Below are positions 1 to 64,000 of a stretch of 64,000 nucleotides of DNA, in pieces. The first letter of the stretch is position 1. Every line of letters begins with the position of its first letter. Origin of the DNA: Cytophagaceae bacterium (GTDB lineage: Bacteria > Bacteroidota > Bacteroidia > Cytophagales > JAIYAX01); NCBI GenBank assembly GCA_027488815.1, contig JAIYAX010000025.1, positions 124,001 to 188,000 of the forward strand. Direction: 5' to 3'. Position numbers and translations under genes: made by a program. The notes under the pieces are model-generated. The model did no database searches. It was not told the DNA's origin and was given only the letters and a program-made list of their open reading frames with translations.

Positions 1-277
1 CCAGGGTCCAGCGTGATTCATCAAAATAGGAGTTAAAGGCTTTTATACCCGGCAATACGAGTGTGCTGATGAACATGATCCCTCCGGTGATCAGGCCATA
101 GCCCAGCAAATAGCCCTGCTTGATCCAGCTGGCAGGGATCTCATCAATGCCAAAGGGCTCAAAAAATGCCAGAAAAAGATAAACAAAGAGACCTGTCAGC
201 GGAGGCGTCCAGTAGGACTGATCAGGCTCTTTAACCGGATAGGGGCGATCAAGGAATCGAACGGAAACAGAGCTCAT
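1..277 (-). CDS. Membrane protein, N-terminal part (LytTR-type regulator likely), cut by the left edge
   Basis: About 92 residues from an ATG at 277 reading out of the window, so the C-terminal part is missing. It starts MSSVSVRFLDRPYPVKEPD and then has a hydrophobic segment ending in FFEPFGIDEIP and a second one around LGYGLITGGIMFISTLVLP. This spacing of an FxPFG motif between membrane helices is typical of the N-terminus of Bacteroidota membrane-bound LytTR DNA-binding regulators (family knowledge). The LytTR domain itself would lie outside the window, so the function is inferred. The start overlaps the stop of the upstream gene by one base (TGATG). Confidence 0.55.
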   Translation of the reverse strand, partial: MSSVSVRFLDRPYPVKEPDQSYWTPPLTGLFVYLFLAFFEPFGIDEIPASWIKQGYLLGYGLITGGIMFISTLVLPGIKAFNSYFDESRWTL

Positions 278-747
278 CAATAAGCGATTCCCAGTTGTTT
301 ATAGATGAAATGCAAAAGCCAGGCAGGGCCAACGAGAAGGAACTGAAGGTCTTTTAGAAAGCTAGGTTTTTTGCCTTCAACCCGATGCCCATAAAACTGT
401 CCCAACCAGGCAGCGATGAACAGTGCCAGACTGCTTGCCCACAAAGGTACATCCATAGAGGCCAAGCCCAATACAGCTAAATACATCAACAGGCTCACCA
501 CCAGCATACCCAGGAAAATGGAAGTGGAAAGAGAAAAATAAAACACCAAAGCCAAGGCTAACAACAGATGCACAGGCCTGATCTGCACAAATCCCAAATC
601 CGTTTGAACAGGTATGGCATAAACCAAACCCAACAGGCTAAGCATGAGGATGGGCACACAAATCCAATGGATCAGTTTGTTGGTAGGGTTTTGATGGCTT
701 TCGGCATACTCATCAAACCACTGCTGTGCGCTTTTCTTATTTGCCAT
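277..747 (-). CDS. Mpo1-like (DUF962) membrane protein
   Basis: A 156-residue protein starting MANKKSAQQWFDEYAESHQN. It shows the DUF962/Mpo1 signature HQNPTNKLIHWICVP, several hydrophobic helices, and a second His motif GHRVEGKKPS near the C-terminus. Yeast Mpo1 is an iron-dependent dioxygenase that shortens 2-hydroxy fatty acids by one carbon; bacterial members are little studied, so that activity is only possible here. I chose the ATG at 747 over an upstream GTG at 795, because the GTG would give a long overlap with the preceding gene, which stops at 753. The gene sits in a minus-strand run with a thioesterase-like gene and a methyltransferase. Confidence 0.8.
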   Translation of the reverse strand: MANKKSAQQWFDEYAESHQNPTNKLIHWICVPILMLSLLGLVYAIPVQTDLGFVQIRPVHLLLALALVFYFSLSTSIFLGMLVVSLLMYLAVLGLASMDVPLWASSLALFIAAWLGQFYGHRVEGKKPSFLKDLQFLLVGPAWLLHFIYKQLGIAY

Positions 748-752
748 ACGTC

Positions 753-1274
753 TTAAGATTTTGTTTTTACTTTTTGCCAGCTTTTGATTTGCCACTCAAC
801 AGTTCCTGTACAGAGGTGACGTCCTTCTTTATCTTTGATGATCACTTCAGGCTTGATCAAAACACTGTCAGTATTCTCCAGAGGCATAAATATCTCGGAT
901 TTCATCCAATCATCTGACAGGGAAAAGGTCGCAAATGCTGACTCTTTGGCCTGGTAAAAATAATCCATATGAAGGCTTTTCAATATGATCCTATAGCGGG
1001 CGGGGTCAAGTTTGGACAGCAGAAGAACCCCGCTGCATAGCTCGGCAAGTGTGGCCAGAGCACAGGCATGTAAGCCCTGGATATGGTTTAAATTACCTCT
1101 TTTATAGGGCAATGATAAGCTCAGGCTGTTTTCACTTACCTGTATGACCTGGAAGCCATGGGCACGGTTGAACGGAACCATCCAGCCTAGGCCCCAGCCA
1201 AGTGCTTTTCTATAAAATGCTGAGTGGCAGGCCTTTTTGTAAAGGGTGGGTAGATCCTTGAAAAACATGGTCAT
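753..1274 (-). CDS. DUF4442 family protein, hotdog-fold thioesterase-like
   Basis: 173 residues. The central part (NLNHIQGLHACALATLAEL followed by SGVLLLSKLDPARYRIILKS) has the pattern of DUF4442, a family with the hotdog fold of PaaI-type acyl-CoA thioesterases. The substrate is unknown and the catalytic residue is not obvious, so thioesterase activity is inferred from fold only. The ATG at 1274 overlaps the TGA of the upstream methyltransferase (ATGA), which suggests translational coupling; an ATG at 1268 is an alternative. The downstream Mpo1-like gene starts 5 bases after the stop, hinting at a small lipid-related group. Confidence 0.75.
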   Translation of the reverse strand: MTMFFKDLPTLYKKACHSAFYRKALGWGLGWMVPFNRAHGFQVIQVSENSLSLSLPYKRGNLNHIQGLHACALATLAELCSGVLLLSKLDPARYRIILKSLHMDYFYQAKESAFATFSLSDDWMKSEIFMPLENTDSVLIKPEVIIKDKEGRHLCTGTVEWQIKSWQKVKTKS

Positions 1275-1903
1275 TGCAGGGGTTTACGCAATTTGACAAG
1301 CAAAAAAGTGCCTCTGAAATCCGCAGTCTCTTTGCTTATCAATTGCAGGGAACTGTGACGGATGATTTCCTCCAGGTTTCTGGTGATATCAGAGAAAAGC
1401 AGGTTGGTGACAGGGTTGAGCATTTTTCTCCAGATGGAAAGTTTCTGATTTCCGGGAACAAACTTATCAAATATGACCACTTCTCCACCCGGTTTTAACA
1501 CTCGCTCCACCTCTTTGATGCAAGCCACAGGATCGGGGATTACGGCCAGGATCAGGTGAAGCACTACGGCATCGAATTGTTCATCTTTCAAAGGCATCGC
1601 CTGTGCATCCATTACCTGCGCATCTACTTGCAGGCCCAATCGACTGGCACGCTTGCGCAGCTTATTGACCATAGCCGGAGTTAGGTCTGTTGCCACAATG
1701 GATACCTCTTTCGGTAGGAAAGAAAGGTCAAGGCCGGTACCAGCGCCGGGGATCAGCACCTTCATTCCTTTTTTAAGATTCAGTTGATCAATCGAACGCT
1801 TTCTGGAACCGGAAAACAGTCCCGCCACCCCATCATAAATAGGAGTATAAAGGGTGTATCGGATACGATTCCAACGATTGGTATTGATCTTCATCTTCAA
1901 CAT
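1271..1903 (-). CDS. Class I SAM-dependent methyltransferase (UbiE-like)
   Basis: About 210 residues. Motif I is VLIPGAGTGLDL; motif II/III is seen in VVLHLILAVIPDP; ERVLKPGGEVVIFDKFVPG is the usual post-core strand of the UbiE/small-molecule group. It therefore binds S-adenosylmethionine and probably methylates a small molecule or lipid; the substrate cannot be told. I prefer the ATG at 1903 (MLKMKINTNRW) to a GTG at 1927, because the region 1904-1926 is a hairpin plus T-run that looks like the terminator of the cyclophilin gene. An ATG at 1894 is also possible. Its TGA overlaps the ATG of the next gene. Confidence 0.8.
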   Translation of the reverse strand: MLKMKINTNRWNRIRYTLYTPIYDGVAGLFSGSRKRSIDQLNLKKGMKVLIPGAGTGLDLSFLPKEVSIVATDLTPAMVNKLRKRASRLGLQVDAQVMDAQAMPLKDEQFDAVVLHLILAVIPDPVACIKEVERVLKPGGEVVIFDKFVPGNQKLSIWRKMLNPVTNLLFSDITRNLEEIIRHSSLQLISKETADFRGTFLLVKLRKPLQ

Positions 1904-1926
1904 AAAAATGGCCGGATGCCCGGCCA
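1904..1926 (-). terminator. Hairpin plus T5 between the cyclophilin and methyltransferase genes
   Basis: On the minus strand TGGCCGG pairs perfectly with CCGGCCA around a GCAT loop, followed by TTTTT and then directly by the ATG of the methyltransferase. It lies 5 bases after the cyclophilin stop. This is the layout of an intrinsic terminator or attenuator; the T-run is short, so partial read-through is likely. Confidence 0.6.
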
Positions 1927-1931
1927 CTTAC

Positions 1932-2369
1932 TTAACTTTCTATGATTTTGATGGAATTGATCACATCGCCTTGTTTGATCTCATCCAAAACCTCCAAACC
2001 TGAAACTACTTTACCGAAGGCAGTATGCACACGGTCCAGATGTCGGGTATTGCTTCGGTTATGGCAGATGAAAAACTGAGATCCGCCGGTGTCCTTGCCC
2101 CTGTGAGCCATGGAAAGCACCCCTTTGTCATGCACCTGGTTTTCCCCACTCGTTTCACAAGGAATGGTGTAGCCCGGGCCTCCTACACCGGTGCCCTGAG
2201 GACAGCCAGCTTGAAGAACAAAGTCAGGAATTACACGATGAAATTTCAGTCCATCGTAAAAGCCTTTCGAGGCAAGGTCAGTAAAATTTTTAACGGTAAT
2301 GGGGGTGTCTTTCTCAAAGAATTCAACGGTCATGGCTCCACGAACCGTGTCGATGATGGCTTTTTTCAT
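1932..2369 (-). CDS. ppiB: Cyclophilin-type peptidyl-prolyl cis-trans isomerase
   Basis: 145 residues, the size of small cytoplasmic PpiB cyclophilins, with no signal peptide. Active-site landmarks are present: FHRVIPDF with the catalytic Arg (residues 43-50), then [18 protein letters not shown], and [12 protein letters not shown]. It speeds cis-trans isomerisation of prolyl peptide bonds during protein folding. It follows the DUF2911 gene by 5 bases and probably shares its promoter. A hairpin with a T-run right after the stop likely ends most transcripts. Confidence 0.92.
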
Positions 2370-2374
2370 AAGTG

Positions 2375-2935
2375 TTAGTCTTGTTGTGCTGAAGAGGCTG
2401 GTTCAATTAGAGTGATCGGGAAGCTCACTTTGGTGCGGTCCCAACTCATGGAAAGGTTTACGATACCATCTTTAGGTTCGAAGTTTATGGTGAACACTTC
2501 TGTTTCCTCAGTGGGTACCGGAATACCGAGCGAACTAATAACATCTTTCTTTTCATCATACTTGTAAGCCCCCCACTGTCCCAGTTCTTTGTTGAGGAGG
2601 AGGGTCCATTTTTGAGCGTTGGGTATGGTAAACAGCGTGTAAGTACCGGCAGGTACCAGATTTCCTGCGATTTGTACATTCTGAGTAAATGTGATTTCTG
2701 TGGCCTCGTTGGCTCCGGTTCTCCATACTTTGCCCAAAGGCACCAGGTTGCCGAAAATTTGCCTTCCTTTTTTTGAAGGGGCACCATAGGTTACTTTGAT
2801 ATAAGTGTCTTTGTACTTGTAGGTAGCCATCGCCAATGGGCTGGGCTTGGGCTCACTTTTCTTTTGCGCTAAAGCCGGTGCCCGTGCAACCGAGAAAAGG
2901 AGGAGGAAGGAAAGAATAATGGTTTTTGTTTTCAT
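2375..2935 (-). CDS. DUF2911 family secreted protein
   Basis: 186 residues from the ATG at 2935 ([19 protein letters not shown], a clear signal peptide ending near ALA-Q). The body contains [33 protein letters not shown] and [11 protein letters not shown], the hallmarks of DUF2911, a common secreted/periplasmic Bacteroidota family of unknown function. A start further upstream (MKSHFIN) would put charged residues before the signal peptide, so I rejected it. It is the first gene after a promoter-like sequence at 2954-2985. Confidence 0.85.
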
Positions 2936-2953
2936 ATTGATAAAATGGGATTT

Positions 2954-2985
2954 CAAACCTAAACAAATATGTGACTCTTCAGCAA
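2954..2985 (-). promoter_or_regulatory. Candidate Bacteroidota promoter for the DUF2911 gene
   Basis: On the minus strand TAGGTTTG (2961-2954) fits the Bacteroidota -7 consensus TAnnTTTG, with TTG at 2985-2983, 21 bases upstream. The predicted start of transcription is near 2947, about 12 bases before the ATG at 2935. The match was read by eye only. Confidence 0.5.
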
Positions 2986-4001
2986 GAAATAAGGTTTACT
3001 TCTGCATGAAGTTTTATCTGAAACCTGTCCTGAACGCTTTGAATGATGTCTTGAGCAAGAGCCGCCAGCTTGGCTCCGCTTGCTCCTCCTCGGTTGACCA
3101 ACACCAGGGCCTGCCGGTCATGAACACCATAACCTCCCAGGTCGCAGCCTTTCCACCCGCACTGCTCAATCAGCCAGGCTGCCGCCAGTTTCATTTTGCC
3201 CGGCCCGGCCGGAAAAGCCACTAATTCCGGAAACTGCATCTGCAATGCGGCAAACTGCTCAATTGGAATTTCAGGATTTTTGAAAAAACTTCCGGCATTG
3301 CCGATCTGAGCCGGATCAGGCAACTTGCTTCGACGAATGGCACAAACCACTTCACTGATGTCACGGATTCCGGGTTGTGTGATCCCTCGTTTTTCTAGTT
3401 CTTCACGAATGGTGCCATAGCTGGTCTTCAACTCAGCCTGTTTTTGAAGAAGCAAAAAAATACCGGTGATGAGCCATTGGCCTGCTTCTCTGTGTTTGAA
3501 AACGCTTTCCCGGTAGCCAAACTCGCAGTCCGCTTTGTTAAAAATGCGATGCTCTCCAGTTACCAGATGCACTGCTTCGAGATGGCTGAAGGTGTCTTTC
3601 AGTTCCACGCCATAAGCACCGATGTTTTGCATGGGGGCTGCACCTGCAGTTCCCGGTATCAATGACAGGTTTTCGATCCCTCCTAACTGATGATCAAGCG
3701 CAAAAAGAACGAGGTCATGCCAGTTGACACCTGCCGCACAGAAGACCAGTGCAGTGTAAGCATCTTCCTCCACTATGGCCATCCCTTTGAGCTCCACTTT
3801 GATCACCGGCCTGCGGATTGGTCCACCCAAAAGCATATTGCTACCACTACCAAGCACGAGTGGTAGTTCTTTGTGTTCGGAAATTAGTTCTCTTAGCTGA
3901 GGTAAGTCAGATGGTTTTTCTAAAACGATCAGGGTATCGGCAAATTCATTTAATCCGAACGTGTTGTAAGGTTGTAAAGAAATGTGTTGAGTTACCTTCA
4001 T
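2979..4001 (-). CDS. murB: UDP-N-acetylenolpyruvoylglucosamine reductase
   Basis: 340 residues, the length of type I (E. coli-like) MurB. It reduces UDP-GlcNAc-enolpyruvate to UDP-MurNAc with NADPH and FAD in cytoplasmic peptidoglycan synthesis. Visible motifs are LVLGSGSNMLL (FAD loop), LIPGTAGAAPMQNIGAYG, CEFGYRESVFK (with the Tyr of type I enzymes), GNAGSFFKNP (with the catalytic Ser) and the terminal HAEVNLIS (with the Glu). The start overlaps the stop of the GIN-domain lipoprotein gene by 4 bases. MurA is encoded elsewhere in this window (16167-17474). Confidence 0.97.
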   Translation of the reverse strand: MKVTQHISLQPYNTFGLNEFADTLIVLEKPSDLPQLRELISEHKELPLVLGSGSNMLLGGPIRRPVIKVELKGMAIVEEDAYTALVFCAAGVNWHDLVLFALDHQLGGIENLSLIPGTAGAAPMQNIGAYGVELKDTFSHLEAVHLVTGEHRIFNKADCEFGYRESVFKHREAGQWLITGIFLLLQKQAELKTSYGTIREELEKRGITQPGIRDISEVVCAIRRSKLPDPAQIGNAGSFFKNPEIPIEQFAALQMQFPELVAFPAGPGKMKLAAAWLIEQCGWKGCDLGGYGVHDRQALVLVNRGGASGAKLAALAQDIIQSVQDRFQIKLHAEVNLISC

Positions 4002-4735
4002 TGTCTGATCAATTGCCCTTGTCCTTCCTGCCTGAGGCGCAGGTTCATGGCCGGGCCCCTAAGGTATAGGTTTCCTTTGCTTCGGAGGAGAATATCGGCT
4101 GATTGATCACTGAAAAAGAAGCCGTCAGCAAAGGAATTGGTATTGACATACAAGGTGTCACAGACCATGTCCTGAGCCTCTGTACGGCAAAAGTTCTCGT
4201 AGGTCATGTTTAGATTTTCTGTTTTGCCTGCCAGATAAACATCTCCAAATCCCCGGTGAAGGATCGTGAGGCGCCTGGCATGCAGCGAAAGCCGTAAATC
4301 ACCTGTCTCTTTGATGTCAATGCTAAGCCGATCCATAGGCAAAGTACCTGAGGTGCTGATTTGACCGAATCCGTTGTAAAACAGAAAGTTCACTTTGCTT
4401 GCAGGGATATAGACCTTTATTCTTTTGCGGTTGTTCCGGAGAAAACGGCAGGTATTGTCATCTTTCACTTCCAGTTGCCCTTGTTTCACTTCGAGAGACA
4501 CAAATGAGAGCAGGTTTTTACCTCCCTCCAATTTGATTTCAGTGCTGCTGTCGTTGAGGAGCACAAAGTCAAAGCCATCGCTTAGTGAAAGCCGGTGATA
4601 TTCAGGCACTGTGCGCCATTGGGTACTTTCCTCCCCTGTAGATTTCAGGCATGGGCTCTCTGAGCAAGACTGAAACAAAAGTCCGATTAGCGGTAAAATC
4701 AGAAGAAAAGGTCTACCATTCATATACCAGACCAT
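3998..4735 (-). CDS. GIN-domain (DUF2807) lipoprotein
   Basis: About 245 residues. The N-terminus MNGRPFLLILPLIGLLFQSC ends in a lipobox-like Cys, so it is probably a lipoprotein. The rest is a run of short beta strands (IKVYIPASKVNFLFYNGFG, TGDLRLSLHARRLTI, GDVYLAGKTENLNMTYENF) typical of the head GIN domain DUF2807, which folds into a beta-helix/prism and is of unknown function. The start may be at 4735 (MVWYMNG) or 4720 (MNGRPF); both overlap the end of the PagL-like gene at 4713. It overlaps murB at its 3' end, so the three genes look translationally coupled. Confidence 0.75.
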   Translation of the reverse strand: MVWYMNGRPFLLILPLIGLLFQSCSESPCLKSTGEESTQWRTVPEYHRLSLSDGFDFVLLNDSSTEIKLEGGKNLLSFVSLEVKQGQLEVKDDNTCRFLRNNRKRIKVYIPASKVNFLFYNGFGQISTSGTLPMDRLSIDIKETGDLRLSLHARRLTILHRGFGDVYLAGKTENLNMTYENFCRTEAQDMVCDTLYVNTNSFADGFFFSDQSADILLRSKGNLYLRGPAMNLRLRQEGQGQLIRQ

Positions 4736-5813
4736 ATTCAATAAAATCAGCTACCCCTGCATGTATCCTCAGCAGCCAAGTAAGGCAAAAGTGATCGGTT
4801 ACTCTGTATTTTAGCCCATTGCTGAGGTATAAAAAAGAGGGGGCAGGCAGGCCTGTGTAGAGGTAAACGCCGGCATAGTTGAGCATAGAGAGCCTGTTGA
4901 CCATGGTTTCATGCCCCACTGTAAGGGCTGCCCGGTACAACTGATTTTCTCGGACTTCTCTTGCTTGATAATCCTCACGAATACCCTCGCTGCGGGTCAT
5001 TTCAATACCCCCAATCACTCCCCCTTTGAAGCTGTATTGGTATCGGCTGTGGAATCCTAGCACTTGTACTCCATGTAATTGTCCATTCAAATTGACCCGT
5101 TTAGCTGCTCCCCCCAAACGGATGGCATGTGTCCAGGACTTGGGTTTCTCCTCCTCTGCTTTATTCGCCTCTGCCTCTGCACGTGCTTTGAGCCAGTCAT
5201 GTGGGCTGTATTTGATTCCGGCATGCCAGCCAATCACGTTGATGCCTTTGTTCGGGTGAGAATAGGAGCCATTGGAAAAATGCGTAAGCGACAAACCGGT
5301 AAGGCATTGAACCTTTGGGCTCATTTGATAGCTTAGGTTCCAAGTCCCTTGCATGCTGGGGTTTAGGGCCTGTCCATAGAAGAGGTTATCCCGGTTTTTT
5401 TCGATGTCAAACTTTTGGCTTAAATAGGTAAGTCCGGTGGCAATCCTGAAGTAAAAGCCCAGATTTCCCTTTCGACGGTTGATTACCTCCATAAAACCCA
5501 GAGCTGAATAGCCCCTTCCCAAAACCTGAGGTTGGTAAAAGTTGAGGTAATTCAGGCTAAACCCATACCTGGGGAAGCGGTAAGCTTTGTGCCAGGCTTT
5601 ATCTCCAAGGGTTTGAATGGAGTAGTTAAGCTCAAGTCGTAGCGGGTTGCTCCATGCCGATTGTTTTACGTCGCTGGTATGAGCGAAGATGAAATTGTAA
5701 TTGGCCTCGGCCCCGAATACCCTTACTCCCGCTTTCGGAATTTTCTGTGCATGCACCTCATGGCTGAGCAGATAAATGCCGAATATTGCGAAGAGGAGTC
5801 GGGTAAAAAACAC
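4713..5813 (-). CDS. Acyloxyacyl hydrolase / PagL-like lipid A deacylase
   Basis: 366 residues with a signal peptide (FAIFGIYLLSHEVHAQ). The key motif THFSNGSYSHPNKGIN at about residues 177-192 matches the PagL pattern HxSN...PNxG, with the His178 and Ser180 expected for the active site. PagL enzymes sit in the outer membrane and remove an acyl chain from lipid A. This protein is roughly twice the length of classical PagL, with extra beta-rich sequence at the C-terminus ending FIEYGLVYEW, as in Bacteroidota relatives. The start is a GTG at 5813; no other in-frame start exists before an upstream stop codon. Deacylation itself is inferred. Confidence 0.75.
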   Translation of the reverse strand: MFFTRLLFAIFGIYLLSHEVHAQKIPKAGVRVFGAEANYNFIFAHTSDVKQSAWSNPLRLELNYSIQTLGDKAWHKAYRFPRYGFSLNYLNFYQPQVLGRGYSALGFMEVINRRKGNLGFYFRIATGLTYLSQKFDIEKNRDNLFYGQALNPSMQGTWNLSYQMSPKVQCLTGLSLTHFSNGSYSHPNKGINVIGWHAGIKYSPHDWLKARAEAEANKAEEEKPKSWTHAIRLGGAAKRVNLNGQLHGVQVLGFHSRYQYSFKGGVIGGIEMTRSEGIREDYQAREVRENQLYRAALTVGHETMVNRLSMLNYAGVYLYTGLPAPSFLYLSNGLKYRVTDHFCLTWLLRIHAGVADFIEYGLVYEW

Positions 5814-5838
5814 AAGTACAGGAGGAGATTACCTTCCG

Positions 5839-5846
5839 CAAAAATA
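5839..5846 (-). promoter_or_regulatory. Candidate -7 box for the PagL-like gene
   Basis: TATTTTTG on the minus strand fits TAnnTTTG and lies 26 bases before the GTG start at 5813, in the short divergent gap shared with the dehydrogenase gene. No clear -33 TTG was seen, so the call is weak. Confidence 0.35.
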
Positions 5847-5859
5847 GAAAATCTAAAAG

Positions 5860-6558
5860 ATGAACCTGAAAGGAAAAAACGCCATTGTTACCGGGGTAAG
5901 CAAAGGAATTGGTCTGGCAACAGTACAGTTGCTTTTAGAGCAAGGCATGAAAGTAGCTGGCTGGGGGAGGACAGCTCCCGATTTCAAACATCCGGAGTTC
6001 CGGTTTTTCAAAGTGGATGTGGGCAATGAGCAAGAGGTTAAAACTGCCTGTAAACTCAGTTCAACCTGGTTTAGCGGTCCGGTATCTGTTTTGATCAACA
6101 ACGCAGGACTAGGCTATTCAGCATTGTTTGAAGAAACCCCAACCGATCAATGGCTGGAGATGTTCAATACCAATGTGCATGGCATCTTTTTCTGCACCCG
6201 TGAAGTAATCTCTGACATGAAAGCTCAAGATGAGGGGCATATCATCAATATCTCCTCCATCGCCGGAAATACCGGGATTGAAAGCATGGCCGGCTACTGC
6301 GGTACCAAGTTTGCCGTAAGGGGGATCTCACAATCGTTGTACAAAGAACTTAGGAATTTTGGGATCAAAGTAAGCTGCATTTATCCGGGTTCAGTCAAGA
6401 CTAACTTTTTTGATAAGATCCCCTCAGTGACTGTGAATGACAATATGATGATGCCGGAAGATATCGCCTCTACCATCCTGCATTGCCTGAAGTCACCACC
6501 CAATTACCACCATATCGATATCGAAGTGCGGCCGCTGAGGCCGATGGGGAAAAAGTAA
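5860..6558 (+). CDS. Short-chain dehydrogenase/reductase (SDR)
   Basis: 232 residues with the classical SDR layout: TGVSKGIG cofactor loop (residues 11-18), LINNAG (79-83), NISSIAGN with the catalytic Ser (about 133), and YCGTK with Tyr146 and Lys150. It is an NAD(P)-dependent oxidoreductase in the cytoplasm, resembling 3-ketoacyl reductases, but the substrate is not fixed by sequence. It is transcribed divergently from the PagL-like gene. Its last 11 codons plus the following terminator are duplicated 3 kb downstream (9496-9563), on the far side of the delta-60 gene. Confidence 0.9.
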   Translation: MNLKGKNAIVTGVSKGIGLATVQLLLEQGMKVAGWGRTAPDFKHPEFRFFKVDVGNEQEVKTACKLSSTWFSGPVSVLINNAGLGYSALFEETPTDQWLEMFNTNVHGIFFCTREVISDMKAQDEGHIINISSIAGNTGIESMAGYCGTKFAVRGISQSLYKELRNFGIKVSCIYPGSVKTNFFDKIPSVTVNDNMMMPEDIASTILHCLKSPPNYHHIDIEVRPLRPMGKK

Positions 6559-6580
6559 ACCCCGATGTAACTCGGGGTTT
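6557..6580 (+). terminator. Terminator hairpin after the SDR gene (copy A)
   Basis: AAACCCCGA (6557-6565) pairs perfectly with TCGGGGTTT (6572-6580) around a 6-base loop and begins inside the SDR stop codon. T-rich tracts follow better on the minus strand (TTTACTTTTT), so it may work in both directions. The same hairpin recurs at 9530-9553. Confidence 0.7.
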
Positions 6581-6592
6581 GAATATAAATTA

Positions 6593-6660
6593 AGAGTTCT
6601 TTCGGGTGGGAACACCCGAAAGAACTCTTTCGATTGCTTGGTGGTGGAACACCAACCAAT
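6593..6660 (+). other. Two-hairpin intergenic element, copy A
   Basis: Hairpin 1 is a perfect 16-bp stem, AGAGTTCTTTCGGGTG (6593-6608) with its complement at 6613-6628, closed by a GNRA-type GGAA loop. Hairpin 2 (6633-6660) pairs TTGGTG with CACCAA, flanked by ATTG and CAAT. A diverged second copy lies at 9419-9484. Base changes between the copies preserve pairing in hairpin 1, so this is probably a structured RNA or a structured DNA repeat. The function is unknown; the stems could also act as terminators. Confidence 0.7.
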
Positions 6661-6828
6661 GGGTAGAGGAAAAAGAAAATAACAAGGTCATTTTCACTCT
6701 ATGACCTTCTTTTTTATGATAATTAGTTAATTATTTTCTGATTTCAATTAATTTGCCAAGAAGTTCAGCGCTTTGTCTTTTGACACATGTCTTAATTGTT
6801 ATTATTCTTGCATATATAAATTTAGATC
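6661..6828 (+). other. AT-rich non-coding leader upstream of the delta-60 gene
   Basis: No credible gene in this stretch. After a short purine-rich run (gggtagaggaaaaag) it becomes AT-rich and holds the promoter candidate at 6779-6810. The whole gap between the SDR stop and this gene is 270 bases. Confidence 0.6.
6779..6810 (+). promoter_or_regulatory. Candidate Bacteroidota promoter for the delta-60 gene
   Basis: TTTG (6779-6782) and TATTCTTG (6803-6810, one mismatch to TAnnTTTG) are 20 bases apart, the expected -33/-7 spacing. Transcription would start near 6817, about 12 bases before the ATG at 6829. Confidence 0.5.
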
Positions 6829-9405
6829 ATGAAAGCTAATACCTTGATCCTCTTCCTCTCTCTCTGCACCCTGCTGTGCTTCACAGTTCAGGCCCAGTTC
6901 TCTCAGCCTGGGGAGTTGGATACTACATTTAACTTTGGGCAACAGCATAGTTTTTTCGCCGATCCTGCCAATCCTGTACCCGGTGCAGGGGCAAATAGCG
7001 CTATCTATACAACATTACTTCAACCCGATGGAAAGATATTGATCGGGGGTGTCTTCGGTAGCTACAACGGCACCTTAGGCCAACTCATTGCCCGCCTGAG
7101 TCCCAATGGCAGTCAGGATGCCTCTTTCAACCCGGGTGCTGGGCCTAATGGAGAAGTCTATTCTCTCGCCCTGCAACCCGATGGCAAGTTGCTGATCGGG
7201 GGAGATTTCACCAGTTATAACGGCAACCCCCGCAACGGGATCGTCCGTCTAAATTCAGATGGCAGCCTGGATACCACTTTTAGCATAGGTTCTGGGGTAT
7301 TAGGAGGAGGAATCTATCCATCAGTCCGTTCCATCGCCCTTCAACCCGATGGCAAGGTGGTGGTTGGAGGAGATTTCACCAGCTACAACGGCACATCTCG
7401 AAACTACATTGCCCGCCTGAATTTAGATGGCAGATTGGATTCGACTTTCAACCCAGGTACCGGAGCGAATAATATAGTCTGGTCTCTCGCCCTTCAACCC
7501 GATGGCAAGATATTGATAGGGGGAGATTTCAACTTCTACAACGGCACTTTCCGCAACCGGATCGCACGTCTTAATGCAGACGGCAACCTGGATACTTCTT
7601 TCAACCCAGGCGTCGGAGCGGACTTTACAATCTATTCTCTAGTCCTTCAACCCAGTGGCAAGGTGTTAATAGGAGGTAGCTTCACCAGTTATAACGGCAC
7701 ACCCCACAACCGGATCTCCCGCCTGAATGCCAACGGTAGCCTGGATGCCACCTTCAACCCCGGCACTGGGGTGAATAGTACCATCTTCTCCCTAGCACTT
7801 CAACCGGATGGCAAGGTATTGATCGGGGGAGCTTTCACCAACTGCAACGGCACGCCCCGCAACCGGATCGCCCGCCTTAATGCCAATGGAAGCCTTGATT
7901 CTACCTTCAACCCTGGTACCGGGGCGGGTGGTTGGGTAAGGTCCCTAGCTCTTCAGCCTGATGGCAAGATATTGATCGGAGGAGGTTTCACAACCTTCAA
8001 CGGGATGCCTCGTAATCGTATTGTCCGTCTAAATGCAGACGCCAGTCTGGATGCCACCTTCAACCCGGTCACCGGGGCGAACAATTTCGTTGGGGATCTT
8101 CTCATTCAACCCGATGGCAAGGTGGTAATCGGAGGTGGTTTTACTAGCTACAACGGGATAGCCCGCAACGGGATAGCCCGCCTGAATGTCGATGGCAGCT
8201 TGGACACCACCTTCAACCCAGGTACAGGGGCGAATGGTGGAGTTTCTTCTCTGGCACTTCAACCCGATGGCAAGCTTTTGATCGGGGGAGGTTTCACTGG
8301 CTACAACGGTACGCCCCGTAACCGGATCGCACGCTTGAATGCTGACGGCAGCCTTGATGCCACCTTCAACCCGGGCACAGGGGCGAGTAGTAGCGTCTGG
8401 TCTCTCTTCCTTCAACCCGATGGCAAGGTGATGGTTGGAGGAGATTTCACCACTTACAACGGCACATCCCGCAACCGGATCGCCCGCCTGAATGCCAACG
8501 GCAGTCTTGATACTACTTTCAATCCGGGCATTGGGGTATCAGGTGGATCAACTCCATATGTCGGTTCCATTGCTCTTCAACAGGATGGCAGGGTGTTGAT
8601 TGGGGGAGAGTTCACTTCTTACAACGGCACATCCCGTAACCGGATCGCCCGCCTGAATGCCAACGGCAGTCTGGATACCACCTTCAACCCTGGCGCAGGG
8701 GCGAGTAGTATCGTCCAGTCCCTGGCCCTTCAACCCGATGGAAAGGTGTTGATCGGAGGAGATTTCACCAGCTACAACGGCACATCCCATAACCTGATTG
8801 CCCGCTTGATTTCGAACGGAAGTCTGGATACAACCTTCAACATAGGTACTGGGGTAATAGGAGTTGGAATGAATGCAAGAGTAAGTTCCGTCGCCCTTCA
8901 ACCCGATGGCAAGGCTTTGATTGTGGGAGATTTCACTTCTTACAATGGCACATCCCGCAGGAGGATTGCACGCTTGAATGCTGACGGCAGCCTGGATGCT
9001 ACCTTCAATCCGGGAACCGGGGCAAGTAGTTTCGTTTCTTCACTTGCCCTTCAACCCGATGGCAAGATATTGATCGGAGGAGATTTTACTACTTATTATG
9101 GCATTTATCGTCCTCGACTTGCAAGAGTACTTTCCACAGGAGCTGTCACTGGATGGAGTGATGAGGGATTTATAACCGAACAAGAGTTTTCCATCTACCC
9201 GGTACCCTTTAGTAGCCAATTCACGATCCAGACAGAAGCTCCCTTCCGTTATGAAATAATGGATTTAAAGGGCTTGGTGCACCTATCAGGCATCAGCGAA
9301 AGTACTGAAGCCACTTGCCATTCGGAAAATCTGGCCATTGGCATGTATCTAGTAAAGATTACAGTGAATGGAAAAAGCCATGTGAGGAAAGTAGTGAGGG
9401 AATAG
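6829..9405 (+). CDS. Secreted delta-60 repeat (DUF5122) beta-propeller protein with type A T9SS sorting domain
   Basis: 858 residues: a signal peptide (MKANTLILFLSLCTLLCFTV, cleaved near QAQ), 14 tandem delta-60 repeats of about 51 residues (core LQPDGKxLIGGDFTxYNGT then RIARLNxDGSLDxTFNPGTG), and a C-terminal domain from FSIYPVPFSSQFTIQ to HVRKVVRE that fits the type A T9SS sorting signal (PxP start, GMYLVKI, basic end). Delta-60 repeats are predicted to form beta-propellers; the ligand is unknown. The protein is expected to cross the outer membrane by type IX secretion and stay on the surface or be released. It is flanked by duplicated hairpins and by a duplicated SDR gene end, a sign of past insertion or recombination. 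Confidence 0.93.
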   Translation: MKANTLILFLSLCTLLCFTVQAQFSQPGELDTTFNFGQQHSFFADPANPVPGAGANSAIYTTLLQPDGKILIGGVFGSYNGTLGQLIARLSPNGSQDASFNPGAGPNGEVYSLALQPDGKLLIGGDFTSYNGNPRNGIVRLNSDGSLDTTFSIGSGVLGGGIYPSVRSIALQPDGKVVVGGDFTSYNGTSRNYIARLNLDGRLDSTFNPGTGANNIVWSLALQPDGKILIGGDFNFYNGTFRNRIARLNADGNLDTSFNPGVGADFTIYSLVLQPSGKVLIGGSFTSYNGTPHNRISRLNANGSLDATFNPGTGVNSTIFSLALQPDGKVLIGGAFTNCNGTPRNRIARLNANGSLDSTFNPGTGAGGWVRSLALQPDGKILIGGGFTTFNGMPRNRIVRLNADASLDATFNPVTGANNFVGDLLIQPDGKVVIGGGFTSYNGIARNGIARLNVDGSLDTTFNPGTGANGGVSSLALQPDGKLLIGGGFTGYNGTPRNRIARLNADGSLDATFNPGTGASSSVWSLFLQPDGKVMVGGDFTTYNGTSRNRIARLNANGSLDTTFNPGIGVSGGSTPYVGSIALQQDGRVLIGGEFTSYNGTSRNRIARLNANGSLDTTFNPGAGASSIVQSLALQPDGKVLIGGDFTSYNGTSHNLIARLISNGSLDTTFNIGTGVIGVGMNARVSSVALQPDGKALIVGDFTSYNGTSRRRIARLNADGSLDATFNPGTGASSFVSSLALQPDGKILIGGDFTTYYGIYRPRLARVLSTGAVTGWSDEGFITEQEFSIYPVPFSSQFTIQTEAPFRYEIMDLKGLVHLSGISESTEATCHSENLAIGMYLVKITVNGKSHVRKVVRE
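7018..9145 (+). repeat. 14 tandem delta-60 repeats (about 153-bp unit)
   Basis: Fourteen in-frame units, each beginning at a sequence like CTTCAACCCGATGGCAAG. Most are 51 codons; units 2, 10 and 12 are longer (56, 55 and 56 codons) because of extra residues after the TFNxG segment. Neighbouring units are very alike at DNA level (for example CACATCCCGCAACCGGATCG recurs nearly unchanged), so expansion or contraction by recombination is likely. Confidence 0.9.
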
Positions 9406-9418
9406 GATGTAGTGGAAT

Positions 9419-9484
9419 AAAGTTCTGTTGGGTGGGGACACCCGACAGAACTTTATGATTGGTCAGTGGCAGAACGTCAACCAA
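9419..9484 (+). other. Two-hairpin intergenic element, copy B
   Basis: Hairpin 1 pairs AAAGTTCTGTTGGGTG (9419-9434) with CACCCGACAGAACTTT (9439-9454) around a GGGA loop (again GNRA type), 16 pairs with one G-U. Compared with copy A, two pairs changed on both sides (G-C to A-U and U-A to G-C). Hairpin 2 keeps ATTGGT/ACCAAT (9457-9484) but its inner stem is weaker. It starts 13 bases after the delta-60 stop codon. Confidence 0.7.
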
Positions 9485-9495
9485 TGGGGGATGGG

Positions 9496-9563
9496 GAAGT
9501 GCAGCCATTGAGGCCGATGGGGAAAAAATAAACCCCGATCTGATTCGGGGTTTGCGTATAAAT
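9496..9563 (+). repeat. Duplicated 3' end of the SDR gene plus terminator (copy B)
   Basis: This segment matches 6523-6590. It can be read as EVQPLRPMGKK-stop against EVRPLRPMGKK-stop in the real gene, followed by the same terminator hairpin. Of four base differences in the coding part, three are synonymous, so the copy appears to derive from the end of a related, once functional SDR gene. No other part of that gene is present here. Confidence 0.75.
9530..9553. terminator. Bidirectional terminator hairpin (copy B)
   Basis: AAACCCCGA (9530-9538) pairs with TCGGGGTTT (9545-9553). On the minus strand it is followed by TTTATTTTTT, so it looks best suited to end the STAS-like gene that stops at 9575; it also lies downstream of the delta-60 gene on the plus strand. 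Confidence 0.65.
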
Positions 9564-9574
9564 GCAATTGGAGA

Positions 9575-9964
9575 TCAATTCGCCAACCAGTTCATGGCTT
9601 TTTCTTTGTCATCAAAAAACTGAAAAGCGGTATCAGGCCCTTCCTTCAAAACCTCATCAAGAGACATCTTGGTGAAAATATCATTGGGTACCACGTTGGC
9701 GATTTTACAACTTCCTGCAGCTCCTACCACCTCTTGTATGAAAGTGCCAAACAGCCAGGCCTGATCTTCAGGACTTACTGCACCTAAGTGGGTTGGGTCA
9801 AAAAACAAGCGGCCTGTTTTATGCTTGCGTACATACTCGAGTTCTTTATGCATGGCTTCATGCAGTTCTGAACTGGTCGGACTGGTTTTCCAAATGCAAC
9901 TGATCACCTTTTTTTCGGGATGAAAGTCGATGTTGACATAAGCGTTGTTTAATACTTGCTCCAT
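9575..9964 (-). CDS. STAS/SEC14-like (SpoIIAA-like) small protein
   Basis: 129 residues, no signal peptide or membrane segment. The pattern YVNIDFHPEKKVISCIWK, then ELEYVRKHKTGRLFFDPTHLG and a helix-rich end (DTAFQFFDDKEKAMNWL) fits small STAS/SEC14-like proteins common in Bacteroidota, which lack the phosphorylated Ser motif of true anti-sigma antagonists. The role is unknown; a modest regulatory or ligand-binding part is a guess. It is transcribed towards the delta-60 gene and ends at the shared hairpin. Confidence 0.7.
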   Translation of the reverse strand: MEQVLNNAYVNIDFHPEKKVISCIWKTSPTSSELHEAMHKELEYVRKHKTGRLFFDPTHLGAVSPEDQAWLFGTFIQEVVGAAGSCKIANVVPNDIFTKMSLDEVLKEGPDTAFQFFDDKEKAMNWLAN

Positions 9965-10238
9965 GAGATTTTTTTTAGGTAAAATTGAACAGTTTGCTAA
10001 CCTGAGGCAAGCAGAGGTAATAACTTAGCTGAACTCGCAATGGCCATGAGCCCATATCGTGAAAACAGGATGGCGGTGTAAGTTTTAGCTCAGATTGCGG
10101 CTTGTAAGGTTTCCCAATTTGCTGCGCATCAGAAGCCCTGAAAGCGAAGAATTTAGGAGCTGCGAACTGTGTATGCAGCGCTTTCTGCTGCAAAAGCGTA
10201 TTATTGCAATTGCTATTTTTGCTGGTAACATCTGAACT
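9965..10238. other. Divergent intergenic region upstream of gldA
   Basis: No convincing gene here; short open frames that cross it overlap gldA and show no family features. It holds the 5' flanks of the STAS-like gene (minus) and gldA (plus), including the -7 box candidate at 10214-10221. Confidence 0.6.
10214..10221 (+). promoter_or_regulatory. Candidate -7 box for gldA
   Basis: TATTTTTG fits TAnnTTTG and predicts transcription starting near 10228, about 10 bases before the gldA ATG. No good -33 TTG was found at the usual distance. Confidence 0.4.
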
Positions 10239-11162
10239 ATGTCGATTGAGGTCAAACGTTTGACAAAAACTTTTGGAACCCAACATGCTGTACATGACAT
10301 CAGCTTTGAGGTTCATAAAGGAGATATTCTTGGTTTTTTAGGACCCAACGGAGCAGGAAAATCTACTACTATGAAGATTGCCTCCGGGTTTATGCCTCCC
10401 ACTTCCGGGCGGGTATCTGTTTCAGGCTTAGATGTACAGAAAGAGCCTCTTGAAGTAAAGCGAAGGATTGGCTACCTGCCTGAACATAATCCGCTGTACC
10501 TGGACATGTATGTAAAGGAATACCTGCACTTTATTGGTGGCCTTCATGGATTTAAAGGAGCAATGCTCAACGACAGAGTTGAGGATATGGTGAGGCTTAC
10601 CGGACTGGACAGGGAGCAACACAAACTGATTGGCGCATTATCAAAAGGTTACAGACAAAGGGTTGGCCTGGCGCAGGCATTGCTGCACGATCCTGAAGTT
10701 CTTATTCTTGATGAGCCCACATCAGGACTGGACCCCAACCAAATAGTTGAGATACGGGAACTGATCAAAAGGGTAAGCGAGTCAAAAACAGTGATCCTTT
10801 CTACACATATCATGCAGGAGGTAAAGGCCATCTGCAACAGAGCTATTGTAATTCATCTGGGTGAAATAGTTGCAGACCGATCGCTAAAGGAGCTAAGCGC
10901 CGGTTTGGGAAAATCAGTGCTGTCAGTTGAGTTTGCAGATGATCAGGTGCCAGCCTCATTTTTTCAAGGTATTGAAGGACTTGGCAAGCCGGTTAAGACT
11001 GCACCAGGCAAATGGAGCATGGAGAGTACTGACCCTGTTCAGGCCCGTGCACGTATTTTCAGCAAGGCCGCTTCACAGCAACTTAACCTGATCGGTCTCA
11101 AAGAGGAGGAGCAATCTCTCGAATCCATTTTTCAGCAACTCACACAAGCTCCCAAAGCATGA
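10239..11162 (+). CDS. gldA: Gliding-type ABC transporter ATP-binding protein
   Basis: 307 residues. Walker A is GPNGAGKST (35-43), the ABC signature region is LSKGYRQRVGLAQALL and Walker B is VLILDEPTSGLDP. The order gldA-gldF-gldG with 4-base overlaps identifies it as the ATPase of the GldAFG transporter, needed for gliding in Flavobacterium johnsoniae, although related ABC exporters occur in non-gliders. It works in the cytoplasm at the inner membrane with GldF. The transported substrate is not known. The start ATG lies just after a TAnnTTTG promoter box. Confidence 0.9.
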   Translation: MSIEVKRLTKTFGTQHAVHDISFEVHKGDILGFLGPNGAGKSTTMKIASGFMPPTSGRVSVSGLDVQKEPLEVKRRIGYLPEHNPLYLDMYVKEYLHFIGGLHGFKGAMLNDRVEDMVRLTGLDREQHKLIGALSKGYRQRVGLAQALLHDPEVLILDEPTSGLDPNQIVEIRELIKRVSESKTVILSTHIMQEVKAICNRAIVIHLGEIVADRSLKELSAGLGKSVLSVEFADDQVPASFFQGIEGLGKPVKTAPGKWSMESTDPVQARARIFSKAASQQLNLIGLKEEEQSLESIFQQLTQAPKA

Positions 11163-11887
11163 AGCAGATTTTTATCAAAGAGGTAAATGCCTTTCTAAAC
11201 AGCCTGATTGCCTATCTGGTCATCTCTGTGTTTTTGGTAACGACAGGAGTGTTTTTATGGATCATTCCAAGTTCCAGTATTTTAAGCTACATGATCGCAG
11301 ATTTGGGTTCCCTGTTTGCGACTGCTCCTACCTTGTTTTTGTTTTTGATCCCTGCCGTCACCATGCGCAGTTTTGCTGAGGAAAAGAAAGCCGGCACCAT
11401 TGAGCTTCTGCTCACTCGCCCATTATCTGATCTTGACCTTATTCTGGGTAAATTTTTTGCAGCCTTTGCCTTAGTGGTGTTTTCCCTCCTCCCTACTTTG
11501 GTTTACTATGGCACTGTGTATTGGCTCGGATTACCGATAGGCAACATCGACAGCGCAGGGGTCGCAGGCTCCTACCTGGGTTTATTTTTACTGGCAGCGG
11601 TTTTTGTATCCATTGGCTTACTGGCTTCTTCATTGACCGACAGCCAAATCATCGCATTTCTTTTGGCGCTGGTATTTTGCTTTTTGCTGTATTATGGTTT
11701 TGACTTGTTGGCCGGCATTAATGTATGGGGCACCTGGTCAGAGTACTTAAGTGCTTTGGGTATGGCCCATCATTATCAGGCTTTGAGCAAAGGGGTGATT
11801 GACAGCAGAGATGTGGTTTACTTTTTTAGCCTGCTGGCTTTCATGCTGGCCACTACCAGATTAGTTCTAAGCACAAGAAACTGGTAA
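11159..11887 (+). CDS. gldF: Gliding-type ABC transporter permease
   Basis: 242 residues with about six hydrophobic helices. The N-terminus MKQIFIKEVNAFLNSLIAYLV and the loop FAEEKKAGTIELLLTRPLSD are typical of GldF/ABC-2 permeases. Its ATG overlaps the TGA of gldA, and gldG starts 4 bases after its stop. GldF is expected to form the inner-membrane channel with GldA and the auxiliary GldG. Confidence 0.92.
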   Translation: MKQIFIKEVNAFLNSLIAYLVISVFLVTTGVFLWIIPSSSILSYMIADLGSLFATAPTLFLFLIPAVTMRSFAEEKKAGTIELLLTRPLSDLDLILGKFFAAFALVVFSLLPTLVYYGTVYWLGLPIGNIDSAGVAGSYLGLFLLAAVFVSIGLLASSLTDSQIIAFLLALVFCFLLYYGFDLLAGINVWGTWSEYLSALGMAHHYQALSKGVIDSRDVVYFFSLLAFMLATTRLVLSTRNW

Positions 11888-11891
11888 GGGC

Positions 11892-13574
11892 ATGGAAAAG
11901 AAGATTGATCGTAGAAAAGGAGACCTAAGGAGATACTTTTTCATCGTGCTGATGTTGATTCAATTCAATTTTATCAGTACCATATTCTTTTTCAGGCTTG
12001 ATTTGACAGAAGAGAAACGCTACTCCATTACAGAGCCTACCCGTCAGTTATTGCGAAATCTGGACGATGTGGTTACTGTCGAGGTGTATTTAGAAGGAGA
12101 GATGCCAAGTGGTTTCAAGCGCTTCCAGCAATCCATCAGGGAGACTTTGGAAGAGTTTCGCATCTATGCAGGTGATAACATACAGTATCAATTCACAGAT
12201 CCGGGAGAGGGACTATCCGGTCAAAATCTAAACAATGCCTACCTGGCTCTGGCAGAAAAAGGACTTACCCCTACCAACTTAACCATCAACGAAGGGGATC
12301 AGAGAACCGATAAGATCATCTTCCCCGGAGCACTGGTCAATTACAAGGGCAGAGATCTGGCTGTGTTGTTCCTGAAAGGAAATTTCTCCGCCCCTCCGGA
12401 GGTTCGTATCAATCAATCCATTGAAGGTCTGGAGTTTGAAATAGCGAAAGCCATCAAAAAGTTATCGACCACCGAGAAGAAGAAAATCGCAGTTACCTAT
12501 TCCAACGGCGAGCTACCTGAATCCAGACTTGCATCCATTACCTCGGCATTGAAAGAGTCGTATGATGTTGAACGCTTGAATTTGTATGAGAAAGTTCACA
12601 TCAAAGGATATGATGCGGTCATTGTAGCCGGCCCTGACTCTGCACTTACCGAGGCTGCTAAGTACAAACTGGATCAGTTTGTGGTCAAAGGGGGGAGGGC
12701 GCTGTTCCTTATGGACATGGTCTCGATCAACATCGATAGTATCGGAGAGCAAGGAACCTATGCCTTTGCAAAAAATCTGAAAAGCGACGAGCTTTTTTAT
12801 GCCATGGGGGTACGATTCAATCCCGACCTTATTCAGGATTTGTATTGCTCGGCTATCCCTTTGTTTGTCGGGTACGAAGGAGATAAACCGGTGACCAAAA
12901 TGGTACCTTGGAAGTTTTACCCCTTGATAAACAACCATGCTAACCACCCCATCACACGCAACCTGGATGCGATTTACTCCAGGTTTATTGGGTCGATTGA
13001 CACGGTGAAAGCACCTGGCATTACGAAAACTCCTTTATTGTTCAGCTCCAGAAACAGCCGCATTTTGCCTGCACCTGTAAGGGTCAATTTTTCAGAAATC
13101 AAAATCCCGGTCGACCCTAAAATGTATGACAAGGGACCCTTTGCTGTGGCTTATTTACTGGAAGGAAAATTCCAGTCCAGTTTTACCGGCCGGCTAAGCC
13201 CGGAAGCCACCAAGGAGCTGGAGTTTTTATCTGAAGACAAAGCCTCAAAAGTGATCGTGGTGAGCGATGCTGATGTGATTGCCAATGATGTAAGTAGGCA
13301 AGGACAAGCCAAGCCCTTGGGTTACGACCGTTTTACCAATGCCACCTTTGCCAATCGTGACTTTTTGCTCAATGCGATGGATTACCTTCTGGACGATACA
13401 GGCGTGATCCTCTCCCGAAATCGTCAGGTAACTTTTCGTCCTTTGGACAAAGTCAAAGTTAAAGACCATCAGACCCTCCTTCAAATCATTAACGTAGGTC
13501 TTCCGGTACTGCTGCTGCTGATCTATGGAGGGCTGAGGTACCGAATGAGAAAAAAGAAATACGAACTTCTATGA
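11892..13574 (+). CDS. gldG: Gliding motility-associated ABC transporter substrate-binding/auxiliary protein
   Basis: 560 residues: a membrane helix near the N-terminus (FIVLMLIQFNFISTIFFF), a long extracytoplasmic region with the GldG landmarks RLDLTEEKRYSI, VYLEGEMPSGFKRFQ and RALFLMDMVSIN, and a C-terminal helix (VGLPVLLLLIYGGLRYR). This is the usual GldG arrangement, the auxiliary subunit of the GldAF transporter. It overlaps the next gene (ATGA), so gldAFG and the DUF4340 gene appear to be one transcript. Confidence 0.93.
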   Translation: MEKKIDRRKGDLRRYFFIVLMLIQFNFISTIFFFRLDLTEEKRYSITEPTRQLLRNLDDVVTVEVYLEGEMPSGFKRFQQSIRETLEEFRIYAGDNIQYQFTDPGEGLSGQNLNNAYLALAEKGLTPTNLTINEGDQRTDKIIFPGALVNYKGRDLAVLFLKGNFSAPPEVRINQSIEGLEFEIAKAIKKLSTTEKKKIAVTYSNGELPESRLASITSALKESYDVERLNLYEKVHIKGYDAVIVAGPDSALTEAAKYKLDQFVVKGGRALFLMDMVSINIDSIGEQGTYAFAKNLKSDELFYAMGVRFNPDLIQDLYCSAIPLFVGYEGDKPVTKMVPWKFYPLINNHANHPITRNLDAIYSRFIGSIDTVKAPGITKTPLLFSSRNSRILPAPVRVNFSEIKIPVDPKMYDKGPFAVAYLLEGKFQSSFTGRLSPEATKELEFLSEDKASKVIVVSDADVIANDVSRQGQAKPLGYDRFTNATFANRDFLLNAMDYLLDDTGVILSRNRQVTFRPLDKVKVKDHQTLLQIINVGLPVLLLLIYGGLRYRMRKKKYELL

Positions 13575-14551
13575 ACCACTTCATGAACTCAAAGAATAAG
13601 AAAACCCTGTTGGCCATTTCCACGCTGTTGCTGTTTACAGGTCTTACCATCTATGCCGTTTGGAAGAAAAGTACCAAATCCACTTTTGGAGGCACAGACA
13701 CAGAGTTTGCTGTAACGGATACTGCAAGTGTTGACAAAATCTTCATTGCCTTTAAGGACAATAGGCCACCCTCTACTCTCACCCGCAAAGCCGATGGAAC
13801 AGGCTGGAGGATCAATGACCGGTTTGATGTTTTGGACACCAGAATGAAAATGCTGTTGCGCACCATTCATGGGATCAAAGTAAGGCGACCGGTTGCTGAG
13901 AAAGAGCGTGAAAGTGCCATCACCTCACTTGCAACTGATGCCACCAAAGTGGAAGTGTACCAGAATGATGAGTTGGTAAAGGCCTATTACGTGGGTGTTG
14001 AAAACAATTACTCTGATGCTAACTACTGCATTATCGATGGATTTGAAGATCCATACCTTGTTCATTTGCCCGGGCTTAATGGCGTGATCAATGTACGGTT
14101 CAACGTGTCAGAGGCATCGTGGAGAGATACCAAGCTATTCAACTCACCAAGCCGATCCATAAAACGGCTGGAAGTGTTTTACTTCAACGATACAGCCAAT
14201 AGCTATGTGATTGATCAGACCTATTCGAGTTTTAGAGTAAATGGCCGTGGAGATTTTGACACTGCGGCTTTGGTCGGATACCTGTACAAATTCGGTAAAG
14301 TTTATGCCGAAAATATACTTGGAGAAGGCCACGAGGCAATGGCGGACAGTATCCGTTTGCTGCAACCAACCGGGTTTATTGACCTTCAGGATACCGACAC
14401 AGCCAGAAGTCGTAAAGTCACTTTTTACATCAACCCGGAAAATCCGGATATTTTGTTTGGGTTTGACAACAGGCAAAAAGACCTCTTGAAAATTCAACAT
14501 TTTGTCTTTGATCCGCTCTTGTATCAGCGTAAGGCCTTTTTTAAAAAGTAA
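13571..14551 (+). CDS. DUF4340-type envelope protein following gldG
   Basis: 326 residues with an N-terminal membrane helix (KKTLLAISTLLLFTGLTIYAV) and a large soluble part outside the membrane (NRPPSTLTRKADGTGWRINDRF, VYQNDELVKAYYVG). The pattern resembles DUF4340 proteins that are often found next to GldG-like ABC auxiliary subunits. Its close coupling to gldG suggests it belongs to the same transporter complex; this is inferred from order and overlap only. Confidence 0.75.
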   Translation: MNHFMNSKNKKTLLAISTLLLFTGLTIYAVWKKSTKSTFGGTDTEFAVTDTASVDKIFIAFKDNRPPSTLTRKADGTGWRINDRFDVLDTRMKMLLRTIHGIKVRRPVAEKERESAITSLATDATKVEVYQNDELVKAYYVGVENNYSDANYCIIDGFEDPYLVHLPGLNGVINVRFNVSEASWRDTKLFNSPSRSIKRLEVFYFNDTANSYVIDQTYSSFRVNGRGDFDTAALVGYLYKFGKVYAENILGEGHEAMADSIRLLQPTGFIDLQDTDTARSRKVTFYINPENPDILFGFDNRQKDLLKIQHFVFDPLLYQRKAFFKK

Positions 14552-14607
14552 GCGGCCGGATACCTGACCAAAATACGTGCATACGCTCGATTAGTGTAAA
14601 TTATTGT

Positions 14608-14615
14608 TAGTTTTG
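14608..14615 (+). promoter_or_regulatory. Candidate -7 box for dnaN
   Basis: TAGTTTTG fits TAnnTTTG and lies in the 147-base gap upstream of dnaN, predicting a leader of roughly 75 bases. A matching -33 TTG is not evident. Confidence 0.45.
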
Positions 14616-14698
14616 CAGGGTAGTAAAATTCAAGCTGCTTTGAATATAACTTATTGATAATCAGCAGCAGGACATTTCAAAAACAGTATCATTAACGT

Positions 14699-15823
14699 AT
14701 GAAGTTTCTAGTTTCCTCAAACGCATTACTGAAGCAGCTCAATGCCGTCAGTGGGGTGATCACCTCAAGTCCTGTAGTTCCTATTTTGGAAAATTTCCTT
14801 TTTGAGATTAATGACGGTGTATTGACCATTACTGCATCAGATTTGCAGACGTCAATGATTACAGAAATGCCGGTAGAGAGCAAAGACAAAGGCAAAATCG
14901 CCGTTCCTGCACGCATATTGATCGACACCTTAAGGAATTTACCAGAACAACCCGTAAATTTTTCTGTCGACGAAGACACCTACACCATAGAAATCAGCTC
15001 AGATAACGGAAGGTATAAACTTGCAGGTGAAAATGCCACTGATTTTCCCAAGGTGCCTACCGCCAGTTCAAACTTCAGCATTGAAATGCCTGCCGCTATT
15101 CTGGAGAAGGCCATTTCCAATACCATTATTGCCGCTTCAAACGATGAGCTTAGGCCTTCCATGATGGGCGTTTTTGTTGATTTGAGTGAAACCTCAACCA
15201 CTTTTGTAGCTACTGACGGCCACAGGCTTATCCGCTACCGCAGGGTTGACCTGGCTTCTGATGCAAACACTTCAATCATTATCCCTAAAAAATCACTTAA
15301 CCTGTTGAAAAGCAGCATCCCAACGGATCAAACGATGGCGAGGCTTGAGTTTAACGGTTCCAATGCCTTCATCTCTTTTGCCAATATTCAAATGATTTGC
15401 AGGCTCATCGATGAGCGCTTCCCTGATTACCAGAACGCAATACCGGTAAACAATCCCAATCAGTTGTTTATTGACAGGGCTGAACTGCTCAATTCTCTTA
15501 AGAGGATATCAATCTATGCCAATAAAACCACCCATCAAGTAAGGCTAAAGATTGCTGGTAGTGAGTTGCAAATCTCTGCGGAAGACCTTGACTTTTCGAA
15601 TGAAGCCAACGAACGATTGGCTTGTGAATACGAAGGTCAGGACATGGAGATTGGATTTAATGCTAAGTTCCTGGTGGAGATGCTGAGCAATCTGGAAGCA
15701 AAAAGGGTTTGCATGCACTTATCTGCCCCTAACCGGGCCGGTCTGATCACCCCTGCCGAGCAGGCAACCAATGAGGATATCCTCATGCTCGTGATGCCGG
15801 TTATGTTGACCAACTACGCCTGA
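14699..15823 (+). CDS. dnaN: DNA polymerase III beta subunit (sliding clamp)
   Basis: 374 residues starting MKFLVSSNALLKQLNAVSGV, a standard DnaN N-terminus. Internal landmarks are PVVPILENFLF, FVATDGHRLIRYR in the middle domain and the terminal LMLVMPVML. As a dimeric ring it holds the replicative polymerase on DNA. It follows the gld/DUF4340 genes with its own promoter candidate and overlaps the convergent Rieske gene by 10 bases at the 3' end. Confidence 0.97.
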   Translation: MKFLVSSNALLKQLNAVSGVITSSPVVPILENFLFEINDGVLTITASDLQTSMITEMPVESKDKGKIAVPARILIDTLRNLPEQPVNFSVDEDTYTIEISSDNGRYKLAGENATDFPKVPTASSNFSIEMPAAILEKAISNTIIAASNDELRPSMMGVFVDLSETSTTFVATDGHRLIRYRRVDLASDANTSIIIPKKSLNLLKSSIPTDQTMARLEFNGSNAFISFANIQMICRLIDERFPDYQNAIPVNNPNQLFIDRAELLNSLKRISIYANKTTHQVRLKIAGSELQISAEDLDFSNEANERLACEYEGQDMEIGFNAKFLVEMLSNLEAKRVCMHLSAPNRAGLITPAEQATNEDILMLVMPVMLTNYA

Positions 15824-16167
15824 TCATTTAGGTCAATAAACAACCCCTCAGGCCTGAGCTCTACAGGGTAGGCCTTTAAGTCGTTGCACATTCCCTTGAG
15901 ATCCTTTCCGCTGCGAAGGTCAAAAGTATACCGGTGAAAGGGACATTCTATTCGATCGTCTTGCAGGCATTTTCCTTCTGAGAGGGGAGCCCCCTGATGA
16001 GGGCAGGCATTATCTACTGCATAAAAACCATCAGAAAGCCTTACCAGGCAGATTTCCTTTTGTCCGGCCAATACTTTGGCAGGCCTATGTAAGGCGATTT
16101 GGGCGCAGGCTTCCTCAGAAGAAGCGAACAGTTTAAAGCGAACCGGCTTCCTTCGACTGAACCACAT
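15814..16167 (-). CDS. Rieske [2Fe-2S] ferredoxin-like protein
   Basis: 117 residues. The cluster-binding motifs are CPHQGAPLSEG and CPFHRYTFDL, i.e. Cys-x-His and Cys-x2-His, as in ferredoxin components of non-haem dioxygenases and NirD-like proteins. No signal peptide or membrane segment, so it is probably a soluble electron carrier or a regulatory iron-sulfur protein; no partner oxygenase is encoded nearby. It is the last gene of uvrD-DUF4290-murA and its ATG overlaps the murA stop (TAATG). Confidence 0.88.
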   Translation of the reverse strand: MWFSRRKPVRFKLFASSEEACAQIALHRPAKVLAGQKEICLVRLSDGFYAVDNACPHQGAPLSEGKCLQDDRIECPFHRYTFDLRSGKDLKGMCNDLKAYPVELRPEGLFIDLNDQA

Positions 16168-17474
16168 TAAGAAACCCGTTGTATGCTTGCTCCCAGTGCG
16201 TTAAGCCGGACATCAATTTGCTGATATCCACGGTCAATCTGCTCCACATTAAGTATGGTGCTTTTTCCTTTGGCTGAAAGGGCAGCAATAAGTAAGGCTA
16301 CTCCAGCCCGGATATCCGGAGAGGTCATGGTGATACCTTTGAGAGCAATAGATCGGTCAAGACCTATGACCGTGGCTCTGTGAGGATCACACAGAATGAT
16401 TTTAGCACCCATGTCGATGAGTTTGTCTACGAAGAACAACCTGCTCTCAAACATCTTTTGGTGTATCAATACCGTACCCCTTGCCTGAGTGGCTACAACC
16501 AGCACGATACTAAGCAAGTCAGGAGTGAAGCCCGGCCAGGGAGCATCAGCTATGGTAAGTATGGAGCCATCGATGAAGGTGTCAATTTCATAGGGTTTGC
16601 TTCCCATGACATAAAGATCATCTCCTTTGACTTGAATGTCTATCCCCATGCGTTGAAAAACCTGAGGGATAAGCCCAAGATGGTCAACTCCGACATTTTT
16701 AATGGTAAGATCAGAGGCAGTCATAGCAGCGAGGCCAATGAAGCTACCGATCTCGATCATATCCGGCAACATCCTATGGCTGGCTCCTCCCAGTTGCTGA
16801 ACTCCCTCAATTTGGAGCAGGTTGGAGCCTATTCCTGAAATCTTTGCTCCCATACGGTTAAGCATCAGGCATAATTGCTGAATGTAGGGCTCACATGCAG
16901 CGTTAAACAGGGTCGTGCGTCCTTTTGCCAGGACTGCTGCCATTAACAGGTTAGCTGTTCCAGTGACAGAAGCTTCATCCAACAGCATGTAGGTGCCTTG
17001 CAGTTGGGTGGCATCTACTTCGTAGGAGCTACTTTCGGCATCGTAGTGGAATTTGGCACCAAGCTTTTCAAAGCCGATAAAGTGTGTATCTAATCTTCTT
17101 CTTCCAATTTTATCTCCACCGGGGCTTGGTATCCGGCTCTTGCCAAATCTGGCCAGCAAGGGGCCAAGCAACATTATGCTTCCCCTGAGTGCTGCAGCTT
17201 TACGGGCATATTGTTCACTGAATTGGTACTCAAGATTGACCTGACTGGCTGTGAACCTACAACTGTCCGGACTTAATCGTTCGACCTTTACACCCAAATC
17301 AGCAATCAGCTCAATGAGTTTATTTACATCGACGATGTCCGGAATGTTCTCGATGAGAACAGGCTCTTCGGTGAGCAATACCGCACAAAGAATTTGTAGG
17401 GCCTCATTTTTGGCTCCCTGAGGTTCGATCTGACCACTCAGCTTGCGGCCGCCTTCGATGATGAAACTCGACAT
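16167..17474 (-). CDS. murA: UDP-N-acetylglucosamine 1-carboxyvinyltransferase (Asp-type)
   Basis: 435 residues, the normal MurA length. It transfers enolpyruvate from PEP to UDP-GlcNAc, the first committed step of peptidoglycan synthesis. Conserved segments are GAKNEALQILCAVLLT with the catalytic-region Lys22 and Asn23, RGSIMLLGPLLARFG, and VDHLGLIPQVFQRMG. The active-site loop reads PGGDKIGRRRLDTH, with Asp121 where E. coli MurA has Cys115. Asp at this site still supports catalysis but makes the enzyme insensitive to fosfomycin in other bacteria. The gene is coupled by TAATG overlaps to both neighbours. Confidence 0.97.
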   Translation of the reverse strand: MSSFIIEGGRKLSGQIEPQGAKNEALQILCAVLLTEEPVLIENIPDIVDVNKLIELIADLGVKVERLSPDSCRFTASQVNLEYQFSEQYARKAAALRGSIMLLGPLLARFGKSRIPSPGGDKIGRRRLDTHFIGFEKLGAKFHYDAESSSYEVDATQLQGTYMLLDEASVTGTANLLMAAVLAKGRTTLFNAACEPYIQQLCLMLNRMGAKISGIGSNLLQIEGVQQLGGASHRMLPDMIEIGSFIGLAAMTASDLTIKNVGVDHLGLIPQVFQRMGIDIQVKGDDLYVMGSKPYEIDTFIDGSILTIADAPWPGFTPDLLSIVLVVATQARGTVLIHQKMFESRLFFVDKLIDMGAKIILCDPHRATVIGLDRSIALKGITMTSPDIRAGVALLIAALSAKGKSTILNVEQIDRGYQQIDVRLNALGASIQRVS

Positions 17475-18139
17475 TAGCGGTTTCTGTTCTTTTTCTTAAA
17501 TGGCTTACGGTGATGTCCCTGGCCTCCGCTTTGGTTACGTGGCGTCCATTCACGGATTGGGATGACAGAGTCAAACAAATTACCCTCTGTGACTTTCTCC
17601 AATGGCAGACTTAGATTACCGTCTGAAAGTTCAAGTATGTGTTTGAGAATGACTTTGTCGTCCACATTGTCTTTGTTCCAGGTGGTGTAGAAGCTTTTCA
17701 TGAGCTTACCCAGATAGATGATACCACCTTCTCTCTCCTCAGGATCTTCCAGTTTGCTGATGGCATCGACCATCCCCTGAAGCGACTTGCCATAGTATTT
17801 GTAACGAATACCGGTTTGCTTGTAGGAGATGTGGTCTGGCTTACGCTGAAAAACCGCCGGGTCAGGCACAGGATACGGGCCATCAACATCGAGCTTAAAG
17901 TCTGAGATATAAAAGAGGTGGTCCCAAAGCTTTTGGCTATGGTCCTGCCCGTCTTTCATGTTTGGGTTGAGTTGCCTCATCAGCTCTACCAATACAAAGG
18001 CTCCGTCAGTTCTCTTCTGTCGGTCTTCTATTGTCATAAGGTAGTCGATCAGGTTTTGTACGTTGCTTCCGTACTCTTTCAGTTTTACAGGTCTCTTGGT
18101 ACTTTCTAAGCGTACCGGCACTATCACTTCTTGCTCCAC
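17474..18139 (-). CDS. DUF4290 family protein
   Basis: 221 residues. The N-terminal part KLKEYGSNVQNLIDYLMTI followed by DRQKRTDGAFVLVELMRQLNP is characteristic of DUF4290, a Bacteroidota family of unknown function. The C-terminal tail is basic and rich in Gly, His, Lys and Arg (GGQGHHRKPFKKKNRNR), which may bind nucleic acid. It lies between uvrD (4-base gap) and murA (TAATG overlap), an arrangement common in this phylum; a shared job with either neighbour is not evident. Confidence 0.85.
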   Translation of the reverse strand: MEQEVIVPVRLESTKRPVKLKEYGSNVQNLIDYLMTIEDRQKRTDGAFVLVELMRQLNPNMKDGQDHSQKLWDHLFYISDFKLDVDGPYPVPDPAVFQRKPDHISYKQTGIRYKYYGKSLQGMVDAISKLEDPEEREGGIIYLGKLMKSFYTTWNKDNVDDKVILKHILELSDGNLSLPLEKVTEGNLFDSVIPIREWTPRNQSGGQGHHRKPFKKKNRNR

Positions 18140-18143
18140 AATA

Positions 18144-20381
18144 TCAGGGCTGAGGGGTCAGTATTTTTAATTTAGCAAAACTAAGTAATAAAGTTTTCTC
18201 TCCGACTGCATCAAATAAGATGCGGGCCTTTCGGTCTGCTCCATTATTATCGACTTCTATCACCTGGCCGAAGCCAAACTTTGGGTGTTCAATGCGCATC
18301 CCTTGTCTCAGTTCGTTGTTATCACTGGGGACAAAATCGGCAGAGGGTGTATGAACCACCCGCTGTACTGTCTTTGCAGGGCTGGCTTTGATCCTGAAAA
18401 CTTTTTCAAATTGCTCTACCTCCGGATTTTTTATAAAGGCTTTGGTAGAACGCAGGAATTTGGGGTCTATTTCACTCAGAAACCTGCTGGGTTCGCAGCT
18501 TTTTAGTCTTCCAAAATGGTACCTGGTGATGGCATAGGAAAGCGTTAACTTTTTTTCTGCACGGGTAACTGCTACGTAAAACAGCCGTCGTTCTTCTTCC
18601 AAATCAGCACGGCTGGTGATCATCATTTGCGATGGGAAGAGGTCTTCCTCCAGGCCAACCACAAACACATGCTTGAATTCCAATCCTTTGGCAGAGTGAA
18701 TGGTCATCAGCGTGACCGTATCATCATCCTGTTGTTCGGCACGGTCTGCGTCGGTGATCAGGGCAATTTCCTGCAAATAAGCACCCAGGCTATGATCTTC
18801 AACTTCAGGGTTCACCACAAATTCTTTGATACCGTTCAATAATTCCTGAACGTTTTCATAGCGGGCTACTCCCTCCACTGTTTTATCGTCATACAGTTCT
18901 TTCAGCAAGCCGGAGGTTTTGGCTATCTCCATGGCTGAGTCGAAAGCATCTTTTTGGGCAACACTGATCTTAAACCGTTTGATCATATTTACAAACTCCT
19001 GGACAGGTGCAGCCGAACGACCGCTTATGGCCTTATCAGCGTGTTCAAGTGCCTCCCATAAGCTGATCCCCTGCTCATCGGCAAATACGATAAGCCGGCT
19101 GACTGTGCTGTCACCAATGCCTCTTTTGGGTAAGTTGATGATACGCTTGAGGGCTTCCTCATCGTTGGAGTTGATGATAAAGCGAAGGTAGGAGAGGAGG
19201 TCTTTAATTTCTTTTCTCTGGTAAAAGGATACCCCGCCCACAATTTTGTAACGAATGTTGAGCCGCCTCAGGGCCTCTTCCATGGCTCTTGACTGGGCGT
19301 TGGTTCTGTAAAGAATGGCGAAGTCCTTGTTGCGGAGATTCTCCCTCATCTTTTCCTCAAAAATGCTGGTAGCCACAAGTTTGCCTTCTTCATTATCTGA
19401 GTTGGCCTTCAAAAGATCAATGAGCGTACCTAGTTCGTTTCCGGTCCAGACCTCTTTGCGCAGCTGGGCTTTGTTTTTTCGAATGATCGAGTTGGCAGCC
19501 TCTACGATGTTTCCGGTTGAGCGATAGTTTTGCTCTAGTTTAAAGACCTTCAGGTCAGGATAGTCTTTTTCAAAGTTCAGGATGTTCTGAATGTCAGCAC
19601 CTCTGAAAGCATAAATGCTTTGGGCATCATCACCTACAACACAAATATTCTGCTCCTTGGCTGAAAGCTTGCGTGTAATGAGGTATTGAGAAACATTGGT
19701 GTCCTGAAATTCATCAACCATGCTGTATCTGAACCTTGCCTGGTATTTGTAAAGCACGTCCAGATTGTTTTTGAACAATATGTTGGTGTTCAACAGGAGG
19801 TCATCAAAATCCATAGCAGATGCTTTGAAGCAACGTTCCTGGTATATTTTGTACAAGTTACCGATCTGCGGTCGACCGGTTTCTTTGTCATAATCTGCAA
19901 AGCTCGGATCAGCTAGATACTGAGCATAGGTGATCAACCTGTTTTTGGCACTTGAAATGCGGTTGAGCACCAGTGAAGGCTTATACAGTTTGTCATCAAG
20001 ATCCTGTTCTTTAACAATGGACTTGATCAATGATTTGGAGTCATCCGTGTCGTAAATGGTAAAATTGGCCGGGAAGCCTAAATGATGCGCTTCCACCCTT
20101 AAAATTCGGGCAAACACCGAGTGGAAGGTGCCCATCATAAGCCCCCGTGCATCAGGACCTACCAATTGCTCGATACGTTTTCTCATCTCCCTGGCCGCTT
20201 TGTTGGTAAAAGTTAGGGCCAGAATTGAAAAGGGGTCCACCCCTTTTTCAAGCAAATGGGCTATGCGGTAAGTTAGAACACGGGTTTTGCCGGAGCCTGC
20301 ACCTGCGATAATCATCACCGGCCCCTCCGTCTGCATGACTGCCGCCTTTTGAGCTTCATTCAGTCCTGATAAATAATCCAT
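18144..20381 (-). CDS. uvrD: UvrD/PcrA-type superfamily 1 DNA helicase
   Basis: 745 residues. Motifs are in the usual order: Q-motif LNEAQKAAV, Walker A AGAGSGKT (26-33), LALTFTNKAAREM, VDEFQDTN, VVGDDAQSIYAFRGAD, KLEQNYRS, and VTLMTIHSAKGLEF with VAVTRA near the end. It unwinds DNA 3'-5' during nucleotide-excision and mismatch repair and removes stalled complexes. The C-terminal region has the Tudor-like RIEHPKFGFGQVIEV segment found in UvrD/PcrA. It is the first gene of a four-gene minus-strand operon. Confidence 0.95.
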   Translation of the reverse strand: MDYLSGLNEAQKAAVMQTEGPVMIIAGAGSGKTRVLTYRIAHLLEKGVDPFSILALTFTNKAAREMRKRIEQLVGPDARGLMMGTFHSVFARILRVEAHHLGFPANFTIYDTDDSKSLIKSIVKEQDLDDKLYKPSLVLNRISSAKNRLITYAQYLADPSFADYDKETGRPQIGNLYKIYQERCFKASAMDFDDLLLNTNILFKNNLDVLYKYQARFRYSMVDEFQDTNVSQYLITRKLSAKEQNICVVGDDAQSIYAFRGADIQNILNFEKDYPDLKVFKLEQNYRSTGNIVEAANSIIRKNKAQLRKEVWTGNELGTLIDLLKANSDNEEGKLVATSIFEEKMRENLRNKDFAILYRTNAQSRAMEEALRRLNIRYKIVGGVSFYQRKEIKDLLSYLRFIINSNDEEALKRIINLPKRGIGDSTVSRLIVFADEQGISLWEALEHADKAISGRSAAPVQEFVNMIKRFKISVAQKDAFDSAMEIAKTSGLLKELYDDKTVEGVARYENVQELLNGIKEFVVNPEVEDHSLGAYLQEIALITDADRAEQQDDDTVTLMTIHSAKGLEFKHVFVVGLEEDLFPSQMMITSRADLEEERRLFYVAVTRAEKKLTLSYAITRYHFGRLKSCEPSRFLSEIDPKFLRSTKAFIKNPEVEQFEKVFRIKASPAKTVQRVVHTPSADFVPSDNNELRQGMRIEHPKFGFGQVIEVDNNGADRKARILFDAVGEKTLLLSFAKLKILTPQP

Positions 20382-20390
20382 TCAGGGAAT

Positions 20391-20398
20391 TAATTTTG
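20391..20398 (+). promoter_or_regulatory. Candidate -7 box for the DUF3109 gene
   Basis: TAATTTTG fits TAnnTTTG and lies 59 bases upstream of the ATG at 20458 in the divergent gap with uvrD. Only a weak CTG lies near the -33 position. Confidence 0.35.
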
Positions 20399-20422
20399 TA
20401 AGCAATTTAGCCATTCTAATGG

Positions 20423-20437
20423 CCCTTTCCGAAAGGG
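20423..20437. promoter_or_regulatory. 15-bp perfect palindrome between uvrD and the DUF3109 gene
   Basis: CCCTTTCCGAAAGGG is a perfect inverted repeat (7-base arms, 1-base centre) in the 76-base divergent gap. Its place between two start codons fits an operator or a small hairpin in the leader RNA; no regulator is known for it. Confidence 0.4.
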
Positions 20438-20457
20438 TTTTCCACAGCTGATTTTTC

Positions 20458-21048
20458 ATGATAGTAGTTGATCACGTGATACTTAGCGATGAAATCGCTG
20501 AAGAGTTTTTTGTTTGTGACCTTCAGCGCTGCAAAGGAGCCTGCTGCGAAGAGGGTGATTTGGGCGCTCCACTTGAGCCGGAAGAGGTTAAAGAAATCAG
20601 TCATAACCTATCTAGCATATTGCCTTACTTGAGCCCTGAGGGTAGAAAGGTTATCAATGAACAGGGACTTTTTGTGAACGATCATGAGGGTGATATCAGC
20701 ACACCAACTATTAAGGGTAAGGCATGTGCCTACAGTTATCGGGAAAATGGAGTTTTAGGCTGTGGCATAGAACGGGCCTGGAAAGAGGGCAAAAGTCTTT
20801 TTCGTAAGCCAGTTTCTTGCCATCTGTATCCTATCCGAATCAACAGGTATGATGAATTCGAAGCGGTGAACTATCACAGATGGCAAATATGCAGCCCTGC
20901 CTGTAGCCTTGGTACATCGTTGAAAGTGCCCCTTTATCGGTTTTTAAAAGAAGCCTTAATCAGAAAATATGGAGAGCCCTGGTATGGCCGCCTTTGTGAG
21001 ACTATCGAAGCTTCTTCAAAAAGCAAGCAGTCAAAAGGAAGCGATTAA
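20458..21048 (+). CDS. DUF3109 family Cys-rich protein (YkgJ-like metal cluster)
   Basis: 196 residues with the N-terminal Cys cluster [20 protein letters not shown], and further Cys in [24 protein letters not shown] and WQICSPACS. This matches DUF3109, related to the YkgJ/UPF0153 proteins thought to bind a zinc or iron-sulfur cluster. No membrane segment. The function is unknown. Its stop overlaps that of the convergent accC by 4 bases. Confidence 0.85.
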
Positions 21049-22388
21049 AGGTCGCTAAAATCGAAGGTATCGAGGTATTTGGTGGTGAATTTTCCAGACT
21101 TAAAACCTGGGTCATCCATTAGTTTAATGTGGAATGGAATGGTGGTTTTCACCCCTTCGATTACGAATTCATTCAATGCCCTTTTCATCCTCACAATCAC
21201 CTCTTCTCTTGACTGAGCGCTGACGATCAGCTTACCGATCATTGAGTCATAATTGGAAGGGATGGTATAGCCTGAGTAAACATGTGAGTCAATTCTGACG
21301 CCATGCCCACCCGGGATGTGCAGGGTAGTGATTCTGCCAGGGCTGGGTCTGAAGCCATTGGCCGGGTCTTCAGCATTGATCCTGCACTCCATGGAATACA
21401 GGTTGGGGTAATAGTTTTTTCCGGAAATAGGGATGCCGGCGGCCACTTTTATTTGCTCCTTGATAAGGTCATAATCGGTTACTTCTTCTGTGATGGGGTG
21501 CTCTACCTGAATACGTGTATTCATTTCCATGAAGTAGAATTCACCATGTTTATCAACCAAAAATTCAATCGTGCCTGCGCCTTCGTAATTGATGGACTGA
21601 GCTCCTGAAATCGCCGCTTGACCCATGCGCTCTCGTAGTTCCTCTGTGATAAATGGCGAAGGGGTTTCCTCTACCAGTTTTTGGTGCCGGCGTTGGATGG
21701 AGCAATCACGCTCTGACAAGTGGCACACCTTTCCATATTGGTCACCAACGATTTGTATCTCGATATGCCTGGGCTCTTCAACAAATTTTTCAAGGTAGAG
21801 ACCATCATTGCCAAAAGCTGCGCCTGCCTCATTACGGGCATCGTTCCAGGCCTTTTCAAAATCCTCATCGTTATTCACAATGCGCATTCCCTTACCGCCA
21901 CCACCTGCAGTTGCCTTCAGGATGACCGGATACTTTATTTTGTTGGCGATTTTGATGCCTTCTTTGATGTTTTTCAAAAGCCCGTCTGATCCTGGGATGG
22001 TGGGTACACCTGCTTTTTTCATGGTGGCCTTAGCAGAGGCCTTATCGCCCATAGCATTGATCATTTCAGGAGTGGGGCCGATGAATTTGATGCCATAGTC
22101 CTTGCATATCTGGCTAAACTCAGCGTTCTCGGAAAGAAAGCCATAGCCAGGGTGAATGGCATCGCAGTTGGTGATTTCGGCAGCCGAAATAATGTTTTTA
22201 ATGTTCAGGTAAGAGAGCTTGCTAGGGGCAGGGCCAATGCAAACTGACTCATCTGCAAAGCGCACATGGAGACTTTCTTTGTCGGCAGTTGAATAGACAG
22301 CAACCGTCTTGATGTTCATTTCACGACAGGTGCGCATTATTCTAAGCGCAATCTCCCCTCTGTTGGCGATGAGTATCTTTTTAAACAC
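21045..22388 (-). CDS. accC: Biotin carboxylase subunit of acetyl-CoA carboxylase
   Basis: 447 residues starting [17 protein letters not shown], the invariant AccC start. The ATP-grasp glycine loop [14 protein letters not shown] and the active-site segment [23 protein letters not shown] are intact. It carboxylates biotin on AccB using bicarbonate and ATP, the first half of malonyl-CoA formation for fatty acid synthesis. It follows accB by 41 bases, a gap largely filled by a terminator-like hairpin. Confidence 0.97.
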
Positions 22389-22410
22389 AGTAAGTTAGTT
22401 TAGCGTTCGT

Positions 22411-22439
22411 AAAAAAACGCCTGAGCAAACTACTCAGGC
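22411..22439 (-). terminator. Intra-operon terminator between accB and accC, holding the accB stop codon
   Basis: On the minus strand GCCTGAG (22439-22433) pairs with CTCAGGC (22425-22419); the loop TAGTTTG contains the accB stop codon, and the stem is followed by G then TTTTTTT. This has the form of an intrinsic terminator sitting on the end of accB, so accC would be made from read-through transcripts or its own promoter. Confidence 0.7.
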
Positions 22440-22909
22440 TGTACGAGGAAAAGGGGCTGGTCGTATTCTACCGGGCTTGCGTTTTCAACAAGCACTTTTA
22501 CGATCTTGCCACTGATTTCTGATTCGATCTCATTAAAAAGTTTCATGGCTTCAATAATGCAGATCGTCTTTCCCTTTTTGATGCTGTCACCTACATTCAC
22601 AAAAGGAGGTGTTTCCGGATTTGATGAGCGATAAAAAGTGCCGATCATAGGCGATTTAACGGTCACTAAATTGCTGCTATCACCTGATGATTTTGCTTCT
22701 ACAGCAGGTGCAGGAGCAGCGACAGGAGGAGCAGCAAAAGTTGGTGCAGCTGCAATTGGCATGGAAGGGATGACGGTTGGCTCCACCAAGCGAACCACTC
22801 CTGTGTTTTTCTTTACGGAGATTTTGAAGGCCTCTGTTTCTACGTTTACCTCATCTAAGCCTGAGTTGGCGATGAAATCAAGCAACTCTTGTATTTCTTT
22901 TGCTTTCAT
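22430..22909 (-). CDS. accB: Biotin carboxyl carrier protein of acetyl-CoA carboxylase
   Basis: 159 residues. An N-terminal helical region (MKAKEIQELLDFIANSGLDE), a flexible Ala/Pro linker (about 50-72) and a C-terminal biotinyl domain with IIEAMKLFNEIE; Lys123 is the expected biotin site. It carries carboxybiotin between AccC and the carboxyltransferase, whose genes are not in this window. The efp gene precedes it. Confidence 0.96.
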   Translation of the reverse strand: MKAKEIQELLDFIANSGLDEVNVETEAFKISVKKNTGVVRLVEPTVIPSMPIAAAPTFAAPPVAAPAPAVEAKSSGDSSNLVTVKSPMIGTFYRSSNPETPPFVNVGDSIKKGKTICIIEAMKLFNEIESEISGKIVKVLVENASPVEYDQPLFLVQPE

Positions 22910-23021
22910 AATGGGTTCAGTATCGATTCTGAAAAGGGAAATGGTTTAGCAATTGTTTTTTCTCACAGCAATCAATCGGCAATGTTATCCAAATAAAGGA
23001 AATTCTTGCTCAAATTGTTTA

Positions 23022-23582
23022 TTATTGTTTAACACGTTCTACATAGGCACTTGTACGGGTGTCAATTTTGATCAAGGTGTCCTGATCAACAAACAATGGA
23101 ACCTGAATCACGGCTCCGGTTTCCAATGTTGCTGGCTTAAGCGTGTTGGTGGCGGTATCACCCTTTATACCTGGTTCAGTATAGGTGACCATAAGGTTGA
23201 TGAATGTTGGCAACTCAGCTGAGATAGGTTTGTCTTCCTCAAAAGCAACTTTAAGCAACATCTCTTCCTTTAAAAACTGGAGCGACTCTCCCAGAAGTGA
23301 CTCAGGGATATAAATCTGATCAAAAGTGCTTGGGTCCATCACGACAAGACTTTCACCGTCTTTGTACAGGTATTGAAATTCGCTGAATTCAACCCGCACA
23401 AATTCAATGTCTTCTCCTGCTCTGTATCTGTTTTCGAGTTGTTTACCTGACTTTACAACCCTCATTCTAACCTGTACAAATGCCCGCAGGTTGCCGGGTG
23501 TGCGGTGCTGATACTCCAAAATCTGACAGAGCTCACCATTGTGTCGGATGAAAGCACCATTGTATAAATCTGCAGTTGTCAT
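23022..23582 (-). CDS. efp: Elongation factor P (Asn-tip variant)
   Basis: 186 residues with the normal EF-P three-domain size; the start MTTADLYNGAFIRHNGELC and the end TLIKIDTRTSAYVERVKQ are standard. EF-P binds stalled ribosomes between the P and E sites and promotes peptide bond formation at consecutive prolines. The domain I loop reads HRTPGNLRAFV, so the residue at the tip, Lys34 in E. coli, is Asn31 here. Lys beta-lysylation or Arg rhamnosylation at that site is therefore not possible. It lies in the fabH-efp-accB-accC run. Confidence 0.95.
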   Translation of the reverse strand: MTTADLYNGAFIRHNGELCQILEYQHRTPGNLRAFVQVRMRVVKSGKQLENRYRAGEDIEFVRVEFSEFQYLYKDGESLVVMDPSTFDQIYIPESLLGESLQFLKEEMLLKVAFEEDKPISAELPTFINLMVTYTEPGIKGDTATNTLKPATLETGAVIQVPLFVDQDTLIKIDTRTSAYVERVKQ

Positions 23583-23600
23583 GTTACAAGATTTGAATTC

Positions 23601-24590
23601 TTAGTAAGCCCATTTCAAATAAAGTGCTCCCCAGGTAAATCCGCCCCCAAAAGCGGCCAGGACGATATTGTCCCCTTTGTTTAATTGTGACTCATACTCC
23701 CATAGGCAGAGTGGAATGGTACCGTTGGTGGTGTTACCAAAATGGTCAATGTTCAGCATTACTCTTGAAGAGTCCAGTCCCATACGATTGGCAGTAGCAT
23801 CGATAATCCTCTTATTTGCCTGATGGGGCACAAGCCAAGCCACATCTTCACTTTTAAGGTTATTTTTTTGCATGATTTGGGCTGCTGCATCTGCCATATT
23901 GGTTACTGCAAACTTGAAAACCGCAGCTCCTTCCTGGTAAACGTAGTGTTCTTTGTTTTGAACAGTCTCCATGGATGCCGGCTTCCTGGAGCCACCTGCT
24001 TTTTGATGGAGGTATTGCATACCTGTTCCGTCTGACTTAAGAATAAAGTCTTGAATGCCAAGGCCTTCATTATTGGGTTCGAGCATTACTGCTCCGGCAC
24101 CATCGCCAAAAATGATACAGGTTGCCCGGTCAGTGTAATCTATGATAGAGGACATTTTATCAACTCCGACAACAAGCACTTTTTTGTATTTGCCAGTTTC
24201 GATAAACTGAGATCCTGTAGCTATGGCGTATAAAAAGCCGGAGCAAGCTGCGTTCAGATCATAACCAAAGGCATTTATAGCTCCTATTTCTGCTCCAATG
24301 ATGTTTGCTGTCGCCGGAAACACCATGTCAGGAGTAACGGTAGCGCAGATTATCAGATCAATCTCTTCCGGTTTGGTATTCGTTTTCTCGAGAAGGGGTA
24401 AAATCGCACCCACGGCCATCACGGATGATCCCTGGCCATCACCTTTCAAAATTCTACGTTCTTTGATTCCAGTTCTGGACGAAATCCACTCATCAGTGGT
24501 TTCTACAAGGTTTTCCAGTTCCTTATTGGTAAGTATGTAGTCGGGCACAAAACCCTGCACACCTGTAATGGCTGCTGTTATTTTCGCCAT
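23601..24590 (-). CDS. fabH: 3-oxoacyl-ACP synthase III
   Basis: 329 residues, the family length. The catalytic triad is visible: Cys116 in DLNAACSGF, His in WLVPHQANKRII and Asn in HFGNTTNGTIP. It condenses acetyl-CoA (or a branched starter) with malonyl-ACP to start fatty acid synthesis. It lies 4 bases downstream of plsX, the common plsX-fabH pairing. Confidence 0.97.
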   Translation of the reverse strand: MAKITAAITGVQGFVPDYILTNKELENLVETTDEWISSRTGIKERRILKGDGQGSSVMAVGAILPLLEKTNTKPEEIDLIICATVTPDMVFPATANIIGAEIGAINAFGYDLNAACSGFLYAIATGSQFIETGKYKKVLVVGVDKMSSIIDYTDRATCIIFGDGAGAVMLEPNNEGLGIQDFILKSDGTGMQYLHQKAGGSRKPASMETVQNKEHYVYQEGAAVFKFAVTNMADAAAQIMQKNNLKSEDVAWLVPHQANKRIIDATANRMGLDSSRVMLNIDHFGNTTNGTIPLCLWEYESQLNKGDNIVLAAFGGGFTWGALYLKWAY

Positions 24591-24594
24591 GCGA

Positions 24595-25548
24595 TTAAGC
24601 TTCGTTGTTGTTTAGCGATGCTGCTATGATTTTATGAATTCCGGAAAGGGCTACACTTTCTGCCTGCATCAGCATGTTCTTGATGGCTTTTGGTGAAGAA
24701 ATCCCGTGTCCAATGATGACATTTCCATTTACACCTAAAATAGGGCTTCCTCCAACCTCTTCGTAATTGAATTGACTGAAATAAGGGTTCATCAACATAT
24801 TTTCCAGCAGGCTATCATAAAAGGATTCGGCCATTTTCAAGATGACATTCCCTGTAAAGCCATCGCATACCATCACATCAGCTTTATCAGTGAAGATGTC
24901 TCTTCCTTCTATGTTGCCAATAAAATCGATGGTACTACAGGTTTTGAGCAGTTGATACGCATTTTGTGTAAGCATTGAGCCTTTTTGCTCCTCTTCACCA
25001 ATGTTGATCAAGGCTACCTTAGGCTTTTCTATTTTTAGCACATGTTGTGCATATAGGCTACCCATTACAGCAAACTGCAGCAACATTTCCGGCTTACAGT
25101 CAGCATTAGCACCAATGTCCAGCAGTACTCCAAAGCCTCCATCAGGTCGGGGCGTGAAGCCTGCTATGGCCGGGCGTGGAATTCCGGGAGTTGCTTTGAC
25201 ACTAAAAAGTGCTCCAACCATCATGGCTCCTGTATTTCCGGCACTGGCAAAGACATCGATCTTACCCATAGCCAAGGCTCCAAAGCCCTTTACAATACTG
25301 GAATTTGGTTTCGCCTGAAGTGCTTTTGTAGGATGCTCGCCCATCTCGATCACCTCCAGGCAATCGACAAGAATCAGTTTCCCACTTTGAAGCAATTCTG
25401 AAGGTATAAGGGGCTTAATGATTTGCTCAGGCCCAAACAACAGTAAGTTCGTGTCCGGCTGAAGGCTATCAAGCGCCAGTATAGCTCCTTCTACTGCAGC
25501 CTTTGGCGCAAAATCGCCCCCCATAGCATCCAATGCGACTTTCATCAA
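24595..25548 (-). CDS. plsX: Phosphate acyltransferase
   Basis: 317 residues starting [20 protein letters not shown], the diagnostic PlsX N-terminus, with [17 protein letters not shown] and [14 protein letters not shown] further on. It converts acyl-ACP and phosphate to acyl-phosphate, feeding PlsY at the membrane for phosphatidic acid synthesis. The rpmF-plsX-fabH order is widely conserved in bacteria. Confidence 0.97.
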
Positions 25549-25568
25549 TCCTTATGGAATGGGGACGA

Positions 25569-25763
25569 TTAAGCGACTGGTGCGTAGTTCTCTATGATCA
25601 CTTTGCCTTTATAGTAGAGATTTCCCTCAACTACATAGGCTCTGTGAAAGAGATGCGGCTCCCCTGTAGTGGGGCAAATGGCCACATTTTTAGCAGTTGC
25701 CTTGTAATGGGTCCTTCTTTTGTCTCTTCTTGTTTTGGAAATCTTCCGTTTAGGATGTGCCAT
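25569..25763 (-). CDS. rpmF: 50S ribosomal protein L32 (zinc-free type)
   Basis: 64 residues from the ATG at 25763 ([20 protein letters not shown]), the standard L32 N-terminus; an upstream start would overlap the DUF177 gene and add an unrelated leader. The usual zinc ribbon with four Cys is absent: only [14 protein letters not shown] with a single Cys remains. It belongs to the large ribosomal subunit. It lies between the DUF177 gene and plsX. Confidence 0.95.
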
Positions 25764-25774
25764 TTTATTTGTAC

Positions 25775-26311
25775 TTACTTTTGATTCAACAATTGGAGTT
25801 TGGCCCATCTGGGGTCAACCTCTTTATTTTCATTTTCGTCTTTTTCCGCTTCTTCTTCTGAGCGAAAAAAGACCAGGTTTTCTTGTTCATTTGCTTCTTC
25901 CTTTCGTAAATCCGGGTGAATTTTTTTCATAGGCACCTGCAGACTTACAAAATCATAAAACAAAGGATCGAGGTCGATTCCTTGTGATTCACGAGGGATT
26001 ACGACCACATCTTCACTCAATTCTTTATACTCATCACCCAACTTAAACACAATTTGCTCCTGGGTATTGAAAGGCTCTCTGAATAGTTTCAAAGATCGGT
26101 CGCACTCAAGTTCAAACCACCCGCTTAAATCAAATCTGGCCTCAAGCATAGTACTTGTCTTCTTTAGCGTTAACCCAACAGTAACTTCAGCCTTTTGCAA
26201 AAGACTATTAGGTCGTTGACTAAAAAATAGCTCATCTATCTCAAAGTTGAAATGGTGAGTTCCTTCTTTAAGACTCTGAATATCAATGAAATATTTGCTT
26301 TTTGTAGCCAA
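25775..26311 (-). CDS. DUF177 (YceD-like) protein
   Basis: 178 residues. The arrangement of [18 protein letters not shown] and [20 protein letters not shown] matches the DUF177/YceD family, which is needed for normal 23S rRNA accumulation in E. coli and plants and nearly always precedes rpmF. The C-terminal acidic stretch ([20 protein letters not shown]) is typical. The family's usual Cys pair is reduced to one Cys (LECDR). Its promoter candidate lies at 26332-26339. Confidence 0.88.
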
Positions 26312-26331
26312 GGGTTTCTTAAAGCAAGCCG

Positions 26332-26339
26332 CAAATTTA
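26332..26339 (-). promoter_or_regulatory. Candidate -7 box for the DUF177-rpmF-plsX-fabH-efp-acc cluster
   Basis: TAAATTTG on the minus strand is a full match to TAnnTTTG, 21 bases before the ATG at 26311. Transcription would start near 26325. The -33 position shows only TTT. Confidence 0.45.
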
Positions 26340-26375
26340 ATCGGTTTACCTTTAACTTAAAAACCTGATGGATAA

Positions 26376-27422
26376 TTAAGTGGAGATTTTGCTGCCTGCT
26401 GAGAGACTTCTGTTTTGACAAATCTCCACTGCAAGGTAAATCGCTTGTCGCAGGGATTGCTCGTTAGCCTTGTTTTTGCCTGCAATGTCAAAGGCTGTAC
26501 CATGGTCGGGAGAAGTACGGATCACCGGTAATCCGGCGGTGAAATTCACACCATCTTCAAAAGCCAACATCTTAAAGGGAATGAGCCCCTGATCATGGTA
26601 CATCGCCAGCACTGAATCAAATTTTAGGTATTGCTGCATAGCGAAAAAACCATCTGCTGGGTAGGGGCCATGTATCAAATGCCCTTTTTGCCTGAGTTCT
26701 TCAATCAAAGGAAGAAGGATGGTCTTTTCTTCCTGGCCGATCAAGCCTTGGTCACCGGCATGCGGATTGAGGCCCAGAATGGCGATTTTTGGCTTACTAA
26801 TCCCAAAGTCTGCTTTGAGAGAGCTGATAAGGCTTTTGATTTTGGTTTCGATTAGTTCTTTGGAGAGCTTTTGAGAGACCTCCTTCAGTGGCAGGTGCCC
26901 GGTCACTAGCCCTAGCCTGAGTAGTGGAGAAACCATCAGCATCAGGTAGTTTTTGACTTCAAACCGATCGGCAAGAAACTCAGTATGTCCCGGATATTTG
27001 AAACGATCACTTTGAATATTTGATTTGTCTATGGGCGCAGTAACAACCGCATCGATCCTTTTTTCTTTAAGATCTACCACTGCTCTTTCCAGACAAAGTG
27101 CAGCCATAGCTCCTGAATGAGTTGTTGGATAGCCTGGCTGAATGTCACCCTCATGCTCCCAACAGTTGATAATGTTTGCCCGTTTTGGATTGAGCTGGTC
27201 TGTATTTCTTACAATATGAAAAGTAGAATCTTCAAAATTCATCAGTTTCCTGTATTTTGAATTCACTTTGCTCGAGCCATAAACTACCGGAGTACAAAAG
27301 CGTGTAATTCGACTATCTGTCAAAGCTCTGATGATGATTTCAGGGCCTATTCCGTTATAATCTCCGGTGGTAATACCAATAACCGGTTTCTTACTTAAGC
27401 TTTTTGGGTTTTGATGCTCCAT
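26376..27422 (-). CDS. pdxA: 4-hydroxythreonine-4-phosphate dehydrogenase
   Basis: 348 residues. PdxA landmarks are ITTGDYNGIGPEIIIRAL, GHTEFLADRF with a metal-binding His, NPHAGDQGLIGQEE, YHDQGLIPFKML and RTSPDHGTAFDIAG. It oxidises 4-phosphohydroxy-threonine with NAD in the deoxyxylulose-phosphate-dependent route to pyridoxal phosphate. Its ATG lies inside the end of pepA (32-base overlap), so the two are probably co-transcribed. Confidence 0.95.
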   Translation of the reverse strand: MEHQNPKSLSKKPVIGITTGDYNGIGPEIIIRALTDSRITRFCTPVVYGSSKVNSKYRKLMNFEDSTFHIVRNTDQLNPKRANIINCWEHEGDIQPGYPTTHSGAMAALCLERAVVDLKEKRIDAVVTAPIDKSNIQSDRFKYPGHTEFLADRFEVKNYLMLMVSPLLRLGLVTGHLPLKEVSQKLSKELIETKIKSLISSLKADFGISKPKIAILGLNPHAGDQGLIGQEEKTILLPLIEELRQKGHLIHGPYPADGFFAMQQYLKFDSVLAMYHDQGLIPFKMLAFEDGVNFTAGLPVIRTSPDHGTAFDIAGKNKANEQSLRQAIYLAVEICQNRSLSAGSKIST

Positions 27423-28857
27423 AGTTTGCGCAATACTGTATTAAAAACGAAGTCAGCAGCCTTACTCCAATACCGGTCCCGCCTTCTCCATGATAATAAA
27501 AGGAGGTTTTGCTGAATGCAACACCGGCAATATCAAAATGCAACCAGGGGAAATGAGCAAAATGCTCGAGAAACTTTCCAGCCGTAATAGCACCGGCTTC
27601 GTCACCTCCCAGATTTTTTAGGTCAGCTATTGAAGAACGAATTTGCGAAGCATAGTCTTCCCAAAGTGGAAACTCAACCACCCGTTCGCCCAATTGAAGG
27701 CCAAGTTCTTTTACTACTTGCTTGTGGTTTTCATGAGCAGTGCCCATCATGACCATTCCTTCTCTGCCAATGGCTCTTGATGCGGATCCGGTAAGAGTAG
27801 CCATGTCAATCACCAGTTCGGGATCAAATCTCCTTGCATAAATCAAGGCATCTGCCAGAATAAGCCTACCTTCTGCATCTGTATTGACTACTTCCACTGT
27901 AGTATGGTCTGCCATTTCAATGACATCACCAGGTGCAATTGATTTTGATGATAGTCGGTTGTCTGTCACCGGAAGCAATACAATCACCTCAAGTTGGGTT
28001 TTTAAGTCGGCTATAGCCTGCAGAGCTCCAACAACCGTAGCTGCACCCGCCAGATCACTTTTCATCTGGTCCATGCTGTTGGGCGTAGGTTTCAGGCTTA
28101 AGCCCCCGGTATCATAGGTGACTCCTTTTCCTATGAGCACCACCGGCCTTTTGTTTACTGCTTTGCCAGGCTTGTAACTTAACACAACGAAAACAGGAGG
28201 GGTATCGCTACCGGCATTGACGGCCATAAGACCTCCCATTTTGAGGCTTTCGATTTTCTTCTTGCTTAGCACCTCAACATTAAAAGGGTAAGTCTGAGCC
28301 AATTTTTCACAAGCATTTGCAACTGCCTGACTGTTCATCACATTAGCTGGCTCATTTACCCAGTCTTTGGCGTAGGCGACGGCTCCAGCGAGCAATGGAA
28401 TATTTTTACATATCAAAAGATCCTGCTGCTGCATTACGATTTGGAGGTCTTTTTTCTTCTTTTGTTTACTAAGGTACTTTTCGAACAGGTAAGAACTCAG
28501 GAACAGCCCTTCAACAAAAGCATAAATATGTTCCGATCCCATACAGAAAAAAGGTCTTAACTCTTGTATCCGAAGGTCGCCTAATTGTTTCTGTAGACTT
28601 ACGGTAACTCTTCTTAAGTATTCCAGCTCATCAGATTGGGCAGTTTGCTTTTTAAAAAGGATGAGAAAAACAGGGTTAAGAGCGGTGCCGGTATTGATTA
28701 CGATATCCTCTTCATATAAATGATGATGATCCAAAGCGATTTTCTTCAACTCATCCGGGCAGTCTTGAATTTCCTCACTTTCGTAGGGGAAAACCAACAA
28801 ATTGTACCCATCTTTGGACACCTGATTGCCCTCTTTGTATGTAATCATCTTTGGCAT
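27391..28857 (-). CDS. pepA: Leucyl aminopeptidase (M17 family)
   Basis: 488 residues from the ATG at 28857 (MPKMITYKEGN). The metal and active-site segments are present: VVLIGKGVTYDTGGLSLKP, MDQMKSDLAGAA and VNTDAEGRLILADAL. M17 enzymes are hexameric two-metal exopeptidases that remove N-terminal residues in the cytoplasm. A TTG at 28869 would add four residues but the ATG is preferred. It is divergent from rsmA with only about 26 bases between starts, so their promoters must overlap neighbouring coding sequence. Confidence 0.95.
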   Translation of the reverse strand: MPKMITYKEGNQVSKDGYNLLVFPYESEEIQDCPDELKKIALDHHHLYEEDIVINTGTALNPVFLILFKKQTAQSDELEYLRRVTVSLQKQLGDLRIQELRPFFCMGSEHIYAFVEGLFLSSYLFEKYLSKQKKKKDLQIVMQQQDLLICKNIPLLAGAVAYAKDWVNEPANVMNSQAVANACEKLAQTYPFNVEVLSKKKIESLKMGGLMAVNAGSDTPPVFVVLSYKPGKAVNKRPVVLIGKGVTYDTGGLSLKPTPNSMDQMKSDLAGAATVVGALQAIADLKTQLEVIVLLPVTDNRLSSKSIAPGDVIEMADHTTVEVVNTDAEGRLILADALIYARRFDPELVIDMATLTGSASRAIGREGMVMMGTAHENHKQVVKELGLQLGERVVEFPLWEDYASQIRSSIADLKNLGGDEAGAITAGKFLEHFAHFPWLHFDIAGVAFSKTSFYYHGEGGTGIGVRLLTSFLIQYCANYGASKPKKLK

Positions 28858-28883
28858 AGCGGCTCGCAAGTTATACGAATTAG

Positions 28884-29681
28884 ATGGACACCCGCAGCGT
28901 AAAGCCTAAAAAGCACCTTGGACAACATTTTCTGAAAGATCTGCAAGCAGCTAGACGAATTGTGGATCTGATCCCCGCTGATTTTAAAGGAAGTGTAGTT
29001 GAAATAGGGCCGGGAACAGGCGTTTTGACCAATTATTTAATTGAAAGTTGCTCCAGCCGTCTAAATCTTATCGAGATTGACCAAGAGAGTATTCGGTTTC
29101 TTCGTGAGAATTATCCGAAAGGAGCCTTTACGATCATTGAAGGTGATGTTCTGAAAACCGACTTTTCAAGCTTTGGCGACGACATCTTTGTAATTGGAAA
29201 CTTTCCCTACAACATATCCTCCCAGATTTTCTTTCATCTGATTTCTAATCGGCACCGTGTGAAAGGCATAGTTGCCATGCTTCAGAAAGAAGTTGCAGAT
29301 CGGTTGGCCGGAAGTAGCGGGAGCAAAGAGTATGGAATTTTAAGTGTTTGGTTGCAGTTGTATTTTACTGTAAAAAGAGAACTGATCGTTGAGCCAGGCG
29401 CATTTTTCCCTCCCCCCAAAGTGAGGTCTGCCGTGATCTCCTGCATCAGAAATAACCGAATTGAGCTTGATTGTAATGAAGCCTTTTTACTAAAGGTGAT
29501 CAAGCAAGGTTTCAATAACCGAAGAAAGACACTACGCAACGCATTGAAGCCTCTGCTTGGCCATAATTATGATCGCATTCCGTATCTCGATAAACGGGCA
29601 GAGCAGCTAAATTGCGACGAATTTATCTTGCTCACTCAAGCCATAGAAAACACACCACTTCATGACCAATCTAGCCATTGA
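28884..29681 (+). CDS. rsmA: 16S rRNA dimethyladenosine transferase
   Basis: 265 residues. KKHLGQHFL, VVEIGPGTGVLT (SAM motif I), IEIDQESI and the catalytic NFPYNISS are the KsgA/RsmA motifs, and PPPKVRSAVI lies in the second domain. It dimethylates two adjacent adenines near the 3' end of 16S rRNA during 30S maturation. Its end overlaps the mgtE start by 20 bases. Confidence 0.96.
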   Translation: MDTRSVKPKKHLGQHFLKDLQAARRIVDLIPADFKGSVVEIGPGTGVLTNYLIESCSSRLNLIEIDQESIRFLRENYPKGAFTIIEGDVLKTDFSSFGDDIFVIGNFPYNISSQIFFHLISNRHRVKGIVAMLQKEVADRLAGSSGSKEYGILSVWLQLYFTVKRELIVEPGAFFPPPKVRSAVISCIRNNRIELDCNEAFLLKVIKQGFNNRRKTLRNALKPLLGHNYDRIPYLDKRAEQLNCDEFILLTQAIENTPLHDQSSH

Positions 29682-31008
29682 AGATTTGCTGGAAAACCTG
29701 AAAAGCAAGGTGGATCAGACCGATGTGGAAGGTATTTCTTCCATTCTGCTGGAACTTCACCCAACAGAAATCCTGCCGTATTTCTATGCCCTTAATAAAG
29801 ATGAGGTTTGCTACATTTATCTAAATCTCCCAAAAGCATTTTCAGCTGAAATTCTAAGCAACCATGACCCGGAGGACAGGCTAGAAGTGGTCACTTTGAT
29901 GACACCACGTGAGCTGGCAGGTCTCTTGGAAGAGTTGGATTCGGATGATGCTGTTGATATTGTTCAAGACCTTCCATTAAAATTCAGAGAAGAGAGCATT
30001 GCTCAGATGGGTGATTTAGAGCAAGCCAGGGCGATTCTTGATCTTCTGGTCTATGATAAATCATCGGCAGGCGGCCTTATGGCTAAGGAATTGATTAAAG
30101 CTAACCTAAATTGGACAGTAAAGCAGTGTATCGAAGAGATTCGTAGGCAGGCAGAGAATGTTGAAAAGATCTATTCCGTATACGTAGTTGATGATCAGGA
30201 TTTGCTCCAAGGCAGGGTGGCATTAAAGCGTATCATCCTGGCAAGAGACAATACCCGTATCAGTGAGATATATGAGGAGGAAGTGTATTCAGTACATACC
30301 TACCAAACGGAGGAGGAAGTCGCCTCATTAATGCGTCAGTACGACTTAGAATCGGTACCCGTACTGAATATACAAGGTAAGCTGCTTGGACGTATTACAA
30401 TCGATGACATCGTCGATGTGATCACTGACCAGGCAGAGAAAGAACGGCAGCTCATGAGCGGTATTTCAGAGAATGTCGAAGAAGACGATAGTATTTGGAT
30501 ATTGTCTAGGGCCAGATTGCCCTGGCTTGTAATCGGGATGTTTGGAGGCCTTATGGGTGCAAGGTTTATTTCAGTGTTTGAGGATGATCTGGTCCTATTA
30601 CCGGCGATGGCATTCTTTATTCCTTTAATTACAGCGACCGGAGGTAACGTTGGAATTCAATCCTCATCTATTGTGGTTCAAAGTTTAGCAGATAAAACAG
30701 CTTTTACCGGAAGTGCCTGGAACCGCTTTGTTAAATTGTTTACAGTCGCTTCCATCAACGGGCTTGTACTTTCCTTAATTGCCGGTGTCTTCAATTTGAT
30801 TTTAGGCCATCCAGCGACTTTGAGCATTATTGTCTCCTGTTCATTACTAAGCGTAGTTTTGTTGTCTTCACTATTTGGTACAATTACTCCCATTATTTTA
30901 CACAGATTTGGTATCAACCCAGCCGTAGCTTCCGGGCCATTCATCACGACAGCGAATGATTTATTGGGTCTGGCAGTTTATTTTTCAATAGCCGATTTAT
31001 TGCTTTGA
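29662..31008 (+). CDS. mgtE: Magnesium transporter MgtE
   Basis: 448 residues: an MgtE N domain (EELDSDDAVDIVQDLP), two CBS domains (VVDDQDLLQGRVALKRII and VPVLNIQGKLLGRITIDD) and a C-terminal five-helix channel domain with PLITATGGNVGIQSSSI and the end part NDLLGLAVYFSIADLLL. The cytoplasmic domains act as a Mg2+ sensor that gates the channel. Its TGA overlaps the start of the next gene. Confidence 0.96.
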   Translation: MTNLAIEDLLENLKSKVDQTDVEGISSILLELHPTEILPYFYALNKDEVCYIYLNLPKAFSAEILSNHDPEDRLEVVTLMTPRELAGLLEELDSDDAVDIVQDLPLKFREESIAQMGDLEQARAILDLLVYDKSSAGGLMAKELIKANLNWTVKQCIEEIRRQAENVEKIYSVYVVDDQDLLQGRVALKRIILARDNTRISEIYEEEVYSVHTYQTEEEVASLMRQYDLESVPVLNIQGKLLGRITIDDIVDVITDQAEKERQLMSGISENVEEDDSIWILSRARLPWLVIGMFGGLMGARFISVFEDDLVLLPAMAFFIPLITATGGNVGIQSSSIVVQSLADKTAFTGSAWNRFVKLFTVASINGLVLSLIAGVFNLILGHPATLSIIVSCSLLSVVLLSSLFGTITPIILHRFGINPAVASGPFITTANDLLGLAVYFSIADLLL

Positions 31009-31973
31009 TGACTCCACAAGTGACGTTTACAAAGCCGGCTAAGGTTTTGATCGTAGATGATGTTCATCCCATTTTGTTTCAAATTCTAAGACCATCAGAT
31101 TTTAGCATTGATTATGTGCCAGAGGCCAGTTTGGAAGAATGCCTCTTAAAGTTAAGAGGCACTGAGATTTTGGTTGTAAGGAGCAAGATAAAACTTGACC
31201 AGGAAATCCTGAGCTTATGTCCGGAGTTGAAGGTGATAGCCAGAGTAGGTGCAGGGCTAGATAATATTGATGAGCAAGCGGCTAGAAATAAAGGAGTGGT
31301 TTTGGTCAATGCACCGGAAGGAAATGCTGATGCAGTCGCTGAACATACCATGGGGATGTTATTGTCCTTGATGAATCGTATGGTTTGGGCGGACGCTGAG
31401 GTAAGAAAAGGGAATTGGCCCCGAAAACACGCAAGGGGTACAGAGTTAAAAGGGAAGAATCTGGGAATTATTGGCTATGGCCATATGGGAAAGGCCTTTG
31501 CCAACCGATTGAAGGGGTTCGGTGTTTACCTCTATGTATATGACAAGTACAAAACAGGATTTGGAGACGAGTTTGTGAAAGAAGTTGATTTAGCAACTTT
31601 ACAGAGCCATTGCCAGATTATCAGCCTACACATTCCATTGACTAATGAGACTATGGGTATGATAAACTCTACTTTCATAGAAGACAATTCCTATCCCTTT
31701 TATTTGATCAATACCTCCCGGGGGCAGGTTGTGGATCCGGAGGCCGTTAAGTCCGGTATTGAGTCAGGCAAGATTTTAGGGATGGCACTTGATGTGCTTC
31801 CCGACGAAAATTTAGCTGTCCTTAGACCAACGGAGCAACAATGGTTTGAGTGGTTGATTTCTCAAGAAAAGGTGGTGCTTACACCACATGTAGCAGGATG
31901 GACGGTTGAGTCGTACCAAAAACTGAGCGAAGTAATTGGACAAAAGATAGTTGAACTGGCACTATTCCAATAA
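31008..31973 (+). CDS. D-isomer 2-hydroxyacid dehydrogenase (SerA-like)
   Basis: 321 residues. Nucleotide-binding motif LGIIGYGHMGKAFANRL; catalytic pattern RVGAGLDNID (Arg nearby), LDVLPDENL (Glu) and LTPHVAGWT (His). It is NAD-dependent and resembles D-3-phosphoglycerate dehydrogenase without the C-terminal ACT/regulatory domain, so serine feedback is not expected. The substrate is not certain. The ATG at 31008 overlaps the mgtE stop (TGATG); a TTG at 31005 is possible. Confidence 0.85.
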   Translation: MTPQVTFTKPAKVLIVDDVHPILFQILRPSDFSIDYVPEASLEECLLKLRGTEILVVRSKIKLDQEILSLCPELKVIARVGAGLDNIDEQAARNKGVVLVNAPEGNADAVAEHTMGMLLSLMNRMVWADAEVRKGNWPRKHARGTELKGKNLGIIGYGHMGKAFANRLKGFGVYLYVYDKYKTGFGDEFVKEVDLATLQSHCQIISLHIPLTNETMGMINSTFIEDNSYPFYLINTSRGQVVDPEAVKSGIESGKILGMALDVLPDENLAVLRPTEQQWFEWLISQEKVVLTPHVAGWTVESYQKLSEVIGQKIVELALFQ

Positions 31974-32093
31974 TTTGTACCAGATGTTAAAAAAAAGTGA
32001 CCTACATTACCCAAATGTTATTGCAGGCCTGCTAATCTTTACGGAATTTTATACTTCGAATTGAAGTGTAAACTCAATTTTAACCATTGCTGT
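31974..32093 (+). other. Leader region of the TonB receptor gene
   Basis: 120 AT-rich bases without a gene. A TTG occurs near 32024 but no box with a clean TAnnTTTG match was found; no terminator hairpin for the upstream gene is obvious. Confidence 0.4.
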
Positions 32094-35000
32094 ATGTTGA
32101 GAAAATTACTTTTGAGTGGAATACTCTGTCTATCATTGACTGGTGTCGCTCTCGCACAAACCGGAAAATTATCCGGACGAATTACTGACAAAGAAACCAA
32201 AGAGGCCATCCCATTTGCCAGCATCATCATTCTGAAAGATGGTGTTCAGAAAGGTGGTACTTCATCCGATTTTGAAGGGAATTATGAATTCTACGCCCTT
32301 GTCCCTGGCTCATATAATGTTAAGGTTTCTTTTGTCGGCTATGCTGAAAAGACAATCGCAGGGGTAGTCATTAATTTCGAGAAAACCACCCGATTGCCCA
32401 TTGAGCTCTCTGCTGATGTCAAAATGACTGAGATAGTAGAAATTTATGCTCAAAAGCTGATAGACCCGGATAATACTTCGACCGGTAAAACATTCTCCTC
32501 AAAGGATATCGAGAAACTACCTACACGTAGCGTTACATCCATTATCAATACTTCCTCGGGAGTATTTTCATCTGATGATAATGGTGAAATCAATATAAAA
32601 GGCGCCCGATCAAATACAAACCAGTATTTCGTTAATGGAGTAAAGGTGTTTGGAACGCCCAACATACCTGTTGAAGCTATTTCCGAATTGTCTGTAATTA
32701 ACGGCGGTGTACCTGCACAATTTGGAGATGTGGCCGGTGGTGTTATAAATATTACCACTAAAGGTCCTTCCAGCAGGTTTTTCGGAGGTGTCGCAACTGA
32801 GACATCTTCTCCTTTCGATCAATGGCATTACAATTTCGGAAGTTTCAATTTGTCAGGACCCATTCTGAAGAAAAGAATAATAGACCGTAATGATACAACC
32901 GGGGCTACCACCAAAGACCTGACAACTGTTGGCTTTTTTACAGCATTGCAGTATACGTATCAAAGAGATGGTAATCCACCCGCAACATCATTAAATGTAC
33001 TTACCGATGAGGCTCAACAAAGACTAGAATCTAACCCAGTGAATTTTGGAGACATTGCTCCAGGTACTTCACGCTTCGCAGCGGAAAATATTTCTTTCAA
33101 CGACACCAGAAAGTTAAAGTACAGACCAAATACCAACTCCCATAATGTTGTTTTCAACACAACTTTGGACTTTCAGCCAACAGAAGATATAAGTGTTTCA
33201 ATTGGAGGTACTTATGAATACAGCAACAGTGATGCTTATGCTTTTGGAAGGACCTTGATGAATTCCCAAGGCAATCCACAAGTTATAGGTACCAATATGA
33301 ACGCCTTTGCAAGATTTACACAGTTTTTTAGGAATAATTCAAGAGATGAAAATGCATTGATTAAAAACGCATATTATCAGTTGCAATTTGACTATGCCCG
33401 TACTGCTCAAACAGTACAAAACCGTGAGTATCAAGATGAATTTTTTAAATACAATCACGTTGGAACTTTCAACAGAAACCGCTTAGAGGATACTATCGGG
33501 CTGTGGGATTTTCTTGATTTTCAGTCTAGATTGTTAAGTCAAGATCCAAACGCATCTGCGCAGGTTTATATTCTCGGAAATGATACATTGAGAAGATCAG
33601 ATCCATTCACCAATGGAATCAATGTACTTTTCCCAACGGATACATTTACTTTCTCTCCGTCAACTTTAAATCCTCAATTGGGAGTATACACGTCTAATTA
33701 CTTCGATTTTCTAAGATCTCAAGGCACAACGGTTTTTGATCTGGCTCAAATTTCTGTTCCCGGAGCCTTGAACAATGGAGATTTACCTCCCTCAGTTTTC
33801 GGTTTGTTTAATAATGTTTCTACTCCGTTTAGTGCATATTCCCGTAACATCACAGACCAGTACAGGTTGTCTGGATTGTTTGTTGCTCAAATTAAGAAGC
33901 ACTCTGTGAAGGTAGGTTTCGAATATGAGCAAAGAGATATTAGAGGATTTGGTTTGAACGTTTCCAGGCCAGGTGGCGCTAGTCTTTGGAGTATAGCACA
34001 AGGCTTTGCAAGACAAGGACAGCTAGGCTCTTTTGTTATCGATCAGGATGAATTTGGAGATTTAGATACCCTGACTGCTGGTAATTGGGCTTCATCAATT
34101 CAGCAAGGTGTGATAAGAAGGATAGACGGTCCGATCAACGGAGGGAATTTCGCAACAAATCTTTGGAATCGCTTTGGAACAACGAATGTAGATCAAGTTG
34201 ATCCTTCTGGTCTTTCGTTAGATATGTTTACTGCTGATGAAATTATATCGCAGGATGGTGGACGACTTCTAGATTTTCAAGGATTTACGTATGATGGTAA
34301 AAGGAATAATTCCAGAGTTGGGTTTAGTGATTTCTTTAACGATCCTGTAGGTAGACCAATAGGGGCCTTCCGACCTAATTACGCCTCACTTTTTGTTGAA
34401 GATAAATTTGAAATTAATGATCTGATTATCAGGGCTGGAGTACGATTAGATCGATTTGATGCAAACACTACCGTGCTCAGAGATGAGTTTTCATTGACCC
34501 GTCTTGCAACTGTAGGTGATTTAGGCAGAGATAACTTGTCACAATTTGGAGGTGGTTTTGTTTTGCCAGAAGTGGTGGGTAATAATTGGAATATCTATGT
34601 AGATGGCCAAAGAGGTTCAAAACCGCAGGAGTTTACAGGTTCGAATTACAATGACTTTACAGTTCTTGGATTTAGAAATGGAAGCAGATGGTATGATGCT
34701 AATGGAACTGAATTGGTCAATCCACAGACCTTAATTGATCAGGGAGCTCTACCTTTTTCCAACATCTATACTATTCTAAACGATGGCATAAGAGCAAATG
34801 AAGCAAGGGTATGGAGGCAATCTGGAATTACCTACAGTGGAGATATGAATGCCTTTAGGGACTACACTCCAATTTACAATTTGATGCCCAGACTATCTTT
34901 TTCTTTCCCAATTTCTGAGGATGCTCTATTTTATGCTCACTATGATGTGTTGACGAGAAGACCTACTAATCTGGCAGTAACTCCCCTGGATTATTTTGTT

Positions 35001-35948
35001 CTAAGACAAAATCTAAGTGGAGCCATTTCAAATCCTAACCTTATTCCACAGGTTACAATAGACTACCAACTAGGCTTCCAACAAAGACTATCAAACTCTT
35101 CATCTTTGAAGATTGCAGCTTTCTACAAAGACTTTAGGAATCAGATCCAGCAAGTACCAAGAGTTGGTGCCTACTTAGGTAACGATATTTTAGAGACCTA
35201 TTTTACATTTGATAATATAGATTACGGAACCTCTAAAGGCTTAACGTTTGACTATGAATTGAGAAGAACGAAGAACCTAACGATGTTTGCTTCTTATACC
35301 CTTTCATTTGCTGAAGGCACTGGTTCAGGTGAAGTTTCAAATGCTGGTATTAATCGTACCCTTTCACAGATTGGTCAGCAGAATCTTAGAATTCTGGTTC
35401 CTCTAAGCTTTGATCGTCGCCATGCATTTAAGCTAAATATGGACTATAGATTTAAGGATAATGAAGGCTTTGAGATTTTTGGCATCAAACCTCTGGAAAA
35501 TGTTGGCTTTAACCTAACTTCTGATATTGGTTCAGGTACACCTTATACCCGAAATGCAGGAGTCCCATCTGCCAGAGTAGCCAATGTTGGTAATCCACTC
35601 ATCAGTGGACAAATCAATAGTTCCAGGTTACCATGGAATTATCGCTTCGGCTTCAGAGTAGATAAGAGTTGGAATATCAAATCAGAAAATACCGGAAGAA
35701 TGAAGTCCATCAATGCATATCTGTACATACAAAATCTGCTCGATACCCGTAATGTTCAAGCTGTATATGCTTTCACAGGAAGCCCAACCGATGATGGTTT
35801 CCTTGACTCTGCATTTGGAGTACAGTATGCTACTCAAAACGTATCCAACACCGCATCATTTATTGATGTTTATAATATGGCCTTACAAAACCCAGACGTA
35901 TTTTCACTTCCCAGAAGGATCAGACTTGGTCTAACCTTCACATTTTAA
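32094..35948 (+). CDS. TonB-dependent outer-membrane receptor with carboxypeptidase-like N-terminal domain
   Basis: 1284 residues from the ATG at 32094: a signal peptide (LLLSGILCLSLTGVALAQ), a CarboxypepD-regulatory-like domain (GRITDKETKEAIPFASIIIL, DFEGNYEFYALVPGSYNVKV), a plug (TGKTFSSKDIEKLPTRSV, GGVPAQFGDVAGGVINIT) and a large beta-barrel ending SLPRRIRLGLTFTF with the terminal Phe expected for BAM insertion. There is no SusD partner, so it is not a classical polysaccharide locus. It leads a three-gene set with a 1429-residue secreted protein 11 bases downstream and a PorV-like barrel. The substrate is unknown. Confidence 0.9.
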   Translation: MLRKLLLSGILCLSLTGVALAQTGKLSGRITDKETKEAIPFASIIILKDGVQKGGTSSDFEGNYEFYALVPGSYNVKVSFVGYAEKTIAGVVINFEKTTRLPIELSADVKMTEIVEIYAQKLIDPDNTSTGKTFSSKDIEKLPTRSVTSIINTSSGVFSSDDNGEINIKGARSNTNQYFVNGVKVFGTPNIPVEAISELSVINGGVPAQFGDVAGGVINITTKGPSSRFFGGVATETSSPFDQWHYNFGSFNLSGPILKKRIIDRNDTTGATTKDLTTVGFFTALQYTYQRDGNPPATSLNVLTDEAQQRLESNPVNFGDIAPGTSRFAAENISFNDTRKLKYRPNTNSHNVVFNTTLDFQPTEDISVSIGGTYEYSNSDAYAFGRTLMNSQGNPQVIGTNMNAFARFTQFFRNNSRDENALIKNAYYQLQFDYARTAQTVQNREYQDEFFKYNHVGTFNRNRLEDTIGLWDFLDFQSRLLSQDPNASAQVYILGNDTLRRSDPFTNGINVLFPTDTFTFSPSTLNPQLGVYTSNYFDFLRSQGTTVFDLAQISVPGALNNGDLPPSVFGLFNNVSTPFSAYSRNITDQYRLSGLFVAQIKKHSVKVGFEYEQRDIRGFGLNVSRPGGASLWSIAQGFARQGQLGSFVIDQDEFGDLDTLTAGNWASSIQQGVIRRIDGPINGGNFATNLWNRFGTTNVDQVDPSGLSLDMFTADEIISQDGGRLLDFQGFTYDGKRNNSRVGFSDFFNDPVGRPIGAFRPNYASLFVEDKFEINDLIIRAGVRLDRFDANTTVLRDEFSLTRLATVGDLGRDNLSQFGGGFVLPEVVGNNWNIYVDGQRGSKPQEFTGSNYNDFTVLGFRNGSRWYDANGTELVNPQTLIDQGALPFSNIYTILNDGIRANEARVWRQSGITYSGDMNAFRDYTPIYNLMPRLSFSFPISEDALFYAHYDVLTRRPTNLAVTPLDYFVLRQNLSGAISNPNLIPQVTIDYQLGFQQRLSNSSSLKIAAFYKDFRNQIQQVPRVGAYLGNDILETYFTFDNIDYGTSKGLTFDYELRRTKNLTMFASYTLSFAEGTGSGEVSNAGINRTLSQIGQQNLRILVPLSFDRRHAFKLNMDYRFKDNEGFEIFGIKPLENVGFNLTSDIGSGTPYTRNAGVPSARVANVGNPLISGQINSSRLPWNYRFGFRVDKSWNIKSENTGRMKSINAYLYIQNLLDTRNVQAVYAFTGSPTDDGFLDSAFGVQYATQNVSNTASFIDVYNMALQNPDVFSLPRRIRLGLTFTF

Positions 35949-35959
35949 TCAATTCTATC

Positions 35960-38900
35960 ATGAACAGAATGTCTAAAATCATTGCAACCGCCCTACTTCT
36001 GGTATTTTATCAGATGGTTTGGGCACGTGAAGATGTGAATGCAAGGCGCAACACATCTGGAACAACGCCGGGTTCGGGAAGAATCTCATCAAATTGTTTA
36101 CAGTCTTCTTCCAGAGTCTTTATGGACATTAACAATGTCAGAGCACTAATGCTTAACGGAGGTGATATGTGGTGGGACTTGAATAGTAACCCACAGTATG
36201 AAGTACCAAAGCAGGATGATGTGACTCAGACCAAAAGGCACTCTTTGTTCGCAGGGTCCTTATGGATTGGAGGACAGTCACCAAGCGGAAACCTTTTAGT
36301 CGCTGCGCAAACTTACCGTCAAGGGATCTATACCTTCTGGCCTGGCCCTGTAGATGCACAAACGAGAGATGTCACCGCTGCAGAGTGTCTTGCTTTCAAT
36401 CGCCACTTTAAAGTTAATGTATCAGAGGTAGATGAGTTCTTTTCAGATTTCATTGAAGGCAGAATTAGCAGCGACAATGATATCCCGGATGTTATCAAAT
36501 TCTGGCCGGCTAAGAACAATCCATTTCTTTCACAAGACCCCAATTTTAACGGGATCAATGTAAATAGAGACCTGGCACCCTTCAAGGATTTCGATGGTAA
36601 TCCAAATCAGTACAATCCTCTCGAAGGTGATCGCCCTGATGTACGTGGCCAGCAAATGGTTTGGTGGATCATGAATGATGTAGGTAACCTGAAGACATTT
36701 GGTGCGGGTCCTTCATCACAGGCAATTGGGATGGAAATTCGGGTCGAAGCTTTTGGATACCAGGCTGCTGACGATCGAAATGACATGACCTTTTACCGTA
36801 ACAGACTATACAATCGAGGTGTAGACATTATGTTGAATACCCATATGGGACAATGGGCAGATCCTGATTTAGGCTTTGCAGGGGATGACTATGTAGGTTG
36901 TGATGTTCCCAGAGGGCTAGGTGTATGTTACAATGGCGATGGCTTTGATGATGGGGTAGTAGGTTATGGAACTAACTTGCCTCTAGTGGGAATTGACTTC
37001 TTTATCGGGCCAATTGCCGATCCTATCGACTTAATTGATAATAATAAAGATGGTAGAATTGATGAGTCAGAACCAGTTGATTTGGGTTGCTCAGGTGAGA
37101 TACGCTTTGGAGAGCCAATCATCATGTCAAATTTCCTTTATTACAACAATACTGGCGATCCTGTCAATGGAAACCCAAACTCCGTATCTGATTATTACAA
37201 TTATTTGAGAAACAGATGGAGAACAGGAGAGCGTGTAACCTATGACTTTATTGCTGGTAGAACCACCTGGGATCCGGCAATACACCCCAACAGTGCTGTT
37301 TTGTGTCAGACTAATTTCATTTTCCCGGGATTTTCAGATCCTAACTCAGATGAGCAATACCATAGTGATGCTCAATTCTTTTGGTCCTGCAACGGTAGCG
37401 TTCAGGATCCTGGAGGTCCATTTAATTATCCCTCACCTAATACATTTCTATGGAATGAGAGAATAGCAGGTAATGCCCCTGGAGACCGTCGTTTCCTGCA
37501 GTCTGCCGGACCATTTACCTTAGAACCAGGTGCAAAAAATGAAGTAACGACTGCCGTTGTATGGACGCAAGGAAATATTGCAGCGTTATTAGCAGCCTCT
37601 GATAAAGCACAAAAATTGTTTGACCGTTGCTTCGATAATTTGGAAGGACCCAATTCCCCGGATATGGTGGTAACGGAGTTGGATCGTGAGGTGATTCTAT
37701 CGCTTATCCCTGATGAATTCTTTACTGAAGAGGGAGTGAGACAAAATACACTCACATATGAGGAAGTCGATAAGTCTTTAAGCACTGTGGATGGTGATGT
37801 TGCTTATCGCTTTCAGGGTTACAAAGTTTATCAGGTTATTGACAATACCGTAACCTTTTCAGAATTCAACGATCCCTCAAAAGCTAGGTTAATTTCACAA
37901 AGTGACATTCAGGATGGAGTTGGAACGATTATAAACCAGCTACCTTCTTCATGGGATGCTGACCTTCTTGTTCCGACATTAATGGTTCAAGGAGCTGATA
38001 AGGGTGTTGTGAACTCAATAAGAGTTATCAATGATCAATTCTCAACTCTGAGTGATAGAAGGCTTATTAACTACAAAACGTATTATTTCGCTGTTGTTGC
38101 ATACGGATATGTAGCCAATTCTAAAACTACTGAACCTTATATACTAGGAAGCAAGAACACTAGAATTTATACGGCTGTTCCATCTAAGCGAATTGGAACA
38201 ATACTGAATTCTAAGCCAGGGGATCCTGTTGCCATTTCTAGATTTGCAGGAGTTGGAAATGATGGTTCTGAAATTGAAATCACGAAAGAGACCAGAGATT
38301 CCATTGTTAACAATTGGAAAGTTTCGAAAGTCGATTATTCAAAAGGGCCATTCTCTGTAAAAATCTATGATCCTATTCGAGCCCGTGATGCAAAGTTGAA
38401 ACTAGCTTTGTTTTCAAGGCTAGAATACAATTTACTTTCTACAGAAGATACAATTTCTGTTGGTGATACACTGGTTTGTACTGGTAGTTTTACAGTTCCT
38501 GCCGGTGGAGTTTCTCCAAGGACATCTGTAAGTATTAGGCAGATTCCAGGCATTGCTGTAGTGCGAAGAGTTGTGGCAAGAAAAGTTGACGTAAAAACAG
38601 GGTTTCCTGTAGCGGTTTTACAAGTTCAAATGCTTAACGATCATCTTGGGGGTACATTTAAGAGATTAGATGACATCTTACAGGATGGTGGATTTTTAAG
38701 AACTGTTGAAACGCCGTTAACTTTCTTGAAAACAAGGAAACTGGATACCGCAGAAGTAACTCAATTTGAGTTAAGTGATTATTTCGAGACTGAGGTTATA
38801 AATGGACCCGACTTGGGAATAATAAATAACAATACACCAATTTCCAGAGGGAATGATCAGTTGATACCGGAATTGGGATTGCAGATTACTCTTCGGAGAA

Positions 38901-40249
38901 CACTTAATCCTACCGAGAAAGCCTCAGAGGGCAATGTGACCAGTGGATTGCTAAGAGCATCGCTTGTATTTCCAGACAGTACAAAGCAATGGCTAACCAC
39001 TATTGTAGATACAACCTTTGCTTTTAGAGATGGCGCACTTTCTGATGCAGAGCTCAATGTTCAACGACAAGACCCCATTCAGTTCATTAGAAGACAAATG
39101 CTAAATGGCTCCATTATCCCCTATATGTTTGCTGAGCCTATCAATAGAACTCCTGTCGGCAATCAGAATGTTAGTGTTACTGACCAGTTTGCAGCTAGCT
39201 ATGCTGAAGGTGCTCAGCCAAACTTCAGGTTTAGAATGTCACAAACAACCCGAATAGGAAATATTGATATTGTGATTACTCCTGATCAAACTAAATGGAC
39301 AAGAGCTGCTGTACTTCAACATCAATTCAGAAGATCCGAAGGCCCGGGTTCTGCGCAGGGTTTAAATCAGAACAGGTTCAGATTGCTGAAGAGTAATAAA
39401 GTTTCTCTTGATAGAAATCTCGTTACCGACTCAACAATCTTCTCACCCTTTAACTCTAATTTGAGAAGTCGTGGTATGTCTTGGTTCCCGGGTTATGCTA
39501 TTGATTTGGATCGGGGTATTAGATTGAATATTGCATTTGCTGAGGATAGAAACAGAAATACTACTCTGGGGATAGGAAATGATCTCAAATGGGACCCATC
39601 TGAGGCTCGTGATGGTGACAACAATTTTATTTACATCTTCAACACCCCTTATGATGGAGGGATAAACATCGAGCGTGAATTGGATAGCCTTGCTCCATCC
39701 AATTCTGCAAGTGTCAATCAGTTAAATCAGTTTAACTATTACATGAACAGGATTGATTATGCTTGTTTATTCCGTGCAAAACCAGGCTTTCTTCCTTTGG
39801 AATCTGAAGCAACCGTCAAACTCAGATTCCAAAAGACCTTTGCATCTGCAGAGGGGGGTAAAGGTGGAGTGTACACATTTGAGATTAAGAACAAGGCTCC
39901 GCAGTTAAGTGTCAATAGCCTATTGAAAGAGCAATTGGAGATCATAAGAGTGGCTCCTAACCCTTATTATTCCTATTCACAGTATGAAAGGAATCAAGTG
40001 GACAATAGGGTGAAAATGCTCAATCTTCCACCTAGGGTGAGTATAAACATCTTTACAATTAACGGAACTTTGGTACGTAGATTTGAGAAAGATGATCCTG
40101 CAACCTGGGTTGATTGGGATTTGAGAAATCAGGAAGGAATTCCTGTTGCTGGTGGTGTCTACATCATGCACTTCAATGTGCCTGGAGTAGGTGAGAAAAC
40201 CATCAAGTGGTTCGGGGTAACCAGACCGCTTGATCTGGATACTTTCTAA
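35960..40249 (+). CDS. Large secreted T9SS-type protein of unknown function
   Basis: 1429 residues with a signal peptide (IIATALLLVFYQMVWA). The N-terminal part is rich in Trp, Asn and Asp (MLNGGDMWWDLNSNPQYEVP, HSLFAGSLWIGGQSPSGN). A calcium-loop-like segment DNNKDGRIDESEP lies near residue 360. The C-terminus VAPNPYYSYSQYERNQ, then INIFTINGTLVRRFEK and GIPVAGGVYIMHFNVPG, resembles FlgD-like/T9SS sorting domains (PNP, GVY pattern), so export through type IX secretion is inferred. No enzyme motif was recognised. It is flanked by the TonB receptor and a PorV-like gene, which suggests a shared surface assembly. Confidence 0.8.
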   Translation: MNRMSKIIATALLLVFYQMVWAREDVNARRNTSGTTPGSGRISSNCLQSSSRVFMDINNVRALMLNGGDMWWDLNSNPQYEVPKQDDVTQTKRHSLFAGSLWIGGQSPSGNLLVAAQTYRQGIYTFWPGPVDAQTRDVTAAECLAFNRHFKVNVSEVDEFFSDFIEGRISSDNDIPDVIKFWPAKNNPFLSQDPNFNGINVNRDLAPFKDFDGNPNQYNPLEGDRPDVRGQQMVWWIMNDVGNLKTFGAGPSSQAIGMEIRVEAFGYQAADDRNDMTFYRNRLYNRGVDIMLNTHMGQWADPDLGFAGDDYVGCDVPRGLGVCYNGDGFDDGVVGYGTNLPLVGIDFFIGPIADPIDLIDNNKDGRIDESEPVDLGCSGEIRFGEPIIMSNFLYYNNTGDPVNGNPNSVSDYYNYLRNRWRTGERVTYDFIAGRTTWDPAIHPNSAVLCQTNFIFPGFSDPNSDEQYHSDAQFFWSCNGSVQDPGGPFNYPSPNTFLWNERIAGNAPGDRRFLQSAGPFTLEPGAKNEVTTAVVWTQGNIAALLAASDKAQKLFDRCFDNLEGPNSPDMVVTELDREVILSLIPDEFFTEEGVRQNTLTYEEVDKSLSTVDGDVAYRFQGYKVYQVIDNTVTFSEFNDPSKARLISQSDIQDGVGTIINQLPSSWDADLLVPTLMVQGADKGVVNSIRVINDQFSTLSDRRLINYKTYYFAVVAYGYVANSKTTEPYILGSKNTRIYTAVPSKRIGTILNSKPGDPVAISRFAGVGNDGSEIEITKETRDSIVNNWKVSKVDYSKGPFSVKIYDPIRARDAKLKLALFSRLEYNLLSTEDTISVGDTLVCTGSFTVPAGGVSPRTSVSIRQIPGIAVVRRVVARKVDVKTGFPVAVLQVQMLNDHLGGTFKRLDDILQDGGFLRTVETPLTFLKTRKLDTAEVTQFELSDYFETEVINGPDLGIINNNTPISRGNDQLIPELGLQITLRRTLNPTEKASEGNVTSGLLRASLVFPDSTKQWLTTIVDTTFAFRDGALSDAELNVQRQDPIQFIRRQMLNGSIIPYMFAEPINRTPVGNQNVSVTDQFAASYAEGAQPNFRFRMSQTTRIGNIDIVITPDQTKWTRAAVLQHQFRRSEGPGSAQGLNQNRFRLLKSNKVSLDRNLVTDSTIFSPFNSNLRSRGMSWFPGYAIDLDRGIRLNIAFAEDRNRNTTLGIGNDLKWDPSEARDGDNNFIYIFNTPYDGGINIERELDSLAPSNSASVNQLNQFNYYMNRIDYACLFRAKPGFLPLESEATVKLRFQKTFASAEGGKGGVYTFEIKNKAPQLSVNSLLKEQLEIIRVAPNPYYSYSQYERNQVDNRVKMLNLPPRVSINIFTINGTLVRRFEKDDPATWVDWDLRNQEGIPVAGGVYIMHFNVPGVGEKTIKWFGVTRPLDLDTF

Positions 40250-40286
40250 TAACATAAGAACTGCTTTAATTAAAAAGAATTAAGTG

Positions 40287-41342
40287 ATGAGGAAACTACA
40301 TTTTATGTCAATAGTAGCAGCCGGGGTTCTGGCTGCTACCTTGGCACAAGCCGGAAACGATGAGAAAAGAGGGCAGGCAGGATTTGGCCAGCTACTTATG
40401 AACCCCTGGGCAAGATCTTCAGCCTTGGCAGGATCTAATACTGCGAACATAAGAGGTGTTGAGTCGATGAACTTTAATGTTGCTGGGCTTTCGCAAATTC
40501 GTTCTAGCGAATTTGTTTTTTCAAATACGACTTGGCTGCAAGGCTCCGATACTAGAATTAATGCTTTGGGTTTTGCTCAATCTGTAGGTGGAGGATCGGG
40601 CGTGATAGGATTGTCTGTAATGTCAGTTGGTCTTGGAAATTTGTTTGAGACAACTGAGGATCAGCCGGAAGGTACCGGAAGGACATTTACCCCTCAGATA
40701 TTTAATGGCGCCTTTTCATACTCTAGAATTTTCTCAAACAGCATCTCTGGAGGTATTACGCTTAGAGTTGTTAATGAGTCAACTCCGAACATAAATGCAA
40801 CAGGTGTTTTATTTGATGCAGGTGTTCAATACAAGACTGGAGAGCGTGAGGAGTTCAAGTTTGGAGTTTCCTTGAGAAATGTTGGTCCTAATGTAAGCTA
40901 TAGGGGGGAGGGTTTAACCTTTAGGGGAAACTCACCCGGAGCCCGTTTCCAGAACTCTGTGAGCCAGAAGTCTGCCTCTCTTCAAATGCCCTCATTGCTT
41001 AACGTTGGAGCTTCTTATGATATCAATACCCTTTCAACGGATCATAATTTGACTGTAAGTGCTAATTTTCAATCACATACATATACTTATGATCAAATAC
41101 AGGGTGGAGTAGAGTACCGGTTTAGAAGCTATGCAGCATTAAGAGCGGGCATAGCCTACTATCAGAATGTTTTTTCTGATGTAACAGAGAGAACCGACGT
41201 TCACAGACCTTTCACCGGTGGCTTTTCACTACAGTTGCCTATAGGTGAAGAGAAACTAGGTAAAGTAGCACTTGATTATTCCTACAGAAGCTCAAATCCA
41301 TTTGGTGGTACCCACAGTATAGGTCTCACCGTGACTCTGTAA
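40287..41342 (+). CDS. PorV/PorQ family outer-membrane protein
   Basis: 351 residues from the ATG at 40287 (MRKLHFMSIVAAGVLAATLA signal peptide); a GTG just upstream is possible. The region GFGQLLMNPWARSSALAGSN followed by MNFNVAGLSQIRSSEFVFSN is typical of PorV/PorQ-type barrels of the type IX system, and the C-terminus SSNPFGGTHSIGLTVTL is a barrel strand. PorV shuttles T9SS cargo to the attachment complex; whether this paralogue serves general cargo or only the adjacent 1429-residue protein is open. A strong terminator follows. Confidence 0.85.
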   Translation: MRKLHFMSIVAAGVLAATLAQAGNDEKRGQAGFGQLLMNPWARSSALAGSNTANIRGVESMNFNVAGLSQIRSSEFVFSNTTWLQGSDTRINALGFAQSVGGGSGVIGLSVMSVGLGNLFETTEDQPEGTGRTFTPQIFNGAFSYSRIFSNSISGGITLRVVNESTPNINATGVLFDAGVQYKTGEREEFKFGVSLRNVGPNVSYRGEGLTFRGNSPGARFQNSVSQKSASLQMPSLLNVGASYDINTLSTDHNLTVSANFQSHTYTYDQIQGGVEYRFRSYAALRAGIAYYQNVFSDVTERTDVHRPFTGGFSLQLPIGEEKLGKVALDYSYRSSNPFGGTHSIGLTVTL

Positions 41343-41361
41343 AACGTTTTCACTACCTTTG

Positions 41362-41396
41362 AAGAACGGTTTAGCAATAAGCCGTTCTTTTATTTT
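41362..41396 (+). terminator. Intrinsic terminator after the PorV-like gene
   Basis: AAGAACGG (41362-41369) pairs with CCGTTCTT (41382-41389), 12-base loop, followed by TTATTTT. It ends the TonB receptor operon about 20 bases after the stop. Confidence 0.75.
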
Positions 41397-41422
41397 ATAT
41401 CCATCTAATAGATTTGATTGCC

Positions 41423-41896
41423 ATGGCCGGAGTTTCATACTACACGGAAGAAGGGCTTAATAAGCTGAAGCAAGAACTCAGTGAACTGAAAACCAAGGGA
41501 AGGGCAGAGATCGCCAGACAGATTGCTGAAGCAAGAGACAAAGGAGATTTGAGCGAAAATGCTGAATATGATGCAGCAAAGGATGCACAGGGCCTACTCG
41601 AACTTAAGATAAGTAAGCTGGAGGAGATTGTTTCAAATGCAAGAATTCTCGATGAGTCAAGCGTTGATACGTCGAAAGTTTCTATCCTGTCAAGAGTTAA
41701 GATTAAAAATCTCTCCAACGGGGCTTCCATTATTTACACTTTGGTTTCTGAGGAAGAAGCCGATTTGAAAACGGGAAAGATATCCGTGCGCTCACCTATA
41801 GGCCAGGGTTTATTGGGTAAAAAAGTGGGTGAGAAGGCCGAAATCAACGTACCAGCTGGTAAAATTTCTTTTCAGATAGAGGAAATTGCCAGGTAG
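41423..41896 (+). CDS. greA: Transcription elongation factor GreA
   Basis: 157 residues from the ATG at 41423. The N-terminal coiled coil starts YYTEEGLNKLKQELSELK, with the catalytic acidic tip region DKGDLSENAEYDAAKDAQG (the Asp/Glu pair is present), followed by the FKBP-like domain ending VPAGKISFQIEEI. It rescues backtracked RNA polymerase by stimulating transcript cleavage. The HIT gene starts one base after its stop. Confidence 0.96.
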   Translation: MAGVSYYTEEGLNKLKQELSELKTKGRAEIARQIAEARDKGDLSENAEYDAAKDAQGLLELKISKLEEIVSNARILDESSVDTSKVSILSRVKIKNLSNGASIIYTLVSEEEADLKTGKISVRSPIGQGLLGKKVGEKAEINVPAGKISFQIEEIAR

Positions 41897-41897
41897 C

Positions 41898-42296
41898 ATG
41901 CCATCCATCTTCACTAAAATCATTCAGCGGGAAATTCCTGCTCAAATCATTGCAGAAGATGAAAAGTGCATTGCTTTTTTAGACGTTAATCCATTAAGGC
42001 CCGGACATACGCTTGTAATTCCTAAACTGGAAATTGATCGTTTTTTTGATCTTGACCCTGAGTTGTTAGCTCACTTGATGCGCTTTGCTCAGCAGGTTTC
42101 CTATGCTTTAGAGAAAGCGGTTGAATGTAAAAAAATTGGAGTAGCCGTAATTGGGCTGGAAGTGCCTCATGCTCATGTTCATCTGATCCCAATCCAAAAG
42201 GTTTCTGATATGGATTTTAGCCAACCCAAACTCACAGTAGCTCAAGAGGAACTTTCCCAATTAAGTCAAAAGATCAGGCAGTTTATGAATGCTTAA
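41898..42296 (+). CDS. HIT family protein
   Basis: 132 residues from the ATG at 41898. The triad motif is HAHVHLIPI (HxHxH), and LDVNPLRPGHTLVIPK is the usual middle segment. HIT proteins are nucleotide hydrolases or transferases acting on nucleoside phosphoramidates or dinucleoside polyphosphates; the substrate is not fixed here. It is convergent with ruvC, overlapping it by 14 bases, and forms a greA-HIT pair. Confidence 0.92.
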   Translation: MPSIFTKIIQREIPAQIIAEDEKCIAFLDVNPLRPGHTLVIPKLEIDRFFDLDPELLAHLMRFAQQVSYALEKAVECKKIGVAVIGLEVPHAHVHLIPIQKVSDMDFSQPKLTVAQEELSQLSQKIRQFMNA

Positions 42297-42855
42297 GCTT
42301 CCCTGGATTTTCTTTTAAAAATTGCCCCCAATCTTTTGTTTTAACTGACTGCTTTCCTGACCGATGTAAATGACAAAGGCAAACAGCAAGAGCATCTGTT
42401 GCATCGAGTAGTTTAGGGGCTTCTTTGATCTTTAATACCTGAATTAACATGGCGGCAACCTGTTCCTTGGAAGCATTGCCATTACCGGTTACGGCTTGTT
42501 TTACTAGTTTAGGGGCATATTCAGCAATAGGCAATTGACGATTTATGGCTGCTGCTATGGCGACACCCTGTGCACGTCCAAGTTTTAGCATGGATTGAAC
42601 ATTTTTTCCAAAAAAAGGAGCCTCGATAGCCAGCTCATCAGGTAGATACTCATCAATCAATTGTGTAACACGCTCATAAATTTTACTCAACTTGATATAA
42701 GGGTCCTTGTATTTACTCAGATGAATAACACCGTATTGAATAAGCTCGGGTCCCGAAGACCGCTCGCAAATCAATCCATAACCTGTAACAGAAGTACCCG
42801 GATCGATTCCGAGAATGATCTTTTCTTTTATTTTCCCAATATTTGCCAACTCCAC
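42283..42855 (-). CDS. ruvC: Crossover junction endodeoxyribonuclease RuvC
   Basis: 190 residues. Acidic catalytic residues appear in ILGIDPGTSVTGYG, LAIEAPFFGKN and LLDATDALAVCLCH. It resolves Holliday junctions with RuvAB, which are not in this window. There is no ATG at a sensible place: the likely start is the GTG at 42855, or a TTG at 42849. The start overlaps or nearly touches that of the divergent membrane protein gene. Confidence 0.93.
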   Translation of the reverse strand: MELANIGKIKEKIILGIDPGTSVTGYGLICERSSGPELIQYGVIHLSKYKDPYIKLSKIYERVTQLIDEYLPDELAIEAPFFGKNVQSMLKLGRAQGVAIAAAINRQLPIAEYAPKLVKQAVTGNGNASKEQVAAMLIQVLKIKEAPKLLDATDALAVCLCHLHRSGKQSVKTKDWGQFLKENPGKLKHS

Positions 42856-42869
42856 AAGTTAAGCTGAAT

Positions 42870-43796
42870 GTGAAAAACCTCCATGCTTTTTTTGACCATA
42901 AATGGGTGAGGTTGGGCCAACTTTTCATTCCCGTATCGATCCTGCTTTATTATGTGTCTCAACAGCAGGGCAGTATACCGCTTATGGCAATTGGTTTTTC
43001 AGATGCTGCACCTTCATTCTTTTTATTGAGTGTTCTTTCCGTTTTTCAAATACTACTGGAAGCTTACAAGCTTAAACTAACCATTCCGGAGCTAGATAAA
43101 GTCAGTAGTATGCAATCTGTTTCATATGGGCACACTTGTTCAGCCTTGGGCCCAGCCTGGTTGATGGATTTAGTTGGTAAAGGCCTAATATTGAAGCAAA
43201 TACCTTTTGGAAAATTGTTCTACAGTAGTATTTATTTGAAATGGACACAATGGATATCAACCATGATCATAGGGCTGCTGGGCTTAGGGCTGTTTTGGGA
43301 TCAGGCTGGCATCGAAATTTATAAACAATGGATTTTGTTTGGAATACCAATATTGATCATGGCGGCTTGCTTGATCTGGCTTTTTAGAAAAATCTGGATG
43401 CCGTTTTTCCTGAAATGGTTTTCTGTATCCTTGGTGTTTCACACAGCCTCCTGGAAAACCTTTCCAACCTTAACATCTATTGGAATTGCTAAAACCTTCC
43501 TGATACTTTTGCAATATATCATTGTGGCTAATGTTGTTTGCATGGCCCCACCTGATGCTTTGTCAATCATGGCTTCTATGGCTCTTGTGTTCTTCTTGCG
43601 CTCTTTTTTGCCTTCGTTGGGTTGGATGTTTGATTATTTTTCGAGGTATGCCATTGCCAATGCCATTTTAGCCACCATCGGCCTGACCTACCATGAAAGC
43701 TTGTTGCTCACAAGTATGGTGCTGATTATAAATCAAGTGGTGCCGATTTCAATTACATGCCTCTTTGAGCTGTTTTCATTTTTCGATCGAAGGTAA
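42870..43796 (+). CDS. Polytopic membrane protein, flippase-like candidate
   Basis: About 308 residues with roughly eight hydrophobic helices (for example LFIPVSILLYYV, TMIIGLLGLGLFW, FLILLQYIIVANVVCM) and no signal peptide. The general build resembles the membrane part of lysylphosphatidylglycerol synthase/flippase-like proteins (UPF0104), but the match is weak. The start is uncertain: GTG at 42870 (used here) or TTG at 42843, which would overlap ruvC. It precedes a glycosyltransferase gene by 8 bases, so a role in a lipid-linked glycan pathway is possible. Confidence 0.7.
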   Translation: MKNLHAFFDHKWVRLGQLFIPVSILLYYVSQQQGSIPLMAIGFSDAAPSFFLLSVLSVFQILLEAYKLKLTIPELDKVSSMQSVSYGHTCSALGPAWLMDLVGKGLILKQIPFGKLFYSSIYLKWTQWISTMIIGLLGLGLFWDQAGIEIYKQWILFGIPILIMAACLIWLFRKIWMPFFLKWFSVSLVFHTASWKTFPTLTSIGIAKTFLILLQYIIVANVVCMAPPDALSIMASMALVFFLRSFLPSLGWMFDYFSRYAIANAILATIGLTYHESLLLTSMVLIINQVVPISITCLFELFSFFDRR

Positions 43797-43804
43797 GTGT
43801 TCAG

Positions 43805-44947
43805 ATGGTTTTGATTCTGGCTTCAATTCTAGGCTTCTTCTTTCTCTTATATTGTTTTTGGCTACTTGCCCTGACCGTAAAAATTAGAATTGTTCAGCTC
43901 AATAGTTTAAATGTAGAATCAACTCAGTATCCTCAAATTGATTTGCTTATACCCTTTCGCAATGAAAGAGACAACCTGCCTGTTCTTCTAAAATCCATAG
44001 CAGGTTTAAGCTACCCTAAAGACAAGCTTAGCGTGATTTTAGTAAACGATCATAGTGAGGATGGATACCAAACTAATTTGACTGCTTTATTGAAACAATT
44101 CCCTTTTCAGCTACAATTTCTTGATCTACCACAGCACTTTGAAGGAAAAAAGCAGGCACTTAGTTTTGGGTTAGGATATTGCAAAGGAGATTTAGTCGTG
44201 TTTACAGATGCCGATTGCATCTTTGAGTCGGTCTGGCTTGAGTCTTACGCCGAAGCTTTTTCAAAAACTCCGTTTGACCTCTCTTTTGGAGCGGTTCACA
44301 TCAAGGGAAAGGGTTGGTTGGCAAAGTTCCAGCAAGCTGAGCATTACGCTCTCAGTGGTGTTTCTTTTGGAATGGCTTTGTTTAAAAAACCAGTCATGAT
44401 TTCAGCAGCTAACATGTGTTTGAGAAGGGCATTTTTAGAAATTCTCGAGCCTAAAGAGGATATATTTGGGGCATCCATTTCTCCCAGTGGAGATGATATG
44501 TTTCTTCTAAATGAAGTTATTCTTAATGCGGGACTTGTAAAGTGTTTAGTCGGACCGGGGTCGGTAGTACAAACAAACGCAGTCGGCAAAGTCCCTGAAC
44601 TTATCCAGCAACGTATTCGGTGGGCATCGAAATGGAAGAATTTGAGCAACCCATTTTATATTTTTACCGGACTGATTGTCTTGTTCATAAACATTAGTGT
44701 GTTGTCGCTTTTGATACTTGTCTTTTTAAAGCAAGAGCTTATCTATTTTTCTATTGTGCTGCTTGGCATGAAAGCCATATCGGAGTATTTGTTGTTAACA
44801 GAAACGGCTTCCATAATAAGGAAGAACCTGTCGTTGTCCTCATTCGTTCTTCTTTTTTGCATCTATCCCTTTTACTGCATCCTAATGTTTGGCTTATCGC
44901 TGTCCCCGGAGATCAAGTGGAAAGGGCGTCAACACTTGCGAATATGA
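43805..44947 (+). CDS. Membrane glycosyltransferase, family 2
   Basis: 380 residues: an N-terminal membrane helix (LILASILGFFFLLYCFWLLA), a GT-A domain with LIPFRNERDNLPVLLKSI, VILVNDHSEDG, VVFTDADC (DxD motif), SGDDMFLLNE (catalytic base region) and QQRIRWASKW (Q/RxxRW), then two or three C-terminal helices. The layout is that of processive or hydroxyacid/lipid-linked GT2 enzymes acting at the inner membrane. The acceptor is unknown. Its TGA overlaps the ATG of the following 84-residue gene. Confidence 0.9.
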   Translation: MVLILASILGFFFLLYCFWLLALTVKIRIVQLNSLNVESTQYPQIDLLIPFRNERDNLPVLLKSIAGLSYPKDKLSVILVNDHSEDGYQTNLTALLKQFPFQLQFLDLPQHFEGKKQALSFGLGYCKGDLVVFTDADCIFESVWLESYAEAFSKTPFDLSFGAVHIKGKGWLAKFQQAEHYALSGVSFGMALFKKPVMISAANMCLRRAFLEILEPKEDIFGASISPSGDDMFLLNEVILNAGLVKCLVGPGSVVQTNAVGKVPELIQQRIRWASKWKNLSNPFYIFTGLIVLFINISVLSLLILVFLKQELIYFSIVLLGMKAISEYLLLTETASIIRKNLSLSSFVLLFCIYPFYCILMFGLSLSPEIKWKGRQHLRI

Positions 44948-45198
44948 CTGAGGAAGAATTTGAAACCCTTGACCAGCTCTACTTTGTGACCTCTTATGAA
45001 GAGTTGCAGAAGTCTTTGCTGCTCAATGAGTTCGATTTGAGAAAAACCATTATGGGTATGTACAAAAAAGGATGGGTGAAGTGCTTTAATCTTGATCATG
45101 AATTGATCAACATGACAGACAAACAAATTGAGGAAAACTTTCAATCTTTGTCCTTTCTTGCCACCAAAGCAGGGCTTATGGCTCACAATCAACGGTAA
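44944..45198 (+). CDS. Small protein, winged-helix-like, unknown function
   Basis: 84 residues from the ATG at 44944 (ATGA overlap with the glycosyltransferase stop); a longer frame upstream would read into that gene and is rejected. The sequence MTEEEFETLDQLYFVTSYEE followed by LNEFDLRKTIMGMYKKGWVK looks like three helices and a wing, as in small winged-helix proteins. There are no Cys metal sites and no membrane helix. Location between a glycosyltransferase and an ABC permease gives no clear role. Confidence 0.65.
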   Translation: MTEEEFETLDQLYFVTSYEELQKSLLLNEFDLRKTIMGMYKKGWVKCFNLDHELINMTDKQIEENFQSLSFLATKAGLMAHNQR

Positions 45199-45204
45199 AA
45201 TACA

Positions 45205-46455
45205 ATGACGATGAATCAGGCTGAAGAAAGTAAAAGGCCAGGTTACTACATTAAGAAAAGGCTTTTAGCCAATAAACCTGCCATTTTTGGTATGGTGATC
45301 ATTTTATTATCTCTGATCATTGCATTGCTTGGCTATCTGATAATGCCAGACAACACTCCTAATGCAAATGATGGTTCGGTTCAGATTCAGAAAAAGCTAC
45401 CGGGATTTTCGGTTAAGCTTATCAAGGTTCGTAAGTCAATCGATGTTGTACACCTGAACCCATTTGTGTGGATGTTTACAGGTCAGGAGTCAGTATACAC
45501 CATTATTCCAGTTGAAAGCTATAAAGTAAATGGCGCTGTTGTGGAATATGAAGAATACGGGAGACCTGGTTATATCAATAAACTGGATTTGATTACAGCT
45601 GTCATGCCTGTTTACATGGGCAACAGCACACAGGCTAGCTTTGCTAATGGTATGAACTATGAAGTTCAGGGAGAGAAGGTGAAGTTTCTAAACCTTAACG
45701 AAAAGATCGAGGAAACCACATTAACCGAAATAAAGGATCAGTTTGTTAAAAAGCAGGTGGAGAAAAGAGTGTACCTGTTAGGGACCGACAAAGCAGGTAG
45801 AGACATGCTTAGCCGTTTGCTCTTTGGAGCCAGAATTTCACTAGCCATAGGTTTTATTGCCGTTGTGATTTCTCTTTTTGTTGGAGGGATTTTGGGATCT
45901 CTGGCCGGGTATTTTGGCGGCTGGATCGATACTGTGGTAATGTGGTTAATGACTGTGGTTTGGTCGATCCCTGGAATTATGTTGGTCATTGCCATAAGCC
46001 TGGCACTGGGCAGCAAAGGAATTTGGGTTGCCTTTGTAGCAGTAGGGCTTACAACCTGGGTTGAAATTGCAAGGGTAATACGTGGGCAAATCATGTCCAT
46101 CAAAGAAAAAACTTATGTAGAAGCAGCTAAAGCTTTAGGCTTAAAGAACCAACGAATTATTTTGAGACATATCCTCCCCAACTTGTTAGGAACCATTATC
46201 GTTGTGTCCACTTCTAATTTTGCTAATGCAATTTTAATGGAGGCTGGTCTGAGCTTTTTGGGTCTGGGCGTGCAGCCCCCAATGCCAAGCTGGGGCATGA
46301 TGGTAAATGAAGGGTTTCAATCGATAGGAACGAAGAACAGCTGGCATTTGGTGGTTTTGCCAAGTGTCCTGATAAGCCTTTTGGTGCTGGCATTTAACCT
46401 TTTTGGTAACGGACTTAGAGATGCTTATGACCCCCAAGGAGCAAATAAGCTTTGA
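45205..46455 (+). CDS. OppC/DppC-type ABC transporter permease with a large extracytoplasmic insert
   Basis: 416 residues, longer than usual OppC (about 300). After the first helix (IFGMVIILLSLIIALLGYLI) comes an insert of about 140 residues with no membrane segment (KLPGFSVKLIKVRKSIDVVH to FVKKQVEKRVYLLGTDKAGR), then the permease core. The ATP-binding-protein contact loop EAAKALGLKNQRIILRHILP and PPMPSWGMMVNEG are as in OppC/DppC. No partner permease, ATPase or binding protein is nearby, so the complex must use subunits encoded elsewhere. Oligopeptide import is the family's usual role. Confidence 0.88.
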   Translation: MTMNQAEESKRPGYYIKKRLLANKPAIFGMVIILLSLIIALLGYLIMPDNTPNANDGSVQIQKKLPGFSVKLIKVRKSIDVVHLNPFVWMFTGQESVYTIIPVESYKVNGAVVEYEEYGRPGYINKLDLITAVMPVYMGNSTQASFANGMNYEVQGEKVKFLNLNEKIEETTLTEIKDQFVKKQVEKRVYLLGTDKAGRDMLSRLLFGARISLAIGFIAVVISLFVGGILGSLAGYFGGWIDTVVMWLMTVVWSIPGIMLVIAISLALGSKGIWVAFVAVGLTTWVEIARVIRGQIMSIKEKTYVEAAKALGLKNQRIILRHILPNLLGTIIVVSTSNFANAILMEAGLSFLGLGVQPPMPSWGMMVNEGFQSIGTKNSWHLVVLPSVLISLLVLAFNLFGNGLRDAYDPQGANKL

Positions 46456-47680
46456 GGCAGCTCATCTTGAGCTCTCTGCCAAACTGGAGCGTAAGCAACT
46501 TGAAGTAAACGCACTCCTTGAGCTCACCAGAGCCATACAGGAGAATTACGCAGAATCAAAGCTTTTTCAGATTTATACTTTCACTTTTTTGGGGCTTGAT
46601 ACAGCGGAGAGGTTTGCACTTTTTGCATTGGACGGCTCTGCCTGGAAGTGTAAACTTAAGCATGCGACAGCCAAAGATTATTTTAAAGTCACCCTACCGG
46701 ATAAGTTTACGTCTTTGAAAACCATGACTGAAATAGCTGATGAGTCATATGGTTTTCAAGAGTTTAATCTCGTCATCCCGGTTAGCCATAAATCATCTAT
46801 TTTAGCCTATTTGTTTTTAGGAGGCTTACAAATGGACACCTCTGAAACACTAAACAGACTGGCATTTATCAATGCATTTACAAACGTGCTGGTGGTTGCT
46901 CTTGAGAATAAGCGTTTGGTAAGGCAGCAAATTTATCAGGAGGCAATAAAGAAAGAACTCGAAATTGCCCGATCCGTCCAGCAGAATTTGTTTCCGGCCT
47001 GGTTACCCTCTTCCGATCGAATGAGGGTAGAAGCCTACTATCTTCCTCATCAGTCAGTTGGAGGAGATTTTTATGAGTTTATTCAACTAAGCGAGGATAA
47101 GTACCTGATTGCTATCGCTGATATTTCTGGTAAAGGCATACCGGCATCCTTGCTCATGGCTAATTTCCATGCGTCATTGAATACCCTCGTAAGGCAAAGT
47201 TCTGATTTAGTAACTATCGTGAATGAACTGAACTTCCTGACTGGAAAATCCAGAAAGGGAGATTACTTCATCACAGCCTTCATAGCGATCTATGACCAAC
47301 AATCTCAGAAGTTAACCTATATCAATGCCGGTCATAATCCACCTGTTATGATCACGGATGTGGAAACCTCTCCTCAGTTTTTGGAAAAAGGATGTACGAT
47401 TTTAGGGATGTTTGACAAACTCCCGGCCATAGAGTTTGGAGAGATTGACACAGGTCGGAGGTTTATGCTGTTTGCCTATACCGATGGCCTGAGTGAACTG
47501 AGAAACCCGGCAGGGGACGAGATGGGTCATGAGCCCTTGGTCAAAATACTTGCTCAATTGTTTGAGGTTCAAGAGAAAAGCATTCAACCTCATATCGTTC
47601 AGTTAATTGAAAGTCACAGAGATAATCATCCTTACCACGACGATATCACATTTATTTCCTTTAAAGCCTTTCAGGATTGA
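46427..47680 (+). CDS. SpoIIE/RsbU-type PP2C serine phosphatase
   Basis: 417 residues. The N-terminal part is a coiled coil (LERKQLEVNALLELTRAIQE) and a GAF-like sensor region; the C-terminal PP2C domain shows EIARSVQQNLFP, SVGGDFYEF, ADISGKGIPASLLMA, INAGHNPP and AYTDGLSELRNP. Such phosphatases dephosphorylate STAS-type regulators in partner-switching pathways. The STAS-like protein at 9575-9964 is too far away to be linked on this evidence. It overlaps the OppC end by about 29 bases (start at 46427, or 46421). Confidence 0.9.
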   Translation: MTPKEQISFEAAHLELSAKLERKQLEVNALLELTRAIQENYAESKLFQIYTFTFLGLDTAERFALFALDGSAWKCKLKHATAKDYFKVTLPDKFTSLKTMTEIADESYGFQEFNLVIPVSHKSSILAYLFLGGLQMDTSETLNRLAFINAFTNVLVVALENKRLVRQQIYQEAIKKELEIARSVQQNLFPAWLPSSDRMRVEAYYLPHQSVGGDFYEFIQLSEDKYLIAIADISGKGIPASLLMANFHASLNTLVRQSSDLVTIVNELNFLTGKSRKGDYFITAFIAIYDQQSQKLTYINAGHNPPVMITDVETSPQFLEKGCTILGMFDKLPAIEFGEIDTGRRFMLFAYTDGLSELRNPAGDEMGHEPLVKILAQLFEVQEKSIQPHIVQLIESHRDNHPYHDDITFISFKAFQD

Positions 47681-48315
47681 ACCTGTTTTACAAAACCCCT
47701 TTTCTCGTCAGAGTATTTTATCCCGGACTTTTATGGAAGGTACCGATGAGTCAAAACAAAATTTACCTGACTTTTGATGATGGGCCAATCCCGGAGGTTA
47801 CTGATTGGGTATTGGACACTTTAAAAAGTTACAAGGCAAAGGCTACTTTTTTTTGCGTTGGCGACAACATCCGAAAGCATCCTGAGATATTCAAGCGTAC
47901 CATTGCCGAAGGACACTCCATTGGTAATCATACCTATTCTCACCTTAACGGATGGAATATTGGTGATCAGGAATATTTACAAGATGTACGTCAAGCCCAG
48001 GCAGAAATTGAAAAAATGGGTGTGGTTACTCATCTGTTCAGGCCACCTTATGGCAAAACCACTCCAAAGCAAAGAACCGCACTCATACAAGCCTACCAGA
48101 TGATCATGTGGGATGTATTGAGTTGGGACTACGAACGCACAACGCATGCAAAATCTGCTGTGAAATCTATGGTAGCAGCTTCGGAGTCAGGCTCAATTGT
48201 ACTTTTTCACGATAGCCAGAAATCGTTTAAAAAGACCAAAGTAATGCTCCCGGCCTACATGAAATCAATGTCTGATAAAGGATATGAATTTGTAGCACTT
48301 CCCATGCATGATTGA
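47677..48315 (+). CDS. Polysaccharide deacetylase (NodB family)
   Basis: 212 residues. The NodB motifs are YLTFDDGP (catalytic Asp and metal Asp), GNHTYSHLNGW (metal His pair), FRPPYGKT, and MWDVLSWDY. It removes acetyl groups from an amino-sugar polymer such as peptidoglycan or an exopolysaccharide; the substrate is not known. The start is a TTG overlapping the phosphatase stop (TTGA); the region after it (KTPFLVRVFYPGLLWKVP) is typical of relatives, which supports the TTG. It overlaps the tatD-like gene by 8 bases. Confidence 0.88.
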   Translation: MNLFYKTPFLVRVFYPGLLWKVPMSQNKIYLTFDDGPIPEVTDWVLDTLKSYKAKATFFCVGDNIRKHPEIFKRTIAEGHSIGNHTYSHLNGWNIGDQEYLQDVRQAQAEIEKMGVVTHLFRPPYGKTTPKQRTALIQAYQMIMWDVLSWDYERTTHAKSAVKSMVAASESGSIVLFHDSQKSFKKTKVMLPAYMKSMSDKGYEFVALPMHD

Positions 48316-49075
48316 TACTCATTGTCACTTGTATGCTGAAGAGTTGTCTGATGATATTGATGAGGTGCTCAGCAGGGCACAAAAAGTCGGTGTTGAAGAA
48401 ATTTGGCTCCCAAATATCGATGAGCACAGCCTTGATAAATTACTCGCTGTTTCAGATCGCCACCCGAAAAAGTTCAGGCCAATGCTTGGGCTGCACCCTT
48501 GCTATGTAAAGAAGGAAGGCTTTACGGAGCAGCTAGAACTTATCTATGCATACATTCAAAAAGTAAAACCCATAGCAATAGGAGAGATTGGCCTTGATCT
48601 TTATTGGGACAAATCCACCCTTGCACCACAAAAAGAGGCCTTGCAGAGACAATATGAATGGGCAAAGGACCTGAAACTTCCGGTAATTCTTCACAGCAGA
48701 GAAGCATTTGATGAAACTCTACAGGTAGCACTTCAATTTCCGACAGTACCTGGCATTTTTCATTGTTTCACAGGATCGACGGATGAAGCTAAAAAAGCCA
48801 TTGATGCCGGGTATTTACTTGGGATAGGAGGGGTGCTAACTTATAAAAACAGTTCATTAAGAGAAGTGCTCAAACAGATTGATATCAAGTATCTGGTGCT
48901 TGAAACAGATGCTCCTTATCTAAGTCCTGTTCCATTTAGAGGAAAACGAAATGAACCTTCTTATTTGCACTATATTGCTACACAACTCGCTGAGGTAAAA
49001 GGATTAAGTCTGGAAGAAGTGGCTCATCTCACCTCAAAAAATGCTTATCAGTTGATATCTGGAAATGGAGTTTGA
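48308..49075 (+). CDS. TatD family metal-dependent hydrolase
   Basis: 255 residues. The metal-binding motifs are IDTHCHL, IAIGEIGLDLYW, ILHSREAFDE, IFHCFTGS and LETDAPYLSPVPFRGKRNEP. TatD proteins are 3'-5' DNA exonucleases linked to repair, and some relatives are deaminases or D-aminoacyl hydrolases. It is coupled to the deacetylase upstream (8-base overlap) and the asparaginase downstream (11-base overlap). Confidence 0.92.
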   Translation: MIDTHCHLYAEELSDDIDEVLSRAQKVGVEEIWLPNIDEHSLDKLLAVSDRHPKKFRPMLGLHPCYVKKEGFTEQLELIYAYIQKVKPIAIGEIGLDLYWDKSTLAPQKEALQRQYEWAKDLKLPVILHSREAFDETLQVALQFPTVPGIFHCFTGSTDEAKKAIDAGYLLGIGGVLTYKNSSLREVLKQIDIKYLVLETDAPYLSPVPFRGKRNEPSYLHYIATQLAEVKGLSLEEVAHLTSKNAYQLISGNGV

Positions 49076-50153
49076 TTTTTTACCCTTAACGGCCTCCCTT
49101 GATGAAAACTCCTCCCGGGTTTTAATGATTTACACCGGTGGAACTATAGGAATGGAGCAGGATCCTACAACAGGTTATCTGGTACCCTTTTCATTTGAAA
49201 GAATGCTTTCCCGTCTTCCCGATTTATTGGATATGGGAATTACACTTGACCTTTTGGTAGCAAGGCAACCTATTGACTCTAGTAATGTGAGCCCGGCAGA
49301 CTGGATTACCCTTGCCCAAACCATCAAACAATATTTTGAGCAGTACCACGCTTTTGTAGTTCTACATGGTACAGATACTATGGCCTACACAGCTTCTGCC
49401 ATGAGCTACCTGCTGGAAGGTTTGTCTAAACCAATCGTTTTTACCGGGGCACAGCTTCCGATCAGCCTCAGGCGTTCAGATGGTAAGGAAAATCTAATGA
49501 CGGCCTTAGAAATAGCAGTAGCCAGAGAACACAATAAGCCCATTTTACAAGAAGTGGCCCTTTATTTTGGAGGGAAACTGATCCGAGGCAATCGAAGTAA
49601 AAAAGTAGAAAGCAATCTTTTTGATGCTTTTCAAAGCGAAAACTATCCACTATTGGCAGAGGCCGGTGTGCAAATCAATTTTAATACGTCTGCTTTGCTT
49701 CGTTTCAAGCATACCGAGTTTAAAGTCTATGATAAACTTGAGACTTCTATTGCCTTACTTAAAATTTACCCAGGTATCAATGAGCGGCAGTGCCGTTCAC
49801 TATTTGAAGATTCATTTTACAAAGCTGTCCTCATGGAAACCTACGGGGCAGGCAATACGCCAACTTCATTGTGGTTTTCAGCATGTCTGCAAGGGTACAT
49901 CAAGGAGGGAGGAATTGTATTAAATGTGAGCCAATGCCCCGGTGGAAGGGTGATTCAAGGCAAGTATGCGACCAGCAAGCACTTGCTTGACCTTGGCGTT
50001 GTGAGCGGAAATGACATGACCACTGAGTCAGCACTTAGCAAGTTGATGTTTGTTTTAGCCAACTCAGAATCAAAGATGAAAGCAATCCAAATGCTGGGCG
50101 AAAACCTCCGGGGAGAGCTAAGCTCTTTTTACCCTGAAAAGTCATTTGCATAA
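49065..50153 (+). CDS. ansA: Type I L-asparaginase
   Basis: 362 residues without a signal peptide, hence cytoplasmic type I. The two catalytic Thr motifs are MIYTGGTIGM and VLHGTDTMAYTASA, and FTGAQLPI follows. It hydrolyses L-asparagine to aspartate and ammonia. The start ATG lies 11 bases before the TatD stop. The tRNA-Ser gene follows 38 bases after its stop. Confidence 0.92.
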   Translation: MEFDFLPLTASLDENSSRVLMIYTGGTIGMEQDPTTGYLVPFSFERMLSRLPDLLDMGITLDLLVARQPIDSSNVSPADWITLAQTIKQYFEQYHAFVVLHGTDTMAYTASAMSYLLEGLSKPIVFTGAQLPISLRRSDGKENLMTALEIAVAREHNKPILQEVALYFGGKLIRGNRSKKVESNLFDAFQSENYPLLAEAGVQINFNTSALLRFKHTEFKVYDKLETSIALLKIYPGINERQCRSLFEDSFYKAVLMETYGAGNTPTSLWFSACLQGYIKEGGIVLNVSQCPGGRVIQGKYATSKHLLDLGVVSGNDMTTESALSKLMFVLANSESKMKAIQMLGENLRGELSSFYPEKSFA

Positions 50154-50191
50154 ACCTATTTTTCTCCATTTCTTTGGGGGATTTTTGCGAA

Positions 50192-50279
50192 GGAGAGGTG
50201 TCCGAGTGGTTGAAGGAGCACGCCTGGAAAGTGTGTATACCCCTAAAGGGTATCGAGGGTTCGAATCCCTCTCTCTCCG
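50192..50279 (+). tRNA. tRNA-Ser(GGA)
   Basis: The acceptor stem GGAGAGG pairs with TCTCTCC; the anticodon loop CTGGAAA carries GGA, which reads UCC and UCU serine codons. A long variable arm ATACCC-CTAAA-GGGTAT (class II) and the T arm GAGGGTTCGAATCCCTC are clear. Discriminator base is G. The 3' CCA is not encoded. It lies between ansA and exbB. Confidence 0.97.
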
Positions 50280-50352
50280 CATATCAAACGAAAAGAAAAC
50301 AAAAACAAAACGAATAAACACTCAAACAAAGAAGTACAACCCACTATCACTT

Positions 50353-51186
50353 ATGAAAAAGTCCATTGCTTTATCGCTCATCGTGTTTCTCTTTAGCCTG
50401 GGTAATCTGAACACCTATGCCCAGTCTGAGCAAAAAGCTGCCGATACAACGGTTTCAACAGCTGCACCCACGACTGACTCTGCAGCCAACAAGCCAGCTG
50501 AACCTGCTGCTGAAGAAACTGCAACTTCTACAGAAGAAGTAATTGAAGAAAAGTCTTTCAACCAAGTATTGAAGCAGCAGTTCATCGAAGGTGGTCCTGC
50601 ATTTATGGGTGTGGTATTGGTATCACTCATTCTGGGTCTAGCCCTGGCAATTGAGCGTATCATTTACCTTAACCTTGCAACCACAAACACCGATAAATTG
50701 CTCAACAAGATTGAAGATGCACTTAAATCTGGTGGAGTCGATGCTGCGAAAGAAGTATGCAGAAACACAGCGGGACCTGTTGCAAGTATCTTCTACCAAG
50801 GTCTGGAGCGTAGCAAAGAAGGAATTGATATGGTTGAAAAATCAGTAGTTTCTTATGGAAGCGTTCAGATGGGTCAGCTTGAAAAAGGACTTAGCTGGAT
50901 TAACCTCTTTATCGCTCTTGCCCCTATGCTAGGTTTCATGGGTACGGTAATTGGTATGATTGAAGCTTTCGATGCCATTCAGGCAGCAGGTGACATTTCA
51001 CCTTCACTGGTAGCAGGTGGTATCAAAGTGGCCCTTTTGACTACTGTATTTGGTCTTATTGTCGCCATGATCCTTCAAATTTTCTACAACTACATTATTG
51101 GCAAAATCGACAGCATCGTTAACAGTATGGAAGACGCTTCCATTTCGTTTATCGATATGCTTATCAAATACCACGCAGTTAAATAA
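50353..51186 (+). CDS. exbB: MotA/TolQ/ExbB proton channel family protein
   Basis: 277 residues from the ATG at 50353 (MKKSIALSLIVFLFSLGN). It has an N-terminal hydrophobic segment, a low-complexity Ala/Thr/Glu stretch (about residues 30-70), then the ExbB core with GPAFMGVVLVSLILGLALAI, APMLGFMGTVIGMIEAF and GIKVALLTTVFGLIVAMI. It forms the inner-membrane proton channel that, with ExbD, powers TonB-dependent or type IX processes. A longer frame upstream would run through the tRNA gene and is rejected. Next come a four-helix protein and two ExbD genes. Confidence 0.93.
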   Translation: MKKSIALSLIVFLFSLGNLNTYAQSEQKAADTTVSTAAPTTDSAANKPAEPAAEETATSTEEVIEEKSFNQVLKQQFIEGGPAFMGVVLVSLILGLALAIERIIYLNLATTNTDKLLNKIEDALKSGGVDAAKEVCRNTAGPVASIFYQGLERSKEGIDMVEKSVVSYGSVQMGQLEKGLSWINLFIALAPMLGFMGTVIGMIEAFDAIQAAGDISPSLVAGGIKVALLTTVFGLIVAMILQIFYNYIIGKIDSIVNSMEDASISFIDMLIKYHAVK

Positions 51187-51215
51187 TTCACTCCATTCAT
51201 TAATCCCCAACCATC

Positions 51216-51665
51216 ATGAATGCAGATAGAATTAACATGATTGCACGCTATTCAACATATGTATTTATGTTTTTGGCGATTGTATTCGAAGCAGCCATCA
51301 TCTACTATGGTGATAAAGAGTTTGCAGCAGATCAGAATATTCAAGATACCTGGCTATCTCCTTTTTTCTCCGTGAGCTATGTGGCGTTTGTTATCCCCAC
51401 CATACTTGCACTTGTTTTCCCCATCATTCATATTATTGATGATCCAAGGCAGGCTAAAGGAGTAATCATCGGACTAGGTGGCCTAGCCGCTTTGATTTTG
51501 ATCTCTTACCTCCTTGCTCCATCTGATTTGGATCCGGCATACCCTGCCAGCGTTACTGAAACCACATCAAAGTGGGTGAGCACAGGTATCATTAGTTTTT
51601 ACATCCTTTCAATTGCAGCCATTGCTGCAGTGATCTACGCTGAGGTGTCAAAAGCATTGAAATAA
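51216..51665 (+). CDS. Four-helix membrane protein between exbB and exbD
   Basis: 149 residues with four hydrophobic helices (STYVFMFLAIVFEAAIIYY, VAFVIPTILALVFPIIHII, VIIGLGGLAALILISYLL, ISFYILSIAAIAAVIYAEV). No known motif. The gene sits in a tight exbB-X-exbD-exbD operon (29 bases after exbB; its TAA overlaps the exbD ATG). It is probably an accessory subunit of this energiser complex; that is inferred from position. Confidence 0.78.
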   Translation: MNADRINMIARYSTYVFMFLAIVFEAAIIYYGDKEFAADQNIQDTWLSPFFSVSYVAFVIPTILALVFPIIHIIDDPRQAKGVIIGLGGLAALILISYLLAPSDLDPAYPASVTETTSKWVSTGIISFYILSIAAIAAVIYAEVSKALK

Positions 51666-52225
51666 TGAAGAAGAAAAAAGCAAGAAAAACTGAAGAGGTC
51701 AATGCAGGATCAATGGCAGACATTGCCTTTCTGCTATTGATTTTCTTCCTTGTGACCACTACCATTGCTTCAGACAAAGGTCTCCCAATGTTGTTGCCTC
51801 CGAAAAAAGAGAAAGACCAACAGCAACAGGTAGAAATGAATGAGCGAAATGTGTTCACCGTGCTGATCAACTCCAAAGACAAATTGCTTGTTGAAAAGGA
51901 GCCCATCGAGCCATCGGAGATTAAAGAAAAGTGCAAGAAGTTTCTTTCTAACAACGGCAAAGATCCGAGTATGTCAGACAGCCCTTCTGAAGCAGTGGTT
52001 TCTCTTAAAGCAGACAGAGGTACTTCTTATGCCATTTACCTTTTGGTTCTTGATGAACTCACAGCGGCTTACAATGAGCTGAGAGCTGAGAGCGTGGGGC
52101 TTTCCATTGATGATTACACAAATCTGGACAAGAAAAAGCCTGAGCAAAATGCACTATATGAAAAGGCCAGAGAAATCTATCCATATCGTTTGTCCGAAGC
52201 AGAACCTACTAAGATCGGAGGATAA
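51665..52225 (+). CDS. ExbD/TolR family protein, copy 1
   Basis: 186 residues. The N-terminal helix follows the ExbD pattern NAGSMADIAFLLLIFFLVTT, with the conserved Asp that carries protons, and the C-terminal part is periplasmic (LLVEKEPIEPSEIKEKCKKF). It starts at a TAATG overlap. A second ExbD follows 2 bases later; paired ExbDs are common in Bacteroidota. Together with ExbB it forms the stator of a proton-driven motor. Confidence 0.9.
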   Translation: MKKKKARKTEEVNAGSMADIAFLLLIFFLVTTTIASDKGLPMLLPPKKEKDQQQQVEMNERNVFTVLINSKDKLLVEKEPIEPSEIKEKCKKFLSNNGKDPSMSDSPSEAVVSLKADRGTSYAIYLLVLDELTAAYNELRAESVGLSIDDYTNLDKKKPEQNALYEKAREIYPYRLSEAEPTKIGG

Positions 52226-52227
52226 TT

Positions 52228-52689
52228 ATGAAAATCAGAAAAAAGAAAGCACCAGCACAGCAGGCTATTTCTACTGCATCTCTTCCTGACATCGTATTCA
52301 TGCTCCTATTCTTTTTTATGGTGACAACCGTACTTAGAGAAACCACGATCATGGTGGAGCAACGCATTCCTATGGCTGATCAACTACAAAAGTTGGAAAA
52401 CAAATCTCTGGTAAGTTACATCTATGTAGGAAAGCCTAAACAGGTCGATCTATATGGTAAAGAGCCTAGAATCCAGGTAAATGATGTTCTCATACAGCCT
52501 GATGCAATTGTCAACTGGGTTGAACAAGAGAAATCTAAATTGTCAGAAGCTGAACGTGATCTTATCACCATTTCTCTCAAAATTGACCGGGAGGCAAAGA
52601 TGGGGATCATCACCGACCTTAAGGAAAAGCTAAGGGAAGCCAATGCGAGGAAGATCAATTATTCTGCCTCAAAGAAGTTTGAATTGTAA
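52228..52689 (+). CDS. ExbD/TolR family protein, copy 2
   Basis: 153 residues. The membrane segment STASLPDIVFMLLFFFMVTT has the conserved Asp; the periplasmic part ends REANARKINYSASKKFEL. It is shorter than copy 1 and diverged, so the two may form a heteromeric ExbD. It is followed by an intrinsic terminator whose T-run meets the next start codon. Confidence 0.9.
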   Translation: MKIRKKKAPAQQAISTASLPDIVFMLLFFFMVTTVLRETTIMVEQRIPMADQLQKLENKSLVSYIYVGKPKQVDLYGKEPRIQVNDVLIQPDAIVNWVEQEKSKLSEAERDLITISLKIDREAKMGIITDLKEKLREANARKINYSASKKFEL

Positions 52690-52694
52690 TTTGG

Positions 52695-52716
52695 AGGGCC
52701 CCAGGGCCCTTTTTTT
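52695..52716 (+). terminator. Intrinsic terminator after the exbB-exbD operon
   Basis: AGGGCC (52695-52700) pairs with GGCCCT (52705-52710) around CCAG, followed by TTTTTT, and directly by an ATG at 52717. It ends the exb operon and leaves only a few bases for the leader of the next gene. Confidence 0.75.
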
Positions 52717-52722
52717 ATGACC

Positions 52723-54024
52723 ATGAAGTCGAACTTAAAGACCATTAACAGTTGGTGCCTGTATGATTGGGCGAATTCTGTGTATTCACTGACCATCACT
52801 ACGGCTGTATTCCCGATTTATTATGCGGCAGTGACCACAAAAGAAGATGGCTCAGGTATGCTAGATTTTTTTGGTATAAGCCTCCAGAATACAGTTTGGT
52901 ATAGCTATACACTTTCACTGGCGTTCCTCATAACTGTATTGCTCAATCCACTGCTCGCAGGTGTTTCAGACTACTCCGGTAAACGTAAAAGGTTTCTTTA
53001 CTTTTTTGCGGGTGTTGGGTCATTGTCTTGTTGCGGATTATTTCTCTTCACAGGGGCTAATGTTGGATTTGGCCTTTGCTTTTTTGCCTTTGCAACTTTT
53101 GGATACGCTGGTTCACTAGTGTTTTACAATGCTTACCTGCCAGAAATTGCTTCTGCATCTGAAATGAACAGAGTGAGTGCAAAAGGCTTTGCCTGGGGGT
53201 ATATCGGAAGTGTTATCTTGCTGATTGTGAACTTGTTGATTATTCAGTTTCCGGCTTGGTTTGGTATCCCTCAAGGCACTTTAGCTGCACGAATCAGTTT
53301 TTTAATGGTGGGTATTTGGTGGTTAGTTTTCGGTTGGTGGGCGATTCTTGGCCTTCCGAAAGACCAGAAGAAGTCATTCCGTTTTGCTCAATTGGCACAG
53401 GGTTACAAGGAAATTCAAAAGGTAAGTAAGGCATTAATCAATGAAGGGAACATATTGTTGTACCTGGCAGGTTTTTTCTTCCTTAGTATGGGCTTCCAAA
53501 CCATCATGTACCTGGCAACGATTTTTGGTTCCAAAGAGCTTAGAATACCTGAAAGCGGCCTAATTGGAGTTGTACTGATTATACAATTGATTGCCATTGT
53601 AGGGGCTTATCTGATCGCCAGAATTGGGGAGCGAATAGGTAATTTGATGGTCATGCAAATACTGAGTATTGCTTGCCTGCTGTTTTGCTTTGCCGCCTAC
53701 TTCATTGATTCTGCTCTACAGTTTTATTTCCTGGCACTTGCTGTAGGATTAATCATGGGTGGTTTACAAAGCATTGCGAGAAGTACTTTCTCTTTGTTTA
53801 TAAGCGGATTAAAAGATCACGCCTCGTATTTCAGTTTTTATGAGCTGGTAGAAAAATTGGCCATCGTCATCGGAACAGCCTCTTACGGCCTGATTGAACA
53901 ATTGAGTGGATCAATGCGAAACAGCGCACTCTTTCTGGGGTTCTATTTCATTCTATCTTTCGGGCTGCTCTTTGTTCTCAATAGAAGAAAACCATTCAAA
54001 GTTCAACTAACAGCTTTATTTTAA
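52723..54024 (+). CDS. Atg22/UMF1-type MFS transporter
   Basis: 433 residues from the ATG at 52723 (an earlier ATG at 52717 is also possible). The start WCLYDWANSVYSLTITTAVF is the hallmark of UMF1/Atg22-like major facilitator proteins; about 12 hydrophobic helices follow, including FGYAGSLVFYNAYLPEIA. It probably exports small metabolites or amino acids at the inner membrane; the substrate is unknown. The short following gene begins 2 bases after its stop. Confidence 0.88.
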   Translation: MKSNLKTINSWCLYDWANSVYSLTITTAVFPIYYAAVTTKEDGSGMLDFFGISLQNTVWYSYTLSLAFLITVLLNPLLAGVSDYSGKRKRFLYFFAGVGSLSCCGLFLFTGANVGFGLCFFAFATFGYAGSLVFYNAYLPEIASASEMNRVSAKGFAWGYIGSVILLIVNLLIIQFPAWFGIPQGTLAARISFLMVGIWWLVFGWWAILGLPKDQKKSFRFAQLAQGYKEIQKVSKALINEGNILLYLAGFFFLSMGFQTIMYLATIFGSKELRIPESGLIGVVLIIQLIAIVGAYLIARIGERIGNLMVMQILSIACLLFCFAAYFIDSALQFYFLALAVGLIMGGLQSIARSTFSLFISGLKDHASYFSFYELVEKLAIVIGTASYGLIEQLSGSMRNSALFLGFYFILSFGLLFVLNRRKPFKVQLTALF

Positions 54025-54026
54025 AA

Positions 54027-54356
54027 ATGCAAGACGAGTTTGTTGATGCTGTTGAGTATTTGAGTCATTGGCTCGAACAGTTCAAAAGGCCTGGATCAGA
54101 GTATCCTGATTCTGAACTTCAAACAAACGCTAAAACTCAGCTTGATGTTAATAAGGCTATCAATGATTTTAAAGTGTTAAGCTCTGAGCACAAACAGGAC
54201 TCAACAGTTTCTTTTCTGGTGATGATCTTAGTTGACAAGGGGTGGGTGCCTTACAGAGCTGTGCTCAGGTATGAGTTTAAGCAACCTTTGCTTCAAAGTT
54301 GGAAAGTAATCCAATTCGATCAGGAAAGGATCACCCACCCAATTATGGACATCTGA
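54027..54356 (+). CDS. Unknown protein, 109 residues
   Basis: I do not recognise this family. It has no signal peptide or helix that crosses a membrane. The composition is balanced, with an acidic/amphipathic N-terminus (VDAVEYLSHWLEQFKRPGS) and a beta-rich C-terminal half (TVSFLVMILVDKGWVPYRAV). It is tightly linked to the Atg22-like transporter gene (2-base gap), so it is probably made with it. Its TGA directly abuts the stop of the convergent PorP/SprF-like gene. Confidence 0.65.
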   Translation: MQDEFVDAVEYLSHWLEQFKRPGSEYPDSELQTNAKTQLDVNKAINDFKVLSSEHKQDSTVSFLVMILVDKGWVPYRAVLRYEFKQPLLQSWKVIQFDQERITHPIMDI

Positions 54357-55430
54357 TTACATCCTTGGCGTATCAAATCGTTTACGCTCGACCTGAACCT
54401 TGTTTTTCTTGATATACCTGTAAGCAATCGATATCTCAGTTGCTCCTCTGCCGTTGGTGTACTTTTGAAGAGATGAATTGTTGAGGTCAAAACTCAGGAT
54501 AGCTGTGACATGCTCTGTGTTAATTCCGGCTGCGAAAATAAAGGCATCTGAGAATCTATACCATGCCCCGCAAATGAAGTCGGTTTTTGCCCAAATCCCT
54601 TTGGCCTGATGATGATGCCCTCCGGTATGTTTGTTTTGACTGATTAAAAACGATACACCTGTATTGATTTGAACAAGTCCGGCTTGTTGAATGATGATAA
54701 AGTTTGGAGAAAAAACTACTCCCCTGTGACTAGGAACATCAAGCCTGCCATGAAGTTTGTAAACTGGGGGCAAAGGTAATTTGTTGCCTTCTAAAAATGA
54801 CTGATTAGGTCGGTTGAGGTGAAATCCTGCAATGCCTAGCTGCAAATGTTTGATCCTGGCTTTTTTACCAAATTGAGCATTCCAGCTACCTCCGATACCT
54901 ACATCAGCGACTAACTTGTTTTCTAAAAAATCAGACTCTCCACTAGGTTGATTGGGGTCAAGACCAACTCCAATACGGTATTGATTTCCCCAGCCGGCTG
55001 CAAATGAAGACGTTTTCTGAACCGCCCCTAGTTGCATTCCAAAGGTGAAATGCTGAGGCAATTTGCTCTTTAAGTTTAAAATATAGCCAAAGTTTCCATT
55101 GAAGCCAGTATTGATTAGCTCTCCATCTGCAGCGGCATCTCTAACTAGAGAGAAACCAACACCGCCCCAGTTTTCTTCTTTTTTTGCTTTACTAAATAGA
55201 GGATGGATAACAGAAAACTGCGTAGAAACAAATGGGTCGCCAAGGGCTGTCCATTGTGTACGGTGAACTCCGCTAAATGAAGTATGAGGCTCTGCTGCTG
55301 CAAATGTTGGGTTTAAATACAGTCTGGAGGCAAAAAATTGAGAGAACTCAAAGTTTTGACCAAATGCCTGACTTCCAAGGCTTATTAAAGCTGCCAAAAA
55401 AATAGGACGCAGAATAAAGGCAGGTTTCAT
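54357..55430 (-). CDS. PorP/SprF family outer-membrane protein
   Basis: 357 residues with a signal peptide (LAALISLGSQAFGQ). NFEFSQFFASRLYLNPTFAA is the PorP/SprF start, then FSGVHRTQWTALGDPFVSTQ and the barrel-like C-terminal strands; the end is KNKVQVERKRFDTPRM. SprF-type proteins are needed for secretion or surface display of SprB-type adhesins, and this one lies directly downstream of two such adhesins, 6 bases after the first. Confidence 0.92.
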   Translation of the reverse strand: MKPAFILRPIFLAALISLGSQAFGQNFEFSQFFASRLYLNPTFAAAEPHTSFSGVHRTQWTALGDPFVSTQFSVIHPLFSKAKKEENWGGVGFSLVRDAAADGELINTGFNGNFGYILNLKSKLPQHFTFGMQLGAVQKTSSFAAGWGNQYRIGVGLDPNQPSGESDFLENKLVADVGIGGSWNAQFGKKARIKHLQLGIAGFHLNRPNQSFLEGNKLPLPPVYKLHGRLDVPSHRGVVFSPNFIIIQQAGLVQINTGVSFLISQNKHTGGHHHQAKGIWAKTDFICGAWYRFSDAFIFAAGINTEHVTAILSFDLNNSSLQKYTNGRGATEISIAYRYIKKNKVQVERKRFDTPRM

Positions 55431-55436
55431 GAGCAG

Positions 55437-57335
55437 TTATCGAATCAAAATGACGGTACCTGACTTTTTAATTGAGCTGCCGTCTTCAAATCTTCCTTCA
55501 AATGTGAAGCTATAAACACCTTGAGGTAATTCTTCTCCGGCATTATTCAACTTGCCATTCCAGCCTTCAGTTTGCATTTGATCAAGACTTGTTGATTGAA
55601 AAACGACATTCCCCCATTTACTGTACACATTAAAGCTGAGATCCTCAGTATCTATCTTGGTACCGAAAATTTTGAGAGCAGCATTTTCAGTAATAGTAGA
55701 GGAGGGACGGAAATACCTGGGTATGTACAAGATATTACGACTAACAAGATTTACGCTATCTCCCGGAAGTGCAAAGGTGACGATTGTAGCTGTATCCGGA
55801 AGACTGATACAGCCTTTTTCGTCAATCACGATCACTGTGTACTGTTTCAAGCCAAGAGAGGCTATGCTCCCTGTAAAAATGATTTGAGCACTGTCATTGT
55901 TTGAAATGTTGACATTATTTGGAGACCATTCATACAGATAAACACTGCCTGTGCCTCCACTGCCTTCTGCGGTAATTGGAAGCGAATTGAAAACCCTTAC
56001 ACTATCAAATTTTGGATTAACTGTGACCACCGGATTGGATCTTGTGCCAATACTAACTGAGTCGGATCGGCTGCAGCCTGCTCCATCTCTTACTGTTACC
56101 CGGTAGATCAAAGGCAGAGCTGAGGCTGCTGGGCTGGCTATAGGATTTGACAAGTTGGGATTGCTTAGTAAGGGTGCGTTTCTGTTCCAGCTAAACTGAT
56201 AAGGAGCAATCCCTCCAAATACATTTGTGTTGAGCGCATAGGTTCGACCTTCACAAAGGACTGTATCTGGTTGGGGAATAATTACATTAAGTGAATTTAC
56301 AGTGATCGGAAAGCTTGCTGTTCCAAAACAACCCAGAGCATTAGTCGCTCTCAATTGGTATGTTCTTGAGCTGACAGCTAAAATGCTTGTGTTGTTGCTC
56401 AAGGAATCAAACACCCCTGTGCCTGGTATCCAACGATAAGTAAATGGTGGGTTGCTGCCGGTTGCTGTCGCATTGACCTGTATAACAGAGTCAGGACAAA
56501 CATTAGCGATGGATGGGCTGATTGACACATTGATGGGAGGAGTTACGGTAACAGTCACAAAAGTGGTATCTGTATTACATTGAACGATGGACTGGTCTGC
56601 TACAATCAATCGGTAGGTAGTGGTACTGCTGGGAGTTGCAACCGGATTGGCAATAAATGGGTTTGATAAAGAGGCTATAGGTGTCCAGCTATAGGTTACA
56701 GGCAGATTAGCAGAAATCAAAGTGGCATTTAAAGTTAAAGAAGTCCCGTTGCAGATGGTCGTATCATTGGTAATCGAAACTACCGGCCCTGAAGTGGTAA
56801 TTACCTGAATAGTATCGGTAAAGGAACATACCAGTGTCGCTGCAGTACGGGATATCCTCAACCAATAAGTTCCCGCAGTGCTGGCTATAATACTGTTTGC
56901 GGTAGATCCGGTGTTCCATAATCGGCTGATAGCACCCGTTCCTGGTATACCAATTGGCTGAGAAAGCGTTGCAACATCGCCCGGGCATAAAAATTTGTCT
57001 ACTCCTAATGAAAATACAGGCTTTTCGAAGGATTTCACGAACACACTATCCCTCAAGTAGGCATTACCCGGTCCAGTGGCTGTTACAAAATAGAAAAAAC
57101 CATTTAGTTCAGTAGTCAGAGAATAAGAAGTGGTAGTGCTTAAGGTCGTAACAGAATCAAACTCTATAAACCAACGGTAATTGCTCAAGCCCTGAGTGCA
57201 GGTTAAAGTTAATGTATCACCATTACAGAAGGTTTGGGCATTGTTTCCATTAAGAATAAACAATTGAGCACTAGCCTCCTTTGAAAAGTAGAAACAGATC
57301 AATGTCAACAACAGTACCCTGAAAATCCTGCTCAT
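55437..57335 (-). CDS. Ig/PKD-like repeat adhesin with type B T9SS sorting domain
   Basis: 632 residues. Signal peptide VLLLTLICFYFSKEASA; several Ig/PKD-like domains with a Cys pair each (for example NGNNAQTFCNGDTLTLTC, TICNGTSLTLNA, SPSIANVCPDSVIQVNA, SWNRNAPLLSNPNLSNP); and a C-terminal gliding-associated domain FRPSSTITENAALKIFG to SGTVILIR (type B sorting signal). It should be secreted by type IX and displayed with the help of the PorP/SprF-like protein next to it. Confidence 0.88.
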   Translation of the reverse strand: MSRIFRVLLLTLICFYFSKEASAQLFILNGNNAQTFCNGDTLTLTCTQGLSNYRWFIEFDSVTTLSTTTSYSLTTELNGFFYFVTATGPGNAYLRDSVFVKSFEKPVFSLGVDKFLCPGDVATLSQPIGIPGTGAISRLWNTGSTANSIIASTAGTYWLRISRTAATLVCSFTDTIQVITTSGPVVSITNDTTICNGTSLTLNATLISANLPVTYSWTPIASLSNPFIANPVATPSSTTTYRLIVADQSIVQCNTDTTFVTVTVTPPINVSISPSIANVCPDSVIQVNATATGSNPPFTYRWIPGTGVFDSLSNNTSILAVSSRTYQLRATNALGCFGTASFPITVNSLNVIIPQPDTVLCEGRTYALNTNVFGGIAPYQFSWNRNAPLLSNPNLSNPIASPAASALPLIYRVTVRDGAGCSRSDSVSIGTRSNPVVTVNPKFDSVRVFNSLPITAEGSGGTGSVYLYEWSPNNVNISNNDSAQIIFTGSIASLGLKQYTVIVIDEKGCISLPDTATIVTFALPGDSVNLVSRNILYIPRYFRPSSTITENAALKIFGTKIDTEDLSFNVYSKWGNVVFQSTSLDQMQTEGWNGKLNNAGEELPQGVYSFTFEGRFEDGSSIKKSGTVILIR

Positions 57336-57396
57336 TTTGTGTGCAAGTTAGCGAATCCTATGCAGTACATAAGATTCCCTATTTGATGCAGTTTAA

Positions 57397-60300
57397 TTAC
57401 CTAATCAGGGTAACGCTTCCCTGCTTTTTAAACGGACCAGTAAATTCCCCGTCCAATCCACTATAAATAACGATGTAAGGATAAGTGCCTACGGGCATAG
57501 GTTCTCCCTTATAGTTGCCATCCCAGCCCTCTGTTATATCAGTAGCATGGAAAATGGCCTCACCCCAACGGTTAAATATAGTGATCGAGAAATCTCTGAA
57601 GTAATTTCCAAAGACCCTGAAAGTGTCATCCTTACCATCGCCATTTGGTGTAAACCCAGTAGGCAAAAAGACCCTTGGGTTACACAAATCCTGAACAAAT
57701 AAGCTATCCATCGTAGGACAATTAAACTGGTTGAAAACAGTTAGCCTGTAATAGCCCGAGTCAGTTGCATAGAAGGTAGATAAAGTATCAAAAGAGTCGG
57801 CTCCTGCACCTTCCCATAGATAGCTGCTGAAACCGGGTACGGTTATGGCCAAAGAGTCTTCGTCATCTTTACAATACTTCAGTTTCTCCGGTAAAATCAA
57901 TTGTGGTAAAGGGTTGAATACCAAATTAAAAGTATCGTTGGCAAAACACTGCCCTATGCCGAACCGAACCGTATAACTACCCGGTTGAGTAGCATTTAAG
58001 ATGCTGTCTCTTTCATTTTCTATCAACAATCCATCTCTAAACCAAGTGTAAACTCCGGTTCCAGAGAGGCTGTCCCTATTGGTAGGTATCACAGTTACCG
58101 GCAAACCTAAACCTTGACATCCGGAAGTGTCTGTAGCATTAAGGATAGGTTTTACAGTAGATTTTAGCACTAAAGTATCTCTACCAGTACAGCCAAGCAC
58201 ATCCGTCACAGTTACAACAAACACCTGATCCACTGTTGGATCACTATCTGCAATGGTGTCAAACTGAAAATCACTATTGATGATAAACAGATTGTTTGTA
58301 GTCCACAAATAAGTTGCACCTAATATCGGGTTGACCTGCAAGCTCACCGTATCACCAAAACAAACTGTTTTGTCCTCTCCCACAAGCACTGGAGGTAAAG
58401 TCACATCTGTAAAGGCTTCATTGGAACAAGAGGAGAAGAAATAGAGGATTCTATGCTCACCCGGCTTTTCAAGTTTATAGGTTGAGTTATTTGCTCCAAA
58501 CAATATGGTATCGTTTCTAAACCACTGAAACACTCCTGCCACCGGCGGAATATTGATCGGGAATGAGTTGATCACCACAGAGGTGTCAAAGCAGAAATGT
58601 GGATCCAATGTGAACGAAGGAGCATCGATCACCCGAATGCCAACCGTATCCTGAGAACTACAACCCAAATTGTCAATGGCCTCCACTACAAATGCTGTGT
58701 CATTATTCGCTCTGACAGATACGAGCGGGCCCTGAGCGATAACAAATCCTGAAATGGTCTTCCAGCGGTAGCTCACGTTGGTTGTTCTGAATGAAGCAAG
58801 TAACACATCATCACCACGGCAAACAATTTGATCCAGACCTGCATCCGCAAATGGAGGAGGTACGATGTCTACCTCCATTTCTCCTAAGCTTGTAGGGCAA
58901 GAGCCTGAAGCGACACTTGTTAAAGTGAATTTGATCTTTCTTAATGCAAAATCATTAGCTGAAGGAACATAAAGAGGATCAAGCAAGGTGTTGCTGGTAG
59001 AGAACTGACCGGATCCTGTGGTTGTCCATACTCCTCCGGGTGAATTGAGAATGCTTCCGCTTAGTTGGTAAGCACCCTCCTGAAGACAAAGGTCAGATGG
59101 GCCGGTACTTACTACGGGCAATCTTTGTAAAGTATATGTTACCTGATCCGTTTGCGCTTTGCATTGACCTGGAAGTGTGCTTAACGTAAAGGTGATGCTG
59201 CTTCTTGCACGATCTGCCAGTGTTAGCTGATAATTTGAAATTAACGAATCTTCGCCTGGTAAATAAGTGCCAGTCCCATTTGAGCTCCACAAAGTTCCTA
59301 TGGCTTGATTTACAGATCCTGCTAAACTGATGGAGACAGCATCTTCACAGATCGTTTGATCAGGCCCTGCATTTACCACTGGAGCTGAAATAAACTGAAT
59401 GAGTTGCGTAGTTGTCACTGCCTGGCACAATCCATTTCCGCTCGTAGTTGCAGTTAGCACTACATTGCCTGCACTCTTGTCGGCAGCACTTGGGTAATAG
59501 TGAGCATTGGTCGAAGTCACACTAGGCAAGAAGATTCCAGTTCCTGTGCTAGTCCAAATTAACCCGGCGGCTCTAGTAATTTGAGCCGTAATGGCTATCG
59601 AGTCGACATCAGAACAAATCAATCTCAGACTGTCTGTGGTGATTAGTGGTGCACCTAAAATGGTAATTACCAAGCCATCATTTACAGAGTTACATGTTCC
59701 GTTGCCATCTGTTGTGAGGGTAAGTCCAACAAACCCGTTTGCTATGTCTTGAGCAGAGAGCTGGTAAATCGCATTTCGGTCAAAGGCGTTTGGTGAAAAC
59801 GTGCCCGTACCACTTGAAGTCCAGATACCACCTGTTGCAACGGTTATCAATCCACTCAGTTGAACATTTGGCTGATCAGCACAAATGGTATCGTCTGGAC
59901 CTGCGTTAACCGTTGGGGTAGGAGTGAAGATCACCTTAATCGAGTCTGTTACAGAGGCACACACATTTGTAGTAAATGAGGTGAGCCTGATAAAAATAGA
60001 GTCCTGAGCCTTATCACCCGCAGTTGGCTGGTAAAAGCCGTTAAGAGAGTTAATCGTTGGCAAAAAGGTTCCTGTACCTGTAGTAGACCAGAATCCGCCT
60101 CCTGCATTTAAGATCAATCCACTCAAAGGAACCAGGCTGGCATCTTTACAGATTTCAACATCAAAACCTGCGTTTACCTGAGCAACGGGTTGACTATTGA
60201 ACAAAATCGTTGAGATGGCAAAGGCAGAGTCACATGCGCCATTTCCTGTTGTAATCACCATCAGACTCACTGCATTTGCATCGTAATCAGCTTGAGAAGG

Positions 60301-63300
60301 GAAGTACAATGGGTTCGAAATATTGGGGTTACTAAAGGTGCCCGTGCCGCTGCTGATCCACTTTACGCCGCTTGCATTAGTGAAAGTAGAGCTCAACAAA
60401 ATGGACGTCGTATTTTTACAAATGTCTGTGAAATTCACTGTTGAGACAGTTGGAAGGCGTCTGATCCGTACAACGGTACTATCAAGTGCAGGCCTACAGG
60501 TTCCATTACCCAGAGTAACCATTCTGAAAATCAACGAGTCTCTTGCTTTATCCGCAGTTGAGAATTGATAAACAAGGTTACTAATAAAAGGGCTAGTACT
60601 GAATATCCCAGTTCCTGTGCTTGACCATTGAATTCCTTGAGCAACAGTGAAAGTAGCAGAAAGGCTTACAGTATTTGAGTTAGCACAAACTGTTTGTAAA
60701 GGAATGATCGATTTGGTAACAGTAGGAGTTAAGTTGAGTCTTACCGTATCTGAAAGAGGTCTGCAAATACCAACGCCTGTTGTGGTTGCAATCAGATCAA
60801 CAAACCCAGCTGCAATGTTAGCTGCTGTTGGTCTATACCAGATAGAAAAAGCATTCGGGCCGTTATTAGGCAAGGCTACTCCGGCAGCTGTCCTCCAGCT
60901 TGCACCAGTTGCACGGGTTGTTGTAGCTGAAAAGAGAACACTGTCAACATCTCTACAAACAGTGACATCAAAGCCTGCTGAAAGTGTGGGAGCCGGGTTG
61001 ATGTAGAGGTTCAACTGATCAGAAGCTGCCGTACAACCAAAATTACTTCCCACAGTTAAGCTTAAAATAACTATTGAGTCTGCTATGTCATCTGCTGATG
61101 GCAGGTAGGTGATATTGGCGACTGTACTTCCAGGAGCAAAAGACCCTGTGCCTGTACTTGTCCAGGTAAATCCACTGGCATTGGTGGTACTTGGTGAAAT
61201 TGAAATACCCGAAGTGTCAGAACAAATGGTTCTATCAGGTCCCAAATTTACCGTTGGTCCTGGTACAAATCGTAAGAGAATACTATCTACTACCGAAGGA
61301 CATGCTCCCGAACTTGGTGATGTAAGCCTTAATCGAATCTGACCAGCTGTAAGTTCGGCAGGAGTTGGTTGATAGGTTGCATTCAATACTGTGGCTGATG
61401 GGCTAAAAGTACCTGCTCCACCACTCCAGGTTCCTGAGGTTCCGGCTCCATTGAGTTGAGCAGGCAAACTGCTCGTGCAAATTGTATCTATTGCTGGTCC
61501 GGCATTGATGGCAAGAGCTGAGCTAAATGAAATGACAACAGTATCAGTGGAGGCTAGACAGGATCCCAGTCCCTGAGTTTGATAACTTAATCTAACAAAT
61601 CCGGCGCTGGTATCAGCTGTTACCGGCTTGTAAAAGACACTTCTGGCGGTATCATTTGGAATGAAAAATCCACCGCCAAGAGTGCTCCATAATCCTCCTG
61701 AGGTATTGCTTACAACAGCATTGATATTGATGCTGTCCAGACTTTTACAAACCTGAAAGTCAAAGCCAGTATTTACGGTAGGTGCCCTTGTCAAACTCAC
61801 CGTAGTGGTTTGTGAGATGTTTGGACAAGTACCATCAGTGATGGCTGTAATAGTAAACAAAAGGCTGCTTTGGGTTCTGTCTGACGTTGAAGGCTGGTAA
61901 AACATGACTGCACTTGCAGTATCGCTGATTACCCCTGTACCATTGGTCGTCCAGCGGATCCTTTGGGCATTCGTGAAGCTACCATTCAGGTCGACCGACT
62001 CCCCGTTAGAGCACATTTCTTTGGCAGGGCCAGCACTCACGGTCGCTAAGTTTGCAATCCGCACCAGCAAACTATCCGACACGGCGCTACAAGCCCCATT
62101 GAGTGTGGTGGTGGCTCGTATCCTCACCAAAGTGTCATTCGCTGCAGGAACGAAAAATACAGTATCTGCTAGTGTATTTGGGAACATGCTTCCAGTTCCT
62201 GTAAAAGACCATTGCACCCCACCAGCCTGAGCATACTGAGCCCGAATTCTAACTCCACCGGAGTTGCGGCAAATTGAGGTGTCATTACCAATTTCCAAAG
62301 TGGGTAAAGGCTGGATAATGATCTGCATGGTGTCCCTTCTGGTTTTGCAAATTCCAGAACCATCAGAGCTTAGAATCAATCGAACCTGACCCGCTGCTCT
62401 GTCTGTAGGTGATGGGAAGTATTGACCATTTAATGTTGTGTTGAAGGGATCAAAGCCACCTGAACCAAGTGTTGACCAAACACCACCGTTTGCATTGGTT
62501 ACAGACCCATTAAGGTTTACAGCTGCAGTGGAGCGACAGATGGTTTGATCAGATCCTGCATTTACGATAGGTGCCCTTCTGATACTGACATCAATAAACT
62601 GACTTACGGTGTCGCAAAGGCCGTTACCGGTTGTGAAGAATGTGATTCGCACAATTCCGCTGGCGATATCAAGTGCAGAAGGTATATAAGTGGTGAAAAA
62701 GCCGGTATCAGCAGGTGAGAAAACACCTGTTCCTGAACTTCTCCAAATCCCGCTTGAGGCAACGCTAACTAATGCTGTTAACGGTACTGCATTGGTATCG
62801 CTACATACTTCTTTGTTACCTCCTAAATTAACGGTTGGTATTGGCGTAATGGTAATCAGCAAAGTGTCGGATGGTGGAGGTGTACAAGGTCCATTTGCTG
62901 TGCTGGTTAGGATGAGGCGTGCAAAACCACTTTGTCTTTCGGTAAGGGTTGGTACATACGTGGCATTGAGGTCAAAAGCATTCGGGAAGAAATTGCCGCC
63001 TCCTGTGCTGTTCCACACCCCTCCGCCCGCATTAGCAACGGTACCGGAAAGTGGTATACCCAACGTTGAGGCACATATCGTGATGTTTGTTCCTGCATTT
63101 ACAATGGGTGCTCTCAAAATCCGGACTTTCATGGTGTCTATTGCCGGTGCACAATTGGGAGAATTTCGTGTAGCAGCCCAAACAAATAGGCTATCTCTGG
63201 CACGGTCGGCAGTTGATAGCACATACACAGCATTGGGGTCAAGACTGTCAGGGCTGAAGGTTCCTGTGCCATTTGTTCTCCACAAAACCCCTCCTGCCTG

Positions 63301-64000
63301 GGTGAAAACTGCATTCAGAGCAAGAGTTGTGTTTGTTTCGCAAATTTCAACATCCAGACCAACGGAAATGGTAGGCTCCTCAGCAAAACGGATGCTGATG
63401 GCATTGGAGTCTGCTGGGCAAATACCTACACCTGTAGTGGTCAACCTCAAAGAAACAAATTGTGCCTGCCGATCGGCAAGGCTTGGGAGATATGCTGCAT
63501 TGAGGGTGTTGATATTGGGGACAAATTGCCCTGAACCACTACTAGTCCATCTACCTCCGGTAGCGTTTTGAACAGATCCTGCAAGTTGAATGGTGTCAAC
63601 ATCAGTACATACGGTGTCTCCTATACCCGGATTGGCAGATGGCAAAGGTTGTAAGGTGATAACCACTGAATCAGTCCTTGCCGCACAAACACCATTCCCA
63701 ATGGTTGATAAATAAAGTTTTACGGAACCGGTGTCAATATCAGCCGCTGAAGGGATATACATTCCGGTAAGGGCATTGTTGTTAGGAGAAAAAATGCCAG
63801 ACCCTGCACTACTCCATTGACCTCCAAGTGCAACAGTTACTGCGCCATTTAACAATACCTGAGGGTTTGCCGAACAAAGGATTTGATTGGTTCCCGCATC
63901 TACCGTCGGAGCATCAGCCAAGTCAAAAACTACAGTGTCTCTTGACGGCTGGCAAGTTCCATTTCCGGTTGTGGTTAGCACCAAAACAACCCTTTGTGCA
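57397..64000 (-). CDS. Giant repeat adhesin with type B T9SS sorting domain (N-terminus beyond the window)
   Basis: About 2200 residues are visible and the frame stays open to the right edge, so the signal peptide and first repeats lie outside. The visible part holds 19 complete and one partial tandem repeat of about 88 residues (consensus PTVNAGxDxTICxxxxxVxL, then GGVWSSTGTGTFSPN and a final GNGxCxxxxDSVVIxI). PKD-like domains follow, and then a gliding-associated C-terminal domain (FLPTGFTPNGDGKDDTFRVF to KQGSVTLIR). It is of SprB type: a surface adhesin exported by type IX secretion, with PorP/SprF-like help from the adjacent gene. The ligand is unknown. Confidence 0.93.
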   Translation of the reverse strand, partial: AQRVVLVLTTTGNGTCQPSRDTVVFDLADAPTVDAGTNQILCSANPQVLLNGAVTVALGGQWSSAGSGIFSPNNNALTGMYIPSAADIDTGSVKLYLSTIGNGVCAARTDSVVITLQPLPSANPGIGDTVCTDVDTIQLAGSVQNATGGRWTSSGSGQFVPNINTLNAAYLPSLADRQAQFVSLRLTTTGVGICPADSNAISIRFAEEPTISVGLDVEICETNTTLALNAVFTQAGGVLWRTNGTGTFSPDSLDPNAVYVLSTADRARDSLFVWAATRNSPNCAPAIDTMKVRILRAPIVNAGTNITICASTLGIPLSGTVANAGGGVWNSTGGGNFFPNAFDLNATYVPTLTERQSGFARLILTSTANGPCTPPPSDTLLITITPIPTVNLGGNKEVCSDTNAVPLTALVSVASSGIWRSSGTGVFSPADTGFFTTYIPSALDIASGIVRITFFTTGNGLCDTVSQFIDVSIRRAPIVNAGSDQTICRSTAAVNLNGSVTNANGGVWSTLGSGGFDPFNTTLNGQYFPSPTDRAAGQVRLILSSDGSGICKTRRDTMQIIIQPLPTLEIGNDTSICRNSGGVRIRAQYAQAGGVQWSFTGTGSMFPNTLADTVFFVPAANDTLVRIRATTTLNGACSAVSDSLLVRIANLATVSAGPAKEMCSNGESVDLNGSFTNAQRIRWTTNGTGVISDTASAVMFYQPSTSDRTQSSLLFTITAITDGTCPNISQTTTVSLTRAPTVNTGFDFQVCKSLDSININAVVSNTSGGLWSTLGGGFFIPNDTARSVFYKPVTADTSAGFVRLSYQTQGLGSCLASTDTVVISFSSALAINAGPAIDTICTSSLPAQLNGAGTSGTWSGGAGTFSPSATVLNATYQPTPAELTAGQIRLRLTSPSSGACPSVVDSILLRFVPGPTVNLGPDRTICSDTSGISISPSTTNASGFTWTSTGTGSFAPGSTVANITYLPSADDIADSIVILSLTVGSNFGCTAASDQLNLYINPAPTLSAGFDVTVCRDVDSVLFSATTTRATGASWRTAAGVALPNNGPNAFSIWYRPTAANIAAGFVDLIATTTGVGICRPLSDTVRLNLTPTVTKSIIPLQTVCANSNTVSLSATFTVAQGIQWSSTGTGIFSTSPFISNLVYQFSTADKARDSLIFRMVTLGNGTCRPALDSTVVRIRRLPTVSTVNFTDICKNTTSILLSSTFTNASGVKWISSGTGTFSNPNISNPLYFPSQADYDANAVSLMVITTGNGACDSAFAISTILFNSQPVAQVNAGFDVEICKDASLVPLSGLILNAGGGFWSTTGTGTFLPTINSLNGFYQPTAGDKAQDSIFIRLTSFTTNVCASVTDSIKVIFTPTPTVNAGPDDTICADQPNVQLSGLITVATGGIWTSSGTGTFSPNAFDRNAIYQLSAQDIANGFVGLTLTTDGNGTCNSVNDGLVITILGAPLITTDSLRLICSDVDSIAITAQITRAAGLIWTSTGTGIFLPSVTSTNAHYYPSAADKSAGNVVLTATTSGNGLCQAVTTTQLIQFISAPVVNAGPDQTICEDAVSISLAGSVNQAIGTLWSSNGTGTYLPGEDSLISNYQLTLADRARSSITFTLSTLPGQCKAQTDQVTYTLQRLPVVSTGPSDLCLQEGAYQLSGSILNSPGGVWTTTGSGQFSTSNTLLDPLYVPSANDFALRKIKFTLTSVASGSCPTSLGEMEVDIVPPPFADAGLDQIVCRGDDVLLASFRTTNVSYRWKTISGFVIAQGPLVSVRANNDTAFVVEAIDNLGCSSQDTVGIRVIDAPSFTLDPHFCFDTSVVINSFPINIPPVAGVFQWFRNDTILFGANNSTYKLEKPGEHRILYFFSSCSNEAFTDVTLPPVLVGEDKTVCFGDTVSLQVNPILGATYLWTTNNLFIINSDFQFDTIADSDPTVDQVFVVTVTDVLGCTGRDTLVLKSTVKPILNATDTSGCQGLGLPVTVIPTNRDSLSGTGVYTWFRDGLLIENERDSILNATQPGSYTVRFGIGQCFANDTFNLVFNPLPQLILPEKLKYCKDDEDSLAITVPGFSSYLWEGAGADSFDTLSTFYATDSGYYRLTVFNQFNCPTMDSLFVQDLCNPRVFLPTGFTPNGDGKDDTFRVFGNYFRDFSITIFNRWGEAIFHATDITEGWDGNYKGEPMPVGTYPYIVIYSGLDGEFTGPFKKQGSVTLIR
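58862..64000 (-). repeat. At least 19 tandem ~88-residue (about 267-bp) repeats in the adhesin
   Basis: Units follow each other without linkers and carry two Cys: one in the first strand (TIC, VCS, EIC) and one near the end (GxC). The spacing is conserved over all units, which supports intra-repeat disulfides. DNA-level identity between units is lower than in the delta-60 gene, indicating an old array. Confidence 0.88.

Follow-up and report, generated by a model that had tools for sequence, protein, structure and literature searches.

The DUF5122 (delta-60) beta-propeller gene in the window, which is the whole stretch of 64,000 nt analyzed here (G000:C1:124001-188000, from a genome of 3.37 Mb in 30 contigs), is enclosed by two nested pairs of direct repeats. 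To this arrangement we give an even chance of having arisen by insertion of a palindrome-bounded module at the shared terminator of convergent SDR and STAS-like genes, with duplication of the boundary. The evidence comes from the repeats themselves, from the SDR loci of other genomes and from the distribution of the palindromes in this genome.

Nested direct repeats around the DUF5122 gene

The features of the locus are as follows.

5860..6558, plus strand: SDR gene (short-chain dehydrogenase, adh_short; ORF, PF00106 E 2e-46)
6523..6590, plus strand: repeat A, the last 11 codons and stop of the SDR gene plus a hairpin (repeat search, BLAST)
6557..6580, no strand assigned: hairpin T inside A, 9 pairs, tail ACTTTTT, terminator-like on the minus strand (terminator scan, folding z -3.1)
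6592..6629, plus strand: palindrome H1, 17-bp perfect stem and loop of 4 (inverted-repeat search; 6588-6665 folds at z -7.8)
6632..6663, plus strand: palindrome H2, a hairpin with CCAATGGG tail (repeat search, genome search)
6780..6808, plus strand: promoter-like site within the insert (a 10/12 consensus match only)
6829..9405, plus strand: DUF5122 (delta-60) beta-propeller gene, 858 aa, with T9SS sorting tail (ORF, Pfam)
9417..9456, plus strand: palindrome H1', just 3' of the DUF5122 gene stop (inverted repeat of 18 nt, 94%; fold z -6.5)
9457..9488, plus strand: palindrome H2', a decayed hairpin that retains the CCAATGGG tail (direct repeat 78%; BLAST)
9496..9563, plus strand: repeat A', the second copy of the SDR end and hairpin (repeat search, BLAST)
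9530..9553, minus strand: hairpin T' inside A', 9 pairs, tail ATTTTTT, predicted intrinsic terminator (terminator scan; fold z -3.1)
9575..9964, minus strand: STAS/SpoIIAA-like gene, 129 aa (ORF; PF11964 E 0.002, sub-threshold)
10239..11162, plus strand: gldA-like ABC transporter ATPase gene (Pfam ABC_tran), the usual downstream neighbor of SDR elsewhere

A and A' are direct repeats of 68 nt with 87% identity (BLAST E 3e-18 within the masked stretch 5501-10300), which confirms the near-identity noticed in a first-pass annotation of this DNA. Codon comparison likewise bears out the two protein ends that it had read, EVRPLRPMGKK* in A and EVQPLRPMGKK* in A', with three of the four coding differences synonymous (CCG/CCA, CTG/TTG and AAG/AAA) and one changing the residue (CGG/CAG). 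The remaining five differences lie in the hairpin loop, where three of the six bases differ, and 3' of the hairpin, and none in the 9-bp stem. The second pair, B/B', bounds the DUF5122 gene (~69 bp, 80% identity, E 4e-11), each B being composed of the palindromes H1 and H2. All repeats have the same orientation with B/B' nested inside A/A', and the order SDR-A-B-gene-B'-A'-STAS agrees with the annotated succession of SDR end, hairpin, gene, hairpin and SDR end. Only a few bases separate each A copy from the neighboring palindrome. The copies differ by 13% in the A/A' pair and by 20% in the B/B' pair, which makes an assembly error unlikely. The annotation had also stated that copies at unrelated places would speak against its view; the whole-genome search found the SDR-end part of A in two copies only in the 3.37-Mb genome, so that the view was not refuted in this respect.

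The DUF5122 gene matches PF17164 in 14 stretches (1.8e-221) and PF18962 for the sorting tail (9e-8), both above cut-off, and it encodes a secreted repeat protein with a T9SS tail. No recombinase or integrase ORF was found in 6591-9495, where apart from the DUF5122 gene only two antisense overlaps reach 60 aa.

SDR loci of other genomes and the terminator-like hairpin

We collected 42 orthologous SDR loci in two search rounds (14 + 28), of which 41 are distinct, two being from the same genome with 100% identity over 3,696 bp. The second round fetched 30 loci from 120 genomes matching at E 1e-55, many with flanks of only 1.5 kb, and the genomes searched included none other from the same family, the relatives from the GTDB scan being at 56-68% identity. 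A gldA-like ABC gene lies at most 326 bp from the SDR match end in 35 of the 41 distinct loci. Among the other six, it lies at 1,107 bp (L197) and 6,350 bp (L093), and it was not found within the stretch examined in L058, L061, L092 and L184. Neither a DUF5122 gene nor the STAS-like protein of the window was detected downstream of SDR in any of the 41 loci (E 1e-3; many flanks of 1.5 kb). The annotated proposal that the segment is an insertion is thus supported relative to these genomes, in most of which SDR is followed directly by the gldA-like gene with neither gene between. The ABC gene of the window, for which Pfam gives ABC_tran, we call gldA-like.

The STAS-like gene is named from a sub-threshold Pfam match (PF11964, 19.3 bits against a cut-off of 25). 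Its best non-self match, at 33%, is in its own genome, and no close orthologue was found among the 390 genomes of the order searched. On the other hand, Fulvivirga imtechensis (L093) carries a minus-strand STAS-like relative (24%, E 5e-8) convergent to SDR, at 10760-11194 of that locus and 79 bp beyond the SDR match end. Because this is one of 41 loci and the similarity is low, the pair gives a hint, not proof, of an ancestral convergent SDR-STAS arrangement. Since SDR-STAS adjacency is seen in that one locus and the homologue is distant, the STAS-like gene itself may have been brought in with the insert.

A' faces the minus-strand STAS-like gene, whose end is at 9575. On the plus strand, the stem of hairpin T is not followed by a T-run; the T-tract of the minus strand is the complement of AAAAAG or AAAAAA in the last SDR codons. 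By its sequence and fold, T' looks like an intrinsic terminator of the STAS-like gene, which suits a gene arriving from the right. The unchanged stem together with the loop changed at three of six bases is the pattern expected of a retained terminator, and service to the STAS-like gene may be the reason why the stem and T-tract are conserved in A'.

A genome-specific family of REP-like palindromes

With up to three mismatches, H2 was found at 29 places and H1 at 9 places in the genome (reversed control 0). Searches that used different patterns and mismatch limits found each of them in its own genome alone, H2 out of 390 from the order and H1 out of 395 from the phylum. On contig C7, a TacA-like antitoxin/GNAT pair lies between two blocks, one of H1 with nine H2 and the other of H1 with five H2 (267 bp aligned, 90%). 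A related composite of 178 bp (97%) stands on both sides of a DUF2442 gene on C2, and shorter, more diverged versions of it lie next to a ParE-like toxin gene, a PIN-domain pair and a further DUF5122 gene. On C28, the end of a ParE-like gene is followed by four H2. The repeat arrays of C7, C19 and C28 are situated at the ends of contigs and have probably been cut short there. ParE_toxin (PF05016) was found at five genome places, two of them ~0.4 kb or less from an H2 site by distances taken by hand, a post hoc count, PF05016 having been searched after toxins were seen near the repeats.

Several neighborhoods may be described further. The TacA-like/GNAT pair lies next to a DUF5615 gene near a contig end (L011, G000:C7:17000-24583, at 5780-7370). 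The C2 array (L086, G000:C2:22000-36000, at 5840-11830) contains a second DUF5122 gene along with genes of the DUF2442, PIN-domain, ParE-like and DUF5615/DUF433 kinds, several of which are separated by palindromic composites. RHS-type genes with near-same core and differing ends lie near H1 or H2 sites at the end of L085 and in L087 (C15 and C19). Known RNA families gave only two matches in 6400-10300, far below gathering score, and in L011, L086 and L010 no match reached that score. Among PMC papers on RAYT/REP, palindromic repeats, cassettes and DUF5122, titles and the beginnings of abstracts held no description of the H1/H2 repeats.

The genome has roughly 10-15 DUF5122 paralogues in 3.4 Mb. 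The hairpin scan of 11 other paralogue stretches, excluding the paralogue of the C2 array, found neither H1 nor H2. These stretches speak against a general travel of DUF5122 genes with H1/H2, and the link between DUF5122 and the repeats is thus confined to the window and, through the array, to C2. One hairpin by a DUF5122-like gene (L138:1970-1994), AGCAATGGGG-AAATG-CCCCATTGGT, has CAATGGGG in common with the H2 tail.

H1/H2 resemble the REP/RAYT system in being short intergenic palindromes of many copies and lineage-specific occurrence; they differ from it in carrying no consistent GTAG or CGTC tag and no cognate transposase alongside. H2 has the CCAATGGG tail in 23 of 28 picks and no GTAG/CGTC tag, these being nearest-to-center picks that may repeat a site. 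As for H1, CGTC touches the stem in one of nine copies (L051) and its complement GACG stands shortly behind the stem in three (L046, L049 and L050), and the copies in the window have neither. The CGTC-tagged palindromic repeats of Bacteroidetes are reported to be 20-40 bp and often near gene 3' ends (PMC3733652). The window palindromes are alike in both respects, whereas their conserved H2 tail is CCAATGGG rather than CGTC and the H1 tag is in some copies only. Subclass 2.6 of the REP-associated tyrosine transposases (RAYT/TnpA-REP) in Bacteroidetes is reported to have atypical hairpins alongside (PMC6006769). The present genome has five Y1_Tnp places, four with other palindromes close by and one without any, and the hairpin lists of these loci show H1 or H2 beside none of the five RAYT genes. 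A RAYT of its own as the transposase of H1/H2 was rejected on this ground. Because no cognate Y1 transposase lies beside them and the tag is absent (H2) or confined to some copies (H1), we call H1/H2 REP-like, not REP. Y1 transposase genes in L097, L098 and L099 (C6, C10 and C17) lie near palindromes beginning GGCGCAAGTC and TCGCCCCCGTT, and these are likely a separate REP/RAYT set.

Possible histories of the locus

The insertion history, the best explanation of the locus, would run as follows. SDR and the STAS-like gene on the minus strand would once have been convergent, with one hairpin terminator, the 68-bp A, in common. The DUF5122 gene, bounded by the REP-like H1-H2 pairs, would have entered at the SDR/STAS boundary and duplicated it, so that A would now end SDR and A' the STAS-like gene. 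The nested order would reflect a B-bounded module inside the duplicated A, made either at once or in two steps. Were A and A' to recombine, SDR-hairpin-STAS would be restored; recombination of B with B' would leave A-B-A'. What is observed in favor of this explanation is the nested A-B-gene-B'-A' order, the lack of the gene pair at this site in other genomes, the minus-strand terminator shape of T' and the palindromes, which are specific to this genome and flank toxin-antitoxin modules as well; that the SDR/STAS pair is older than the insertion and that A was duplicated in a single event we infer. The insert without a recombinase, and the other DUF5122 paralogues without nearby H1/H2 in the scanned stretches, count against it. 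Target duplications made by transposases are usually far shorter than 68 bp. The length of A thus makes repair, template switching or recombination likelier, and the most likely route would be recombination or template switching at the palindromes rather than a dedicated transposase.

The divergence of 13% in A/A' and 20% in B/B' also counts against the insertion history, as the two pairs may differ in age. The greater divergence of B/B' would suit a tandem duplication of the SDR end first, with the palindromes and the gene entering between the copies later, and repeated growth is seen in the palindrome arrays elsewhere. However, that order of events requires a separate event, and on either side no more than a few bases lie between A copy and palindrome; we consider it rather unlikely. 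The first-pass annotation had instead derived A' from a functional SDR homologue, in which case homologous recombination would have brought in the SDR end of a relative together with the DUF5122 segment. The three synonymous changes of four and the 13% divergence would fit a relative. Under neutral models with transition weights of 1 to 100, however, at least three synonymous changes of four have a probability of 0.05-0.13 when the upstream copy is fixed and only the downstream one changes freely, and of 0.18-0.35 when both copies change. Moreover, the Q of A' stands where all 41 distinct SDR orthologues have R, and upstream of A' there is only H2' and nothing SDR-like. The A/A' pattern therefore needs no functional donor gene, the terminator role may explain the conservation, and the derivation from a homologue was not supported; import from a relative seems unlikely.

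Integration attachment sites typically show a gene end with its terminator in direct repeat, and A/A' do so too, as would be left by a small element integrated site-specifically at the SDR 3' end. However, no recombinase ORF lies between the repeats and no integron integrase of the genome passes the curated cut-off, which makes this history very unlikely. Chromosomal integron cassette arrays have palindromic composites between toxin-antitoxin modules, and the H1-H2 composites likewise separate successive toxin-antitoxin modules at C2 and C7, as they would if they were the attachment sites of an integron-like cassette. However, TIGR02249 for the IntI integrase gave six matches, none over the cut-off, in this genome of 99.6% completeness. 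An integron was rejected on this count, and a cassette of integron type is highly improbable.

In a wider form of the insertion history, the H1-H2 composites would be portable boundaries, by which toxin-antitoxin modules and secreted beta-propeller genes enter, accumulate side by side and are lost again as cassettes, no integron integrase being needed, the window locus being one such cassette with target-site duplication. We regard this as a quite unlikely generalization, and the locus as for the most part common genome traffic, though with an unusual arrangement of repeats. If the composites do bound movable modules, the genome would show a spread of toxin-antitoxin and secreted repeat protein genes in Bacteroidota without known recombinase. 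At least, the locus gives a readable case of insertion between convergent genes, each of which now has a copy of the terminator that they shared.

Elsewhere in the window, a 27-nt repeat occurs in eight copies at 59002-63816, with a spacing of mostly ~530 nt or multiples of ~267 nt, and these copies probably belong to another repeat-protein gene.

Follow-up and report, generated by a model that had tools for sequence, protein, structure and literature searches.

Paired palindromes around a delta-60 repeat gene are probably REP-type elements of a Bacteroidota RAYT subfamily

The stretch of DNA analysed here (64 kb, the window) carries a gene for an 858-aa secreted protein with delta-60 repeats that is bracketed by two copies of a unit made of two hairpins, hairpin 1 (HP1) and hairpin 2 (HP2). 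This arrangement raises the question of what the hairpins are, whether a structured RNA, the borders of a gene cassette or a part of some other system, and of how they came to stand on both sides of a single gene.

The two hairpin units and their surroundings

The bracketed gene (6829..9405, + strand) encodes 13-14 delta-60 repeats and a T9SS type A sorting domain, and its product matches TIGR02608 (459 bits), TIGR04183 (32 bits) and PF17164 (716 bits). An SDR-family oxidoreductase gene (5860..6558, + strand; PF00106 adh_short, 158 bits) lies upstream of the first unit. The initial annotation described, on each side of the delta-60 gene, a 16-bp stem with a GNRA tetraloop followed by a second hairpin. 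Both units are real, but the stems of HP1 are 17 bp and 18 bp long. HP1 copy 1 (6592..6629, + strand) is a perfect 17-bp palindrome with the loop GGAA and a GTG/CAC apex. HP1 copy 2 (9417..9456, + strand) starts 12 nt past the delta-60 stop codon; its 18-bp stem includes one T-G pair, and its loop is GGGA. A GNRA loop is present in most HP1 copies but is not fixed, with CGAA in another copy and AAAA, TTTT or GGA in related hairpins. Perfect stems (loops of 3-6) reached no more than 10 bp in 20 shuffles of a 64-kb window, and on both strands the two unit regions folded far more stably than shuffled sequence (z -5.1 to -9.6).

Counted from the apex, the two copies of HP1 differ by double changes at position 8 (T-A to G-C), position 15 (G-C to A-T) and position 17 (A-T to T-A). 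At position 6 the change is single-sided, from C-G to T-G. The covariation first noticed in HP1 is thus borne out by three double changes in the window, and pairing is kept across the copies in the genome. The second hairpin has, as described, the same 28-nt length in both units. HP2 copy 1 (6633..6660, + strand) reads ATTG-C-TTGGTG-GTGGAA-CACCAA-C-CAAT, with one C-C mismatch and two differences from the repeat GGTTGGTGGCGGAACACCAACC. Compared with the genome consensus, ATTGGTTGGTG-GCGGAA-CACCAACCAAT, HP2 copy 2 (9458..9485, + strand) has two mismatches and two G-U wobbles; it is therefore decayed, these changes are not compensated, and covariation holds for HP1 only.

A second, outer direct repeat, absent from the initial annotation, encloses the two units. 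The upstream repeat R (6523..6590, + strand) consists of the last 12 codons of the SDR gene, its stop codon and a terminator-like hairpin, AAACCCCGA/TCGGGGTTT (6557..6580, strand not assigned). The downstream repeat R' (9496..9563, + strand) consists of a remnant reading EVQPLRPMGKK* and a terminator-like hairpin (9530..9553, strand not assigned), and the two repeats are 87% identical over 68 bp. The order in the window is thus nested, R-HP1-HP2-gene-HP1-HP2-R', with the 3' end of the SDR gene duplicated outside the second unit and the reading EVQPLRPMGKK* kept.

Copies in the genome and in other Bacteroidota

Pattern searches of the window's genome gave 28 matches to HP2 with at most two mismatches, compared to none for a reversed-pattern control, and 8-9 real copies of HP1. 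HP2 often occurs in tandem arrays of 36-39 bp; contig C7 has a 36-bp tandem array of nine HP2 copies behind HP1, and at a second place five HP2 copies follow HP1. All of the HP1 and HP2 copies examined were intergenic and outside convincing ORFs. The hairpins are accordingly not restricted to the delta-60 gene, with about 28 HP2 and 9 HP1 copies in intergenic positions elsewhere. HP1 lies just downstream of T9SS type A sorting-domain genes at three loci, at 9417 in the window and on contigs C14 and C15 (L013 and L182). Positions 27,800-34,900 of contig C2 (L180/L235) hold an array of ~100-173-nt repeats that contain HP2 together with a degenerate HP1 and another palindrome, of the GGTCTCAGTGAGACGCTAAGACC type. 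One small toxin-antitoxin-like gene or pair occupies each interval of this array, and a second delta-60/T9SS gene fills the interval that follows.

Covariation in HP1 was scored on an alignment of nine copies from the window's genome and four copies from two other genomes, in which two of the foreign rows are one base short and leave an end gap. The score was 0.160 compared to 0.097 (sd 0.021) and was reached by none of 500 shuffles. Compensation was seen at three pairs (U-A to G-C or A-U; G-C to U-A; G-C to A-U), and the outermost four pairs were kept only about half of the time among the 13 copies. Because the covariation exceeds that of all 500 shuffles, selection on the HP1 hairpin, or its symmetric maintenance, is supported. 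Double changes can also come from self-correction of a palindrome and are, on their own, no proof of selection.

A 22-mer of HP2 with 19 fixed bases has many exact occurrences in two Chitinophagales MAGs, JAEUUZ (G291) and JAMLHH (G292). It was also found in a few more Bacteroidota MAGs and as single matches in unrelated genomes, some of which may be due to chance. A search of 290 further genomes from the order to which the window's genome belongs did not find the 22-mer, and no HP2 was found in IMG/VR. By its own terms the initial annotation would be refuted by a lack of further copies or of conserved pairing in relatives; further copies are present in other Bacteroidota.

Palindromes at RAYT loci

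REP-associated tyrosine transposases (RAYTs) are small domesticated transposases that spread short palindromic repeats and keep copies of them next to their own gene. In the window's genome, five RAYT-like loci found with Pfam PF01797, and the RAYT at C4:43682, carried neither HP1 nor HP2. PF01797 misses the relevant RAYT subfamily, and the RAYT protein of G292 was used as the query instead. At the sole Y1-transposase locus of G292 (L138, contig C34), a transposase-like ORF of 428 aa has inserted into a RAYT gene and divides it into two halves. Two REP copies lie directly upstream of this gene, and inverted, REPIN-like pairs of HP2 and a sister hairpin, GGTCGGTG-GCGGAA-CACCGACC, lie downstream, so that the HP2 22-mer flanks a RAYT in this genome. 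The sister hairpin has 22 matches in G292, five of them within 2.7 kb of the locus. Of 395 Bacteroidia genomes, 138 had relatives in the protein search, and C4:43682 is one of these relatives. The RAYT-like identity of the subfamily is based on a profile match to PDB 4er8, the E. coli TnpA_REP (E 5e-7), on scores of 74-75 bits against NCBIfam NF047646 (REP-associated tyrosine transposase), which narrowly miss its curated cut-off of 80, and on the conserved motifs NHIH and YIHNNP. The subfamily mostly reads WER/WQR.

Many RAYT loci have palindromes of one format, with a stem of ~10 bp and an apex of GTG (or GCG), 3-6 nt and CAC (CGC). When loci were split into subfamilies by protein score alone, a perfect hairpin with a GTG/GCG apex was present at 30 of 41 G292-like loci, the other 11 having no perfect GTG hairpin. 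These 41 loci contained 82 hairpins in 130 kb, of which 67 were within 300 nt of the gene, and hairpins were on both sides of the gene at 15 loci. No such hairpin was found at the 16 loci assigned to the other subfamily of RAYTs (Fisher test against the G292-like loci, 2e-7) or at four IS200-like loci, and 12 SDR control loci gave a single match, the window's own HP1. In the window's genome, two RAYTs of the other subfamily (L019 and L020; contigs C10 and C17) have flanking palindromes of their own, CCC(C/T)CGTTTGCAACG(G/A)GGG and CTTCGGGATTTGTAATCCCGAAG, and a third (L018; C6:158770-159267) contains one in-frame TAG and is perhaps decaying.

In a tree of the RAYT proteins, the stem sequence follows the clade. 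The clade that includes G292 (support 92/88) has GGT(T/C)GG(T/C)G stems, apart from one member without a detected stem, and the stems of other clades are TGCAGGTG, GGTCTGTG and GGTTCGTG/CGTGAGTG. The HP2 stem is of the type of the G292 clade. The one subfamily RAYT of the window's genome, C4:43682, falls in a different clade, and its flanks hold eight palindromes of the GGTTCGTG type (GGTTCGTG-N3-CACGAACC) rather than copies of HP1 or HP2. As this RAYT has a different stem, HP1 and HP2 look like orphan REPs in the window's genome. Among the RAYT loci examined, none was directly bracketed by HP1; G291 has one HP1-like palindrome near HP2 and near a remnant of the other RAYT subfamily. The shared format and this G291 palindrome suggest that HP1 may also be a RAYT-linked REP, a weaker link than that of HP2.

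HP1 and HP2 are thus short, multi-copy, intergenic palindromes whose format recurs at RAYT genes, where the stem follows the clade, and HP2 itself lies beside a RAYT in another genome. Collectively, these results suggest that HP1 and HP2 are likely REP-type palindromes, non-autonomous repeats whose ssDNA hairpin a RAYT/TnpA_REP of a Bacteroidota subfamily would recognise, and that the paired hairpins are probably mobile-DNA debris and not a new RNA. The initial annotation proposed selection for RNA or single-strand DNA structure. Maintenance of the HP1 hairpin agrees with this proposal, and a role as ssDNA is a better fit than one as an RNA gene, given that palindromes of this format bracket genes for an ssDNA transposase, the RAYT, across the class. 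The common tip (GTG, a 3-6 nt loop and CAC) and the clade-specific lower stem would mean that each RAYT reads its own stem. A putative RAYT activity would have recognised, cleaved and spread HP1 and HP2, and the matching RAYT would have been lost from the window's genome or never have settled there. In the window HP1 and HP2 form a compound, BIME-like unit that follows the SDR gene and recurs behind the delta-60 gene. The brackets of the delta-60 gene would then be two copies in neighbouring intergenic spaces, one of which may have come from a local duplication that also copied the 3' end of the SDR gene. The compensatory changes could reflect the need of the transposase for a hairpin, aided by self-correction of the palindrome at replication.

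This reading gives the puzzling hairpin pair a place within REP/RAYT systems and suggests a sequence rule for Bacteroidia, namely a common GTG/CAC tip with a stem that follows the RAYT clade. With such a rule, the pairing of stem and transposase can be tested directly, and many natural enzyme/hairpin pairs become available for study.

Alternative readings and known systems

The compound units could instead be the borders of a mobile gene cassette, with the delta-60 gene mobilised either by recombination or through the action of a RAYT on a pair of units. The initial annotation proposed such structured borders, and the nested order in the window speaks for them. On C7 a TacA/GNAT toxin-antitoxin pair is likewise enclosed by two units, which share 96% identity over 250 nt; on C2, HP2-containing repeats at spacings of 731, 841 and 664 nt lie between small toxin-antitoxin genes (PIN, RelE-like and others) and run into the second delta-60/T9SS gene; and HP2 arrays on C28 bracket an HTH gene and a hydrolase. 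However, many copies bracket nothing (C14, C15 and C5), the orientation relative to the enclosed gene is inconstant, and no recombinase is known to act on the units, which makes a cassette origin of the delta-60 locus unlikely. The bracketing could reflect cassette-like movement or plain duplication of REP-rich accessory islands, and its recurrence around toxin-antitoxin modules offers a clue to the assembly of such islands. We consider it a speculative idea, with little probability, that compound REP units border small accessory-gene cassettes in some Bacteroidota as an integron-like system without attC. If this were true, RAYT activity or direct HP1-HP2 recombination would move toxin-antitoxin pairs and delta-60/T9SS genes.

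A transposase-independent role as RNA 3'-end elements, stabilising or processing the transcripts of upstream genes, would suit the position of HP1 directly behind the delta-60 gene. It would also suit the HP1 that lies 9 nt past a T9SS gene on C14, where it forms a doublet ahead of a terminator-like hairpin, the HP1 ~145 nt past another T9SS gene on C15, the strong folding and the prevalence of GNRA loops. Other copies, however, lie in divergent or upstream spaces and vary in orientation, related hairpins cluster at RAYT genes, and an Rfam scan of the window, which found a tRNA alone, gave no match for HP1 or HP2. We therefore regard this role as very unlikely to explain the hairpins; a 3'-end role near T9SS genes may be a secondary function of REPs. 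That HP1 and HP2 are ordinary intrinsic terminators, alike by chance, is scarcely credible: the terminator-like hairpins AAACCCCGA/TCGGGGTTT do adjoin both units, but a terminator scan of the window found no + strand intrinsic terminator at HP1 or HP2 and scored HP1 copy 1 on the - strand only, and the repeats are related in sequence, arrayed (HP2 in tandem) and common to other orders.

Integron attC arrays resemble the C2 region, where toxin-antitoxin modules are separated by imperfect palindromic repeats. Inspection of HP2 and the C2 repeats showed that they do not have the R''/R' order (AAC...GTT), HP2 having GTT on its 5' side and AAC on its 3' side, and identity with attC was rejected as these boxes do not fit. 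The REP-type reading finds parallels in the REP/REPIN/BIME and RAYT systems of E. coli, Pseudomonas and Stenotrophomonas. There, too, palindromes of 20-40 nt occupy many intergenic sites, are arranged in tandem or inverted, occur next to an HUH (Y1) transposase and have a stem specific to the type of transposase. In contrast to classic REPs, HP1 and HP2 lack the GT[AG]G (GTAG/GTGG) foot at the 5' side, the foot of HP2 being ATTGG with the 3' flank ATGGGG and HP1 having no constant tetranucleotide; they combine a common GTG/CAC apex with a clade-varying stem, and no cognate RAYT was found in the window's genome.

Searches of the literature on REP and Cytophaga found nothing relevant. The statement that no named element has this form does not hold, since REP sequences have it and since "atypical secondary structures" on the flanks of Bacteroidetes RAYTs are known (PMC6006769). 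In the passages of Quentin et al. 2018 (PMC6006769) considered here, TnpA_Y1 of subclass 2.6 from Bacteroidetes has atypical structures that lack GT[AG]G on its flanks, and copies of these structures are also found elsewhere in the genome. From those passages, subclass 2.6, or RAYT group 5, resembles the G292-like subfamily in being mostly from Bacteroidetes, in its atypical flanks and in the motifs NH[LIV]H and YIH[QN]NP; the G292-like subfamily differs in reading mostly WER/WQR, and subclass 2.6, subclass 2.4 and the sequences described in that paper as misclassified in 2.2 are all candidates for its assignment. The GTG/CAC apex and the clade-specific stems are not stated in these passages of PMC6006769, and the kind of element to which HP1 and HP2 would belong is already known.
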